Source: a virus | IMG/VR virus record: IMGVR_UViG_3300008453_000579 | Location: 1-44,647 of that record | Length of the DNA stretch: 44,647 nucleotides | Strand: one strand, 5' to 3' | Part shown: positions 1 through 44,647 of the stretch, piece by piece | Numbering within the stretch: position 1 is the stretch's first letter | Layout of the letters: each line of letters begins with the position of its first letter | Position numbers and translations under genes: made by a program | Notes under the pieces: model-generated | What the model saw: the letters and a program-made list of their open reading frames with translations, nothing else | Told to the model about the DNA's origin: nothing | Databases searched by the model: none

Positions 1-209
1 GCGCACGTATTGACGCGCAGCTCTTGCTCCTGCTTGACGCCGCCGACCTCGACGAAATTACCGCCAGACAAGTACGTGTTGCCGCCGAATGTTATGTCGT
101 GGTTCGCCGTGGTAAAACGCACCGTGCCAGCTGCCAGCTGCATCTCGACCAGCTCCGTGCGGGCGCCTTCGCGGATCGCCGCGAGTATTTCAGGGCTAAA
201 ACTTTTCAC
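1..209 (-). CDS. Distal/minor tail protein, N-terminal part (gene continues at the right end)
   Basis: This is the 5' part of a gene that leaves the window at base 1 and continues in frame at 44647-44311, giving a 181-residue protein overall. It starts at GTG 209, overlapping the TGA of the preceding tail gene. The N-terminal half has the pattern F-S-P-E-I-L, then R-F-T-T-A-N-H-D, then F-G-G-N-T-Y-L-S-G-G-N-F. This resembles DUF2163-type baseplate/tail proteins that sit between tape measure and tip protein. Position after the tape measure and before the J-like protein supports a distal tail or baseplate role. The family call is from pattern and synteny only. Confidence 0.75.
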   Translation of the reverse strand, partial: MKSFSPEILAAIREGARTELVEMQLAAGTVRFTTANHDITFGGNTYLSGGNFVEVGGVKQEQELRVNTC

Positions 210-769
210 CCGATCACCTCCACAAAGTCCAGATTGCGCGACACGGGCATACGATGATGCACGCTGCTAAACGATTGCGCGGCGCCTCGTAGCTTGCAGT
301 GAATTTGTACGCCGTTGAACTTCACGCTGGTGCCTACGCCGGCCGCGCGGATCAAGTTGGGTTCAAAGTTGACCACGTTGCCGACCACGCTGGTGACGCT
401 ATAGACCTTCGTGTGGCTGCCGAACTGCATATACAAGCCGGGCACCACGCCCGTGACGGATGCAAGCGTGACAGCACGCGCACCAATCGCAGGCGCTGCG
501 GCCACAGTGGTGTCAGGCGCGGTTGTGTCGCCGTAGAAAGGCAGCGTGATCTGCGTGACCGTTGCGCCGCCGCGCAGGCTTGTTACATACGCATTGGCCG
601 CTTGGAAGTTCCACGGCAACACGCGGCACGACATACTGATCTCAAACCGCTGGCCGAGCGTGCGGCGCGTCAGGTACTGTTTGCTGCGGGTGTCTGAGCT
701 TATCAGGCTAACCGAGTCCGTGACGGCCAGATCGTCGACCAAAATAATGTCATAAGGAAATAAAGCCAT
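206..769 (-). CDS. Minor/distal tail protein, 187 aa
   Basis: A 187-residue protein whose ATG overlaps the TAA stop of the tape measure gene (TAATG), so the two are probably translationally coupled. The N-terminal region carries L-T-R-R-T-L-G-Q-R-F-E-I-S and W-N-F-Q-A-A-N-A-Y. The rest is rich in V, T, G and A with predicted beta structure and no membrane segment or signal peptide. In siphophages the gene just after the tape measure normally encodes a distal tail or baseplate hub component that closes the tail tube end, and I infer that role. It could equally be a DUF2460-type protein; no catalytic motif is visible. Confidence 0.7.
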   Translation of the reverse strand: MALFPYDIILVDDLAVTDSVSLISSDTRSKQYLTRRTLGQRFEISMSCRVLPWNFQAANAYVTSLRGGATVTQITLPFYGDTTAPDTTVAAAPAIGARAVTLASVTGVVPGLYMQFGSHTKVYSVTSVVGNVVNFEPNLIRAAGVGTSVKFNGVQIHCKLRGAAQSFSSVHHRMPVSRNLDFVEVIG

Positions 770-2622
770 TAAAGTGTTCTCCCTTCGGACGCTAAGCCTA
801 TCCGCACGGCGTTGAGCACCGCCTCGGGCTGGCCGGCCATGATGGCCTCAAAGTCTGCGTCCTGTGCGTATATCGTCGGGTTGTAATTGATAGTAATACT
901 ACCGCCCCCGCCGCCCGCTTGCATATCTTTATTGCTGATCACCTCGCCACCGGTACCGGGTAGCAAGTATTGCCGGCTGCCTTGTTTCAATATCTCGGGC
1001 CGGCCGTCCTCGGTGATCGGGTACACGCCGCCCGCTTGCACCGGTCCACCGTATAAGCGCCCGCTGTACTGCTGGCTTTGGATCTTGGCGATCTGTACCG
1101 CGCCGAGTGCTGCCACACTGCCGGCCAGCGCTAAGTTCAGAGGGTACGGGATCAGCGGGTTGGCTAGTGTGTTGGTGAATGCCAGCGCGGTGCTGATCGC
1201 AGCCTGCGCGCTCGCTAAGTTCTTCCACTGCTGGAACGTATCACGCCCGCCCTCTTTGGCGGCGTCGGCCAGATTGCCGAACAAGTCGCCGAAGGCGCCC
1301 AGCGTGGTCTGCGTGGCCTGCACGGTGAACTGATTGCGCTTCTCCGCCGCTTCGGTGGCAATGCGTGTCAGCTCGTCCTGCTTCTGCTGCTCGACCAGTA
1401 TGATCGCCTCGGCGGCGGCCTCTGCTTGTGACGTGTCGCGCGCTGCGATGTCCTGCAGCATCTTGATCCGCGCTTCGGCGTCTGCTGCCACACGGGCGGC
1501 TTGGCTACCGTCACCGCTGGCCATGATGTCGCCGATATACTTCTTGTCTTTGTCCTTCGCGGCCATAGCGGCCAGCTCGGCCTGCAATTCTTTGTCCAGC
1601 TCGCTGCGGATCTCGCGTTGCAGCTCCAGCTCGGCGCGCTTCTGGTCGTTGACGCGCTTCTGCGCTTCTTCCAACTGCACCAGCTTGACCAGCGCGGCGT
1701 CCAGCTCGGGGGGTAGCTGCTCGGCGTTAGTGAGGCCCAAGTACTGCGCGGCAGCGAATCGACGCGCGGCCAGCTCCCCCTCGGTTAACTTCAGTGTGGC
1801 GGCTTGGATTTGTGCGGCCAGCTGCTCGGCACTGCCTGCGGCTTTGTCTTGGTTGTCTTTGACACCTTCCCACCCGTCGCGGCTTTTCAGCACTTCAGCG
1901 GTAAGACGTTCTTGGAATGCGGCGAGATCTTTTTGCTTGCGCGTGGCCTTCTCGATTTGGTCGGACACCGCGCCGTATAATGACTCGTAGTTTTTACGGA
2001 TCTCAGGGCTTGCGGCCTGCTTGATTTGGTCGCTGTAGGTAGCTTGTCGGTCGCGTAGGCTCGCTATGGTTTCGGACAGCTTTTCATATTCTGCGTTTGC
2101 TTTGCCCAGCTCCACTTGGCTGAATGCCGCCTTGCTCGCATCGTCGGTCTGCTCCAGCTTTTCTTTAATAAGACCGAGCCGCACTTCCAGCTCGTCGGAC
2201 AGCGACTTAACGCCGCTTTTTGCCTTCTGAGTGCTGTTATATAGCACGCCGCCGATCGCAGCTGCCACGGCCAGTACGGCGCCGAATAGCGCGCCACCCG
2301 GCCCCATGACCGCAGCGGCCTGGGAGCCTTGCTGTGCTAACACTGTGAACGCGCTGGCGCCGCTTTGCAGCTGCACGGCGGCGTCTTGTACTTGGAATCC
2401 GAGCTGGCTGGCGGTGTTGCCGAAATTGCCGACCTTGCGGTCTGTGGCTGCGGCGGTGTTGCCGAGCGCGTCCATACGCTTTCCGGTGTTCGCCAGCTGC
2501 GTGTCGACTGCTTTTAGGTCGTTGGTGACGTTGGTTGTAGTAGTTGCGACTTGTTTCTCGAGCTTGAGCAGCCCGGCCGTGTTCGCGTCGACCGTGTAAC
2601 TGATGCCTTCGATCTCGGTCAT
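769..2622 (-). CDS. Tail tape measure protein
   Basis: A 617-residue protein, the usual scaffold that sets tail length and is packed inside the tube. Long charged and Gln/Ala-rich stretches (about residues 140-420) look like coiled coil. A hydrophobic segment near residues 105-130 (P-G-G-A-L-F-G-A-V-L-A-V-A-A-A-I-G-G) is the membrane-inserting helix typical of these proteins. The C-terminal part has G-R-L-Y-G-G-P-V-Q-A-G-G-V-Y and an E-I-L/Y-L-L-P-G-T-G-G-E-V-I pattern, common at tape measure C-termini. It lies between the chaperone-like gene and the distal tail genes, as expected. At about 0.6 kb of tail-length ruler it is short, suggesting a fairly short siphovirus tail. Confidence 0.93.
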   Translation of the reverse strand: MTEIEGISYTVDANTAGLLKLEKQVATTTTNVTNDLKAVDTQLANTGKRMDALGNTAAATDRKVGNFGNTASQLGFQVQDAAVQLQSGASAFTVLAQQGSQAAAVMGPGGALFGAVLAVAAAIGGVLYNSTQKAKSGVKSLSDELEVRLGLIKEKLEQTDDASKAAFSQVELGKANAEYEKLSETIASLRDRQATYSDQIKQAASPEIRKNYESLYGAVSDQIEKATRKQKDLAAFQERLTAEVLKSRDGWEGVKDNQDKAAGSAEQLAAQIQAATLKLTEGELAARRFAAAQYLGLTNAEQLPPELDAALVKLVQLEEAQKRVNDQKRAELELQREIRSELDKELQAELAAMAAKDKDKKYIGDIMASGDGSQAARVAADAEARIKMLQDIAARDTSQAEAAAEAIILVEQQKQDELTRIATEAAEKRNQFTVQATQTTLGAFGDLFGNLADAAKEGGRDTFQQWKNLASAQAAISTALAFTNTLANPLIPYPLNLALAGSVAALGAVQIAKIQSQQYSGRLYGGPVQAGGVYPITEDGRPEILKQGSRQYLLPGTGGEVISNKDMQAGGGGGSITINYNPTIYAQDADFEAIMAGQPEAVLNAVRIGLASEGRTL

Positions 2623-2640
2623 GTGATGCGCTCCGGCGTG

Positions 2641-3267
2641 TTAATTTGGTTTAGATTGTAGCGGTATTTTGAGCGCGCGGAAAGTGTCGCGCACCTCGTC
2701 CTCGGTCGGCAGCTCTTTGGCCGGATCGGGCGGGAATTTTATGTCCATCGCGGCTTGAAACTCCGCCATTGTCAGCTGCCACGCTTCGGACGGTTGGATG
2801 CCGAGCGCTGCAACTGCGGCGCCGTGAAACTCTCTGATATCAAAGGCGCGCGCCGGTCCCTTAGATCGTGCGCGTCGCTTAGCGGTCTTGGCGTCCCCGA
2901 CAATACCCCACTTGATCATATGGTTGGCGAGTACGATCAGGTCGTGCTGCTGCATCTTGCCGCGCCCCCATAGGACGTGCCGGTGCTTCCACCACTGTGC
3001 CGGGTTGCTCTTGCGTGGCTGCAGGTCGCCCAGAACGCTGGCGGGTAAATCAGTTGTGCAGCACGCGCGCAAGATCTCCGCGCACGTTGCGCACAGCTCT
3101 GGCGGTACGGCCACACCGGTCTCGAGTAGCGCCAGCGCGGTCGTGACGTCTTTCTGGTATTTGTCGATCGGGTCGAGTGCGGCGAGCGCAGCAAAAGAAG
3201 GGCGCAGCAGATAGTCCTGCGCGCCCACGTGGATCACAACCTCGCCGATCGTGACATTCGCCCGCAT
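2641..3267 (-). CDS. Putative tail assembly chaperone (DUF6246-like)
   Basis: A 208-residue soluble protein directly after the tail tube gene and before the tape measure, the position of lambda G/T-type tail assembly chaperones. Visible features are an N-terminal sheet (V-T-I-G-E-V-V-I-H-V), a Cys-rich helix near residues 57-70 (C-A-T-C-A-E-I-L-R-A-C-C), a basic stretch K-R-R-A-R-S-K-G, and a C-terminal W-Q-L-T-M-A-E-F helix. I saw no overlapping second frame that would require a programmed frameshift, so the chaperone may be one polypeptide. No convincing Shine-Dalgarno lies ahead of the ATG, so coupling to the upstream tail tube gene is likely. Function is inferred from synteny. Confidence 0.65.
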   Translation of the reverse strand: MRANVTIGEVVIHVGAQDYLLRPSFAALAALDPIDKYQKDVTTALALLETGVAVPPELCATCAEILRACCTTDLPASVLGDLQPRKSNPAQWWKHRHVLWGRGKMQQHDLIVLANHMIKWGIVGDAKTAKRRARSKGPARAFDIREFHGAAVAALGIQPSEAWQLTMAEFQAAMDIKFPPDPAKELPTEDEVRDTFRALKIPLQSKPN

Positions 3268-3269
3268 CG

Positions 3270-3755
3270 TTACGGGTTGACCAGCGCTTTAATAACTGGC
3301 TGCAGGCCATTAAAGCCCATGTCGAAGGTCTTTAAGTCGTCATGCGGCGCGGAGGCGCTGAACGACGTAAACATGCCGTAGTACACGCGGGTGATCGTGC
3401 TGCCGGCTGTTGGGCCTGGCTCGGTCAGTTTCAGCCAACCATAAGGCTGCCCGGTGGTCGGGTTGTTGACGTAGTCGTTCATATCTTCGATATTCTCGGC
3501 GGTCTCTGTCAGCCACACACCGTTAATAGTCGCGCCGACGGTCAGGTACGTGGCGATCGACTCGCGCACGTTGCCCGCCGAGCTGCGGCTCGTACCGTCT
3601 ACGGTGTCCCACTCGGTGGTGGTGTCCAAGCCGCGAGTGCCGCCCAGTGTCTCCCAGCCGGTGCTCGGTGCCGCATAAGCGCCGTTGGTCTTTGTGCCGG
3701 TTGCTGCGGCCATAATGACCTGAACCGCAATACTGCGTCCGCTAATTTGTGGCAT
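3270..3755 (-). CDS. Major tail tube protein
   Basis: A 161-residue beta-rich protein with the features of siphophage tail tube subunits. It has an N-terminal G-R-S-I-A-V-Q-V strand, a W-E-T-L-G-G-T-R-G-L-D-T-T-T-E-W-D-T-V-D segment, and a C-terminal F-T-S-F-S-A-S-A-P-H-D-D strand followed by a G-L-Q-P-V end. It has a strong Shine-Dalgarno (AGGAGGG, seven bases before ATG 3755), as expected for a protein made in many copies. It lies between the tail terminator and chaperone/tape measure genes, the conserved order. Its role is to form hexameric rings that stack into the non-contractile tube. No sheath gene is present, supporting siphovirus morphology. Confidence 0.88.
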   Translation of the reverse strand: MPQISGRSIAVQVIMAAATGTKTNGAYAAPSTGWETLGGTRGLDTTTEWDTVDGTSRSSAGNVRESIATYLTVGATINGVWLTETAENIEDMNDYVNNPTTGQPYGWLKLTEPGPTAGSTITRVYYGMFTSFSASAPHDDLKTFDMGFNGLQPVIKALVNP

Positions 3756-3766
3756 GTTGCGCCCTC

Positions 3767-4141
3767 CTATTGATTAGCGTAATAAATGGATAACTCGAAA
3801 TAATAGTATGGGCGCGAGGACACGGTCTGATAAGGTCCAACCGTGTCCAGTACCATACGCGCCAATATTACACCACCGCGCGTAAAGTTGTCTAAAATGT
3901 AGCGCGCCGCCTGCTCTGCGTGGCCTGATACTGTGGCAGCGTCCGCATTGGCTGCGCCGTAGAATGCTATCCGGTACACCCAGCGGCGCGTGTCCTCAGT
4001 GCTCGCTAAGCCCTGCACGCGGCGAATAAGGCAAACAGGCCCGGCGATCGCGTCGCTTTCTTCCTGCCACAGCTCGCGGAACGTGTAGCCTGTGACGCCT
4101 GCAGCGGTAACCATGCCCTTTAAATCGTCATATGCTGCCAT
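3767..4141 (-). CDS. Tail terminator-like protein
   Basis: A 124-residue protein directly upstream of the tail tube gene, the usual location of the lambda gpU-type tail terminator that caps the tube and joins it to the head. The sequence alternates helices and strands (M-A-A-Y-D-D-L-K-G-M-V near the start; Y-Q-T-V-S-S-R-P-Y-Y-Y-F-E-L-S-I-Y-Y near the end). Ending in a strand typical of D-x-x-G-P-Y-x-x-x-x-R minor tail proteins fits. Its start overlaps the end of the gp10-like gene by about 14 bases. Annotation is from gene order and general pattern; no specific active site is expected. Confidence 0.7.
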   Translation of the reverse strand: MAAYDDLKGMVTAAGVTGYTFRELWQEESDAIAGPVCLIRRVQGLASTEDTRRWVYRIAFYGAANADAATVSGHAEQAARYILDNFTRGGVILARMVLDTVGPYQTVSSRPYYYFELSIYYANQ

Positions 4142-4511
4142 AGTTTGCTCTTATGATGCGCTGGATCTCGTCGCGGCTCTCAGCTGCGCCACGCTCTAAA
4201 AATGCCGGGGTTGCGTTCGGGTTATAGCCGCCGCCTTTCTTGCCGGGGGAGCCTGGCGGGCGCGGCTGCCAGTCGGTGCGCTCGTGTAACGCTGCGGCGT
4301 ATGCGGCCGTGTAGCCCACGCGGCCACGCCATCCGGTCGCGGTTTGCTCTACGCTGCGAAAGTCGCTATTGGACAGCGCGCTCGTATCGATAGGCAAATA
4401 GAATTTAGAGTTAGCGAGTACCACAGCCAGTATTTGCGTCATGCACTGCTCGCCGACGCTCTCGATCTTGGCGATCACTTTGGCCGTGTTGCTCGTGCGC
4501 TTAACCGGCAT
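4128..4511 (-). CDS. HK97 gp10-like neck/tail completion protein
   Basis: A 127-residue protein with the HK97 gp10 family pattern: an N-terminal helix, a P-I-D-T-S-A-L-S-N-S segment, the strand G-Y-T-A-A-Y-A-A-A-L-H-E-R-T-D-W, and a C-terminal P-A-F-L-E-R-G-A-A-E helix. In related phages this protein sits at the head-tail neck or helps complete the tail. It overlaps the head closure gene upstream and the tail terminator gene downstream, consistent with a tightly packed neck operon. Start ATG 4511 is chosen because it lies in the stop overlap of the upstream gene. Confidence 0.82.
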   Translation of the reverse strand: MPVKRTSNTAKVIAKIESVGEQCMTQILAVVLANSKFYLPIDTSALSNSDFRSVEQTATGWRGRVGYTAAYAAALHERTDWQPRPPGSPGKKGGGYNPNATPAFLERGAAESRDEIQRIIRANYGSI

Positions 4512-4803
4512 AAACTAGCACCGATTGCGGGCCGCGCCGCTCCGTAGCGGTAACGATGCGCCGCACTTGGCCGTAGTTGCCGACGAGGTCGCCGTATTTC
4601 AGCGCGGTGTCATACGACCATACTGCCACAGTGGGCATAAACATGGCGCCGCTGCGCGCGTCGCGCTGCTGCTCGTTGTCTTGCTTGTAGCAGCCTTTGA
4701 TCGTGCGGGGCGTGCCATACGTCGGCGTGCCCTGCTCGCTCGTGCCGGTCAGCGGTTTGACCACCACGTCGTCGGTTAGGAATCGCGCAAGTATGCGGCT
4801 CAT
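4501..4803 (-). CDS. Head closure (stopper)-like protein
   Basis: A 100-residue beta-rich protein immediately after the connector gene (stop and start are adjacent). Features include V-V-V-K-P-L-T-G-T, a G-T-P-T-Y-G-T-P turn region and a C-terminal G-Q-V-R-R-I-V-T-A-T-E-R-R-G-P segment. This size, composition and position match the SPP1 gp16/HK97 gp7 head-closure group, which plugs the connector once DNA is packaged. The sequence itself is not diagnostic, so the call leans on neighbours: DUF4054-like adaptor before it and gp10-like protein after it. Confidence 0.65.
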   Translation of the reverse strand: MSRILARFLTDDVVVKPLTGTSEQGTPTYGTPRTIKGCYKQDNEQQRDARSGAMFMPTVAVWSYDTALKYGDLVGNYGQVRRIVTATERRGPQSVLVYAG

Positions 4804-5184
4804 TTAGCCCACCGCGTAAAAGATGCGTGGCGATGCGATAAGCGCCGACATACAGCCCGTGGTGTCGAGCTGCAGCAGCGTGCGGCCATAAGCGGTACTG
4901 GCTAAACCGGTGCCGGTTGCGGTGGGCGCTGCATACGTGACGGACTCGCCGGTCGGGCTGCGTTCGCTGGTGATCTCGCCAGACACGCCTGCCGAACCGG
5001 TCAGCATGTGCGAGACGAAATTCAGCTTGATTAGTTTAGAGACCGCAGCGGGGCGTCCAGCTCCGAGCAGGCACGGATCGGCGGCGTCGGCCATCTCGAT
5101 AAAGAGCTGGATAACGCTATCTGGCACGGAGGCCACACCGGGCATAAATTCGCGGACATCTTCAGGGGCAATAGGTACGCACAT
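4804..5184 (-). CDS. Head-tail adaptor (DUF4054/gp6-like)
   Basis: A 126-residue protein with an N-terminal helical part (E-D-V-R-E-F-M-P-G-V and V-I-Q-L-F-I-E-M-A-D-A-A-D). A K-L-I-K-L-N-F-V-S-H-M-L helix follows, then a loop containing S-E-R-S-P-T-G-E-S-V-T-Y and a C-terminal Y-G-R-T-L-L-Q-L segment. This is the DUF4054 connector pattern, related to HK97 gp6, which forms a ring below the portal. A near-perfect Shine-Dalgarno (AAGGAGG) lies ten bases before ATG 5184. It is the first neck gene after a group of membrane-protein genes that separates it from the capsid genes. Confidence 0.82.
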   Translation of the reverse strand: MCVPIAPEDVREFMPGVASVPDSVIQLFIEMADAADPCLLGAGRPAAVSKLIKLNFVSHMLTGSAGVSGEITSERSPTGESVTYAAPTATGTGLASTAYGRTLLQLDTTGCMSALIASPRIFYAVG

Positions 5185-5190
5185 TCGTGG

Positions 5191-5568
5191 CTATCCTCCT
5201 TGACCTTTCCCGAGAACCGCATAGCCCAGCACTGCCACAGTGGTGACGGAGGCAAGCGCTGCGCTAATAGAGAACCAGATCACTTTTTGGGCCAGCGAGT
5301 TAATCGCGGCAATAACGGGCTTGTGGCCCTCGACGACCAGATCGAGCTTGTCGACGCGGCTGTCCAGAATGTCCAATTTGGCCTCGAGCTTTATCTGCGC
5401 GGCGGCCACGTTGTCCAACTTGTCCATGTGGCGGACGGTTTGGATCGTGTTGTCCCGCACTTCTTTGGCGAATAAATGTATCTCAGGGATCAAGCGGTTG
5501 ATCTGCTCGGCTTGTTGGGCAAGTTGCGCAGCGTGGCGTTGCAGTGTTTGGTTGATCTCGTCGTTCAT
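5191..5568 (-). CDS. Coiled-coil protein with C-terminal membrane anchor
   Basis: A 125-residue protein made of a long amphipathic coiled coil (about residues 1-90, heptads rich in L, I, A, Q, D and K) followed by one transmembrane segment (about residues 95-118: W-F-S-I-S-A-A-L-A-S-V-T-T-V-A-V-L-G-Y-A-V-L) and a short Gly/Lys tail. The architecture resembles XhlA-type hemolysin/holin-helper proteins, but I see no diagnostic motif. Its ATG overlaps the TGA of the upstream membrane-protein gene, so the two are co-expressed. Possible roles are lysis timing or an envelope function such as superinfection exclusion; neither is proven. Confidence 0.65.
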   Translation of the reverse strand: MNDEINQTLQRHAAQLAQQAEQINRLIPEIHLFAKEVRDNTIQTVRHMDKLDNVAAAQIKLEAKLDILDSRVDKLDLVVEGHKPVIAAINSLAQKVIWFSISAALASVTTVAVLGYAVLGKGQGG

Positions 5569-6047
5569 GCGTCAATGTCCGAGCGGTTGCGGCCAGTAGT
5601 AGTGCTGTGATTATAAGCAGCCCGAAAGCGATTAGCAAAATAATCTGAAACACTGTTAGCACTCCCTAGCACCCCGAACATTAGATCAATTGGAACCGCG
5701 ACGGCTTGGCGCCATTCGTGCAGCGAGCGGAACGCGACTGGATCGGCGAGCATTAGCACCTGAGTCGCTTGGCTTGTCCCTATGATAAAAGCATAGCCGA
5801 GAAAAAAGTACATGAATCTTTGATATTTAAGCGATAAAACGCAGCAGATGATCACAAATAGCAGATCGAGCGCGGACTGGCGCAGATAGAACGCGGCCCA
5901 CCCGGCCTGCTCGGACACGCCGGGCGGGTAGAACTCCATGAGCATATACGCGGCATAGTACGCGATAATAACAAGGGCCAGATTAATCCGGCCCCTGCTG
6001 TACTTATACACGACCAGCAGCGCTAAGAGCGCCACGTAGTTGATCAC
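5565..6047 (-). CDS. Multi-spanning membrane protein, function unknown
   Basis: A 160-residue protein with four or five predicted membrane helices: residues about 3-16, 22-40, 55-72, 78-100 and possibly 115-130. Aromatic-rich interfaces (Y-Y-A-A-Y-M-L-M-E-F-Y) are followed by a hydrophilic C-terminus rich in N, R, S and T. It starts with GTG 6047 overlapping the TGA of a 27-codon reading frame. It is not recognisably a canonical holin. It forms a group with the two-TM 56-residue protein upstream and the coiled-coil anchor downstream, suggesting a joint membrane role. Confidence 0.65.
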   Translation of the reverse strand: MINYVALLALLVVYKYSRGRINLALVIIAYYAAYMLMEFYPPGVSEQAGWAAFYLRQSALDLLFVIICCVLSLKYQRFMYFFLGYAFIIGTSQATQVLMLADPVAFRSLHEWRQAVAVPIDLMFGVLGSANSVSDYFANRFRAAYNHSTTTGRNRSDIDA

Positions 6048-6127
6048 TTGTTTTTCTTCGGTTGTGGCGGTGGTGTGCGGGTGTTCTGCTTGGTGCCCGG
6101 TGGCACTGGCGTCGATTTACTTGGCAT
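6044..6127 (-). CDS. 27-residue Pro/Lys-rich reading frame
   Basis: A very short reading frame (27 codons) that begins in the end of the 56-residue membrane protein gene and ends in TGA overlapping the GTG of the 160-residue membrane protein gene. The peptide is P-, T- and K-rich and ends K-K-N-K. It may be expressed, or may only serve to carry ribosomes to the downstream GTG start. Overlap at both ends is the only support. Confidence 0.35.
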   Translation of the reverse strand: MPSKSTPVPPGTKQNTRTPPPQPKKNK

Positions 6128-6287
6128 TGCTGTCTTGCTCCATGTTGATGAACCAGCGGAACCCACGATAGCACACCCAGCACGCAGCGGCCACAATGAC
6201 CGCGCCCAGTTGCTGATCGGGCGTCGTGCGCTGCAGAAACACGCTGGCCGCCACGAATCCGAGGGCGGTGGTGATCACTTGTTGCAT
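6117..6287 (-). CDS. Small two-TM membrane protein, 56 aa
   Basis: A 56-residue protein starting at ATG 6287 inside the end of the upstream 70-codon gene. It has two hydrophobic segments: residues about 4-18 (V-I-T-T-A-L-G-F-V-A-A-S-V-F-L) and about 27-40 (L-G-A-V-I-V-A-A-A-C-W-V-C-Y). They are separated by a polar turn R-T-T-P-D-Q-Q. The C-terminus is charged. Two short helices and a hairpin topology are seen in small holins and pinholins, so a role at the inner membrane is likely. It precedes other membrane proteins in a tightly overlapping cluster. Confidence 0.6.
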   Translation of the reverse strand: MQQVITTALGFVAASVFLQRTTPDQQLGAVIVAAACWVCYRGFRWFINMEQDSNAK

Positions 6288-6487
6288 GGCATCACCTCGA
6301 CGTGGCTAGGAATGCCAGAAATAAAAACCGGTGCCTTGTTATCCCAGGGTCTGCACGCCTGAAACGCTAAATCCGCCAGCCGGCTTGTAGTTTGCAGGCG
6401 CGCGTAGGCGTTGCTTGCTTCGGCTCCGTATATGTTGCTGCCGCCTCCCCCCACGTTCGGGTCGAGTCCCCGGTCTTGTTCGCGCAT
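6275..6487 (-). CDS. Hypothetical 70-aa protein
   Basis: A 70-residue soluble protein of unknown function. It starts at ATG 6487 behind a good Shine-Dalgarno (AAGGAG, six bases upstream). The N-terminus is charged with a G-G-G-G stretch (residues 13-16), followed by a helical A/R/L-rich region and a C-terminal P-V-F-I-S-G-I-P-S-H-V-E-V-M-P-C segment. It is the first gene of the membrane-protein cluster and overlaps the next gene by 13 bases. No signal peptide or membrane helix is evident. Confidence 0.6.
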   Translation of the reverse strand: MREQDRGLDPNVGGGGSNIYGAEASNAYARLQTTSRLADLAFQACRPWDNKAPVFISGIPSHVEVMPCNK

Positions 6488-6562
6488 ATCGTGCTCCTTA
6501 ATTTATCTGAGCTACGCGGGCCATTTTATCCGCGCTTTATCGGGTTCAGCTCATTGGTTAGG

Positions 6563-6635
6563 ACTGCCGCACCTGAATCGAACAGGAAGCTCCGCAAGCG
6601 TCACACTTGCAGCGTGTACCGGACACCCACGGCAG
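6563..6635 (-). tRNA. tRNA-like element (73 nt, non-canonical anticodon loop, no encoded CCA)
   Basis: On the minus strand a 73-base segment folds like a tRNA. It has a 7-bp acceptor stem (CTGCCGT with GCGGCAG, last pair T-G) and a short D arm (GTG/CAC with loop TCCGGTA). The anticodon arm is GCAAG/CTTGC (extendable to 7 bp) with 7-base loop TGTGACG. The T arm (CCTG/CAGG) has the classic loop TTCGATT. A single discriminator T follows, then CC rather than CCA. Oddities: position 33 would be G rather than T, positions 8-9 are GG, and three extra bases lie between D and anticodon arms. A literal reading gives anticodon TGA, which is not trustworthy. It may be a degenerate tRNA or a tRNA mimic. 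Confidence 0.42.
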
Positions 6636-6713
6636 ATATAACCAATAAACTAAAATGGCGCCGCGCACCCGGCTAGGCCTAGGAACTTAATACAGCTGCG
6701 CGGCGTGTCTAAA

Positions 6714-6887
6714 CTAAACGCCCTCAGTATTGACCACAAGGACAATAGTTGTCAAGCGCCGGTGTCGTCTTTGCCGGCAGCGCGCCCTGCAGTACAAGTG
6801 GGCGCGGTTGTGGCGGATGAACCACTCGCCGCACTCAGGGCACTGCGACAACTTCGCGCCTACTGTGTTAGCCGTCAAGTGGATCAA
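6714..6887 (-). CDS. Small zinc-ribbon protein, 57 aa
   Basis: A short minus-strand gene with a clear zinc-binding pattern: Q-C-P-E-C-G-E-W-F, then L-Y-C-R-A-R-C-R-Q-R-R-H-R-R. This is a Cys4 arrangement followed by an Arg-rich tail, as in small nucleic-acid-binding zinc fingers. The most likely start is TTG 6887, five bases after AGGGG; an in-frame stop lies just upstream. It stands alone between the capsid-operon terminator and the tRNA-like element, so it may be read from its own weak promoter or by read-through. Reading frames on the opposite strand here are its antisense shadows. Confidence 0.55.
   Translation of the reverse strand: MIHLTANTVGAKLSQCPECGEWFIRHNRAHLYCRARCRQRRHRRLTTIVLVVNTEGV
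6726..6755 (-). promoter_or_regulatory. Candidate promoter ahead of tRNA-like element and neck/tail operon
   Basis: Minus strand TTGACA (6755-6750), an 18-base spacer, then AATACT (6731-6726). The -35 box is perfect and the -10 box matches four of six positions. It lies downstream of the capsid-operon terminator and upstream of the tRNA-like element and the whole membrane/neck/tail block, where a promoter is needed. It sits inside the end of the zinc-ribbon gene. Confidence 0.4.
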
Positions 6888-6996
6888 CTATACCCCTATT
6901 GGCGCGCATATTCTGTGCGGCGCCTAAAATAGAGGCGTAAAGATATGGCTACATTAAGCGAGGATATTGTCGGCGGTCGCGGTATGGGTGGCGGCA

Positions 6997-7023
6997 ATAA
7001 AAAAGCCCCTTCACGGGGCTTTT
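6997..7023 (-). terminator. Rho-independent terminator after the capsid operon
   Basis: A 9-bp perfect stem AAAAGCCCC/GGGGCTTTT with a five-base loop. Read on the minus strand it is followed by a continuous T run (six Ts), ideal for stopping transcripts coming from the capsid genes. It lies 13 bases beyond the stop of the 78-residue gene. Confidence 0.85.
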
Positions 7024-7036
7024 CGTTGCTCGGTGA

Positions 7037-7273
7037 TCACAGCGCTTCGAGGTGCTGCAATTGTTCCGGCGTTACGCTCTCGAGTGTCACCTCGTCGCCC
7101 GGCTGGAAGCCGTGGAAGCGAGATGATTTTACCCGGTAGCGCGTGCCGGTTGCGGCCACGGGGGCCGCGTCGGCTGTTGGTTCGGCGGTGCCCGCATCGG
7201 CTGCCAGCTGCGCCGCTAACTGCTCGGCTGTTGGCTCGACCGGTGTGGCGGCTGCTTCGTTGTTTCGTCCCAT
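7037..7273 (-). CDS. Hypothetical 78-aa protein after the capsid gene (DUF7210-like)
   Basis: A 78-residue protein, last gene of the head operon before the terminator. The first half is Ala/Glu/Pro-rich and probably disordered. The second half has Y-R-V-K-S-S-R-F-H-G-F-Q-P-G-D-E-V-T-L, a compact beta fold seen in small proteins found next to phage capsid genes. It has a strong Shine-Dalgarno (AAGGAG, six bases before ATG). It may be a minor head-associated protein; function is unknown. Confidence 0.65.
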   Translation of the reverse strand: MGRNNEAAATPVEPTAEQLAAQLAADAGTAEPTADAAPVAATGTRYRVKSSRFHGFQPGDEVTLESVTPEQLQHLEAL

Positions 7274-7283
7274 ATCCAGCTCC

Positions 7284-8330
7284 TTAGCTCGCGTAGGCCA
7301 CAGCTGCCTTGCCTGTTGCGTCCTTGCGGATCTCCAGACCGACGGCGTTAGCTACCAGGAAGCGGTGCGGGTCGTTGAACATCTGACGCGGTACCGCATA
7401 AGTACCTGTCGCCATACCGACCAGCGGGCGGATGTAACGGCTGTCTAAGCACAACGCGATCACTTGGTTGCCCGTCAGTGAGGCGTCCTCTTTGACCGCT
7501 GCCACAGCTTCGAGCTTGCGCACCATGTCCAGCGCCGAGACGTTCGACGCGTTCGCGGTGTTCATCAAGATCTCCAGGTTGCTAAGGATCTCGCGTGACA
7601 CGTAGAACGTGATCGGGCCGTCCACTGCGTTGGTGATGCGCAGCGCGTCGCGGATATACTGGAACGCTTTACGGATCGCCACCGGGTCTGTCGATGTTGC
7701 CAGGTTGATGTTGGCCAGGGCCGCAGAGAACGAAATTTGCAGAGTGTTCGGGTGGTTCTTCACGCCGTAGCCCTGCTTGCCGTTAAATACGACGTTAGCG
7801 TCGCCATTGTATACGTAATCCGCCATCTTGTTGGACAGCGAGCGGGTGACGTTGGCGTTATCGTCGATCAGACCATCGAAGCCTTCGGAGGTCATACCGG
7901 CCACTTCGCGGAAGTCGCGCGACCAGCCAGCCGTGTGGACTGGGATCACGTTGCCGTCGTAAGTGTACGCGGTTTTGTCGTTCAGGATCTGCACTTCGCC
8001 AGACACCGAGCTGCGCACGTTGCCCGCGTCGGAGCTGATGCGGTATTCGCTGTATAACTTGCCGATGCTGAGCGACTTAGCCAGTGGCAGCAGGTCGGAC
8101 AGCAGCGTCAGGTTAGGCTGGCGCATTAATGCGGACGTTTGCGCGTCCATATCCCGCCATACATCTGCGGGCACGCGGCCCGAGTTGACGGTCGGGAAGT
8201 GCGTGGCGATCGCTTCGTTTGAAGCGTTGTAGGCGCTCTGTAAGCCCTTCAGCACAGCCCACTGCTCCTGCAGGTGCTGCGCGTTCTGAGCGTTTGCCGC
8301 TACTTGCGACTGTGAGAAAATCCAGCTCAT
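7284..8330 (-). CDS. Major capsid protein (DUF6260/DUF2184-like)
   Basis: A 348-residue HK97-fold-type coat protein. Family-like features include an N-terminal helix (A-A-N-A-Q-N-A-Q-H-L-Q), a central V-R-S-S-V-S-G-E-V-Q strand region, G-W-S-R-D-F-R-E-V and the Y-N-G-D-A-N-V-V-F-N-G segment. The latter is close to G-N-P-like motifs of DUF2184/DUF6260 capsid proteins. It lies next to the decoration-like and protease/scaffold genes, the usual order. Its ATG overlaps the TAA of the upstream gene. It forms the icosahedral shell. No cleavable N-terminal delta domain is apparent, consistent with a separate scaffold. Confidence 0.9.
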   Translation of the reverse strand: MSWIFSQSQVAANAQNAQHLQEQWAVLKGLQSAYNASNEAIATHFPTVNSGRVPADVWRDMDAQTSALMRQPNLTLLSDLLPLAKSLSIGKLYSEYRISSDAGNVRSSVSGEVQILNDKTAYTYDGNVIPVHTAGWSRDFREVAGMTSEGFDGLIDDNANVTRSLSNKMADYVYNGDANVVFNGKQGYGVKNHPNTLQISFSAALANINLATSTDPVAIRKAFQYIRDALRITNAVDGPITFYVSREILSNLEILMNTANASNVSALDMVRKLEAVAAVKEDASLTGNQVIALCLDSRYIRPLVGMATGTYAVPRQMFNDPHRFLVANAVGLEIRKDATGKAAVAYAS

Positions 8331-8782
8331 TATGAGGCTCTCCCAAAGTTAGCCATGCGGACGCGAACCAGGGTACCGGCCACAGTGACGTTGATAATTT
8401 CCTGCACATAGGCGATCACTTCTTCGGTGCCGTCTGTCAGTGCAGGGCGAACCTGGCCCAAAGCGTTCACCGTCAGCGGGGTGTCCACTGCGGTATAGTT
8501 GGCCACTGCGGAGCGCACGTTATACTGCTCGCCTGCACGCGGGTAGAAGCCTTTCACGGAGTCGCCAGTAACCCAAGCGTCCTCTGTGCCGCCCTGCTTC
8601 ATGGTGTTCAGGTCGGCGATATACATCGCGCCGCCCTCGCCGTTGACTGTCACGTTAGTGAACAAGCCGGCGGTGCGCAGCATAAAAGAACCCGGCAGGA
8701 TCGATACGCCGCTTTTAGCTTCCTCTACCAGCGCGCGGTCGACGTCAGAGATGCCGCCCGCGAAAATAGTGTTTTTAGCCAT
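8330..8782 (-). CDS. Head decoration/stabilisation-like protein
   Basis: A 150-residue beta-rich protein between the protease/scaffold gene and the capsid gene. It carries A-K-S-G-V-S-I-L-P-G-S-F-M, Y-I-A-D-L-N-T-M-K-Q-G-G and a C-terminal V-A-G-T-L-V-R-V-R-M-A-N-F motif. Proteins of this size and position in related siphophages decorate or stabilise the capsid. It has a good Shine-Dalgarno (AAGGAG) and overlaps the capsid gene start by one base. Assignment is by location and general character. Confidence 0.72.
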   Translation of the reverse strand: MAKNTIFAGGISDVDRALVEEAKSGVSILPGSFMLRTAGLFTNVTVNGEGGAMYIADLNTMKQGGTEDAWVTGDSVKGFYPRAGEQYNVRSAVANYTAVDTPLTVNALGQVRPALTDGTEEVIAYVQEIINVTVAGTLVRVRMANFGRAS

Positions 8783-8794
8783 TTTGTCGGCTCC

Positions 8795-9145
8795 TTATGC
8801 TGGCATTGCCGGCAGCTCGGCAGGTGTGCCGGCTGCGCGTTGCGAGTTGATGCCGACCGTCGTGGTGTTGTGCTTGGCGGCCAGCGCCTGCAGTTCTTCC
8901 AACGGTAATGATTGCAGCGTGTTCACGCTTAGGCCCGACTTGTCGCCGATAGAGGCGATCAGTGGTGCGCGCTGTGAGGCGGCCAGGTCGTTTTTGATGG
9001 TGTTGACTTCCTGCGTCAGCGCGGCCAGCTTGTCGGTTGCTGGTTGAGCTTGCAGGGTGTTGTAAGCTGCCAGCATCTGCGCGTCGCTCAGCCCCTCGAT
9101 CGGGACTCCTGCGGCGTTCAGTGCGGCGACAATTTGATCGCGCAT
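8795..9145 (-). CDS. Nested scaffold protein inside the protease gene, 116 aa
   Basis: The last 116 codons of the protease gene can be translated from an in-frame ATG at 9145. It is preceded by AGAGGG eight bases upstream, a clear Shine-Dalgarno within coding sequence. The product starts M-R-D-Q-I-V-A-A-L-N and is predicted helical with a central coiled coil and a flexible A/P-rich end, as expected for an internal scaffold. Lambda (C/Nu3) and related phages use the same nested arrangement. The start site is seen directly; the function is inferred from the arrangement. Confidence 0.55.
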   Translation of the reverse strand: MRDQIVAALNAAGVPIEGLSDAQMLAAYNTLQAQPATDKLAALTQEVNTIKNDLAASQRAPLIASIGDKSGLSVNTLQSLPLEELQALAAKHNTTTVGINSQRAAGTPAELPAMPA

Positions 9146-10135
9146 TGGATCACCCTCTTTTGTGTTGACAGTATTGTCCGGCTTAGTGTAGCCGATGCGG
9201 AATATATCGTGCAACTTGTTAACTACACGCTGGAACATAGTTACCGCGACGACCGGCGTGGGTTCATCAAGGCTCAAAGCCAGCGCGCCGTTGTCTGCGA
9301 TTGAATAACCGATTGCAAAGCGCTGGTCGTCGACCTCATAGACCACGGTGTCGTCGTTGATGTCGTCGATCCATACATATTTGTCGTCGCCGTAGCGGGC
9401 GCGCAGTGCTTCGCGTGCTTGCGAGCGTATAGCCTGCCATTGGCGTTCGACGGCTGCCACACTGGTGCGCATCCCACCCGACATGTCGAGGCCGGCTGAG
9501 TTGATAGCCACGACGCGCTGCACTTCCTCGCCGGCCAGCTGTGCGTTGACGCCAATGCCCACGCCTTGGTCCGGTGTGGCAGCGCCAGGCTGGTCGAGCA
9601 AGATGGCGTCGTGGTCAAAGCGCATATTGCGCGCGATCCAACTGTACTGCTTGCCCTCTGCGTTGACTTGTGGCGCTGGTAGTTCTTCGCGCTCGAGTAG
9701 TAGCCCGGTGCTGGTGTGGATAGGGTCGCCGCCTTTGGCTAAGGCGTTCAGCGCAGCAATCAGCCGCTTTCCGTTGGCGCTTTGCATGGCGGTGGGGACG
9801 TTGATCCACTTCTCGACCGACACAATGCCATTAGCGCGCGTAGCGTTGCGATTCATTGCGCCGACCAGGTAGCCGCCAGTGAGGGCCAGCGGGTCCGTGC
9901 ATAAAATGTAATTGCCCGCGCTGTCCTGCGGGTGGCCGACTGGGGCGTGCGTGTTGTTCAGGGTGTTGAATGCTGCGGCGATCTCGTCGGCCGGGTATAA
10001 GCCGCCGTTCATAACGACATTATCGGGCAGTGTGCGACTGGAGACGACCAGCCACTCGTGGCCGCCTTCGATCTCGGTGCGGACGTCCGCAGCGTTGATC
10101 GCGGTGGCGACGTTAACATATAGGCGCTTGGCCAT
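8795..10135 (-). CDS. Prohead protease/scaffold protein (DUF2213-like)
   Basis: A 446-residue protein in the lambda C/Nu3 position. The N-terminal two thirds has the DUF2213 pattern: G-G-L-Y-P-A-D-E-I, A-P-V-G-H-P-Q-D-S-A-G-N-Y, S-T-G-L-L-L-E-R-E-E and H-D-A-I-L-L-D-Q-P-G. I take this as the prohead protease domain. The C-terminal about 116 residues are helical and charged, with a coiled coil (L-A-A-L-T-Q-E-V-N-T-I-K-N-D-L), typical of scaffolds. An internal start with its own Shine-Dalgarno at 9145 suggests a separately translated scaffold. Start ATG 10135 follows AAGGAG. Catalytic residues cannot be assigned safely from sequence alone. Confidence 0.82.
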   Translation of the reverse strand: MAKRLYVNVATAINAADVRTEIEGGHEWLVVSSRTLPDNVVMNGGLYPADEIAAAFNTLNNTHAPVGHPQDSAGNYILCTDPLALTGGYLVGAMNRNATRANGIVSVEKWINVPTAMQSANGKRLIAALNALAKGGDPIHTSTGLLLEREELPAPQVNAEGKQYSWIARNMRFDHDAILLDQPGAATPDQGVGIGVNAQLAGEEVQRVVAINSAGLDMSGGMRTSVAAVERQWQAIRSQAREALRARYGDDKYVWIDDINDDTVVYEVDDQRFAIGYSIADNGALALSLDEPTPVVAVTMFQRVVNKLHDIFRIGYTKPDNTVNTKEGDPMRDQIVAALNAAGVPIEGLSDAQMLAAYNTLQAQPATDKLAALTQEVNTIKNDLAASQRAPLIASIGDKSGLSVNTLQSLPLEELQALAAKHNTTTVGINSQRAAGTPAELPAMPA

Positions 10136-10164
10136 CGTGCGGCTCCTTGTTGGTTGCTGCGGTC

Positions 10165-10194
10165 AGTATAAAATAAATATTGACAACTGCGCAA
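10165..10194 (-). promoter_or_regulatory. Candidate minus-strand promoter for protease/capsid operon
   Basis: Minus strand TTGCGC (10194-10189), 18-base spacer, TATACT (10170-10165), located 30 bases before ATG 10135. The same TTGCGC plus TATACT combination lies ahead of the small terminase gene. It overlaps the divergent plus-strand promoter. Confidence 0.5.
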
Positions 10195-10209
10195 ATTGGC
10201 GGCTATTGT
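10180..10209 (+). promoter_or_regulatory. Promoter of the plus-strand seven-gene cassette
   Basis: A perfect -35 box TTGACA (10180-10185), an 18-base spacer, then TATTGT (10204-10209), 31 bases before the first cassette ATG. The Shine-Dalgarno AGGAGGG follows at about 10226. It explains how the cassette, oriented against the surrounding head genes, is expressed. Confidence 0.65.
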
Positions 10210-10240
10210 CTGACGAGTCAATAACAGGAGGGACGCACTG

Positions 10241-10504
10241 ATGCAAGTAGCAACACATTTTAACGCGCTGACCGGGCGCTTTTATCGCGCGGACGAAATG
10301 GGCCGCGTGTATATGCTGGACAACCGTAACGAGTGGATCAAGCAGCGCCATCTGGTGCCTGACGACTTAGAGGGCGCCGGGTTCGAGCGCTGCGACCTCG
10401 ATCCGGTCTACACGAAGCACATGATCCGCGTCGCGCTGCTGTGGTGCGCGGGCGTTGGCCTGTTGCTGTGGGGCTTGGGTCAGCTTCCTGGGTTGGTGCG
10501 CTAA
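10241..10504 (+). CDS. Hypothetical 87-aa protein with C-terminal membrane helix
   Basis: First gene of a plus-strand cassette that interrupts the minus-strand head genes. The first 65 residues are soluble (H-F-N-A-L-T-G-R-F-Y-R-A-D-E-M-G-R-V-Y). One transmembrane segment follows (about residues 66-83: V-A-L-L-W-C-A-G-V-G-L-L-L-W-G-L). It is preceded by its own promoter and strong Shine-Dalgarno. It overlaps the next gene by TAATG. The topology suggests a tail-anchored inner-membrane protein with the N-terminal domain in the cytoplasm. Function unknown. Confidence 0.7.
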   Translation: MQVATHFNALTGRFYRADEMGRVYMLDNRNEWIKQRHLVPDDLEGAGFERCDLDPVYTKHMIRVALLWCAGVGLLLWGLGQLPGLVR

Positions 10505-10713
10505 TGGCTGCCGGCTGGAATGGGTGGCGGGATGCACAAGCCCGTTACTTTCAGTCGATGCGTGCAGCGCGAACGGAGCTAGATATCCGCCTCGCTGAAA
10601 GCCGCATGGCTATCCGTGCCCACGTGTGGCAGCAGGAGCAGCGGCGCCTTTGGGGCATTCGTGCCGGCTTAGCGGTCGCGGCGTTGGGGGTGCTGATATG
10701 CGCGTTATTTTAA
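10504..10713 (+). CDS. Hypothetical 69-aa protein with C-terminal membrane helix
   Basis: Second cassette gene; its ATG overlaps the stop of the first. It has the same plan as its neighbour: a charged helical N-terminal part (A-R-T-E-L-D-I-R-L-A-E-S-R-M-A-I-R) and one C-terminal transmembrane segment (about residues 52-68: A-G-L-A-V-A-A-L-G-V-L-I-C-A-L-F). The pair may form a membrane complex. No family is recognised. Confidence 0.65.
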   Translation: MAAGWNGWRDAQARYFQSMRAARTELDIRLAESRMAIRAHVWQQEQRRLWGIRAGLAVAALGVLICALF

Positions 10714-11018
10714 CCAGTGACAACACAATAACCGACGAGCACGGCGAGCTGCTGGTCGTTATCCCGGTGAATAGCCGGATCAAACCGTGCGAAGTGGCCG
10801 AAGCGCTGCGCCGGTACGTGGCTGCCACACTGGTGGCCGTGCGCCCAGAAGTGCCCGCCGAGCTGCTGCAATGGCTGCGCGAGCACTACGAGCAGGGAGG
10901 CACGCCGAGCTGGCGCGCACTGAACTACAAGAACCTGAGCGAGCGCGCAGCCAAAGCGGGCTACACGACCGAGCAGCTGGAAGCGTGCAAGCGCGCACTG
11001 GGGGCTATCCGTGAGTAG
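10698..11018 (+). CDS. Hypothetical 106-aa soluble protein
   Basis: Third cassette gene, starting at ATG 10698 within the end of the preceding gene, with a G-rich Shine-Dalgarno just upstream. The protein opens M-R-V-I-L-T-S-D-N-T, has a helical middle (C-E-V-A-E-A-L-R-R-Y-V-A-A-T-L) and a W-L-R-E-H-Y-E-Q-G-G segment, and ends in a basic helix. It has no Cys motif or membrane helix. Function is unknown. Earlier in-frame starts exist but would overlap the preceding gene much further. Confidence 0.65.
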   Translation: MRVILTSDNTITDEHGELLVVIPVNSRIKPCEVAEALRRYVAATLVAVRPEVPAELLQWLREHYEQGGTPSWRALNYKNLSERAAKAGYTTEQLEACKRALGAIRE

Positions 11019-11169
11019 CGCCACGCTCCTGATTTACACCTTGGCGGGCGTGTTAAAGCTCGCCGTACCTATGAGCAGCCTGGAAGCGTGCGAACGCGCC
11101 GCGCTGCATATGTCAAAGCAACAAACAGCGCACTTAGTGGTGTGCAAGGTAGAGCAAGATGGACAATAA
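11011..11169 (+). CDS. Small 52-aa protein, possibly exported
   Basis: A reading frame starting at GTG 11011, inside the stop region of the upstream gene, and ending just inside the next gene (stop 11167-11169). The N-terminus (A-T-L-L-I-Y-T-L-A-G-V-L-K-L-A-V-P) is hydrophobic and could act as a signal or anchor. Two cysteines lie in the C-terminal half. Overlap at both ends and the tight cassette layout support that it is real. Function unknown. Confidence 0.5.
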   Translation: MSSATLLIYTLAGVLKLAVPMSSLEACERAALHMSKQQTAHLVVCKVEQDGQ

Positions 11170-11464
11170 AATACAGCCACGCACGGCGGCCGAATATCTC
11201 AGCGAGGGTCTGCGCATCCTGGGCGAGCGCGGCAAGGAATACGACCAACAAGGCACCAGCGAGCGCAGCTTCGACGCTGTGGCCGAGGCGTACAATGTGA
11301 TCACCGGGCGCGACCTACGCGGCAGCGACGTGTGCCTGATGCTCGATCTGGTCAAAAAGGTCCGGCAATACAGCAATCCGACGCGCCTGCACGCGGACAG
11401 CCTGGTGGACTCTGTGAACTACTCGGCACTGTGGGCCGAACAACTGACTAAGGAGCTGGCATGA
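11159..11464 (+). CDS. DUF6378-like protein, 101 aa
   Basis: A 101-residue all-helical protein with the pattern R-G-K-E-Y-D-Q-Q-G, F-D-A-V-A-E-A-Y-N, then D-V-C-L-M-L-D-L-V-K-K-V-R-Q-Y and H-A-D-S-L-V-D-S-V-N-Y. This arrangement (R-x3-Y-G-like, D-x6-K-x-R, H-x-D-S-x-x-D) matches DUF6378-type small phage proteins of unknown role. The acidic/Lys pattern recalls all-alpha NTP-pyrophosphatase-like folds, but I do not claim activity. It belongs to the plus-strand cassette and overlaps both neighbours. Confidence 0.68.
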   Translation: MDNKIQPRTAAEYLSEGLRILGERGKEYDQQGTSERSFDAVAEAYNVITGRDLRGSDVCLMLDLVKKVRQYSNPTRLHADSLVDSVNYSALWAEQLTKELA

Positions 11465-11679
11465 CCAACAATATCGGCAAATTGCCCGCAGGTCCAAACA
11501 CGGACGAGGCTTGCGTGGCGCTAAACTACGTCCTTGAGACTTCCCGGCCCTCGCGCGAAGAACTGAGCGCCCGCTTTATGGCTGCATTACTAACGCATGA
11601 GCGGAGCCCCGACCCTGCAAGCGTCGCCCTTGTGGCCTGTGAGTACGCGGACGCACTGCTGGCGGAGTGGGCGAAGTGA
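11461..11679 (+). CDS. Hypothetical 72-aa protein
   Basis: Sixth cassette gene, its ATG overlapping the stop of the DUF6378-like gene. The protein is helical and Ala/Leu/Glu-rich with no recognisable motif: S-R-P-S-R-E-E-L-S-A-R-F-M-A-A-L-L near the middle and Y-A-D-A-L-L-A-E-W near the end. Likely cytoplasmic; function unknown. Confidence 0.6.
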   Translation: MTNNIGKLPAGPNTDEACVALNYVLETSRPSREELSARFMAALLTHERSPDPASVALVACEYADALLAEWAK

Positions 11680-11894
11680 CCGGCGCATACGAATCGATCG
11701 CGGTGTGCTTAGCGCGCCGCCTCGCTATGAAATACGGCGAGAACCAACAAGCGGCTATTGTTCAGACTGCAGCGCGTATGCTCGAAGGGGCCGACGCGAC
11801 CACTAAGCTGGCACTGCTCGACCTTATCGCCGCCACACCATCGGAGCGCCAGCGCATTGTGGGCTGCGCGGAGGCTATGATCCTCCACTGCTAA
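11676..11894 (+). CDS. Hypothetical 72-aa protein, last gene of the cassette
   Basis: Starts at GTG 11676 overlapping the upstream TGA (GTGA); a second GTG at 11667 is possible. The helical protein has C-L-A-R-R-L-A-M-K-Y-G-E and P-S-E-R-Q-R-I-V-G-C segments. Its 3' end overlaps the 3' end of the convergent head morphogenesis gene by 20 bases, so the cassette is inserted flush with the head genes. Function unknown. Confidence 0.6.
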   Translation: MTGAYESIAVCLARRLAMKYGENQQAAIVQTAARMLEGADATTKLALLDLIAATPSERQRIVGCAEAMILHC

Positions 11895-12768
11895 AGAATG
11901 CCGCGCCTCGTGCGCGGTACTTCTCGATCACTTTGCTGTTAACCGGCTCGCCGTCAATGAATACCACCTCGATCGTGCTGCACAAGCAGTTAATCCGGTT
12001 TGTTCCCGTGTTCCACCACTTCGTCTGCTCGTCCGGCGTGTAGATATGCGCGTGGCGGTCTGCGTGGCTGCGTCGTGTCGCATCGACCAGCGCGCTGACG
12101 TGCAGCAGCCTGATGTCCAGTCCAAGCCGCTCGCGGGCGTCTTGCGTCTGTTCGTTCCGTGCGTCCGTATAGGCTTTATTGATCTCCGTGCGGGCGATAC
12201 GCAGCGCGCGGTACCCTTCCACCTCGTCGAATACTGAGCGCATACCGGATGCGATTGTGCGCGGTGATTGGCCCGCTGCCACACCGTCCGCCAGCACGCG
12301 CGCCAAGTCCTCAGCGGCCTGCCCGGCGAAGCCTTTCATATCGTTAAACGAGCGCGCGAATACAAGCTGGATGCGGCGTTGGTACGCTGGGCTTAGCAGC
12401 TCTGCCTCGTAGGTCATTCCCTCGGGTAGTTGCCCTGCGATATTGGTCGCGCTGGCCTGTGCGCCGCTGTCGTATGCTGCGCCCGTGTAGGTATCGAAGA
12501 ACCACCGCGCCGGCTTGCCTGTGGCGGCATCTAAGTCCAGCCAGCGGTCAATGATGCGGCTGATCTCGTCAGTCACTTGCAGATAGCGCTGCGCGTCCAG
12601 CTCGTACAAGTAGGACGCATTGGTCGTGATGGCGCGCACCTGGATAGAGTCAAGCAGCGCCAGCACTTCGGGGCGCGCTTGGCGCACCCGCTGGGCTATA
12701 GCGGCCTTTGCGCGCTTGGTGTTGCCACTCTGGCCGGTTGGGTCTTGCTCATTCCGGGTCGGTTTCAT
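11875..12768 (-). CDS. Head morphogenesis protein (Mu F/SPP1 gp7 family)
   Basis: A 297-residue minor head protein. The C-terminal half carries the family signature: R-I-A-R-T-E-I-N-K-A-Y-T-D-A-R followed by H-A-D-R-H-A-H-I-Y-T-P-D-E-Q and the terminal N-R-I-N-C-L-C-S-T-I segment. These proteins associate with the portal and are packaged inside procapsids, with roles in head assembly or DNA exit. It overlaps the portal gene by 20 bases, and its start follows a GAGGG Shine-Dalgarno. Its 3' end meets the plus-strand cassette. Confidence 0.88.
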   Translation of the reverse strand: MKPTRNEQDPTGQSGNTKRAKAAIAQRVRQARPEVLALLDSIQVRAITTNASYLYELDAQRYLQVTDEISRIIDRWLDLDAATGKPARWFFDTYTGAAYDSGAQASATNIAGQLPEGMTYEAELLSPAYQRRIQLVFARSFNDMKGFAGQAAEDLARVLADGVAAGQSPRTIASGMRSVFDEVEGYRALRIARTEINKAYTDARNEQTQDARERLGLDIRLLHVSALVDATRRSHADRHAHIYTPDEQTKWWNTGTNRINCLCSTIEVVFIDGEPVNSKVIEKYRARGAAFFSSGGS

Positions 12769-14047
12769 CGTCGCCCTCTGGCAGTGGGTCGATCAGGTCG
12801 TCCGGCTCATACTCCCAGCCAGCTGCCTGCGCGATCTGCTCATTGGTGAACACGTCGCCCGAGCGCGGGCCGGTCAGCGAGTTGATCCGCGCCATCTTCT
12901 CGGCCAGTTCGAGCTTGTCCTTATCACCTGGCGCTTGCAGGTCGTCGAACTCCACCACGATGTCGGCGGCGGGCAGCACGCCGTGCTCGATAAGCCACGC
13001 TGCCACGCTTTCCACCATCTCGGCGCAAAAGCCCACACGGCGGCTCTGCATGGTCTGCAGGAATGCCGCGTCGTCCTTATCGCCCGCCAGCACGCCCGTG
13101 ACGCTGCCGATCAGCCTGTTGGCGGGGATGCGTACACTAGCGCTATACGACTGCAGCGCCACGCGGAAATACGGATCCGGGTCGGCCAGTGCGTAGTTAA
13201 GCACCTTGGCCTCCATGCCAGCAGTCGCCAGCGCTTTGTCCATCTCGGACGCAAAGTCCTGTATTTGTTCTTTCTGCTTGTCGCGTTCCTCCTGTGTTGG
13301 AGGGGCCGCAGCGGGGTCGCGGAAGTCAAAGTGCAGCTTGCCGCTGGCGTTCTTCCAGAAGCCCTGGCCGCCAGCACCGGCGACCAGCTCCATTGTCAGC
13401 AGGTCGTTAAATCCGGCTTCGTTGGCCGGGACGCCAAAAATGGTATCGTCGTCCGCTTCCTCAGCGAATACCAGCACGCGGCTGTAATGCACTGTGACAG
13501 GCTGCGATACCTTGCCGTCGCGGTTAGCCTGGCCGACCTGCGCCTCGTTGTAGTTGTACGTGAGCGGGAAGCCGTAGCGCTCGCTGGCCTTGTTCTCGTC
13601 GAACGTGGCGACCTTCATCTGGTCTTCGTAGAACGGAATGAACCGCACGATCTGCTTGTCCGTGATGTTTGCCAGTGGCCGCTCCCAGTCCGCTTGCTCG
13701 AGGCTGCCACGTACTTGCACGAGCACACCGCCATAGCGACCGACGCGCTGGCGTAGGTCAGCGGCGCGTAGTTTCTTCCACAGCCTGGTGGCTTTGGCGA
13801 TCTTGTTGAACGCGGCCTCCCACGGTGTCACGTCGTCGCTATCGTTCGATTTGACCCGGGGCGCAGACTTCCAGCACAGGTCGACCGGGATCGCGTTGCC
13901 TGCTTTGGCGATGCCGTTGCGGGTGTGCATCCGGTAGAGCGACTCGAACTCAACGCGATCCGGATAGCCATAATCCGACCACGCATTGATCTGCTTGGTG
14001 TTGCCTAAAGCCGCCGCCGCGCCTCGGAAATTGAATTGATTGGTCAT
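12749..14047 (-). CDS. Portal protein (DUF1073/PF06381 type)
   Basis: A 432-residue portal protein. Family-like segments are Y-P-D-R-V-E-F-E-S-L-Y-R-M-H-T-R-N-G-I-A near the N-terminus, R-V-G-R-Y-G-G-V-L-V-Q-V in the middle, and S-V-T-G-V-L-A-G-D-K-D-D-A-A-F-L-Q-T-M-Q further on. The C-terminus is acidic. I chose ATG 14047 because GGAGGG lies five bases upstream; an earlier in-frame ATG at 14122 lacks a site and would overlap the terminase gene by 50 bases. The portal forms the ring for DNA entry at one capsid vertex and docks the terminase encoded just upstream. Confidence 0.9.
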   Translation of the reverse strand: MTNQFNFRGAAAALGNTKQINAWSDYGYPDRVEFESLYRMHTRNGIAKAGNAIPVDLCWKSAPRVKSNDSDDVTPWEAAFNKIAKATRLWKKLRAADLRQRVGRYGGVLVQVRGSLEQADWERPLANITDKQIVRFIPFYEDQMKVATFDENKASERYGFPLTYNYNEAQVGQANRDGKVSQPVTVHYSRVLVFAEEADDDTIFGVPANEAGFNDLLTMELVAGAGGQGFWKNASGKLHFDFRDPAAAPPTQEERDKQKEQIQDFASEMDKALATAGMEAKVLNYALADPDPYFRVALQSYSASVRIPANRLIGSVTGVLAGDKDDAAFLQTMQSRRVGFCAEMVESVAAWLIEHGVLPAADIVVEFDDLQAPGDKDKLELAEKMARINSLTGPRSGDVFTNEQIAQAAGWEYEPDDLIDPLPEGDDETDPE

Positions 14048-14072
14048 GCTGGCCCTCCAGTATTGTCGGCAA

Positions 14073-15614
14073 TCATAGCACCCCGGCCCGTGGTTTGGTA
14101 GCGGTGATAAATGCGCGGTCAATGGCGTCGATCAGCGTGTCGGTCTGGTCGTCGTGCTTGTGCGTATCGTCCGCGTTGAAGCTGCACACTTCGGCGATCA
14201 ACTCGGGGTTGCTGGGGTCGCCCGCACGCAGTTTGACCTTGCCGCCACGGTGGTGTGGCTGCGCGTCCAGCGCTCGCGTGAGCTTGTCGCGGCTGCGTTG
14301 CACGGCGGTTATTTTGATGGGCAGTTGCTGGGAGGCCTCTTGTATCAACCCGGTGCCGCTGCTCTTGTCCTCGACGTCCACCGCGCGCAGGTTGCCGTGT
14401 ATTGGTCCGTTGAGGTCATAGCATTCACGGACAAATTGCACAAAGCGGGTGCGCAGCTCGTGCGCTTCCCATTTGCCCCTGATGCCGTTGATGCGGTGCA
14501 GATTGCCCTGATACATGCCCCAATGGTTGATCACGCTAAAGTCGTGGCGCTCGCCGGTTTTCTGCGCGGTGTCCACGGTAATGAACCGGTATTCCCAGTG
14601 TGGCACGTCGTCCGGCTCGTATAGCCCGAAGTCGTCGGGGCGGAATATGCCGCCGCTCAGCAGTTCAGGCTGCTGCATGTATTGGCTGGTGAACGTGTAG
14701 GGGTCTGACTCCCATAGTTGCACCAGGTCCTTGACGTCTTCGTTAGCCGGCCAGAAGCTCCAATACTCTACGCCGCCGACTGTCACGGATTCGCTGCCGA
14801 GGCAATCCGCCAGCGCGTAGGGGCGTATATCCTCGGGTAGCGCCATGAGGTAATCAAGCGTTACCAGCGCCGGTATGCTGACGTGCTCGAATGTGAGGCC
14901 CATACCCCCCGATACCATAAACGCGCTGCTATCGTCGACGTGGAGGCGCTGCTGGATGGCTAAAATTGGCGTGGGGTGCTTGCGGGACTTGTCGCCCCGA
15001 CGCGAGCGCACCGTGTTGACGAGCAGCTGATGCGTTCGCTTTCGGCGCACTTCGCTGAATACGTCGTCTGGTTTGTCCACGTCGTCCAGTAGCACCCAGC
15101 CGGAAAAATTGGGGCCGATATAGCCGCCGCGGCCACCGGTGATCTGTCCGCCCGCCGAGCGGCTGACGACCTCCGCGACCGTCTTGCCTTGGCGTGTAAC
15201 GAGTTGCCACTCGTCGGCCTGGTTGGTGCCGAACGTTCGCGGCCACAGCTCCTGAAATTCTTCCGAGGCGATCAGGTCGCGCGTTCTGCGGCTATTGCGC
15301 TTGGTGAGCGAGTCGCTGAACGATATGTTCAGGTTGCGGAACTTCGGTACCTTAACGACCATCCATGCCGGCGCGTGTATGCTCAGCGTCTCGGTTTTAC
15401 CGGCGCCGGGAGGTACGTTGATCACCACGTTGTGCGGTCGCTCGGTGATAATCTCTTGCGCCTTGCGCGCCAGCAGCCGGTGGTGCCAGTTTACTTGCCA
15501 CTTCTCGCCCTGCGTGATCTGAAACCAGATCCGCAAAAACGTTAGATAATCCGCCTCGCTCAGCAGGCGCAATGCCTGGCGCTTAGCGGGGCTGCAATCT
15601 TCCCACTCGATCAT
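14073..15614 (-). CDS. terL: Terminase large subunit
   Basis: A 513-residue packaging motor. The ATPase domain shows Walker A P-P-G-A-G-K-T (residues 68-74) and Walker B W-V-L-L-D-D-V-D (about 173-180). The nuclease domain shows acidic residues in I-T-V-D-T-A (D348), V-D-V-E-D-K (about 412-417) and the C-terminal H-D-D-Q-T-D-T-L-I-D-A segment. Together these drive ATP-dependent DNA translocation and cut concatemers. It overlaps the small terminase stop by four bases. The gene continuity across the window ends is compatible with headful (pac) packaging or simply with circular assembly. Confidence 0.96.
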   Translation of the reverse strand: MIEWEDCSPAKRQALRLLSEADYLTFLRIWFQITQGEKWQVNWHHRLLARKAQEIITERPHNVVINVPPGAGKTETLSIHAPAWMVVKVPKFRNLNISFSDSLTKRNSRRTRDLIASEEFQELWPRTFGTNQADEWQLVTRQGKTVAEVVSRSAGGQITGGRGGYIGPNFSGWVLLDDVDKPDDVFSEVRRKRTHQLLVNTVRSRRGDKSRKHPTPILAIQQRLHVDDSSAFMVSGGMGLTFEHVSIPALVTLDYLMALPEDIRPYALADCLGSESVTVGGVEYWSFWPANEDVKDLVQLWESDPYTFTSQYMQQPELLSGGIFRPDDFGLYEPDDVPHWEYRFITVDTAQKTGERHDFSVINHWGMYQGNLHRINGIRGKWEAHELRTRFVQFVRECYDLNGPIHGNLRAVDVEDKSSGTGLIQEASQQLPIKITAVQRSRDKLTRALDAQPHHRGGKVKLRAGDPSNPELIAEVCSFNADDTHKHDDQTDTLIDAIDRAFITATKPRAGVL

Positions 15615-16018
15615 AACTCAGCCAGCACGCTGCGAAGCGCATCGGCCACGTCTGCGGCGGATATGGGCGCAATGGGCGACATGCTGCCGTCGCTGCTCAG
15701 GTTGTCCACTTCGCGCCGCTCGATGTCCCCGTGCTTGGATAACATGATGCGCGTCACGACCGGGTGAAACCGTCCGCCCAGCCCGCCAGACGTGAGCAGC
15801 TTGTGCTGCTTGGTCATCAGCGCGTCCATAACGGGAATCAATTCTGCGTAATCTGGGTGCTGCTGGTAGTTGTAGAGAATCTTCTTGCTGCAGTCCATAT
15901 AGACCGCTAAGCCCGCCACAGTAGGCACAAGGTCGCCTTCCTGCTCATAGTTCGCTAAGTACCAGCGCGCCCGCTCGAGCGCTTCTTCTGGGGTGAATTT
16001 AAATGGTCTACCTGCCAC
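15611..16018 (-). CDS. terS: Terminase small subunit
   Basis: A 135-residue protein directly upstream of the large terminase and overlapping it. It starts at GTG 16018, ten bases after an AGAGGG site. An N-terminal G-R-P-F-K-F-T-P-E-E segment and a helix-turn-helix-like stretch (V-P-T-V-A-G-L-A-V-Y-M-D-C-S-K-K-I-L-Y-N-Y) fit DNA-packaging small subunits. The middle has T-R-I-M-L-S-K-H-G-D, also typical. It would recognise phage DNA, possibly near the iteron region that lies immediately upstream of its own promoter. Confidence 0.88.
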   Translation of the reverse strand: MAGRPFKFTPEEALERARWYLANYEQEGDLVPTVAGLAVYMDCSKKILYNYQQHPDYAELIPVMDALMTKQHKLLTSGGLGGRFHPVVTRIMLSKHGDIERREVDNLSSDGSMSPIAPISAADVADALRSVLAEL

Positions 16019-16048
16019 AGTTGGCGCCCTCTTATTGACCGTGTAGGC

Positions 16049-16079
16049 AGTATAGCACTAGCCGCCACACATTGCGCAA
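16049..16079 (-). promoter_or_regulatory. Candidate promoter of the packaging operon
   Basis: Minus strand TTGCGC (16079-16074), 19-base spacer, TATACT (16054-16049) with an extended -10 TG. It lies about 30 bases ahead of the small terminase GTG start. It matches the -35/-10 pair before the protease gene and borders the proposed origin. Confidence 0.5.
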
Positions 16080-16096
16080 GTCTTGCAACGATTGTG

Positions 16097-16388
16097 CCAA
16101 TGACCGAATGACCGAACTATGACCTATATTGGGTCATGCGTAAGTTATTGATCTATATCTCTATTTACTACTTATGACCCAATGACCTAAGAATTATATT
16201 GTAAACATACAGACGGATCATAAATATATAGGTATATCGCACACACATAATAATATATAAGAGGGTCTGGTCGGTTTGGGTCTTTTTCGTGATAGGGTTC
16301 GGTCATTCGGTCATAACCCGAAAAAGTGCAATAGAATCAAGCGGTTACGTATGACCCAATATGGGTCATGGTTCGGTCATTCGGTCAT
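16097..16388. repeat. Iteron-rich, AT-rich intergenic region: putative replication origin
   Basis: About 290 non-coding bases contain twelve copies of TGACC/GGTCA. Direct pairs at 8-base spacing occur at 16100-16115 (ATGACCGA twice), 16174-16189, 16301-16314 and 16375-16388. The last two lie in identical copies of GGTTCGGTCATTCGGTCAT (16297 and 16370). Two 19-base dyads of the form ATGACC-n-GGGTCAT occur at 16119-16137 and 16351-16369. Between the clusters (about 16141-16260) the DNA is very AT-rich. Iterons flanking an AT-rich stretch are the classic layout of initiator-dependent origins. No gene is present here. Confidence 0.65.
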
Positions 16389-16445
16389 GGGGTAACGTGG
16401 CAGCAACGACGGGTAACAATTAGATAACAAGCGAACCAAGCGGAG

Positions 16446-16501
16446 AACATATCAGCAACGCGCAGTAACAAAGGCCGGTTGTTGCTGATATGTTACTGCG
16501 C
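16446..16501. repeat. Shuffled inverted repeat next to the putative origin
   Basis: AACATATCAGCAAC (16446-16459) is followed by GCGCAGTAAC (16460-16469). Both modules recur in inverted form as GTTGCTGATATGTT (16481-16494) and GTTACTGCGC (16492-16501), but in swapped arrangement. Further GTAAC copies lie at 16392 and 16412. It could be a strong hairpin, a protein-binding array or part of the origin. The region 16389-16502 holds no gene. Confidence 0.55.
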
Positions 16502-16502
16502 G

Positions 16503-16700
16503 TTACACGATGTTACTGGCCACATAACACTGCGGAACGCCCTGCCCTGGCTTGCGCTGCATGGACTTGTCGATCGCCTCGAGCGTGGTGCATTCGTGTT
16601 GGTTGCGTACTGCTAAGCCGCGCTTATACCCGACAAAAACGCGGCGACCCTGTGCGAGCAGTCGCTCGGCTTGATGGCGTGGGAGTGGTATTAATTGCAT
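16503..16700 (-). CDS. Hypothetical 65-aa protein bordering the origin
   Basis: A 65-residue basic protein, last gene of the second minus-strand early operon. Its ATG 16700 overlaps the upstream TGA (TGATG), with AAAGGA upstream. It begins M-Q-L-I-P-L-P-R-H-Q-A and contains R-R-V-F-V-G-Y-K-R-G and a C-terminal region with two Cys. Its 3' end lies at the edge of the inverted-repeat block. A role in DNA binding is conceivable from its charge, but no motif is recognised. Confidence 0.55.
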   Translation of the reverse strand: MQLIPLPRHQAERLLAQGRRVFVGYKRGLAVRNQHECTTLEAIDKSMQRKPGQGVPQCYVASNIV

Positions 16701-17395
16701 CACAGTGATCCTTTTATTTTGCTGATTGTTGTGGGCGACACGCCGGTGCGCCGGCTGACCTCGGTGCCCATGACGCCCTCACGTAGCCACTGCACGATCT
16801 GCTGGCGGACGGTGGGGTCAATGCGGGTATAAGTACCACGTGGCGGCCGGTTCGACGGCGTGGCGGATGCTTTGGCCACTTTGAACGCCTCGCGCCGGCT
16901 GACCTTGCTGCACGTCGTGCATCGCGTAACCTTGCCGCTGCGTAATTTGTCGATCCGAACTGTGCGGATACCACCGCACGAGCAGCTGCAATAGACTGCG
17001 CGCCCTTCTCGCCCCGTGACGGTCAGCCCGCCATATCGCTGACCGGGTACCGCTAAGAGACGGCGGCCACGCTTGCCGGGTTCACGCGGTACCCTGCGCG
17101 GCTCGGGTGGCGATGTGAGGCCGTGCGCTTGCGCGATGTTATAGACCGTTGCGCGACTGCAGCCACAATGCTCGGCGATGGCGTCTCTGGTCATATTGCG
17201 CGCCATGAGCAGGCGCAGCACAGTGGCGGTCTCGGGGTGTCGCTTTGCACCGCGTCGACCTCCACGCCCCCTCTCGCGCCGGACGCGATACACGGTATCT
17301 ACTGAGCAGAAGCACTGCGCGGCGACCTCTGCGGGCGATAGTCCACGCGCGTCAGCTGCCGCTATGCGGTCGCGTTGTTCGCGTGAGTAGGTCAT
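16700..17395 (-). CDS. Multi-HTH, zinc-binding DNA-binding protein, 231 aa
   Basis: Three helix-turn-helix-like segments are visible: residues about 18-40 (G-L-S-P-A-E-V-A-A-Q-C-F-C-S-V), 68-90 (M-T-R-D-A-I-A-E-H-C-G-C-S-R-A-T-V) and 205-228 (G-V-M-G-T-E-V-S-R-R-T-G-V-S-P). Between the second and third lies a Cys cluster (C136, C138, C140, C159, C162), a zinc-ribbon-like pattern common in phage DNA-binding and HNH-associated proteins. Linkers are Arg-rich. Two or more DNA-reading modules in one chain suit binding to repeated sites, and the iteron region lies just downstream. I propose an origin-binding initiator or regulator, unproven. Confidence 0.75.
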   Translation of the reverse strand: MTYSREQRDRIAAADARGLSPAEVAAQCFCSVDTVYRVRRERGRGGRRGAKRHPETATVLRLLMARNMTRDAIAEHCGCSRATVYNIAQAHGLTSPPEPRRVPREPGKRGRRLLAVPGQRYGGLTVTGREGRAVYCSCSCGGIRTVRIDKLRSGKVTRCTTCSKVSRREAFKVAKASATPSNRPPRGTYTRIDPTVRQQIVQWLREGVMGTEVSRRTGVSPTTISKIKGSL

Positions 17396-17901
17396 CCCAC
17401 ACGCTCCTGTACGTATTTAAGCCATAACTGCCCGACGTCACACGTGGCGGCCGGTCCAATAGCAGCGGCGAGTGGCGCAACGCCGCACCAGTCATAGGGC
17501 GAGCCGAGCAAGTCGCGGCATTCAGTCGCTAGCATAACCCGGTCGGCGTGGCGCACTTCTGCGCTCAGTTCGCACAGCTCGACGCCCAGCACCGTACCGA
17601 TCCAACGCAGATGGTCGCGCTCGATATCATCAAAGCCGGCTACCAGGTTGCGCAGCGGCGTGGACATATCGCCCAAGAATGCCTCGGCGACATCGTGCAG
17701 CAGCGCTTGTAAGCGCAGCGGCTTGGGTACTAATTGCGACACGCGGATCGAGTGCTCTGCCACGCTATAAGGGCGGCTGGTGTGGCCGTTCCACCGGTTG
17801 ATCTTGCCGAGCGCTGCGGCTATAGCGGGCAAGTCGAGCGTGCCGGCCCACGGGTTGGCCAGGTCGTGCCAGCGGCCGTTGGGGAGTATGATTAAGCTCA
17901 T
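17392..17901 (-). CDS. HD-domain phosphohydrolase (YfbR-like)
   Basis: A 169-residue enzyme with the HD-superfamily metal-binding pattern: S-V-A-E-H-S (H50), L-L-H-D-V-A-E-A (H69, D70), D78 in G-D-M-S-T-P and a later H-A-D-R (about residue 117-120). YfbR-like and related phage HD proteins dephosphorylate deoxynucleoside monophosphates or act on other nucleotides, and this family commonly contributes to nucleotide pool control during infection. It overlaps both neighbours through ATGA-type junctions, so it belongs to the same operon as the PAPS-reductase-like gene. Exact substrate cannot be read from sequence. Confidence 0.83.
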   Translation of the reverse strand: MSLIILPNGRWHDLANPWAGTLDLPAIAAALGKINRWNGHTSRPYSVAEHSIRVSQLVPKPLRLQALLHDVAEAFLGDMSTPLRNLVAGFDDIERDHLRWIGTVLGVELCELSAEVRHADRVMLATECRDLLGSPYDWCGVAPLAAAIGPAATCDVGQLWLKYVQERVG

Positions 17902-18230
17902 TCTTTATCTCCAAGTTGCATGTAAACCGTTTCGTCAGAATGCACAATTGAGCAGCTAAGCTGGTGCGATGCAATCAACAGATTCAAGGCAAGAGACTCC
18001 GCTTTTTGCTTTATCTGCTCTACTTCAGACGGGAAGCGCGGGTAATTAATAAACTTAACGCGATAGCCGGACTGCGCTCCCCCGTAGTAAATAAATTCCA
18101 CTGGCTCAACAGTGACGCATGACGGGTTTTTCTTACAGAATTCTGCGCACACCTCTTGAACGGTGTGCAGATTAGCGCTGATGTAGATCGCGCTTTGGAA
18201 TGTATCGCATCTTTTAGTTACCAGACTCAT
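17898..18230 (-). CDS. Hypothetical 110-aa protein
   Basis: A 110-residue soluble protein between the PAPS-reductase-like and HD genes, overlapping both by four bases. It has an N-terminal mixed alpha/beta region with several Cys (C8, C28, C32, C38), a Y-Y-G-G-A-Q-S-G-Y-R-V-K-F strand region and a helical end. Codon use looks less GC-biased than its neighbours, suggesting later acquisition. No family is recognised. Confidence 0.65.
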   Translation of the reverse strand: MSLVTKRCDTFQSAIYISANLHTVQEVCAEFCKKNPSCVTVEPVEFIYYGGAQSGYRVKFINYPRFPSEVEQIKQKAESLALNLLIASHQLSCSIVHSDETVYMQLGDKE

Positions 18231-19270
18231 TCATCCACCCCCGTGGCTGCAAACGCTTCACATGAATCCTCGCAAGCTGACGCGCCCGCGTGCTTCGTTC
18301 TGCCTCGCAGCGTGTCAGTGTCTACGTCTTTAAACAGCGCAATAATTGATTCAATTGAATTCTTTTCCCGGTACATAACTCCTTTCCCCGGTACGTTACC
18401 CTTGCTCAAACGGTCGCTACCCTGCCATATGGCCATTTGCCACTCGGCTAAATATTCAGGCTCGTCTCTGCACGCAAGCGCTATTTTATTAATGGATTTT
18501 TTTACACAAAAAACACAATTACCAAGGTGCTTTGGCAGGTCCAGGTCATAGTCCAAACCCGTGAACATATCGATCACGTCGTCCTCTGTGGCGTCGCTTA
18601 CTTCCCCCAGGTAGATCAGTTTGTTATCAATAACCGCATTGACACGACGCTGTAGAAGCTCCCGGGCGCGTTCCGGCGCGGATAAATTGGCAATCAGTTG
18701 CGGGCTAATAGTGGCACGGCGGAAAATATCGGTGATCTCTAAATCCGTATAGCCATGCCCCGCGAGTAAATGGTAACAACTGTTTTTTCTATCTACGTAA
18801 TTAGACCCAACTAGACGCGCGGGTTCGTCGGCCCGAACGCCTAAGTAAGTGTGGTAGCCGCCACGCCCCCAAATTGGATCTAAATATTTTCGTTGTGTCT
18901 CTTCTTTCATCCGTGTTGTGCACCACGCGCTCTTTTGGGTGAATAAACCATATTTGCGCATGGCCTGGCCGATAGGCCCCTCCACGGGGTCGTACTTTAG
19001 GTCGTCCAGGTCCACCACTTTTACCGTGTGGCCTTGCCCTAATGGCTGGTTGAACTCCGCTTCTAAGCAAATGAGATCGAACCCAAAACGCTCAACAAGG
19101 GCCCGAAGAAACCGATATGTTTTACGGTGCTCCGCTGCGGTGTTAGTAAAGATCTTTTTTGATTCGTTCGGTAGGCCCATAGAATCATAGATAATCGCCC
19201 CCAGCGCGGACGACCTTCCACCACTCACATTGACCGCTATAGGCCCTTCGATCATTTCTAGCCGGGTCAT
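18227..19270 (-). CDS. PAPS reductase-like (N-type ATP pyrophosphatase) enzyme
   Basis: A 347-residue member of the adenine nucleotide alpha-hydrolase/PAPS reductase group. The PP-loop is at V-N-V-S-G-G-R-S-S-A (about residues 13-21), followed by F-T-N-T-A-A-E-H-R-K-T-Y, the usual second segment. A C-x-x-C pair (N-C-V-F-C, about 250-254) resembles the cysteine motifs of DndC-type and sulfur-handling members. It may take part in sulfur transfer, DNA or RNA modification, or assimilation; substrate is unknown. Start ATG 19270 overlaps the upstream stop (CTATGA) and avoids an unlikely longer N-terminus. The gene has a higher AT content in places than the flanking genes. Confidence 0.82.
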   Translation of the reverse strand: MTRLEMIEGPIAVNVSGGRSSALGAIIYDSMGLPNESKKIFTNTAAEHRKTYRFLRALVERFGFDLICLEAEFNQPLGQGHTVKVVDLDDLKYDPVEGPIGQAMRKYGLFTQKSAWCTTRMKEETQRKYLDPIWGRGGYHTYLGVRADEPARLVGSNYVDRKNSCYHLLAGHGYTDLEITDIFRRATISPQLIANLSAPERARELLQRRVNAVIDNKLIYLGEVSDATEDDVIDMFTGLDYDLDLPKHLGNCVFCVKKSINKIALACRDEPEYLAEWQMAIWQGSDRLSKGNVPGKGVMYREKNSIESIIALFKDVDTDTLRGRTKHAGASACEDSCEAFAATGVDE

Positions 19271-19467
19271 AGCGCACCCCCGCGCGCTGAACGCGTATCT
19301 GTGAGTGATAGTTCGTTGAATTGTTTCGCACCCAATAGTACGCACTGCCACAGGGCGGGTTTTTTGCGGTGCCAATTGGCGAGCGTCTGCCGGGATGTGG
19401 CGGTTATGCTGCTCAGCTGTGCGAGCGTGAGGCCGTGCAGGCGCGCATCGTGCGCGGGGCTACTCAT
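19267..19467 (-). CDS. Small HTH-like protein, 66 aa
   Basis: A 66-residue protein with a helix-turn-helix-like stretch at about residues 12-34 (L-T-L-A-Q-L-S-S-I-T-A-T-S-R-Q-T-L-A-N-W). The arrangement is like that of small phage DNA-binding proteins: A-Q-L-S, a turn, then S-R-Q-T-L-x-N-W. It overlaps neighbours on both sides. A regulatory role in its own operon is plausible but unproven. Confidence 0.62.
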   Translation of the reverse strand: MSSPAHDARLHGLTLAQLSSITATSRQTLANWHRKKPALWQCVLLGAKQFNELSLTDTRSARGGAL

Positions 19468-19694
19468 AAAGCACCCCGCAGATCGCGCTCGAATTGCAGC
19501 ACGTGAAGGACTTGCAACTCAAAAGTGAACCGTTGAGGTGTGGCCTCCACATATTGCGCTGCGATAGCATTGCGCCATACTTGCTCCACTTGTGGCCGCT
19601 GGTCTTGGGACACGATGAACTGCCGCACGGGCAGCTCGGGGTCTAACGCTTGCAGTATCGCTATGACTTCGGATAGTTTGGTTACGACAGCCAT
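19464..19694 (-). CDS. Hypothetical 76-aa protein
   Basis: A 76-residue protein, overlapping the 66-residue genes on either side. It starts M-A-V-V-T-K-L-S-E-V-I-A-I-L-Q-A-L-D-P-E-L-P-V, a pattern seen in small phage proteins of unknown function. It ends with a helical F-E-L-Q-V-L-H-V-L-Q-F-E-R segment. No membrane helix. Role unknown. Confidence 0.6.
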   Translation of the reverse strand: MAVVTKLSEVIAILQALDPELPVRQFIVSQDQRPQVEQVWRNAIAAQYVEATPQRFTFELQVLHVLQFERDLRGAL

Positions 19695-19882
19695 TCGTTT
19701 ATCTCCACGTTGTAAATATCGTCTATATGGTTAGCCACGGCGTGCAGCTCGTTACGCCACAGCAGTGCGGCTGCCGGCTTATCGCCACGTAAAACAGCGC
19801 CGGTGAACTTTGCGACCGCGCCGATGGCGCACAGCCCGTACATTGCGCTGATCTTGATCATTTCTTCGATTGCGTCTGGCAT
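19682..19882 (-). CDS. Hypothetical 66-aa protein
   Basis: A 66-residue mostly helical protein with a moderately hydrophobic centre (M-Y-G-L-C-A-I-G-A-V-A-K-F-T-G-A-V-L) that is probably not a full membrane helix, and an acidic C-terminus. AAGGA precedes ATG 19882. It overlaps the following gene by 13 bases. No family is recognised. Confidence 0.58.
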   Translation of the reverse strand: MPDAIEEMIKISAMYGLCAIGAVAKFTGAVLRGDKPAAALLWRNELHAVANHIDDIYNVEINEWLS

Positions 19883-19891
19883 GATCGGTCC

Positions 19892-19969
19892 TTATTTATT
19901 GCGCGGCGTGGCGAGCAGCCAGCCGATCACAAAACAAACTAAAAATATCAATAAGCTGATGGCGTCCAT
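19892..19969 (-). CDS. 25-residue single-TM peptide
   Basis: A micro-gene with a strong Shine-Dalgarno (AAGGA, six bases before ATG 19969). It encodes 25 residues dominated by one transmembrane segment (I-S-L-L-I-F-L-V-C-F-V-I-G-W-L-L) with a basic C-terminal end. It lies between two genes of the second early operon, with only ten bases to the next start. Small membrane peptides of this form are common in phages and may affect host membrane proteins. Confidence 0.5.
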   Translation of the reverse strand: MDAISLLIFLVCFVIGWLLATPRNK

Positions 19970-20011
19970 GTTGGTTCCTTAGCCAGTAACCGACTGGCGG
20001 CGGGTTGGTTG

Positions 20012-20341
20012 TTATCTGTAAATCACCGATGCTTTATATTCTTTGCTCGGGTTGAATTTTTTAACATCGTCTACGTACTTAACAGCGATTGACATTGCCT
20101 CCGCTTCGATGTCGCAATCTACTGGTAAAATGAATGCCCAGCTTGGGATCTGACCTGCAGGAGTGTTCACCAAGTTTTGGTAAATGACATGCTTGATAAA
20201 GTTGTCGCTGCCAGATTCAGTCGCGCGGATGATTGATTTTCCACAAGCTTCACACGTCAGCCGGCGCACACTCATAGTACCCAAGTCATCCCATCTAGTT
20301 ACGTAGTAAAATTCTTGGCCTTTTTTCAATGATACGCTCAT
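20012..20341 (-). CDS. Hypothetical 109-aa protein, first gene of the second early operon
   Basis: Starts at ATG 20341, behind GAGGA; an earlier in-frame ATG at 20377 lacks a ribosome site and would lie close to the promoter -10. The protein has a C-x-x-C pair (T-C-E-A-C-G, about residue 29-34) and a V-D-C-D-I-E segment. It is otherwise alpha/beta without known motif. Codon use is richer in A/T than most genes here. As the first gene behind an operator-controlled promoter it may be an early host-takeover protein. Function unknown. Confidence 0.62.
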   Translation of the reverse strand: MSVSLKKGQEFYYVTRWDDLGTMSVRRLTCEACGKSIIRATESGSDNFIKHVIYQNLVNTPAGQIPSWAFILPVDCDIEAEAMSIAVKYVDDVKKFNPSKEYKASVIYR

Positions 20342-20384
20342 TGTCTTATCCTCACTCACCAGCACCATGCCGGCCACAGGAGCA

Positions 20385-20413
20385 ACTATGACAAACTATT
20401 TGTCGCGCGTCAA
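20385..20413 (-). promoter_or_regulatory. Promoter of the second minus-strand early operon
   Basis: Minus strand TTGACG (20413-20408), a 17-base spacer, then CATAGT (20390-20385). It sits right after the terminator of the preceding operon and about 44 bases before the first start codon. Its spacer and -35 box are covered by two palindromic operator candidates. Confidence 0.62.
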
Positions 20414-20422
20414 ACTATTTGA
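20391..20422. promoter_or_regulatory. Twin 13-bp palindromic operators
   Basis: ACAAACTATTTGT (20391-20403) and TCAAACTATTTGA (20410-20422) are two near-identical dyads (arms of five with a CTA centre), 19 bases apart centre to centre. The first fills the promoter spacer; the second covers the -35 box. This is a typical repressor-binding arrangement with both sites on nearly the same DNA face. The TetR-type mini-protein encoded upstream is one candidate ligand. Confidence 0.65.
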
Positions 20423-20423
20423 T

Positions 20424-20447
20424 AAAAAAAAAGCCCCCGAAGGGGCT
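20424..20447 (-). terminator. Rho-independent terminator of the primase operon
   Basis: A 6-bp stem AGCCCC/GGGGCT with tetraloop TTCG (minus-strand reading), followed by a run of nine Ts. It overlaps the stop codon of the primase-helicase gene and separates the two early minus-strand operons. Confidence 0.88.
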
Positions 20448-22692
20448 AGGCGCTGGCGGCGTTGAGCTGGGGGGCTATTTGCTGGGCGTTGATATACTGT
20501 TGGCACACGGCGCGCGGGTCGGTGAGCTGTGCGGCGAGGTGGTCTTTTTTCACGTAGAGGCGCGGGCGCGCTCCGTCGATCTCGATAGTGGCGCGACCCT
20601 GTGGCAGCGCCGGGTGCAGAATGTAGCCGTTTTGTTCCATCAGCTCGCGGCGTCTGCTTTGTGGGATATGCTTGCGCATATGGTCGAGCAGCTGACTGAG
20701 CGCCTGGCTCGATACGAACCCGCCCCGGAACCCGTGCCGCCCTTCCTCGACGGCCTCCACGATCTCTTGTTCCACGCTGCCACGGCTGGCGCTGACCGCC
20801 TCTGCGTGGCTGCTAGTCTGCGGCGCGCGTGGAGCACCGGTGGCCGGGTTGAGTTCGTAGGGGATCGGGTAGGTCTCCAGGTAATCCGTGACGATCGCAT
20901 AGCCGCCAGACTTCGCCCAGTCATAGAGCGCCTTCATATACTCAGTGTCCATGCCGTCACGCTGTAGGTCGCTCGCTTGCTGCTGCGCCGTATAGAACAC
21001 GGCCAAACGGCGGTCGTTCTCGGTCTTGCGCAGCGCGTCCTTATGGTTGCTGTTAAGCATAAAGTTCGCGCAGATATCGCGGGTGACTTGCTTGGTGCCT
21101 TTGCCCTGAATGCCGAGACCGTCGCCGCCGGTGATCATCGGCTTTAATATCTCGAGCACTTCCATTTTCTCTGCTGGGACATATATATCCTCCACGCCGA
21201 CGAATATAACGCCTTCCAGCCAGTCGTTGAACTTGTTCGCGATGTCCTGGGCTTGCGGCATCATCGTATAGCGCCGGCCGATGGCCATACGCACGCAGCG
21301 GGTAAAGAAAGTCTTGCCGTTACCCTCCACGCCTTGGATCAGCGGGCACCACTGAAACTTAACGCCCTTGTGTTGCACGACGGCGGCCATGTAGGCCAGC
21401 AGTATATCGCGGTCGCGTTGATTGGGTAGCAGCAGCGACAAGTGGCGCAGGAATGGCGCGGCGTCGCCTTTGGCGCGCGGAACGTCGATCGGCTTGTACG
21501 TGTTGACCAGGCGCAGCCCGTCCTCCTGCACGATCTGCTGGAATGCAAGGTCGGGCCGGAATACGTCGCGGTCTGCCATTGGGTAGCGCACGACCTGCGA
21601 CTCGGTGAACGCCTGCCACGCATTGGTCGCCATTGTGCGGTTCGCTGCGTCCATGACGAACTGATAGCCGCCGTAACGCACGCGGAACTGCTCGGGCTTC
21701 TCCAGCTCCCCGTTCGGCGTCAGCACAGCGTGGCGGCTGGCGATATAGACACACCCGGCGAAATAGTTAACTTGCTGGCTCGGCACCATCATCTGCAGCC
21801 CTTCGCGGATCTCCGGTGCTGCCGCTGGCGGCGGTGGCTGTTCGATCGTAACGCCGGCACCCAGCACGCGCTGGCAACGCGCCACTGCGCCTAAAATGGT
21901 GCGCTCGCGGTAGTCGTCGCGCTCCCATTTGTCACGCATCAGGCCAGACTGGCGGAATAGCCTATCCATGCGCTCGCAATCTTTGCCGGTCCAAAATGCT
22001 AAATGTTGGCATAGCTTGGCGTCGTCCCGCGAGGCGTCGCCGGTACCTTGGCCAGCCCATAGCGCGTGCAGTGACGCGTCGCCCCCGAACGCATTGGCTG
22101 CGCTGTTGCTGCCGAGCATCCGGTCGATCAGCTCTTGGTCGTCGGTCGGGCCGCTCCACTCTGCCACTGGTTCGTTAGTCCACTCGGCTGCATCTGCTGC
22201 AGCGTCTGGCGTAAAGTGCTGGGCGATCAGGCCAAGCAGCGCCGCGCTGTGGTCGGTGTCCGGGTTGCCGGTGCTGTCTTGCCACGTGAGCGCGACAAAG
22301 CGGCGCGCGCTGTATAACTCCAGCACCACAGAGGCCGAGACGGGGCGAGTACGGTGTGGCGGCAGTGGGCAGCTATAGCGGCCAATGATATGCCAGCCGG
22401 TGCCGCTTGTGCTGCGCTCGACGAATGCACCCGGGAACCGTGCGAGCAGATCGGCCAGCAAGTCCTCGTTATCCAAGTCGATAAAAAAGTACGGATCTTG
22501 TTCAGTGAACACGAAGCCGATGCCGAAGCCCAGCGCGCCGGCCAGCGAGTGCGCGGTGGCGTAGTCCAGCCAGTTTGCCGGGTCTTGCCCGTCGACTGGC
22601 TCGCCCAGCGCATTACACGTGATCTTCTTGAGCTTGCCGGGCTTGGTGTCCGGCGTGGTGAAATATAGGACAAATTGCTTGTTATTATACAT
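20446..22692 (-). CDS. Primase-polymerase/helicase (NrS-1-like, SF3-type helicase)
   Basis: A 748-residue replication enzyme. The N-terminal archaeo-eukaryotic-type primase/polymerase domain has the metal-binding F-F-I-D-L-D-N (D72, D74) and S-T-S-G-T-G-W-H (94-101), as in NrS-1-like prim-pols. A helical segment R-L-F-R-Q-S-G-L-M-R-D-K-W (near residues 240-260) is a hallmark of that group. The C-terminal half has a P-loop G-V-E-G-N-G-K-T (about 454) and downstream V-F-V-G-V-E-D-I-Y and N-F-M-L-N-S-N-H, typical of SF3/DUF5906 helicases. It probably primes and unwinds DNA. The phage also carries a family A polymerase, so this enzyme is likely the primase. Confidence 0.9.
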   Translation of the reverse strand: MYNNKQFVLYFTTPDTKPGKLKKITCNALGEPVDGQDPANWLDYATAHSLAGALGFGIGFVFTEQDPYFFIDLDNEDLLADLLARFPGAFVERSTSGTGWHIIGRYSCPLPPHRTRPVSASVVLELYSARRFVALTWQDSTGNPDTDHSAALLGLIAQHFTPDAAADAAEWTNEPVAEWSGPTDDQELIDRMLGSNSAANAFGGDASLHALWAGQGTGDASRDDAKLCQHLAFWTGKDCERMDRLFRQSGLMRDKWERDDYRERTILGAVARCQRVLGAGVTIEQPPPPAAAPEIREGLQMMVPSQQVNYFAGCVYIASRHAVLTPNGELEKPEQFRVRYGGYQFVMDAANRTMATNAWQAFTESQVVRYPMADRDVFRPDLAFQQIVQEDGLRLVNTYKPIDVPRAKGDAAPFLRHLSLLLPNQRDRDILLAYMAAVVQHKGVKFQWCPLIQGVEGNGKTFFTRCVRMAIGRRYTMMPQAQDIANKFNDWLEGVIFVGVEDIYVPAEKMEVLEILKPMITGGDGLGIQGKGTKQVTRDICANFMLNSNHKDALRKTENDRRLAVFYTAQQQASDLQRDGMDTEYMKALYDWAKSGGYAIVTDYLETYPIPYELNPATGAPRAPQTSSHAEAVSASRGSVEQEIVEAVEEGRHGFRGGFVSSQALSQLLDHMRKHIPQSRRRELMEQNGYILHPALPQGRATIEIDGARPRLYVKKDHLAAQLTDPRAVCQQYINAQQIAPQLNAASA

Positions 22693-22987
22693 TTTGCTGC
22701 GCCATCCATTCAGTTGCGCGGGCTGCCACGTGTGGCGGCACCTCGGCGCGCATTGTTAGCCCCTGAGCGACCACGGGCAGCACGCCCCGCTTGATCGCCT
22801 CGGCCAAAATAGTGCGCCGCATCTCATTGACCGATCCGAAGTAGTGGGACACGAGCGCCACTGAGCAGGGCACCAGCGCTGCAATATCGCGCCGGCGCAC
22901 TGTCTGATAGCCCTTATCGGTCGCCGCGACGAGCGCGGCGGCGATTAGCTGGTCCTGTCGGTCGGCTGGGATTAGCCTTTTTCTCAT
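22685..22987 (-). CDS. TetR-type mini-regulator (HTH domain only), 100 aa
   Basis: A 100-residue protein that matches only the N-terminal DNA-binding part of TetR regulators: Q-L-I-A-A-A-L-V-A-A-T-D-K-G-Y, then V-R-R-R-D-I-A-A-L-V-P-C-S-V-A-L-V-S-H-Y-F-G-S. The usual ligand-binding domain (about 120 residues more) is missing. A basic/helical tail follows. It overlaps the methyltransferase gene and the primase gene by a few bases. It may regulate phage promoters, for example the palindromic operators at 20.4 kb. Confidence 0.82.
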   Translation of the reverse strand: MRKRLIPADRQDQLIAAALVAATDKGYQTVRRRDIAALVPCSVALVSHYFGSVNEMRRTILAEAIKRGVLPVVAQGLTMRAEVPPHVAARATEWMAQQNV

Positions 22988-23523
22988 TTGTCGGTGCTCT
23001 GGTTGTTGACTCTAAGGTCAATATAATCCACGAGCGGGCGGGGGTCAACCCTCTTTCCGTGGAACACGACAAGCCAGACCGGGAACTTTGGCCCCTGTGG
23101 CTTTCCGGCCGCATCGACAAAGCGGCTGCCATCAGGTCGCAGAAAATTAAGACGGAACGGCATGTGATACACGGCAGCCGCAAGCCGCCACGCCTCCCGG
23201 CAAAATAGGGTCTCTGGTTTATCTGGGATCAGCATCACGGTGCGGTTGCCCAGCTCGGCCTCTGCGGCCGCTTTGTAAATCCACGGCAAAATATTGCTAT
23301 ATGGTGGGTTGCACCAGTTATTAGGCATCCAAGGCATTTGCAGCGAATCAATGCCCATCTCTTGCAGCGAGTAGTACAGACCGCACTTAGATGTGGCGGC
23401 ATTGGCGCAGACGTCCAGATCGAACGGTGCGCCCTGCCACGCTTCCACCGCACGCACAAACCACCAAGGCGTCTGCGCGCGGTCCTTTCCGTCTTCTGGC
23501 GTCGTTGAGTTGTTCAAGTCCAT
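22984..23523 (-). CDS. Phage adenine DNA methyltransferase (Dam-type, PF05869)
   Basis: A 179-residue methyltransferase of the phage N6-adenine type. The catalytic motif IV is W-C-N-P-P-Y-S (N72-Y75). The N-terminal T-P-W-W-F-V-R-A-V-E and F-D-L-D-V-C-A-N-A segments are characteristic, and G-P-K-F-P-V-W-L-V-V-F lies near the C-terminus. It would transfer a methyl group to adenine in phage DNA, protecting against restriction or marking new strands. It lies in the early operon between a 59-residue gene and the TetR-type gene, overlapping both. Recognition sequence is not deducible from the protein alone. Confidence 0.9.
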   Translation of the reverse strand: MDLNNSTTPEDGKDRAQTPWWFVRAVEAWQGAPFDLDVCANAATSKCGLYYSLQEMGIDSLQMPWMPNNWCNPPYSNILPWIYKAAAEAELGNRTVMLIPDKPETLFCREAWRLAAAVYHMPFRLNFLRPDGSRFVDAAGKPQGPKFPVWLVVFHGKRVDPRPLVDYIDLRVNNQSTDK

Positions 23524-23702
23524 CAGCGCAGCCTCACTGTACTAAAAGCCAGCCCCAGCTCGGGGTAGGCGATGCAAACCGCGCTTGCCCGCGCGGGTTC
23601 GCCGAACGTGTCGCGCACGTCGGCCAGGTTGTCCGCCGGGTATTCTTCGCTATCGCTCAGGGCGAGCAGCGTGGCGGGGTCGTAGGGTGTCATGTAGATC
23701 AT
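23523..23702 (-). CDS. Hypothetical 59-aa protein
   Basis: A short gene bridging two longer ones: its ATG 23702 overlaps the upstream TGA (ATGA) and its TGA overlaps the methyltransferase ATG (TGATG). The protein begins M-I-Y-M-T-P-Y-D-P-A-T-L-L-A-L, has an acidic middle (S-D-S-E-E-Y-P-A-D-N) and ends V-R-L-R. Its compact, acidic start suggests a small soluble protein, possibly a partner of the methyltransferase. No family recognised. Confidence 0.58.
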   Translation of the reverse strand: MIYMTPYDPATLLALSDSEEYPADNLADVRDTFGEPARASAVCIAYPELGLAFSTVRLR

Positions 23703-24145
23703 GATGCACCGCCAGACAAGAGTCGGTTGGCGTATTGGCCGGCCGCGTATCTTGAAGCCTGTTCAATTCGATACTGAAAAACATCTACTGTTGCGGAAGT
23801 ACCCGTGGCCGGCGGTAAAGGTGGGTCAAGGATTAGCGCGGCTTTGAATCCGTTGTAATATCCGGTCTCCCCAGCATCAGATCGCACCTGCGCGAGACAG
23901 GCGGCTGGCATTGATAGCAAGTGCTCCATCTCATTAATTTGTTCAGTCGTTATCAAATAGCCACTATGCTCTCCGTCATCAAATACCATGTCGGCGTTTG
24001 TCAGGTCGCTGTGCAGCTTGCTCAACTCGCCCAGCTGCGCCACAAGTGCCCGATAATCGTCACGTGTAACCACGCGCCCGTCGATCATCATTGCATCAGC
24101 GGCCTCGATTTGCCCGAGCTGCGCGGGTGTGTCTCCAATAATCAT
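23699..24145 (-). CDS. P-A-x-C-L-A-Q family protein (paralog B), 148 aa
   Basis: One of three related proteins in this operon. The C-terminal part has P-A-A-C-L-A-Q-V-R-S-D-A-G-E-T-G-Y, then a spacer and A-N-R-L-L-S-G-G. The same pattern occurs in the 188-residue and 120-residue proteins upstream. The N-terminal part is helical with a D-D-Y-R-A-L-V-A-Q-L-G-E-L coiled-coil-like stretch. A 22-base DNA stretch around the motif is identical to paralog A (23883-23904 versus 27011-27032), indicating duplication. Function unknown; overlaps both neighbours. Confidence 0.68.
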   Translation of the reverse strand: MIIGDTPAQLGQIEAADAMMIDGRVVTRDDYRALVAQLGELSKLHSDLTNADMVFDDGEHSGYLITTEQINEMEHLLSMPAACLAQVRSDAGETGYYNGFKAALILDPPLPPATGTSATVDVFQYRIEQASRYAAGQYANRLLSGGAS

Positions 24146-24621
24146 TTGATGTCGTCTCCATTATAAAATTGAAATAGTCCGCCGCGACTGAGCACCAGCT
24201 CGCCGAATGCCAGCTGCGCTTGCTCGTGCGGTGTGGCAGTGTATCGCCAGCCTTGCTCCTTGCACTCGGTCGCAGAGAACTGGCCGATCGTGGTGCCTAA
24301 GTGCTCCGGCCCGATCAGCACGGGCACGATCTCGATAAGGTCGCTGCTCTTGATGCGCTGATTTAGTTCCTTGCTGTCGTTGCACAGCCCGTAACGCACC
24401 ATAGCGCCCCGGTCGTCCCGATACGCGCCCACGTTGTTGCGCCACGACAAGCCGCCACACCGGGCAAGCTGCAGCCGGCGCTGCTGTTGCACCCACGCCT
24501 CGCTGCGGGGCTGGGTGAGTTGGTCGGGCGGGTTGGCGTCACGTGCGCCCAGCATCTGCAGCAGCTCATTGACCGCAGCAAGTGGCACCCCATGGCGCGC
24601 TGCCCATTGATAGATCACCAT
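24142..24621 (-). CDS. VRR-NUC-type nuclease / junction resolvase-like protein, 159 aa
   Basis: I chose ATG 24621 because GGAGG lies four bases upstream; longer versions overlap the preceding small gene. The protein has an N-terminal helical region, then the nuclease-like pattern S-W-R-N-N-V-G-A, R-Y-G-L, K-S-S-D-L-I-E-I-V-P-V, S-A-T-E-C-K and Q-A-Q-L-A-F with a final G-G. This matches PD-(D/E)xK VRR-NUC folds, with D and E-x-K as metal ligands. Such phage enzymes cut branched DNA during replication or packaging. The gene overlaps paralog B downstream by four bases. Confidence 0.78.
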   Translation of the reverse strand: MVIYQWAARHGVPLAAVNELLQMLGARDANPPDQLTQPRSEAWVQQQRRLQLARCGGLSWRNNVGAYRDDRGAMVRYGLCNDSKELNQRIKSSDLIEIVPVLIGPEHLGTTIGQFSATECKEQGWRYTATPHEQAQLAFGELVLSRGGLFQFYNGDDIK

Positions 24622-24740
24622 ACTACCTCCGCGCGACCGTTGCGCACTCTGATAGTCACTGCCACATCTGGGCCGAACAGCGCGACACGTATCCAGCGTG
24701 ATTGCTTGCTGCGTGTGCGGCGACGGGTAAAGCGGATCAC
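24615..24740 (-). CDS. Small basic protein, 41 aa
   Basis: A micro-gene whose GTG 24740 overlaps the upstream TGA (GTGA) and whose stop falls just inside the nuclease gene. The product starts M-I-R-F-T-R-R-R-T-R-S-K and ends with alternating strands (V-A-V-T-I-R-V-R-N-G-R-A-E-V). It is strongly basic, so nucleic acid binding is possible. The overlapping junctions at both ends are the main support. Confidence 0.5.
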   Translation of the reverse strand: MIRFTRRRTRSKQSRWIRVALFGPDVAVTIRVRNGRAEVVW

Positions 24741-25099
24741 GATGCGCCCCCGGCCCTGATGCGCTCGGCGTGGTCCAACGACTCATCCAAACTGTGGTTA
24801 TCCGCACCAACACGACCGGCCTGATACCCAGCGCCATACCCGTCATCAAAAGACTTGCGCGCCACTTCAGCGTCGTGCTGCGCGAGGCATGTGGCTGGTG
24901 TTGCTGCCATAACACCAGCTAACACATTCCAGAGCCTGCGATCTTCCCGCGCTTCCTTTTCAGTGCGCGGCTCAGGCGTGTCTTGAATTGCTTTAACTGC
25001 GCGTTGCAATGCTGCTAGCTGCGCGACCAGTGCGTCGATCTGCTCTTGCACCTTGCGCTTGTCGCACGTAGTGCCGCAGCACATTTTAAACTCGTCCAT
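24737..25099 (-). CDS. P-A-x-C-L-A-Q family protein (paralog C), 120 aa
   Basis: Start ATG 25099 is seven bases after GGGAG; ATG 25102 is an alternative. The N-terminus has a Cys group (C-C-G-T-T-C), followed by a coiled coil (Q-I-D-A-L-V-A-Q-L-A-A-L-Q). The C-terminal part has P-A-T-C-L-A-Q-H-D-A-E, a G-Y-G-A-G-Y-Q-A-G-R segment and a final A-E-R-I-R-A-G-G. The order Cys motif, coiled coil, P-A-x-C-L-A-Q, G-G end is shared with paralog A. Its role is unknown. Confidence 0.65.
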   Translation of the reverse strand: MDEFKMCCGTTCDKRKVQEQIDALVAQLAALQRAVKAIQDTPEPRTEKEAREDRRLWNVLAGVMAATPATCLAQHDAEVARKSFDDGYGAGYQAGRVGADNHSLDESLDHAERIRAGGAS

Positions 25100-25214
25100 C
25101 ATATAGCTCCCATTCGTTAGCAGGTAATAGCCGCCCGAGCGCATCAACCCAGTTGTGGCGGCTCCATTCTTTGACGCGGCGCAGCTCGCCGGTCGTATTG
25201 TTGCGTGCTGTCAC
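25086..25214 (-). CDS. Small 42-aa protein
   Basis: A micro-gene directly after the helicase: GTG 25214 overlaps the helicase TGA, and its TAA falls just inside paralog C. The product is charged (G-E-L-R-R-V-K-E-W-S-R-H-N-W-V-D-A-L-G-R-L-L). The tight overlap with the helicase suggests co-expression, perhaps a small accessory protein. Function unknown. Confidence 0.52.
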   Translation of the reverse strand: MTARNNTTGELRRVKEWSRHNWVDALGRLLPANEWELYDGRV

Positions 25215-26878
25215 TTCATCATCTCCATTGCTATGTCCTCGGCCAGTCGCGCGGTAATAGCGGCCAGCCCCTCGTTGTCCTGCGCGCGGGCGGTCAGTAC
25301 GTCCATGCCGTGCAGCAGATAAAAGCGCCGGTAAGCCTCCGGCAGTTGCAGCCCGCGTGACAGCTGCATACCGCCCCACAAGTCTGCGATTTGTTCGTAT
25401 TGCTCCAGTTGCAGCCGGCGCGCCTCGTACTTCGCGGCGTACTTGCGCACGGCGCCCGACACGTACTGCTTGGGCATAGTGCCCATTAGCAGCTCGCGCT
25501 CGTATTGTTCCGGGGTGCGATCTGCGGCCAGTATTTGTTCGCGCAGCTCGTTCAGCAGCTCGACGGACAGCTCGGTCATATCGCCCAGCAGCCGCTTGAT
25601 GTCCTTGCGGTCCTCGTCGGTTGGCTCGTCAATGTGGCCGCAATACGGGCACGCTTTGTAAAACGCCTCAAAAGGCTGGCTGCAGCCCTTGCAGATCCGC
25701 ATCGGGTCCGTATCGGTCGCGCCGCGCTTTTTGCGGTCCACGGCGTCCAGCGTCCACTGCCACGGTCTCATATCTGGCGGAATATGGCGCGCGACGTTCC
25801 CCACGTGGTCAATGATGATCGCGTGTGTCTTGCCGTCCAATATGCGCAGCGCCCGGCCGAATTGTTGGCTGAATAGCGAATAAGACTCAGTGGGGCGGTC
25901 CATGATCACCACTTCCACAGCGGGCACGTCGAACCCCTCGCCGAATAGGTCGACGTTGACCAGGATAGTGATCTGGCCGAGGCGGAACTGGTTGATCAGC
26001 GAGCTGCGCAGCGCGTCGGGTGTCTTGGCGCTGACCACCTCGGCCCGCACCCCGCTGTCGCTGAACGACTTGGCTATTTGCGCGGCGGCCTCTACGTCCA
26101 CGGCGAAGCATATGCCGCGCTTGCCTGATGCGTACTTGAGGTACGACGGGACGATATCGCCCATATGACCCGCCACGGCTTCTTTGGCTGCGCCGGGTTT
26201 ATAGTCGCCGGTTGTGGCACTAATGGCGATCTCTAAGGCTGCGCGGTCAAAGCCTGGCGGGCAAAATACCTTATAGGGCGTTAAGTAATTGTTCTTAATT
26301 AGCCACGCCATGCTCGGCCCTTCGGCCATGCGGTGGAATAGGCCATCAGCGTGCGCGCCCAACCCCGCACCATCAGCCCGGCACGGTGTGGCAGTCACGC
26401 CGAGCAGCTTGGCCTGCGGGAACATCAGCGCGGCGCGGCCCCACTTGTTGCTCTTGAGCATGTGGTGCGCTTCGTCCTGCAGCACCAGTGTGACGCTATC
26501 CGCCCAGCGCTTATATTTCACCATGCCGGTTTTGCTGACGAGCGTGTCCACGGACACCACGCCCGCGAGCGCGTTGGAGTCATACAAACTGTGGCCGTGG
26601 TCACGCTGGCACTCGCTAATAATTTGCCGAATGACCGGCTCTGGCGCGATGATCCGATGGCGCACACCGGCCTGATTGAGCGCTTTAGCTATTTGCCCGA
26701 CCAGCTCAGAGCGGTGCGCAATGACCGCAGCCGCGCCCAGATTGCGATGCACAATATCCGCCATGATCACGGTCTTGCCGCCACCGGTTGGCAGGACGGC
26801 CAGCACGTTGCAGCCGGGTCGGAGATGCGCGAGCACCTCGTCGCGCAGTGCTTCCTGGTAGGGGCGGAGTGAGATCAT
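25211..26878 (-). CDS. SF2 DNA helicase (DEAH type) with zinc ribbon
   Basis: A 555-residue helicase. Motif I is L-P-T-G-G-G-K-T (30-36), motif II D-E-A-H (135-138). The later G-V-T-A-T-P-C-R-A-D and Q-Q-F-G-R-A-L-R segments match motifs III and VI. A zinc-ribbon, C-K-G-C with C-P-Y-C-G, lies at about residues 396-416. The C-terminal region is helical. It resembles phage and plasmid DEAD/DEAH helicases of the RecQ/UvrB-like SF2 class that act in DNA replication or recombination. It overlaps the start of the small gene downstream and the 188-residue gene upstream. Confidence 0.9.
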   Translation of the reverse strand: MISLRPYQEALRDEVLAHLRPGCNVLAVLPTGGGKTVIMADIVHRNLGAAAVIAHRSELVGQIAKALNQAGVRHRIIAPEPVIRQIISECQRDHGHSLYDSNALAGVVSVDTLVSKTGMVKYKRWADSVTLVLQDEAHHMLKSNKWGRAALMFPQAKLLGVTATPCRADGAGLGAHADGLFHRMAEGPSMAWLIKNNYLTPYKVFCPPGFDRAALEIAISATTGDYKPGAAKEAVAGHMGDIVPSYLKYASGKRGICFAVDVEAAAQIAKSFSDSGVRAEVVSAKTPDALRSSLINQFRLGQITILVNVDLFGEGFDVPAVEVVIMDRPTESYSLFSQQFGRALRILDGKTHAIIIDHVGNVARHIPPDMRPWQWTLDAVDRKKRGATDTDPMRICKGCSQPFEAFYKACPYCGHIDEPTDEDRKDIKRLLGDMTELSVELLNELREQILAADRTPEQYERELLMGTMPKQYVSGAVRKYAAKYEARRLQLEQYEQIADLWGGMQLSRGLQLPEAYRRFYLLHGMDVLTARAQDNEGLAAITARLAEDIAMEMMK

Positions 26879-27441
26879 TTGCCGCCCTTAAGGATGCGCT
26901 TGGCGTATTCATCGGCGTGGAATTTGTAAGCTCCGGTATTGGCTCCGTCTGACACTAAATCTATAATCAACTCGCATCCAGCCACGTAGCCCGCCCGCCC
27001 AGCCTCAGCCCGCACCTGCGCGAGACAGGCGGATGGTGTTGTCTTAAATGCCGCTTCAAATAACGGGTTCAAGTCTCCGCGCGTCCGGTTGAAATGGTGA
27101 ATGCCTTTCTTCATTGCCTCAACCTGTGAGGTCAGCGCTTTATTGTTATCAACCACGATACTAGCCTCCAGCAGCGCCCATTTTGCGCGCACCTCGCCGT
27201 CGCTGGCGTCGATACTGAAAATCTCATACAGCCGGTTAAGCGTGGCTGCGTGCTGCTCTCTGGCTTCATCTAACTGCGCGGCCAGTGCGTCGCGCTCTGC
27301 TGCCACAGAGGCCAGCTCGTTGCGCAATTGATCGTTTTCCGCGGCGTTGAACTCTGCGCGGTCGTGCTCGCAGTTGGCGCAGCGGCTGCGGGGGCTTAAT
27401 ACTTCTGATCGTGTGCCGCATTGATAGCAGTGTATGGTCAT
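26875..27441 (-). CDS. P-S-A-C-L-A-Q family protein (paralog A) with zinc ribbon, 188 aa
   Basis: First gene of the early minus operon; start ATG 27441 follows GGAG seven bases upstream. An N-terminal zinc-ribbon (C-Y-Q-C-G, then C-A-N-C) is followed by a long coiled coil (E-N-D-Q-L-R-N-E-L-A-S-V-A-A-E-R) and a C-terminal P-S-A-C-L-A-Q-V-R-A-E-A-G-R-A-G-Y domain ending R-I-L-K-G-G-K. It shares the C-terminal module with the proteins at 23699-24145 and 24737-25099. As the promoter-proximal gene it is expected early in infection. Role unknown. Confidence 0.7.
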   Translation of the reverse strand: MTIHCYQCGTRSEVLSPRSRCANCEHDRAEFNAAENDQLRNELASVAAERDALAAQLDEAREQHAATLNRLYEIFSIDASDGEVRAKWALLEASIVVDNNKALTSQVEAMKKGIHHFNRTRGDLNPLFEAAFKTTPSACLAQVRAEAGRAGYVAGCELIIDLVSDGANTGAYKFHADEYAKRILKGGK

Positions 27442-27472
27442 GCTGTTTCTCCAAAATATTTGTTGTTCGCTA

Positions 27473-27501
27473 TTGACTGTAGAGATAATAAGACCTAATT
27501 T
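27473..27501 (+). promoter_or_regulatory. Plus-strand early promoter
   Basis: TTGACT (27473-27478), 17-base spacer, TAATTT (27496-27501), ahead of the 233-residue gene. It is overlapped by a divergent minus promoter. Confidence 0.5.
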
Positions 27502-27513
27502 ATCACTGCGCAA
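27485..27513 (-). promoter_or_regulatory. Minus-strand early promoter
   Basis: Minus strand TTGCGC (27513-27508), 17-base spacer, TATTAT (27490-27485), ahead of the helicase operon. The -35 hexamer is the same as at 10.19 kb and 16.08 kb. Confidence 0.52.
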
Positions 27514-27546
27514 GACGCACAAACAAATTTAAATCGGAGTTTACAT

Positions 27547-28248
27547 ATGTCCATCACGATCACGATCAGCGGCGAAAATGCCGCAGAAGTACAATCCAAG
27601 CTGCGCGACGCGGCTGCTACTTTTAGCGCTGCACGCACTTTAGAAGTCGCCACGCCTGTAGCGGCACCTGCTGCACCTGCTGCACCCGCCGCCCCGGTAG
27701 AAGATGAAGGCGAAGGCGAAGCGGTCGACGTTAACAGCCCAGACGCTCGCGGCTATACGTGGGACGCTCGCATCCACAGCAGCAATCAGAAACGCGTCGC
27801 CAAGACCAACACGTGGCAGCTGCGCCGCAATGTCGACCCGAAACTGGTCGCGCAGGTAGAAGCCGAGCAGGACGCGCTGCGCGCACCGGTTGCGGCTGTT
27901 GCACCGGTTGCGGCTGTTGCTGCACCGGTTGCGGCTGCAGTAGTACCACCGCCGCCACCAGCTGCCGAACCGACCGCCGAGGAGTTAGCGGCCGCGTTTG
28001 CTGCAGATGCTGCCGCCGTTCCGCCACCGCCACCAGCTGCACCGGCGACACCAGAAGTTAGCACCGCCGACTTGTTCAAGCAGGCAATGGTGCGCGTCGG
28101 TACCGCGAAGCAAGCCAACAAGATCACGCCGCAAGAAGCACAGGCCGCAGCTATTGCAGCAGGCGCTCCGATGGGCCTGCCAGGCTTAGCCAGTAACCAC
28201 GCCGCCGCGCTTGCTTTCATTGCGTGGCTCGACGGTAAAGGTCTGTAA
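27547..28248 (+). CDS. Ala/Pro-rich replication-block protein, 233 aa
   Basis: First gene of the plus-strand replication block. An N-terminal segment (S-I-T-I-T-I-S-G-E-N-A-A-E-V) precedes a conserved-looking core W-D-A-R-I-H-S-S-N-Q-K-R. Long A-P-V-A-A-V and P-P-P-P-P-A-A repeats follow, then a helical C-terminal region (F-K-Q-A-M-V-R-V-G). The Ala/Pro repeats look like flexible linkers. Its partner genes are a DUF2800 nuclease and DUF2815 SSB, an order seen in several phages, so a replication accessory role is likely. The exact function is unknown. Confidence 0.72.
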   Translation: MSITITISGENAAEVQSKLRDAAATFSAARTLEVATPVAAPAAPAAPAAPVEDEGEGEAVDVNSPDARGYTWDARIHSSNQKRVAKTNTWQLRRNVDPKLVAQVEAEQDALRAPVAAVAPVAAVAAPVAAAVVPPPPPAAEPTAEELAAAFAADAAAVPPPPPAAPATPEVSTADLFKQAMVRVGTAKQANKITPQEAQAAAIAAGAPMGLPGLASNHAAALAFIAWLDGKGL

Positions 28249-28250
28249 CT

Positions 28251-29378
28251 ATGAGCAGCCACAGCTATATCGCACCGAGTTCGGCGCACGTGTGGCTGCA
28301 CTGCGCTGGCGCGCCTATGATGGCAATGCTGACCGACGACGGCAGCGAGACCGACGAGGCGCGCGAGGGCACGGCGACGCATTGGGTCGGCTTTGAGTGC
28401 TTGCAGCACGGTCGCAGCCCCGCCGACTTTCTCGGTGTCATTGCGCCAAACAGCGTCAAAGTCGACGACGGCATGGTCGAGTCCGCCGCGCATTATGTGG
28501 AATACGTGCGCAGCATTCCAGGCGTGTCGCGCCACTTAGAGCAACGGGTACATGCGTCGAGCTTGCACCCCGAGCTGTGGGGCAGCTGTGACTGCTGGAC
28601 GATTGACCACACGACCCACACGCTGCACGTTGCCGACTTTAAGCACGGGCACCGCATTGTCGAGGTGTTCGAGAACTGGCAGCTGATTTGCTACGCGGCC
28701 GGCGTTCTTGAGCAACTGCAGATCGACGGCATAGCGGACCAATTGCTGCGCGTAGTGTTCCACGTTGTGCAGCCACGAGCAGCGCATCCCGACGGCATTA
28801 AGCGCCGTTGGAGCGTGCAGGCGTCTGACCTTCGCGGCTACTTTAACCGCATCAGCGCATCAGCCCACGGCGCATACGACCCGGCGGCGAAGTGTGTCAG
28901 CGGTACGTGGTGCGCTGATTGCAATGGCCGGCTTGGTTGCGATGCGGGGCGCCGTGCGGGCTTTAGCATTATGCAATACACTGCCGACCCGATCCCGCTG
29001 CAGCTCAATGCTGACCAGGTGGGCACCGAGTTGCTACTCGTCACCGAGGCAATGGAAGCGCTCAAAGGCCGCCGCACAGCTTTAGAGCAGCGCGCCCAGC
29101 AGTATCTGCGCAGCGGCCAGAACGTACCGAATCACGCGCTTCGGCCAAAACAAGGCCGCGAGACGTGGCAGCTAGACCCCGACGCCGTGTTTGCATTTGG
29201 CGACGCGATGGGCGTAGAGCTGCGCAAACCGCAAGAACCGATCACCCCGACGCAAGCAGTTGCAGCCGGGTTAGACCGCGCCATCATTGACAGCGCGAAC
29301 ATGACGACCCGACCAGATCGCGGCGTTGAATTAGTAAAAGACGACGGGCAGCGTGCGCGTCGAGCATTTGGAGCATAA
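28251..29378 (+). CDS. DUF2800 Cas4-like/RecB-type nuclease
   Basis: A 375-residue protein with PD-(D/E)xK-type features. L-W-G-S-C-D-C-W-T-I-D begins at about residue 109. The nuclease core A-D-F-K-H-G follows at about residues 128-133. The Cys group C-V-S-G-T-W-C-A-D-C near residues 214-230 resembles the Fe-S cluster ligands of Cas4/AddB. Family members occur next to DUF2815 and DNA polymerase genes in many phages. It is probably a recombination or end-processing exonuclease. Starts two bases after the preceding stop. Confidence 0.85.
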   Translation: MSSHSYIAPSSAHVWLHCAGAPMMAMLTDDGSETDEAREGTATHWVGFECLQHGRSPADFLGVIAPNSVKVDDGMVESAAHYVEYVRSIPGVSRHLEQRVHASSLHPELWGSCDCWTIDHTTHTLHVADFKHGHRIVEVFENWQLICYAAGVLEQLQIDGIADQLLRVVFHVVQPRAAHPDGIKRRWSVQASDLRGYFNRISASAHGAYDPAAKCVSGTWCADCNGRLGCDAGRRAGFSIMQYTADPIPLQLNADQVGTELLLVTEAMEALKGRRTALEQRAQQYLRSGQNVPNHALRPKQGRETWQLDPDAVFAFGDAMGVELRKPQEPITPTQAVAAGLDRAIIDSANMTTRPDRGVELVKDDGQRARRAFGA

Positions 29379-29382
29379 CAAT

Positions 29383-30258
29383 ATGAGCAAGACATTATTC
29401 ACCACTCCGGCAACTGGCCGGCTGATCATGGGCGACGTGTACGAGCTGCGTGTGCAGCAGGACGAAGTGACCAAGCAGCCAAAGCTGATCAAAAGCGGGC
29501 CGAACCAAGGCCAGCCGTTAAAGCAGCGTTTTATCGGTGTTGCTATCCCTAAGACCGCCGCCACACTGGAACAGGAACCTTGGTACGCAGCGCCTACCGG
29601 TGGCCAGAGTGTCAGCCCTAGCGCTGCAGCGAAAGCCGCGTGGCCTGCAGGTCAGCACGCTTGGCCTAAATTTGCCCGTAAGATTGTTGACGGCGATCAG
29701 CCGAACGATCGCGGCCAGTTCGACGAGTACGCCCGTGGCTGCTGGGTTGTGAAGGGCCAGACGTCCGGCGTGATCAAAGTATACAGCTGGCTCAACGGTG
29801 CGCTGGCACCGAATGACACGCCAGGCTTGATCAAGTGCGGCGACTACGTGCAGGTGCAGTTTGAATACAGCAGCAACACGTCGGACGTTAAGCCCGGTAT
29901 GTACTGCACGCCGGTGCTGGTCTGCTTTACCCGTGCTGGTGAGAAGATCGAGCGCGGCGTACCGATCGACCCGACCGCTGCGGGCTTTGCGCAGGGCGAA
30001 GCACTGCCAGGCACCGCCACACCAGCCAGCACCGGTTTCGCCGCACCATCCCCGAGCAGCGTGGCGGCCGCTCCGGCCCCCGGCGCAATCGCACCAGTTG
30101 CGGGGTTTAACAACGGCACAGCAGGCATGGCGCCACCTCCGCCACCAGCAGCACCCGAGCAGCGCCGCTTGCAAGACGGCCGCATCGTCACCCGCGACGA
30201 GCTGGTCGGCTGGAATTGGACGCCTGCACAGATAGACCAGCATACGACCGCCGTGTAA
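29383..30258 (+). CDS. DUF2815 ssDNA-binding protein
   Basis: A 291-residue protein of the DUF2815 (Enc34-like ssDNA-binding) group. The core shows F-T-T-P-A-T-G-R-L-I, an L-K-Q-R-F-I-G-V-A-I-P strand, W-P-K-F-A-R-K-I-V-D-G-D, G-C-W-V-V-K-G and G-D-Y-V-Q-V-Q-F-E-Y, an OB-fold-type arrangement. The C-terminal tail is Pro/Ala-rich and contains P-P-P-P-P-A-A-P, also present in the first gene of this block. It would coat ssDNA during replication. ATG 29383 is chosen over an earlier in-frame start inside the nuclease gene. Confidence 0.87.
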   Translation: MSKTLFTTPATGRLIMGDVYELRVQQDEVTKQPKLIKSGPNQGQPLKQRFIGVAIPKTAATLEQEPWYAAPTGGQSVSPSAAAKAAWPAGQHAWPKFARKIVDGDQPNDRGQFDEYARGCWVVKGQTSGVIKVYSWLNGALAPNDTPGLIKCGDYVQVQFEYSSNTSDVKPGMYCTPVLVCFTRAGEKIERGVPIDPTAAGFAQGEALPGTATPASTGFAAPSPSSVAAAPAPGAIAPVAGFNNGTAGMAPPPPPAAPEQRRLQDGRIVTRDELVGWNWTPAQIDQHTTAV

Positions 30259-30265
30259 TATTATC

Positions 30266-30284
30266 GCCCCGCTTCGTGCGGGGC
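30266..30284. other. Hairpin between SSB and nucleotidyltransferase genes
   Basis: GCCCCGC and GCGGGGC form a perfect 7-bp stem with loop TTCGT just after the SSB stop. No T run follows, so it may be an RNA processing or attenuation element rather than a full terminator. Confidence 0.55.
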
Positions 30285-30305
30285 ATTACCCCCGAAGGAG
30301 TCACT

Positions 30306-30917
30306 ATGAACCCGCAAATTGCTAAAGATCTGGCCGTAAAAGTATTAAAGCATCTCGAGGCGCACAGAGTGCCAGCGCTCTGCGTGGGCGGTTGCGCCCG
30401 CGACGTATTTAATAATCAAGACGTCCGCGACATTGATATTGTTATAAATCACCCAGACCCCGACAAGTTTAATTTTATACAAGATATGTCGATTATATTC
30501 GGTGGTCCTTGTGATGTCCGAATTTTTGAGGAATACGGCGACGAACTAATTGACCGCGATAGCGGAACGCACCGCCCTGAAAGTTCAGATTTCCGCGACC
30601 GCATTTGCTGCGTGACGCAGATCCGTGGCTACTGGCACGGTGAGATTGCAAGCGTTGACATTTTGCACGCGCAAGCGCCGCTGGCTGACCTGCGGGAATT
30701 CGTTGGCACTTTCGACTTGACTATAAACCAATGCTATTTTGGCAGCGACGGGGCGCTCGGTGTTCCGCCCGACCACTACAAAGTGCGCTTGGTTGACGGG
30801 GTCAAGTTAAACAGCCGGATATTAAGACGCATAGAGCGGCTGCGTGCCAAGTACCCGCAGCATGATTGGTCCGAAGTAATGACCGAAATCGCCCCGCTGG
30901 CGGGGTTGCTCAAATGA
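30306..30917 (+). CDS. Nucleotidyltransferase (CCA-adding/poly(A)-polymerase head type)
   Basis: A 203-residue protein with the G-G-x-x-R-D/D-x-D motif: C-V-G-G-C-A-R-D (G28-D33) and D-I-D-I-V (D42, D44). This is the head-domain signature of CCA-adding enzymes and poly(A) polymerases (class II), and a third acidic residue is likely in V-D-I-L near residue 118. Only the head and part of the neck are present; full CCA enzymes are about 400 residues. It may add nucleotides to RNA 3' ends or act on other acceptors. Start ATG 30306 has AAGGAG upstream. Its stop overlaps the polymerase start. Confidence 0.82.
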   Translation: MNPQIAKDLAVKVLKHLEAHRVPALCVGGCARDVFNNQDVRDIDIVINHPDPDKFNFIQDMSIIFGGPCDVRIFEEYGDELIDRDSGTHRPESSDFRDRICCVTQIRGYWHGEIASVDILHAQAPLADLREFVGTFDLTINQCYFGSDGALGVPPDHYKVRLVDGVKLNSRILRRIERLRAKYPQHDWSEVMTEIAPLAGLLK

Positions 30918-33094
30918 CCACCCCCTGCATTGACTTTGAGACATACAGCGAGGCCGGCTATACGTGGCTGCCAGAGCTAAACAAGTGGCGGAACGACGGC
31001 GGACTCGGCGAAGTGGGCACGCCGAACTATGCGGCGCACCCGTCCACCGAGATTTTATTTCTAGCATACGACCTGCACGACGGCTGGGGGCCACAGCTGT
31101 GGCTGCGCGGTATGCCGTGCCCGCAAGCCCTGCGCGAGCATATCGAAGCGGGGCGCGTCCTTGAGTCGCATAACCTATCCTTCGAGTGGTACAACTGGCA
31201 CGGCGTGCTTGTGGCGCGTTATGGCTGGCCAGCGCTTAATCCGTTACAAGTGCGTTGTTCTAAGGCCAAAGCGCGCGCGTATGGCTTGCCGGGTGCACTT
31301 GATAGCGTAGCGAAAGCACTAGGCACCAGCGCCCAAAAAGACGACAAGGGCAAGGCGATGATCAAGCGGTACTCAATGCCGCGCAATCCGACCAAAGCCG
31401 ACCCGCGTAGGCGCATTGACCCACTGACTGAGCAGGACGGCATGGGCTTCGGTATGTATTGCGTGCAGGACGTTGTCACCGAGACGGCGATCAGTGGCGT
31501 TATTCCCGATTTGTCGCCCTACGAGCTGGAAGTGTGGCGGCTTGACCAGACGATCAACCGGCGCGGCGTTGCAATTGATGTCGCTGCGGTGCATGTGCTT
31601 ATTGCTGCGTATGAGGACGCCGCGCGCATTGGCGACGAACAGATGCGCAATTGGACCAGTGGCGCAGTGGACGGTTGCAGCAAGGTGCAGCAGCTGATCA
31701 AGTGGCTTGAGACGCGCGGCATTTATACCGACTCAGTGGACGCCGAGAATATAGAAGCGATGATCAGCCGCCACAAAGACCGCGACCACTTAGCTTGTAG
31801 CGTGCTGCGCCTTCGCGCCGACGTAGGCAGCGCCAGCGTTAAAAAGCTCTACACGTTGCGCGCTATGGTCAGCGCGGACGGCCGGCTGCGTGAGCTGTTC
31901 GAGTACCACGGCGCACACACCGGGCGCTGGACCGGCAAGGGTGCGCAGCCGCAGAACCTTCCAAGCAAAGGGCCGAAAGTTGTGCGTAGCGAGTGCTGCG
32001 GCGCGGTACGCAGCGCCCAGCTGTCCAGCAGTCCTTGCCCTTATTGCGGCATTGGTGACAAAGGACACCGGAAAGCCGAATGGGGGCCGGAAGCAGTCGA
32101 TCAGGTCATTGCGGATCACGTATCAATCCACCGCTGGCCGGATCGCATCGGCGCGATCAGCGGCTGCCTGCGCGGGCTATTTGTGGCAGCGCCGGGCTGC
32201 GAGTTGATAAGCTCCGACTACTCCGCGATCGAGGCGGTCGTGCTGGCCGTGCTGGCCGGCGAACAGTGGCGGATCGACGTGTTCCGCACACACGGCAAGA
32301 TCTATGAGATGTCAGCGGCCAAAATAACCGGCATTCCCTTTGAGGACATACTGGCACACAAAACCACCACGGGCGAGCACCACCCCGCGCGCAAGGGCGT
32401 CGGCAAGGTCGCCGAGTTGGCCTCGGGGTACGGCGGCTGGATAGGCGCGTGGAAAGCTTTCGGCGCCGACGAGTTTATGACCGAGCCGGAGATCAAGCAG
32501 GCCATTTTGGCGTGGCGCGCTGCGAGTCCTGCGATCGTGCAATTTTGGGGCGGCCAGGTCGTTGAGGTCGCGCCGTGGCAATTCGTTCCGGGTTATTTTG
32601 GCCTCGAGGGCGCAGCGGTGCAAGCGGTGCTGAATCCCGGCCAGTGCTATGCGGTCGGGCGTATCGTGTGGGGCGTGCAGGGCGACGTGCTTAAATGCCA
32701 ATTGCCGTCTGGTCGCTTCCTGCATTATCACCGCCCGCGCTTAGAGCGCACGCAATGTCGGCGCAGCGGCTGTGATGTGTGGCAGCTGTTCTATACGGGC
32801 GTCGATAGCAAGACGAAACAATGGCGCCAGCTCGACACATACGGCGGGAAGTTAACAGAGAACGTGGTGCAAGCTGTTGCGCGTGATATTCTCGCGGACG
32901 CCATGCTGCGGTTAGAAGCGGCGGGTTATCCTGTCGTTATGCACGTCCACGACGAGATCGTCTCGGAGGTGCCGCACGGTTTCGGGTCCATTGAGGAATT
33001 CGAGGCTATTATGTCAACTATGCCGGCGTGGGCCGCTGATTGGCCGCTGCGAGCTGCAGGCGGCTGGCGCGGTCGTCGGTATCGTAAGGAGTAA
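30914..33094 (+). CDS. polA: Family A DNA polymerase (Pol I-type)
   Basis: A 726-residue replicative polymerase. The N-terminal 3'-5' exonuclease domain starts with I-D-F-E-T-Y-S (D-x-E at residues about 6-8). Polymerase motif A is S-D-Y-S-A-I-E (about 433). Motif B lies in R-K-G-V-G-K-V-A-E-L-A-S-G-Y-G (about 492-506) and motif C is H-V-H-D-E-I-V (about 676-682). A Cys-rich insertion (C-C-G-A, C-P-Y-C-G, about 358-380) resembles a zinc ribbon. It extends phage DNA, probably with the primase-helicase and SSB encoded here. ATG 30914 overlaps the preceding TGA. Confidence 0.95.
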   Translation: MTTPCIDFETYSEAGYTWLPELNKWRNDGGLGEVGTPNYAAHPSTEILFLAYDLHDGWGPQLWLRGMPCPQALREHIEAGRVLESHNLSFEWYNWHGVLVARYGWPALNPLQVRCSKAKARAYGLPGALDSVAKALGTSAQKDDKGKAMIKRYSMPRNPTKADPRRRIDPLTEQDGMGFGMYCVQDVVTETAISGVIPDLSPYELEVWRLDQTINRRGVAIDVAAVHVLIAAYEDAARIGDEQMRNWTSGAVDGCSKVQQLIKWLETRGIYTDSVDAENIEAMISRHKDRDHLACSVLRLRADVGSASVKKLYTLRAMVSADGRLRELFEYHGAHTGRWTGKGAQPQNLPSKGPKVVRSECCGAVRSAQLSSSPCPYCGIGDKGHRKAEWGPEAVDQVIADHVSIHRWPDRIGAISGCLRGLFVAAPGCELISSDYSAIEAVVLAVLAGEQWRIDVFRTHGKIYEMSAAKITGIPFEDILAHKTTTGEHHPARKGVGKVAELASGYGGWIGAWKAFGADEFMTEPEIKQAILAWRAASPAIVQFWGGQVVEVAPWQFVPGYFGLEGAAVQAVLNPGQCYAVGRIVWGVQGDVLKCQLPSGRFLHYHRPRLERTQCRRSGCDVWQLFYTGVDSKTKQWRQLDTYGGKLTENVVQAVARDILADAMLRLEAAGYPVVMHVHDEIVSEVPHGFGSIEEFEAIMSTMPAWAADWPLRAAGGWRGRRYRKE

Positions 33095-33096
33095 AT

Positions 33097-33291
33097 ATGA
33101 TCATTGACTGGTACAAACAAAAAGCCGCGCAATATCGCGCGGCGTCTCTTGCAGCAGCCCAGTGTGGCGATCAGCAGCAGTCCGATCGCTTATGGGGTGA
33201 GGCTGTCAACTACGACCAGGCCGTAAGTCAGGGGGAGCGATCTGCCGCTGCTAGTGCTGATCATGACCGTAACCGCGATCGGGCAAGTTGA
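33097..33291 (+). CDS. Hypothetical 64-aa protein
   Basis: A 64-residue protein following the polymerase, with AAGGAG before ATG 33097. The N-terminal half (D-W-Y-K-Q-K-A-A-Q-Y-R-A) is helical and well formed; the C-terminal half overlaps the convergent tail gene and is Asp/Arg-rich. A perfect hairpin lies just beyond its stop. Function unknown. Confidence 0.58.
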   Translation: MIIDWYKQKAAQYRAASLAAAQCGDQQQSDRLWGEAVNYDQAVSQGERSAAASADHDRNRDRAS

Positions 33292-33471
33292 AGCAGCCGC
33301 CACCGATAAGAGGGCGCTACATACAGCGCCCTGATTTATCAGGCTACTAGCCGCCACACCGTCCCCAGCCCACACCGCACTTGTGATCGTATCGCCGTCC
33401 AGCCAATTGTCGACCGTCACGCTATACCGATCTGAACTACCCGCCCGCAGCGGTTGCTGCCAGCTGCGCAT
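33190..33471 (-). CDS. Tail fibre adaptor-like protein, 93 aa
   Basis: A 93-residue beta-rich protein that closes the right-hand tail operon. It has an L-D-G-D-T-I-T-S-A-V-W segment and a C-terminal V-M-I-S-T-S-S-G-R-S-L-P-L-T-Y-G-L-V-V-V. This is the pattern of small phage fibre/adaptor proteins with an Ig-like fold (D-G-D-T-I at the start, V-V-V at the end). It overlaps the convergent 64-residue gene by about 100 bases. Function is inferred from pattern and position. Confidence 0.62.
   Translation of the reverse strand: MRSWQQPLRAGSSDRYSVTVDNWLDGDTITSAVWAGDGVAASSLINQGAVCSALLSVAAASTCPIAVTVMISTSSGRSLPLTYGLVVVDSLTP
33311..33332. terminator. Perfect 8-bp hairpin at the convergent gene junction
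   Basis: AGGGCGCT and AGCGCCCT are separated by six bases, 20 bases past the stop of the plus-strand replication block. Without a T run it is a weak terminator, but its location suits stopping the plus-strand transcript. It lies inside the 93-residue gene. Confidence 0.4.
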
Positions 33472-33472
33472 A

Positions 33473-33865
33473 TTAAGCCGCCGGGAACGCGACGGTTACG
33501 CTAGTGACGGAGCTGGTACCACCTGCCACATAGCTTGCGGTGCTGACTGTGATCGGCGCGCCACTCGTAGCCGCGAGCAGTTGCTGCACGTTGCTGCCCG
33601 AAGTCAGCCGGCCAAACGTGACTGTGTTGGTGCCCGAACCGGTGATCGTCGCGTTGGCGATAGAGTTGGCGATTAGAGTGGCCGCTGTGGCCGTATTCCA
33701 CCCGGTGATCGAGTGGGTCGCCAGTGCCGTGTTGCCGCTTAATGCCGTATCGGCTGTGGCCGGCGGCGTGCCGCTATATAAAACCAGTGTAACCGGTGTT
33801 GCCATTGCAGCGGCTTCAGCGTCGCGGCGTGCGTTGCGTAAAGCGGCGTTTGCGCTATTTGACAT
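33473..33865 (-). CDS. Tail-associated structural protein, 130 aa
   Basis: A 130-residue protein with a helical N-terminus (R-N-A-R-R-D-A-E-A-A-A-M) followed by a beta-rich region L-V-L-Y-S-G-T-P-P-A-T-A-D-T. An A-N-A-T-I-T-G-S-G and S-A-S-Y-V-A-G-G pattern ends it. This shape is common in small phage proteins encoded next to tail fibres. Start ATG 33865 follows GGGGG. It is probably a virion protein linked to the spike encoded just upstream. Confidence 0.65.
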   Translation of the reverse strand: MSNSANAALRNARRDAEAAAMATPVTLVLYSGTPPATADTALSGNTALATHSITGWNTATAATLIANSIANATITGSGTNTVTFGRLTSGSNVQQLLAATSGAPITVSTASYVAGGTSSVTSVTVAFPAA

Positions 33866-33876
33866 AATTAAACCCC

Positions 33877-36231
33877 CTATAGAGTGATATTTCTGCTTTT
33901 TGCAGTATATGTGATATTGGCTCCGCGTGCGACTGTGATCAGCTGCTCCTGCGGCGTTGCGTAAATCTGGTATTGCGGCGCCGGTACGCTGTAAGCGACT
34001 GAGGCGCTAAGCACCGGAAAGGTCGCTGATGCGCTGGCGCTGTATACTGGCGCTGGCACGGTGTAAGCAACTGAGGCGCTAAAGCCCGCAGCCGTGGCCG
34101 ATGCACTGGCGGCATATTGCGGCGCTGGCACGGTGTAAGCAACTGAGGTGCTAAAGCCCGGAGCGGTCGTCGCTGCGCTGGCGGCATATTGCGGCGCTGG
34201 CACGGTGTAAGCAACTGAGGTGCTAAAGCCCGGAGCGGTCGTCGCTGCGCTGGCGGCATATTGCGGCGCGGGCATGCTATAGTCGATCGATGCGCTAAAG
34301 CCCGGAGCGGTCGTCGCTGCGCTGGCGCTATATTGCGGCGCCGGTACACTGTAAGCGACTGATGCACTAAAGCCTGGTGCGGTCGTCGCTGCGCTGGCGC
34401 TATATTGCGGCGCCGGTACACTGTAAGCGACTGATGCGCTGACCCCGGTCGAATAGAAGCTAGCGATTAAGCCGTTGCCAACCGCGGTGGCTGCAAGCGC
34501 GGTTTCCGTATCGGTCTCATAGTGGATCTTCTGGTATAGAGGCCAGATCTCCGGCACCACGTTGGACACGTTGGCACTCGTAGCGGCGATGTCTTTAATC
34601 CACTGGCGCACGTTAGCATATGGCGTCGTGTTCTCGCCGCTGATTGCCACCAGCATACTATCCGCGCCTGTCAGCGTTTTGAGCTGGTCGATCACCGTGT
34701 TGTAGCGTGCTTTAAAATCAGCTTCGGCGGTCTCGAGTACTGAGTCGCCTTCGCCGATCCAAGTCGCCACTGCCTCAACGTGCCCGGTTGGTGACTCGGC
34801 GGCGTAAAACGTCAGCATACGGCTATTCAGCGATTGGCCGGGCTGCCACTGTGCAAGCGATGTCCCACCCGCTGCCACACCAATGAACAGCACCGGGCAT
34901 TCCAGCGCGGCGGTCAGCTGCGTTGCGAGCAGCGGGAATATTGACCCGTTTACCGTGTAAGTGTCGAAAGGGTCCGCCGTTGCGACAACTTGCGTATTGC
35001 TTTCAACGGCCCGCTTTCTCCACCAGCCAGCCGGCCCCGTGTAGGTCTGCGCGTTGTTTGCACGCCCCGAGAAATTCGACTGGCCCCAGAAAAGAAATTT
35101 AGCGCCGACAGCTATACCGGCGTGGCTATCTGTGGCGGCCACAAAGTTAGATACCCTCACCTCTACCGCGCCGACGCCAACTGCAGCACCGGTTAACGTG
35201 CCTGAAAATGTGGTGGTCGGCGCTGCGTCGATTACTTGCCATGCCCCGCCATTGAATCGCGCCTCAATAGTGGCGCCTGCGGTCAAGTCGGAGCATGTGC
35301 CATTAAGGGCGATGTTACCGGTGTTGGTTGTCTTGTCGCGTGCTAAAAACACGTTTGCGGCTGGGTTGATCAGCAGGATGGTCGGGTTTGACGTTGTAAC
35401 AATGCCGCGATCGTTACCTGACGGACCGGTGCCGTCTAATACGCCGCCAGTCGCCGCCGTAAAAATATCGTTTGCGTAATCGGTGAACGCGGCAGCGGTT
35501 ACACCGGTTAATGCCCCTGTGCCTGATGCGCTGGTGTCGCCAGACGCCATAAAGCTGACAGTTGCAGCAGTAGTTGCACCAAAGAAGTCCACCACACTGT
35601 TGCCGTAGGCGACCACGTTTTCAATGACTGTGCCCGCAACGTCTTTGCGCATCCCGCAATATGACGCAGTTGTACCGGCTTCGATATTGCACCCAGCTAT
35701 TACCACGTTGCGCGCTGTCACGCCGGAGAAGGCCGCTTGAATGCCCGCCCTATACGCACCTTCTACGATACTGTTTTCAATCAGCACCGTGCCACCCGAT
35801 ACGGCATTTTGCACACCGTGGCGGCCCCCCCGCAGCCAGCATCCTTTGATCGTCTGGTTTGACACGGCGCTGCCGGTGTTGATCAAGGATGTTGTCGGGC
35901 TAGTGCTTGTGCCGCGCACTTCGATATTTTCAATCGTTAGCTTCGCGGCTCCAGCGCTTGGAATATTGATGCCTCCACCAGCTGATATAATTGCGTGCGG
36001 TGATGTTGGGTCCGCGGGGTCGAACTCAAGTCCGGCAGCTGCGCGGATCACCAGCTCCATTGCGTAGTTGCCGGACGTAGCCAGGCCGGTGCTAAGTCCG
36101 CCGGTTGTGGTGATAATCTCGCCGATATAGCGATCGCCGGCGCCGCCTGTGCGGGCGGCAAACCAAGTCTGGTAACTGGTAAAGTCCGCGCCAGACCCAG
36201 ACGCGCCGATCGTTTTAATTACATCAGCCAT
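33877..36231 (-). CDS. Tail spike with SGNH/SASA-type esterase domain
   Basis: A 784-residue receptor-binding protein. The N-terminal about 300 residues are beta-helix-like with I-E-N and V-I-A-G-C-N repeats. The central domain has F-W-G-Q-S-N-F-S (about 381-388, nucleophile Ser), G-E-G-D-S (about 491-495) and K-I-H-Y-E (about 568-572). This is the order expected for an SGNH/SASA sialate-O-acetylesterase-like enzyme, which removes acetyl groups from surface polysaccharide. The last about 180 residues consist of seven 24-residue repeats. It precedes the holin in gene order on this strand. Confidence 0.85.
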   Translation of the reverse strand: MADVIKTIGASGSGADFTSYQTWFAARTGGAGDRYIGEIITTTGGLSTGLATSGNYAMELVIRAAAGLEFDPADPTSPHAIISAGGGINIPSAGAAKLTIENIEVRGTSTSPTTSLINTGSAVSNQTIKGCWLRGGRHGVQNAVSGGTVLIENSIVEGAYRAGIQAAFSGVTARNVVIAGCNIEAGTTASYCGMRKDVAGTVIENVVAYGNSVVDFFGATTAATVSFMASGDTSASGTGALTGVTAAAFTDYANDIFTAATGGVLDGTGPSGNDRGIVTTSNPTILLINPAANVFLARDKTTNTGNIALNGTCSDLTAGATIEARFNGGAWQVIDAAPTTTFSGTLTGAAVGVGAVEVRVSNFVAATDSHAGIAVGAKFLFWGQSNFSGRANNAQTYTGPAGWWRKRAVESNTQVVATADPFDTYTVNGSIFPLLATQLTAALECPVLFIGVAAGGTSLAQWQPGQSLNSRMLTFYAAESPTGHVEAVATWIGEGDSVLETAEADFKARYNTVIDQLKTLTGADSMLVAISGENTTPYANVRQWIKDIAATSANVSNVVPEIWPLYQKIHYETDTETALAATAVGNGLIASFYSTGVSASVAYSVPAPQYSASAATTAPGFSASVAYSVPAPQYSASAATTAPGFSASIDYSMPAPQYAASAATTAPGFSTSVAYTVPAPQYAASAATTAPGFSTSVAYTVPAPQYAASASATAAGFSASVAYTVPAPVYSASASATFPVLSASVAYSVPAPQYQIYATPQEQLITVARGANITYTAKSRNITL
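33943..34446 (-). repeat. Seven 72-bp tandem repeats in the spike gene
   Basis: The C-terminal stem consists of seven in-frame units of 24 residues, each similar to G-F-S-A-S-V-A-Y-S-V-P-A-P-Q-Y followed by S/A-A-S-A-A-T-T-A-P. The DNA units are nearly identical in the middle copies. Unit number could vary by recombination or slippage, changing spike stem length. The first and last copies are the most divergent. Confidence 0.9.
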
Positions 36232-36718
36232 TCACCATCATCCTCGTTTTCTCTGCGCTGCTGCGAGTCGTGCCGACCCAATAACTGATGGACGACGCCC
36301 ACAGTGTAAAACAAGTGCCGAACAGAGTGAACGCCAGCTCTTTATTTTCTTCGGCTACCGGTACAAACATGATGGCATATAGTAGGCCGGCGCACATTGC
36401 GGTTAGCATAAAAGTGATCGCGGCTGGCATATAGCTGCCCTTGTTCGTGCTGCGCGCGTGCTGAACGTCGGCCAGCTCAGCCTGCAGGGTGCTAAGCTGC
36501 ATCTGTAACAAGTGCTGCCGCTCGTTGCTTTCCAGCTCCCGCAGCTTGATCACCGCATCCGGATTGCCCAGCGCGGCCGCCACAGCTTCGGGGCTATTCT
36601 CGACACCAAGCGCCGAGCTGATAAGCCCCCCGACCGCAGCGCCCGCAGGGCCACCGAGCAGCGTGCCGGCCAGTGGTGCGATTTTTCCGACTGCTTGCTT
36701 GATACTGTCCCAGCTCAT
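36224..36718 (-). CDS. Holin (3-TM, GTA type)
   Basis: A 164-residue protein with a glycine-rich N-terminal segment (L-L-G-G-P-A-G-A-A-V-G-G-L-I) and a central coiled coil (residues 58-88). Two well-defined C-terminal membrane helices follow (about 97-118 and 127-147). This is the pattern of the GTA_holin_3TM group. It follows the lysozyme gene with ATGA overlap, making a lysis pair: the holin opens or permeabilises the inner membrane so that the lysozyme reaches peptidoglycan. The order lysozyme then holin is inverted relative to many phages. Confidence 0.85.
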   Translation of the reverse strand: MSWDSIKQAVGKIAPLAGTLLGGPAGAAVGGLISSALGVENSPEAVAAALGNPDAVIKLRELESNERQHLLQMQLSTLQAELADVQHARSTNKGSYMPAAITFMLTAMCAGLLYAIMFVPVAEENKELAFTLFGTCFTLWASSISYWVGTTRSSAEKTRMMVNG

Positions 36719-37146
36719 AAAGTGCCCCGCTGCATTAGTTCGGCCATGCGCTTAGCGCGGCCTGGCGTTTGCCGTGCCCATCGACTCGCCAGCATCTCGC
36801 GCGCAGCGGTCGTGTAGTCCTCGCGCGCAATAGCTGCCCACATATTTTTAAACGCCATAAGCCCTGCGTGCCCGAGCTGAAACGACATACAGACCAGCAC
36901 CGCGTGACGCACTTCTCCGCACCCAGCGGGCAACGATGGCAACTTGGCAGCGCGTTGGTCGATAAGCACTTGCAGCCACACCTCGCCGGCTGCTTGTGGC
37001 AGCTCGAAGTCGTATAGCTCGATGTCGGCTCCCTGCGGCCCGATGCGGAAACCATAGCCCACTGTCGGGTAACGTTCACTGCAGAGATAAGGCCGGGCGC
37101 GCCAGTCTTCTTCCTCGCGCAATATTGTGGCGGCGATGCTAACCAA
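36715..37146 (-). CDS. Endolysin (GH24 lysozyme)
   Basis: A small soluble lysozyme of about 143 residues (146 if the TTG at 37155 is used). The catalytic trio spacing of T4 lysozyme is visible: E13, then C22 nine residues later, then T28 six residues later in P-T-V-G-Y-G. C22 occupies the usual Asp position. The rest follows the family, with M-S-F-Q-L-G-H-A-G and a C-terminal R-W-A-R-Q-T-P-G-R-A segment. I prefer TTG 37146 because GGAGG is then nine bases upstream. There is no signal peptide, so export depends on the holin. Confidence 0.86.
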   Translation of the reverse strand: MVSIAATILREEEDWRARPYLCSERYPTVGYGFRIGPQGADIELYDFELPQAAGEVWLQVLIDQRAAKLPSLPAGCGEVRHAVLVCMSFQLGHAGLMAFKNMWAAIAREDYTTAAREMLASRWARQTPGRAKRMAELMQRGTL

Positions 37147-37147
37147 T

Positions 37148-37366
37148 CTATTCAACCTCCGCCGGAACGAGCGCGCGGAATTGCTCTTGGTTGTCGAAGC
37201 GGTACCGGTAGACCTCCGAGTCCGGCACGCCGGCGAACCCGTGCGACGGGCTGGCAGGCATCACCAAGTGGCTGTCAGCGCCTTCAATTGGCTGTAGGCT
37301 GTCAACGTGCCAGCCGGGCAGCTCCACTTCGTTATCGTAAAGCGTGCCGAGTTCTTTAATGTCCAT
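37148..37366 (-). CDS. Hypothetical 72-aa protein
   Basis: A 72-residue protein between the secreted protein and lysozyme genes; start ATG 37366 follows GGAG by eight bases and overlaps the end of the upstream gene. It has a hydrophilic mixed sequence (G-W-H-V-D-S-L-Q-P-I-E-G-A-D-S-H) and ends with V-P-A-E-V-E. No membrane helix or signal peptide is present. It may be a tail- or lysis-associated accessory protein. Confidence 0.55.
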   Translation of the reverse strand: MDIKELGTLYDNEVELPGWHVDSLQPIEGADSHLVMPASPSHGFAGVPDSEVYRYRFDNQEQFRALVPAEVE

Positions 37367-38180
37367 TCGTTGCACTCCGCATTGATTCGATAACCTCGCC
37401 AAAGGTGCCGACAAAAACATAAATCCGAAAGTGATAGGAGCCGGACGGATTTGTGTACCGGTAAACCGTGTTCCACTTTACCACTCTTTCCGGCGTGAAT
37501 CTCCAGCGCCCATATCCAGCGCCCGGCCACGCTGCTTGTGGAAGCTCAGGCGACCAAGCGCCCATTGCGTGCTGCCCGTCTGGCGTTGTGAAAATAACCG
37601 GCAGCGGCTGTTCGCCCGGTCCGTCAGGTAGCGCCCCGATTGACTGCGTGACCGGGTTGTAAGTCCAGAATACTGAGAAATTCTCAGGCATGTAACCTGT
37701 CAGCACTTCAAAGGTAGCTGAGCTGTGCGATTCGCTGGGCGGAACGTTGAACTGCACTGAGTATTCGATTTTGTTGCTCGGCAGCACGGTCACGCGCTTA
37801 TTCAGTGTGTGCTGGCTGATATACGCGCCGTTAACTGGACGCCAAAATGCCATCTGCGAATAAGTGGCCAGCGTGTCAGCGGTGCGCCAAGACGCGATCA
37901 GCCGGCTAGTTGACCGCGACGGGTTCACGCCGTCAAGCTCTGAGCCTGCTTCTGTCGGGTTGAATGATTCGCCCATCCCATCAAATGAACTAGCGCTCTG
38001 CAACTGCCGGCCGTGGTCGTGGTCGTCTATATACTCGACGCCACGCAAAGTCACGCTGCAAACAGCGCCTGCGTCGTGCGTGCAGGTTTTGACGGCTAAC
38101 GGACCGTTGCTGATAGTGATAGCCGACTGTGGCGCAGCGGCCACACAAAACGGGATGAGTAACGCGATTAATTTAATCAT
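37356..38180 (-). CDS. Secreted protein with signal peptide, 274 aa
   Basis: A 274-residue protein with a clear N-terminal signal peptide (M-I-K-L-I-A-L-L-I-P-F-C-V-A-A-A, likely cut after A-A-A). The mature part is beta-rich with W-R-P-V-N-G-A-Y, W-T-Y-N-P-V-T and W-P-G-A-G-Y-G-R-W-R-F segments, suggesting a carbohydrate-binding or sandwich fold. Phage proteins with signal peptides are unusual in a tail operon. It overlaps the fibre gene start by four bases. Function is unknown; a role outside the cytoplasm during infection or lysis is inferred. Confidence 0.72.
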   Translation of the reverse strand: MIKLIALLIPFCVAAAPQSAITISNGPLAVKTCTHDAGAVCSVTLRGVEYIDDHDHGRQLQSASSFDGMGESFNPTEAGSELDGVNPSRSTSRLIASWRTADTLATYSQMAFWRPVNGAYISQHTLNKRVTVLPSNKIEYSVQFNVPPSESHSSATFEVLTGYMPENFSVFWTYNPVTQSIGALPDGPGEQPLPVIFTTPDGQHAMGAWSPELPQAAWPGAGYGRWRFTPERVVKWNTVYRYTNPSGSYHFRIYVFVGTFGEVIESMRSATNGH

Positions 38181-40180
38181 GCTGTGACCGCCTGTAGCTC
38201 TGCATTTGCTAGACCGCGCGGAATGAATGTGATCCGTGAGACAGTACCATTAGCCGAGTTAGCCAGTGTAGCGGAGCCCTCCCAAGGTGCGCTGCCGATT
38301 GTAGCCCTGACCATGCCGGCCGGCAATGCAATTGCGGAACTACTGCTTCCGGTAATGGCTCCATTAACAGCCGCAGCAAAATCTCCGGACTTAACGCGCA
38401 CTGCTATTTTTACCGGCGTGTCGGTTGTGTGAGGAAGGCTCAGCACCGGAGCTGCGGAACCGGAAGATCGCAAGTTAAACTGCTTTGATGAGATGTATAT
38501 GCAATTGTCAAAAGTATTTCCAAAGCCAAAAGCGACTGTATCATCAATCCATTTACCCTGAATGATTATCGTGTACTCAGTCAATGTGCTGGCAAGTTCC
38601 GCTAAGTTTGCGATAGTCGTGAATGCTCCGACTCGCGTAACTTGCGCTGTAGTTGTTGGGATATAGCTTGTCGGCGCAGGACCGACTTCTAGCTGCGCGC
38701 CCCATAAAACAACGGTCGCGGCATTCTCCGCATCTGACCGTATATTCATGCGCACGACTGCCGTATCTGCGACATACGATAACCAAACTCTAAGCCATCC
38801 GTTTTGTTGCGCTTCTACGCCGTGACCGACAAGTGTTCCGGACGTTGACGTTACAGCGCCCGTGGCCGGATTAACAACAATATGCCTACCCGCGCCAGTA
38901 TCGTCGCGGACCATAAGGCGAGTTATGGTTCCAGCTTTAATATATACAGATTGGCAGTAAGTAGCGCCAACCGTGGCCGTTGCCGATTGATTTAAGCTGA
39001 CACCATTGTTTGTTGTTAGTGTGTCGGCAGTCAAAGTCCCATCAGGTGCGGTTGTCGTGTTTGGTGCTATAGTTGCGCCCGCTTGTTTAATCCACGAAGC
39101 GTTATCAAATACATGGGACTGCAGCAGCAAATTTGTACGCTGCTCCTCCGCAAGCAAACCAAGCGCATTGCCTGTCGCAGCATCGTAAGTGATGCGCGGC
39201 GTGTTGATTGCGGCGCTGCCGATACCTGTCGGAGTTTGATATGTGGCCGTACTGTTGCGCGCCGTGGTAATGGCGGTTGTCAGCGCGGTCAACTCTGGGC
39301 CGAATGCGCCATATACGTTGTGGCGGTTTGTCGCAAAGTTAAGATCCAGCGTTGCGCGTTGGAAAAGCTGCGCCACTAATTCCGTTGTTGCTTTTGATTG
39401 AACGCCAAGCAAGGCGTTAACTGCAGCCGCATCAGCGCCAGCGATCACAGAACGGCCGAAGGCTGACAGGTCCGCAGCTGCTGCCGCGTCAACTCCGGTA
39501 AAGTAAATGACCTTGTTTGCCGCAGTCGTTACGCCTGCCAGCGCGGTAAGTGTGGCGTCAGCGGCCTGTGCGCTCAGCGCAGTTCGCGCTGCAGTCGCGT
39601 CAGCTGCGGCGATCAGGGTCCGGCCATACGCGGATAGGTCCGCCGCGGCTGCAGCATCAACACCGGTAAAGTAAATTATCTTGTTTGCCGCAGTAGTCAC
39701 TCCCGCCATAGCCGTAAGCGTGGCGTCAGACGCTTGGGCGCTCAATGCGGTGCGCGCAGCTGCTGCGTCTGCTGCATTAATCAGCGATTTGCCGAAGGTT
39801 GTTACCGCCACGGTGCTGAATGCGTTTGCACCGGTTCGCTCTACCAAGCCGTTGGTTGACAGCTCGCCGATCGCTGTTTGGTTGGCAAGTGCATTCTGTA
39901 TGCGGTTGACGATATTGGGCAGTGACTCGTAGCTATTCCAGCCGATCAACTTGTCCGTTGTGGTTGGCTGGTCCCAGTTTGCCGCGAGTGTGATCGTGCT
40001 GGTTCCGCTAACCGGAGCCGTGCCGCTGATCGCGGTAACGATGCGCCGCGTGCCCAGCTGCAACACAAAGCCCGGCACGATAAACGAGCAGTCAACGCCG
40101 CCCGTCACTGAGATCGTCGGGCTGCCATTTGTGGCGGTTGCGCTGGCGCTTTCAATAGGGTTAACGGGATTTAGTGCCAC
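38177..40180 (-). CDS. Tail fibre protein with 56-residue repeats
   Basis: A 667-residue fibre. It begins with GTG 40180 (GGAG six bases upstream). The N-terminal region (residues 1-110) has a compact beta fold with a F-V-L-Q-L-G-T-R-R attachment-like strand. Residues about 130-270 contain two to three 56-residue repeats of R-T-A-L-S-A-Q with Y-F-T-G-V-D-A. The C-terminal part has E-E-Q-R-T-N-L-L-L-Q-S and P-D-G-T-L-T-A-D, typical of a carbohydrate-binding or head domain. It is encoded next to the J-like protein and probably binds the host receptor. Confidence 0.83.
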   Translation of the reverse strand: MALNPVNPIESASATATNGSPTISVTGGVDCSFIVPGFVLQLGTRRIVTAISGTAPVSGTSTITLAANWDQPTTTDKLIGWNSYESLPNIVNRIQNALANQTAIGELSTNGLVERTGANAFSTVAVTTFGKSLINAADAAAARTALSAQASDATLTAMAGVTTAANKIIYFTGVDAAAAADLSAYGRTLIAAADATAARTALSAQAADATLTALAGVTTAANKVIYFTGVDAAAAADLSAFGRSVIAGADAAAVNALLGVQSKATTELVAQLFQRATLDLNFATNRHNVYGAFGPELTALTTAITTARNSTATYQTPTGIGSAAINTPRITYDAATGNALGLLAEEQRTNLLLQSHVFDNASWIKQAGATIAPNTTTAPDGTLTADTLTTNNGVSLNQSATATVGATYCQSVYIKAGTITRLMVRDDTGAGRHIVVNPATGAVTSTSGTLVGHGVEAQQNGWLRVWLSYVADTAVVRMNIRSDAENAATVVLWGAQLEVGPAPTSYIPTTTAQVTRVGAFTTIANLAELASTLTEYTIIIQGKWIDDTVAFGFGNTFDNCIYISSKQFNLRSSGSAAPVLSLPHTTDTPVKIAVRVKSGDFAAAVNGAITGSSSSAIALPAGMVRATIGSAPWEGSATLANSANGTVSRITFIPRGLANAELQAVTA

Positions 40181-40183
40181 AGG

Positions 40184-43100
40184 TTACTCCAGTTTGTTCT
40201 CGAATGTTCTGATACTAGCATTTCGCTGTATATAGGTGAAGTTTGGCACGCTGCCGCTAAATTCAAAAGTGCCTTCGTACTGATAGTTTTGAGTACCCGC
40301 GCCAGGCGTCTCGGACACGTTGGCCGGGAAGTTCAGAAACCATTCCGTTCGGTTTAGCTCCGCGTCGTAGATACCCGCAGCTGCCACAGTAAACTCAGCA
40401 ATATTGTTGCCCCACCGGTACACGGTGCCCGTCGCGTAAAGGATCACGCTGCTGTAGTCGCCGCCAGTTGTGCGCCCGCGCGCCGATCCGCTGCACGTTA
40501 CTTGTATTGGCTTGCCGGCGCTATTATGGCCTAATGCGCTGGCAAGCAGCTGGCCGGTCGTCGTGTTGCTGCTGCCCGATTTGGTCTCAATGATCTGTCC
40601 GCTAAAAAAGTCGCCTTTAATAAATCCGGTGCCGTTGCGCTTAATCCAGAATAGTCCGTTTAAGTCGGTCTTAGTGCCCGAGCCGATCCACACCAGATAC
40701 GTGCCGTCATCGTAAATCTCGGTTCGCACGCCGCTGCCGTTGTCTGTTACCAGTCGGCCTTGGATCGCTGCGTTGACCATAGAGGAATTGTAAGACGTGG
40801 CATTCTGCATGACCACGTTTCCGGCCTGGTCGACATAAAACAGGCCGTTGCCGCTGTTCTTCGTGCCGGTGCCGTACCAGAAGGGAAATGACCCGCTGCC
40901 AGACATCTCGGCGCGGTAGCCACTTGTTGCAGTTTGGAATGTGGCGGCCACGATGTCGCCGCGATAGATCCACTTGTTGCGCGAGCTGTCCCAGTAGAGC
41001 TGCACGGTGCCCGCCGTGTCGCTCAGGCGCAGCGTATCCGCGCGAAATTCTAGCGTATTGGTCGCGCCATCTGCCACAACGCCGGTTATGCGGCTGATGC
41101 CGCCTGACGTGCTGGTGACGCCCAGGAACGCGCGCCCGAAAGCAAACCCCGCGTCCGGATCAAACGTAGTGGATAGGATAAGCTGCGCGTTTGCCTCGTT
41201 ACCCGGCCCGGCTATTGATGTTTTGAGTCCGTTAACCGCCGTTAGTGCCCCGTCCGCCGCGCTCTTGGCGCCGTTGGCAATCGTAGCCGTGGCAGCAAGG
41301 CCCGTAGTCGGATTGTTGACCGTGTTGGTCACGCTGGTTGCGCTGGATGCCGCGCCGTCCGCTGTGCTCTTGGCGGTGCTTGCCAGCGTATAAGTCGCCG
41401 CTAAGCCCGTAGTGCTGTTGTTTACTTGGCCCTGCACGCTGCTTGATACGCTCGCGGCGCCGTCTGCTGTGGTCTTGGCGGTATTCGCCAGCGTGTAGGT
41501 CGCGGATACGCCCGTGGTCGGATTGTTGACAGTGCCCTGCAGCGCGCTGATTGCTGTGCTGTTGCCGGATACGTCGCTGGCCACTTCGTTAATCTGGCCG
41601 ATGATCGCAGTATCGTCTGCTTGCAGCTGCGATACTTGAGTGGCGCGCGTCGATGTTTCAGTGGCCAGCGCGGTCGTCAAGCTAGTGATGCTAGAGGTGT
41701 TTGAACCGGTCGTAGCTGTCAGCGAGGCGATGCTCGACGCTGTAGCTTCGTCGAGGTCTGCCACAGCTTGGTTAACGATAATAATATTCGCGGCGTTGTC
41801 GTCCACGTCGGACCGCAGCGCCAAAATATCAGTTGATATGGCGCTATCTAATTCGGTGACAGTTTGCTGCAGATTGGTGATGCTGGACGTATTGGCGCCG
41901 ACTGCGCTGGTCAGCGTGCTGATGCTAGTAGCTGTCGCGCTGGTCAGGTCTGCCACAACTTGGTTTGTGGTGGCAATGCTCGCTGTGTTTACGCCGATAG
42001 CTGCGGTCAGCGTGGCGGTCTCTGTCTTGCGCTGCTTTTCCTCGGTCTTGAGGTCCACACCGGTTTCAAAGTTGCCCATCGTGTTAGCGATAATATCCAG
42101 TATAGACACGCGCGGGTCTTCGCCCACCGCGCCGTTCACCTCGTCGATCCGGTCTGTGATCAGCTGATTGACTTCGGTGCTAGTCGGGTAATCTACCAGC
42201 GAAGCGTCCACGATGTCTTGCAAGTCGCCCTGCACTTGCCCCACGACGTCCGGCAGTATCTGGCCCGCGATGTCCTCGCCGATCAGGTCGATGATATCGG
42301 TACCGTCTGCCGTCGTGGTTGAGATTGTGCTGGCCCAAGACGATACTCCCAGCGCATTAATCGTCCGCGCGTATATCGTGTACTCAGTGGCCGGTGACAG
42401 CCCTGCAAATACCATTGAGGTGCCGCGCCCGACAATCTGCGATGTTGATCCTATAGCGAACTCGAAAGTGGTACCCAGCCCGATACCCGCCAGCACTGGG
42501 ATCGCCGTGATGTCGAAGTTGCCGACAATCGTGTTGATGCTGCTTGGTGGTACTGGTAGCGCCAGAGTAAAAGAGATTGTGGCGGCTTCGGAGGGGAAAC
42601 CGATCGTGCTGATTGCGCGCACTTGGATGCTGTATGAACCCGTGTCGAGCTGTGGGATCACGTAGGACTGGCCGACCGTCTCGACTCGCTCGATCTCGGT
42701 GGTGCCCGTGAGCAGTACGACGAGGAACCGGCGCACAAAGGCATTATCCGGATAACTCCAGGTTAGCGTTCCGCGCGTTGCCAGCGTTGGGTCCGGCGTG
42801 AGCGTCAAACCGGTTGGCGCTGGGATATTTGCCGGGTCGCCGAGGTTCGTACCGCCGATGATCTCTGAGTAGTCCAGATCAGACCACGGATATATCGCGT
42901 CGTCGTGCTGTATCGCGGTGATGTTGACCAAGTAGTCCGTGCGGTACTCGATGGCCGCCACACGGAACTCTTTATTAATCCAGCCGCGATTTTCTTCGGT
43001 GATGTCGATAATGTCGCCGACGTCCAGCTGCAGCGCTTCAGGTGTGGCGGTGAACTGCACGCTCTCGGAGTTGCGGCTGGCTTTGACGGCTACCTCAGCG

Positions 43101-44311
43101 AGTTGCAGCGCTTCGGCCTTGTATACCGTGTACTCGGCGGTGATCACCTTCTCCAAGATTAGCCCGTTGTCCTCAGTGAGCCACTGCGCGTATAACGGAT
43201 CATCTGATGCCGGGTAGAAACATTCGTCCATCTCATACTTGTTTTCCACGTTCGGGAAGCGCACCACGACGCGGTTATACCGGTCCTTGATGCCGGGCAG
43301 CGTGCTGGTGATCGAGCTGACCATGTTGTCTGCGGTGAAACTAAAGACCGGGTTGCCCTCGATCTCCGTGCCGATTTTTAGCCGGCCGTCCGAGTCGGGG
43401 AAAAAGCCCCGGTATGAGTTGGCGATCTCCGACACGTTATCAAACAGCGTCCGGCCCGTGTCGATGATATTGTTATGCGTGAAGCGCTTGAAGTTGACCA
43501 CCGCCGCAGGGCTACCCGTGCAGGTATACACGCCGTCGACGGTCTGGCATATCTGCGTATCGACTGTGGCGGTCTCGTTGGTGTCGCAGATGTTCGCCAC
43601 GGCGATGATCGAGGCCAGATCAATGTCAGCGTCCAGCATATTCAAGCCGTATACAGGCGACTTCAGATAATCGAGCAGATGGACTGCCGGGTTTTCCGTG
43701 TAAGCTGCCACACCAGTGCGCGGGTCAATACACTTTTTGCCCTTGATGATTGCGGTGATCTGCGGCTCGCCATTCCAGATCGTGCCGTCTTTGTCTTGGC
43801 GGAACGTGAAGATCGCAGTAGCCAGCCCACGATAATGGCTTTCGGTAGTGCTCCAGCGATTAAATACGGTGCCAACCGTGAGCGGGTTCTGCTCAGGTGT
43901 GCCGGTTGCCAGCTGGTAGTTATAGTAACGCAGGCCGTTTTTAGTCCACCGCGCGTCGTTCCAGCTAACGCCGTTGAAGAAGAACTCGACGTACTGGTCG
44001 ATCTCGCCGTAACAGAATACGCAGAATACGTGATAGTTTTCGTTATCAAGCCCGCCCGGCTCGTTGCTGACTGCGCGGTCGACGATAATCGCGCCGACTT
44101 TGCGCGTACCATAGACGACTGGGATCGGGAAGTCCGAACCGGTGCGCTGCACTAACATGGCCTCTTTCGGCGGCATGTCGGGCGTCAGCCACTTGCGCAG
44201 CTTTTTCATTACCGTGCCAGATAGCGCAATGGCGCCCCACCACCAGCCGATCCCGCCTACCAGCGAACCAATAACCGCCGCGCCCTTGAGCAGTTTCTTT
44301 AAGAATCCCAT
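40184..44311 (-). CDS. Tail tip/central fibre protein (lambda J-like)
   Basis: A 1375-residue protein at the tail tip. The N-terminal region holds conserved J-like features (V-Y-G-T-R-K-V-G-A and W-S-D-L-D-Y), with Cys-containing insertions. The middle has fibronectin type III-like domains (S-I-Q-V-R-A-I-S-T-I-G-F-P-S-E-A and Y-T-I-Y-A-R-T). The stalk (about 750-1050) is a triple-stranded coiled coil containing three to four 36-residue repeats around V-N-N-P-T-T-G-L-A-A-T. The C-terminal domain is beta-rich. Its ATG 44311 overlaps the preceding TAA. It binds receptor and triggers DNA release. Confidence 0.9.
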   Translation of the reverse strand: MGFLKKLLKGAAVIGSLVGGIGWWWGAIALSGTVMKKLRKWLTPDMPPKEAMLVQRTGSDFPIPVVYGTRKVGAIIVDRAVSNEPGGLDNENYHVFCVFCYGEIDQYVEFFFNGVSWNDARWTKNGLRYYNYQLATGTPEQNPLTVGTVFNRWSTTESHYRGLATAIFTFRQDKDGTIWNGEPQITAIIKGKKCIDPRTGVAAYTENPAVHLLDYLKSPVYGLNMLDADIDLASIIAVANICDTNETATVDTQICQTVDGVYTCTGSPAAVVNFKRFTHNNIIDTGRTLFDNVSEIANSYRGFFPDSDGRLKIGTEIEGNPVFSFTADNMVSSITSTLPGIKDRYNRVVVRFPNVENKYEMDECFYPASDDPLYAQWLTEDNGLILEKVITAEYTVYKAEALQLAEVAVKASRNSESVQFTATPEALQLDVGDIIDITEENRGWINKEFRVAAIEYRTDYLVNITAIQHDDAIYPWSDLDYSEIIGGTNLGDPANIPAPTGLTLTPDPTLATRGTLTWSYPDNAFVRRFLVVLLTGTTEIERVETVGQSYVIPQLDTGSYSIQVRAISTIGFPSEAATISFTLALPVPPSSINTIVGNFDITAIPVLAGIGLGTTFEFAIGSTSQIVGRGTSMVFAGLSPATEYTIYARTINALGVSSWASTISTTTADGTDIIDLIGEDIAGQILPDVVGQVQGDLQDIVDASLVDYPTSTEVNQLITDRIDEVNGAVGEDPRVSILDIIANTMGNFETGVDLKTEEKQRKTETATLTAAIGVNTASIATTNQVVADLTSATATSISTLTSAVGANTSSITNLQQTVTELDSAISTDILALRSDVDDNAANIIIVNQAVADLDEATASSIASLTATTGSNTSSITSLTTALATETSTRATQVSQLQADDTAIIGQINEVASDVSGNSTAISALQGTVNNPTTGVSATYTLANTAKTTADGAASVSSSVQGQVNNSTTGLAATYTLASTAKSTADGAASSATSVTNTVNNPTTGLAATATIANGAKSAADGALTAVNGLKTSIAGPGNEANAQLILSTTFDPDAGFAFGRAFLGVTSTSGGISRITGVVADGATNTLEFRADTLRLSDTAGTVQLYWDSSRNKWIYRGDIVAATFQTATSGYRAEMSGSGSFPFWYGTGTKNSGNGLFYVDQAGNVVMQNATSYNSSMVNAAIQGRLVTDNGSGVRTEIYDDGTYLVWIGSGTKTDLNGLFWIKRNGTGFIKGDFFSGQIIETKSGSSNTTTGQLLASALGHNSAGKPIQVTCSGSARGRTTGGDYSSVILYATGTVYRWGNNIAEFTVAAAGIYDAELNRTEWFLNFPANVSETPGAGTQNYQYEGTFEFSGSVPNFTYIQRNASIRTFENKLE

Positions 44312-44647
44312 TACTTGCCGCCCCAGCGCAGATCGTCGCCTGCCGATTTTGAGTTGATAAAACTTGTGCTGCTTGGATAAAAACGCTGATAGCTGGCCAT
44401 CGTGGTGCGAATGCCGCGCACCGCGTCGTATTGCGCCATATAGTTTGACAGCTGAATGCCGATCCCCGCGCTCGCTTCGTCATCGTCGACCGCGTAGGTA
44501 TCGATCCGCATCGTGGTAGTCAGGAGCGCGCCGATCACTTGGTCGTTATCGTCGCATAGCACTTGACGCAATACCACCTTGCGGCCAATTGGATTGTTCG
44601 CCTGGAATAGCGCAAGGACGGATTGGTCGACCAGCGAGATCTGGAAA
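44311..44647 (-). CDS. Distal/minor tail protein, C-terminal part (gene begins at 209)
   Basis: Continuation of the tail gene that starts at 209 and leaves the window at base 1. Joining the ends restores one uninterrupted frame: the codon G-C-T is formed across the junction and the reading continues F-Q-I-S-L-V-D-Q-S. The C-terminal part has A-R-Y-like Y-M-A-Q-Y-D-A-V-R-G, Q-R-F-Y-P-S-S-T-S-F and a final D-D-L-R-W-G-G-K. This end is typical of baseplate proteins just ahead of the tip protein. The full product is 181 residues. Confidence 0.75.
   Translation of the reverse strand, partial: FQISLVDQSVLALFQANNPIGRKVVLRQVLCDDNDQVIGALLTTTMRIDTYAVDDDEASAGIGIQLSNYMAQYDAVRGIRTTMASYQRFYPSSTSFINSKSAGDDLRWGGK

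Follow-up and report, generated by a model that had tools for sequence, protein, structure and literature searches.

The question raised by this locus is what a dense, non-coding cluster of short repeats does at the head of the late operon of a tailed phage. The window analysed here is a 44,647-bp IMG/VR virus record, transcribed mostly leftwards; among its genes are those for the terminase, the portal, the tape measure and the tail tip. A preliminary description had proposed an initiator-dependent iteron origin, and this is the reading best supported by our comparisons, in which the same geometry was found with other box words in distant helicase-primase relatives, in satellites and in bacterial genomes. 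Because the geometry is kept while the box word changes, which we regard as the decisive evidence, the array is probably a phage replication origin, a displaced variant of the PICI type used by the SF3/DUF5906 helicase-primase of the phage.

Layout of the array and its surroundings

The array (16097-16391) has early and replication genes upstream and terS downstream when it is read on the minus strand. The first downstream gene, on the minus strand at 15611-16018, encodes the terminase small subunit, identified by a profile match to PF16677 (GP3_package). All twelve GGTCA/TGACC boxes are exact and together span 16101-16387 (starts at 16101, 16109, 16120, 16132, 16175, 16183, 16301, 16309, 16352, 16364, 16375 and 16383), and no ORF of at least 70 aa lies over them, so the array is non-coding; twelve boxes in fewer than 300 non-coding bases were indeed what had been described. 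On the minus strand their layout is >0 >8 >19 <31 >74 >82 on one side of the core and <200 <208 >251 <263 <274 <282 on the other, with a mirror axis near 16244 and a symmetry exact to within 1 bp. The outer arms form an inverted repeat of 56 nt (16097-16152 and 16336-16391) with 86% complementarity, and in a self-comparison the array matches its own reverse complement with E=1.2e-18.

Going inwards from the left, an outer pair of TGACC boxes 8 bp apart (16101-16113, minus strand, from the box positions 16101 and 16109 on the plus strand) is followed by a 19-bp dyad, ATGACCTATATTGGGTCAT (16119-16137, boxes at 16120 and 16132), by a spacer carrying TAGTAAATAGAGATATAGATCAATAACT on the minus strand (16138-16174) and by an inner pair of TGACC boxes, also 8 bp apart (16175-16187, minus strand). 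Read by eye, the spacer resembles a TAGAG..ATAGAATCAANGGGTTA element that several divergent relatives have in this position. Beyond the core the order is reversed: an inner pair of GGTCA boxes 8 bp apart on the plus strand (16301-16313) mirrors that at 16175-16187, a second 19-bp dyad, ATGACCCAATATGGGTCAT, occupies 16351-16369 (boxes at 16352 and 16364), and an outer GGTCA pair with the same 8-bp spacing closes the array on the plus strand (16375-16387). Identical GGTTCGGTCATTCGGTCAT units lie at 16296-16314 and 16370-16388, and 18 bases of this unit are present again, inverted, at 16100-16117. The direct pairs, the two identical units and both dyads were therefore correctly reported in the preliminary description, which understated the organisation slightly in that the whole array is one large mirror.

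The AT-rich segment between the boxes also proved real. The core (16188-16300), a putative unwinding element, has a GC content of 34% over 113 bp and overlaps the record's GC minimum, the lowest-GC 100-bp stretch starting at 16161 with 27% GC as against about 59% genome-wide. Chance is excluded as the source of the array: ATGACC occurs 12 times with six direct pairs, giving a score of 24, whereas the maximum in dinucleotide shuffles was 8 (0/200 reached the observed score).

Immediately adjacent is a separate second array (16392-16520; like the first, its dyads and its core, assigned to neither strand) of nine boxes (GTAAC/GCAAC or, on the other strand, GTTAC/GTTGC), most of them 10-11 bp from the next, inverted about the middle and forming overlapping dyads. 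It is by a wide margin the densest cluster of its kind in the record (9 boxes versus 5 for the next), is found at such density only in three close relatives, and the corresponding minus-strand RNA folds unusually well (z=-3.8). A 66-aa ORF at 16503-16703 is 94-97% identical in the three relatives despite swapped neighbours, and differing methyltransferase genes are inserted beside it in L003 and L005.

Close and distant relatives

Three contigs (L015, L016 and L017) have the core genome in common with the window, the nucleotide identity being about 93%, and the twelve boxes are kept at unchanged spacing in all three. The preliminary description had named absence of the repeats from close relatives with the same genes as evidence against an origin, and the search found them retained. 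The array region is 94% identical among these genomes, as compared with about 83% at the fourfold-degenerate sites of the primase gene, and the array is therefore constrained. We dropped the idea of a hyperconserved element, since the relatives are about 93% identical overall, although the array exceeds the fourfold sites.

When the array itself was used as a nucleotide query against phage and plasmid collections, nothing credible was found. The helicase-primase matched 76 loci in viral contigs and 611 phage records, and about 20 primase loci, found partly by eye, carry an intergenic array of the same design built from another box word, with the helicase-primase shared at 36-50% identity. The word is TACCCCG in L030, L038, L044, L064 and L073, AGGTAA in L043 and L060, GGTAACA in L088, TACCACTA in L018 and TACTCCCG in L068, and TTTACC is a further example among the distant relatives. 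In these arrays the inner direct pairs are 8-9 bp apart, the cores usually measure 75-135 bp, and the next inverted box lies about 44 bp outside the right-hand pair. In the window, SppYZU01, FZ14, PEAT2, LAPP1 and KpV52 no stretch of the genome is lower in GC than the core, which in Scuro ranks second lowest; the cores of L068 and L052 are GC-rich (68% and 57% GC), which counts against the origin reading.

Because the regions were chosen by eye, the shuffle statistics obtained locus by locus for the distant relatives are optimistic. An unbiased search looked for quads made of two direct pairs of the same exact 6-mer in mirrored orientation, 75-150 bp from each other. Among 84 primase loci 10 had such a quad, as opposed to 0 of 252 shuffled loci; nine of these arrays had been noted before, and the tenth belongs to the satellite-like L086. 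The exact quad is absent from most of the 84 loci, where degenerate boxes, short contigs or true absence could be responsible. A k-mer scan of the whole window also caught coding repeats in several relatives, and these were discarded.

The gene downstream of the distant arrays varies (terminase small subunits of several families, a ParB-like protein, neck or tail-completion proteins), and the helicase-primase is common to all array carriers despite this variation. DIBBI has a TerL gene that is related in its DNA sequence, but replication genes of another kind, and no mirrored array. Since the downstream genes vary, the primase is constant and DIBBI is without the array, the element travels with the replication module.

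The Jedunavirus and Peatvirus genomes and LAPP1 have two array copies, one ahead of terS and the other ahead of the neck/tail operon (30500-30800 and 43607-43879 in L093; likewise two in L095, L096 and L097), and Jedunavirus records usually contain two or three places that match the array. As represented by FZ14, KpV52, PEAT2 and LAPP1, these arrays have a layout homologous to that of the window and accompany the same primase and TetR-like genes; they differ in their GGGTA/ACCCCG boxes and in being present twice per genome. The sequence records of these four phages carry no origin annotation at the arrays. Within each of FZ14 and KpV52 the two copies resemble each other more closely than copies from different genomes do, and look homogenised, whereas the copies of PEAT2 and LAPP1 differ.

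Known origins and candidate initiators

PICI origins consist of two iteron sets around an AT-rich region, an organisation also described for Gram-positive PICIs, and the pri-ori (rep/ori) segment of EcCICFT073 maintains a plasmid (PMC6092414). The EcCICFT073 element is located in E. coli CFT073 and its replication protein contains D5_N and DUF5906. The boxes of its origin (>0 >9 <55 >77 >88 >97 <128 <139 >161 <207 <216) are mirror-symmetric, >97 being the sole box without a mirror partner. Thus both the PICI origin and the window array have two iteron sets flanking an AT-rich region, with direct pairs that are mirrored and spaced by about 9 bp, and both go with a helicase-primase of the DUF5906/D5 type, the primase of the window aligning weakly with the EcCICFT073 protein (E=0.015). 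They differ in the box word (GGTCA in the window, GGTAGA in EcCICFT073), in the inner gap (113 bp versus 25 bp), in the carrier (a phage of 44.6 kb with a complete set of virion genes as opposed to a satellite) and in position: PICI origins lie directly 3' of the rep/pri gene, whereas the window array is about 4 kb and several genes away from the primase stop at 20446. As the array is not immediately 3' of the primase, we class it as a displaced variant and not as a PICI origin; in the window phage it has been relocated to the start of the late operon, about 4 kb from the primase gene. Nor is the window itself a PICI element, that is, a small satellite with an integrase, AlpA and few virion genes, given its 44.6 kb, its virion genes and the lack of an integrase among the window proteins scanned.

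The typical position is seen in the satellite-like L086, which encodes an integrase, an AlpA-like HTH protein, a capsid, a portal, TerL and a primase with HBD, D5_N and DUF5906. Its mirrored array begins 53 bp after the primase gene, and the N-terminus of this primase is 42% identical to that of the window over residues 5-277. Related primases encoded in bacterial genomes are in many loci followed by mirrored pairs 7-116 bp past the stop, some of these pairs coming from a looser 5-mer search that, under a narrower setting, also scored in 9 of 252 shuffles.

Other phage origins share part of this design. For P4 alpha, a fused primase-helicase initiator recognises short repeats in two separate regions, ori and crr; compared by general description, P4 thus has two regions where the window has one of 290 bp. 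In lambda-type origins, iterons for the O protein and an AT-rich tract lie next to the initiator system (PMC7466680). Iterons plus an AT-rich tract are also what the window has; the lambda iterons, however, are four in number, 19 bp long, on one side of the AT tract and inside the initiator gene, whereas the boxes of the window are 5-6 bp long, lie on both sides and are outside any gene. We therefore rejected the lambda-type class for this intergenic, two-sided array.

In the window, the proposed initiator is an SF3-type helicase-primase of 748 aa (20446-22692, minus strand), identified by profile matches to DUF5906 (PF19263, E=2.9e-15) and NrS1-1_pol-like_HBD (PF22763, E=3.3e-22), the same families as in L086. 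Its C-terminus has a winged-helix-like secondary structure in the predicted model, with no significant match to PDB structures (best E=0.15). Beside it (22685-22987, minus strand) is a gene for a 100-aa mini-TetR protein, an alternative or auxiliary candidate for iteron binding, which neighbours the primase in 68 loci counting the window, that is, in nearly all relatives. Its predicted structure (pLDDT 94) is a TetR-family DNA-binding domain with no ligand domain, and on this model it is a strong DNA-binding candidate. We saw no simple code by which the TetR recognition helix could read the boxes, as the helices differ among relatives that share the word TACCCCG. No TetR-type protein was seen next to the EcCICFT073 primase, an argument for the primase being the basic box reader.

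The preliminary description had instead proposed a 231-aa HTH protein (16700-17395, minus strand) as binder. This protein is confined to the three close relatives, and in two of them it is just 52% identical, despite the invariant boxes and a helicase-primase that is 98-99% identical, so that we do not retain it as a general binder. The predicted primase C-terminus or the neighbouring mini-TetR is likelier to bind the boxes; the 231-aa protein, whose C-terminal HTH is conserved, may have an accessory role.

By filling both mirrored box sets, the initiator, which would be the 748-aa helicase-primase alone or together with the mini-TetR, could form two nucleoprotein halves that would strain and melt the AT core. 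The helicase-primase would then load on the opened strands, prime them and start replication.

The PICI layout was stated in 2018 to be shared by 'no other known bacterial replicon' (PMC6092414). Our comparisons support its extension, as a predicted origin type, to phages with full virion gene sets, including cultured members of Jedunavirus and Peatvirus. The layout goes with a single helicase-primase family in phages, satellites and bacterial genomes alike, and would provide predicted origins for a large phage group whose examined sequence records carry no annotation of a replication start. The co-diverging iteron words would be a natural set for working out how an initiator reads DNA.

Possible roles in late control, packaging and partition

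Several observations count against an origin: the distance from the primase gene, the lack of an exact quad in most primase loci, the GC-rich cores of L068 and L052, the weak alignment with the EcCICFT073 protein, and the putative late promoter and double copies discussed below. GC skew, one of the checks proposed in the preliminary description, shows no replication-like switch at the array, either cumulatively or at third positions.

The position of the array raises the question of late transcription. A putative extended -10 element of the terminase operon, TGCTATACT (16049-16057, minus strand), adjoins the array just outside it, and a thirteenth GGTCA box (16036-16040, minus strand) lies just beyond; both are invariant in the alignment of the three close relatives, and a consensus scan at this putative late promoter found no sigma-70 promoter. 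It is conceivable, although we think it rather unlikely, that the array is both origin and late-gene switch, with initiator binding coupling replication to the firing of the late promoter. We keep this dual function under consideration because the presence of a copy ahead of each of two late operons would fit a role in late control; if true, it would explain the usual place of the array before a late operon in these phages, the thirteenth box at the late start and the fact that Jedunavirus has one copy for each late operon.

The main rival to the origin is a region devoted to late control, in which the mini-TetR or an HTH regulator would bind the boxes and switch the terminase promoter on or off. 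The -10-like element and the thirteenth box, the paired copies of Jedunavirus, Peatvirus and LAPP1 and the conservation of a TetR-fold protein beside the primase would all be in keeping with it. However, a one-sided promoter needs no mirror-symmetric array around the GC minimum of the genome, satellites and bacterial loci place such arrays right after the primase stop, the array persists when the family of the downstream gene changes, and the EcCICFT073 counterpart functions as an origin (PMC6092414). Taken as the sole function, late control seems to us improbable.

A packaging (pac/cos) site recognised by the terminase small subunit is more doubtful still. Packaging sites are commonly found directly upstream of terS, as the array is, and the TerS of the window is of the P22 gp3 type. 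Such a site should be inherited with its cognate terminase, yet L015 has the same array with a TerS of the Terminase_2 family instead of GP3_package, the distant arrays precede unrelated genes, and DIBBI combines a related TerL gene and another replication module with the lack of a mirrored array. Least plausible of all is a partition (parS/parC-like) or other segregation site, suggested by the helically phased GTAAC boxes that adjoin the array and by the ParB-like gene after the array of L033, given that the window proteins scanned include no ParA/ParB or ParM/ParR and that the geometry tracks the primase family and not partition genes.

Elsewhere in the late region, a tRNA-Ser gene with a TGA anticodon (6561-6635) is surrounded by about 1.2 kb (6048-7283) without ORFs of at least 120 aa. 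The two ends of the record (1 and 44647) both lie in tail genes that share a strand, and this points to a near-complete genome, circular or permuted, that was opened in the tail region.
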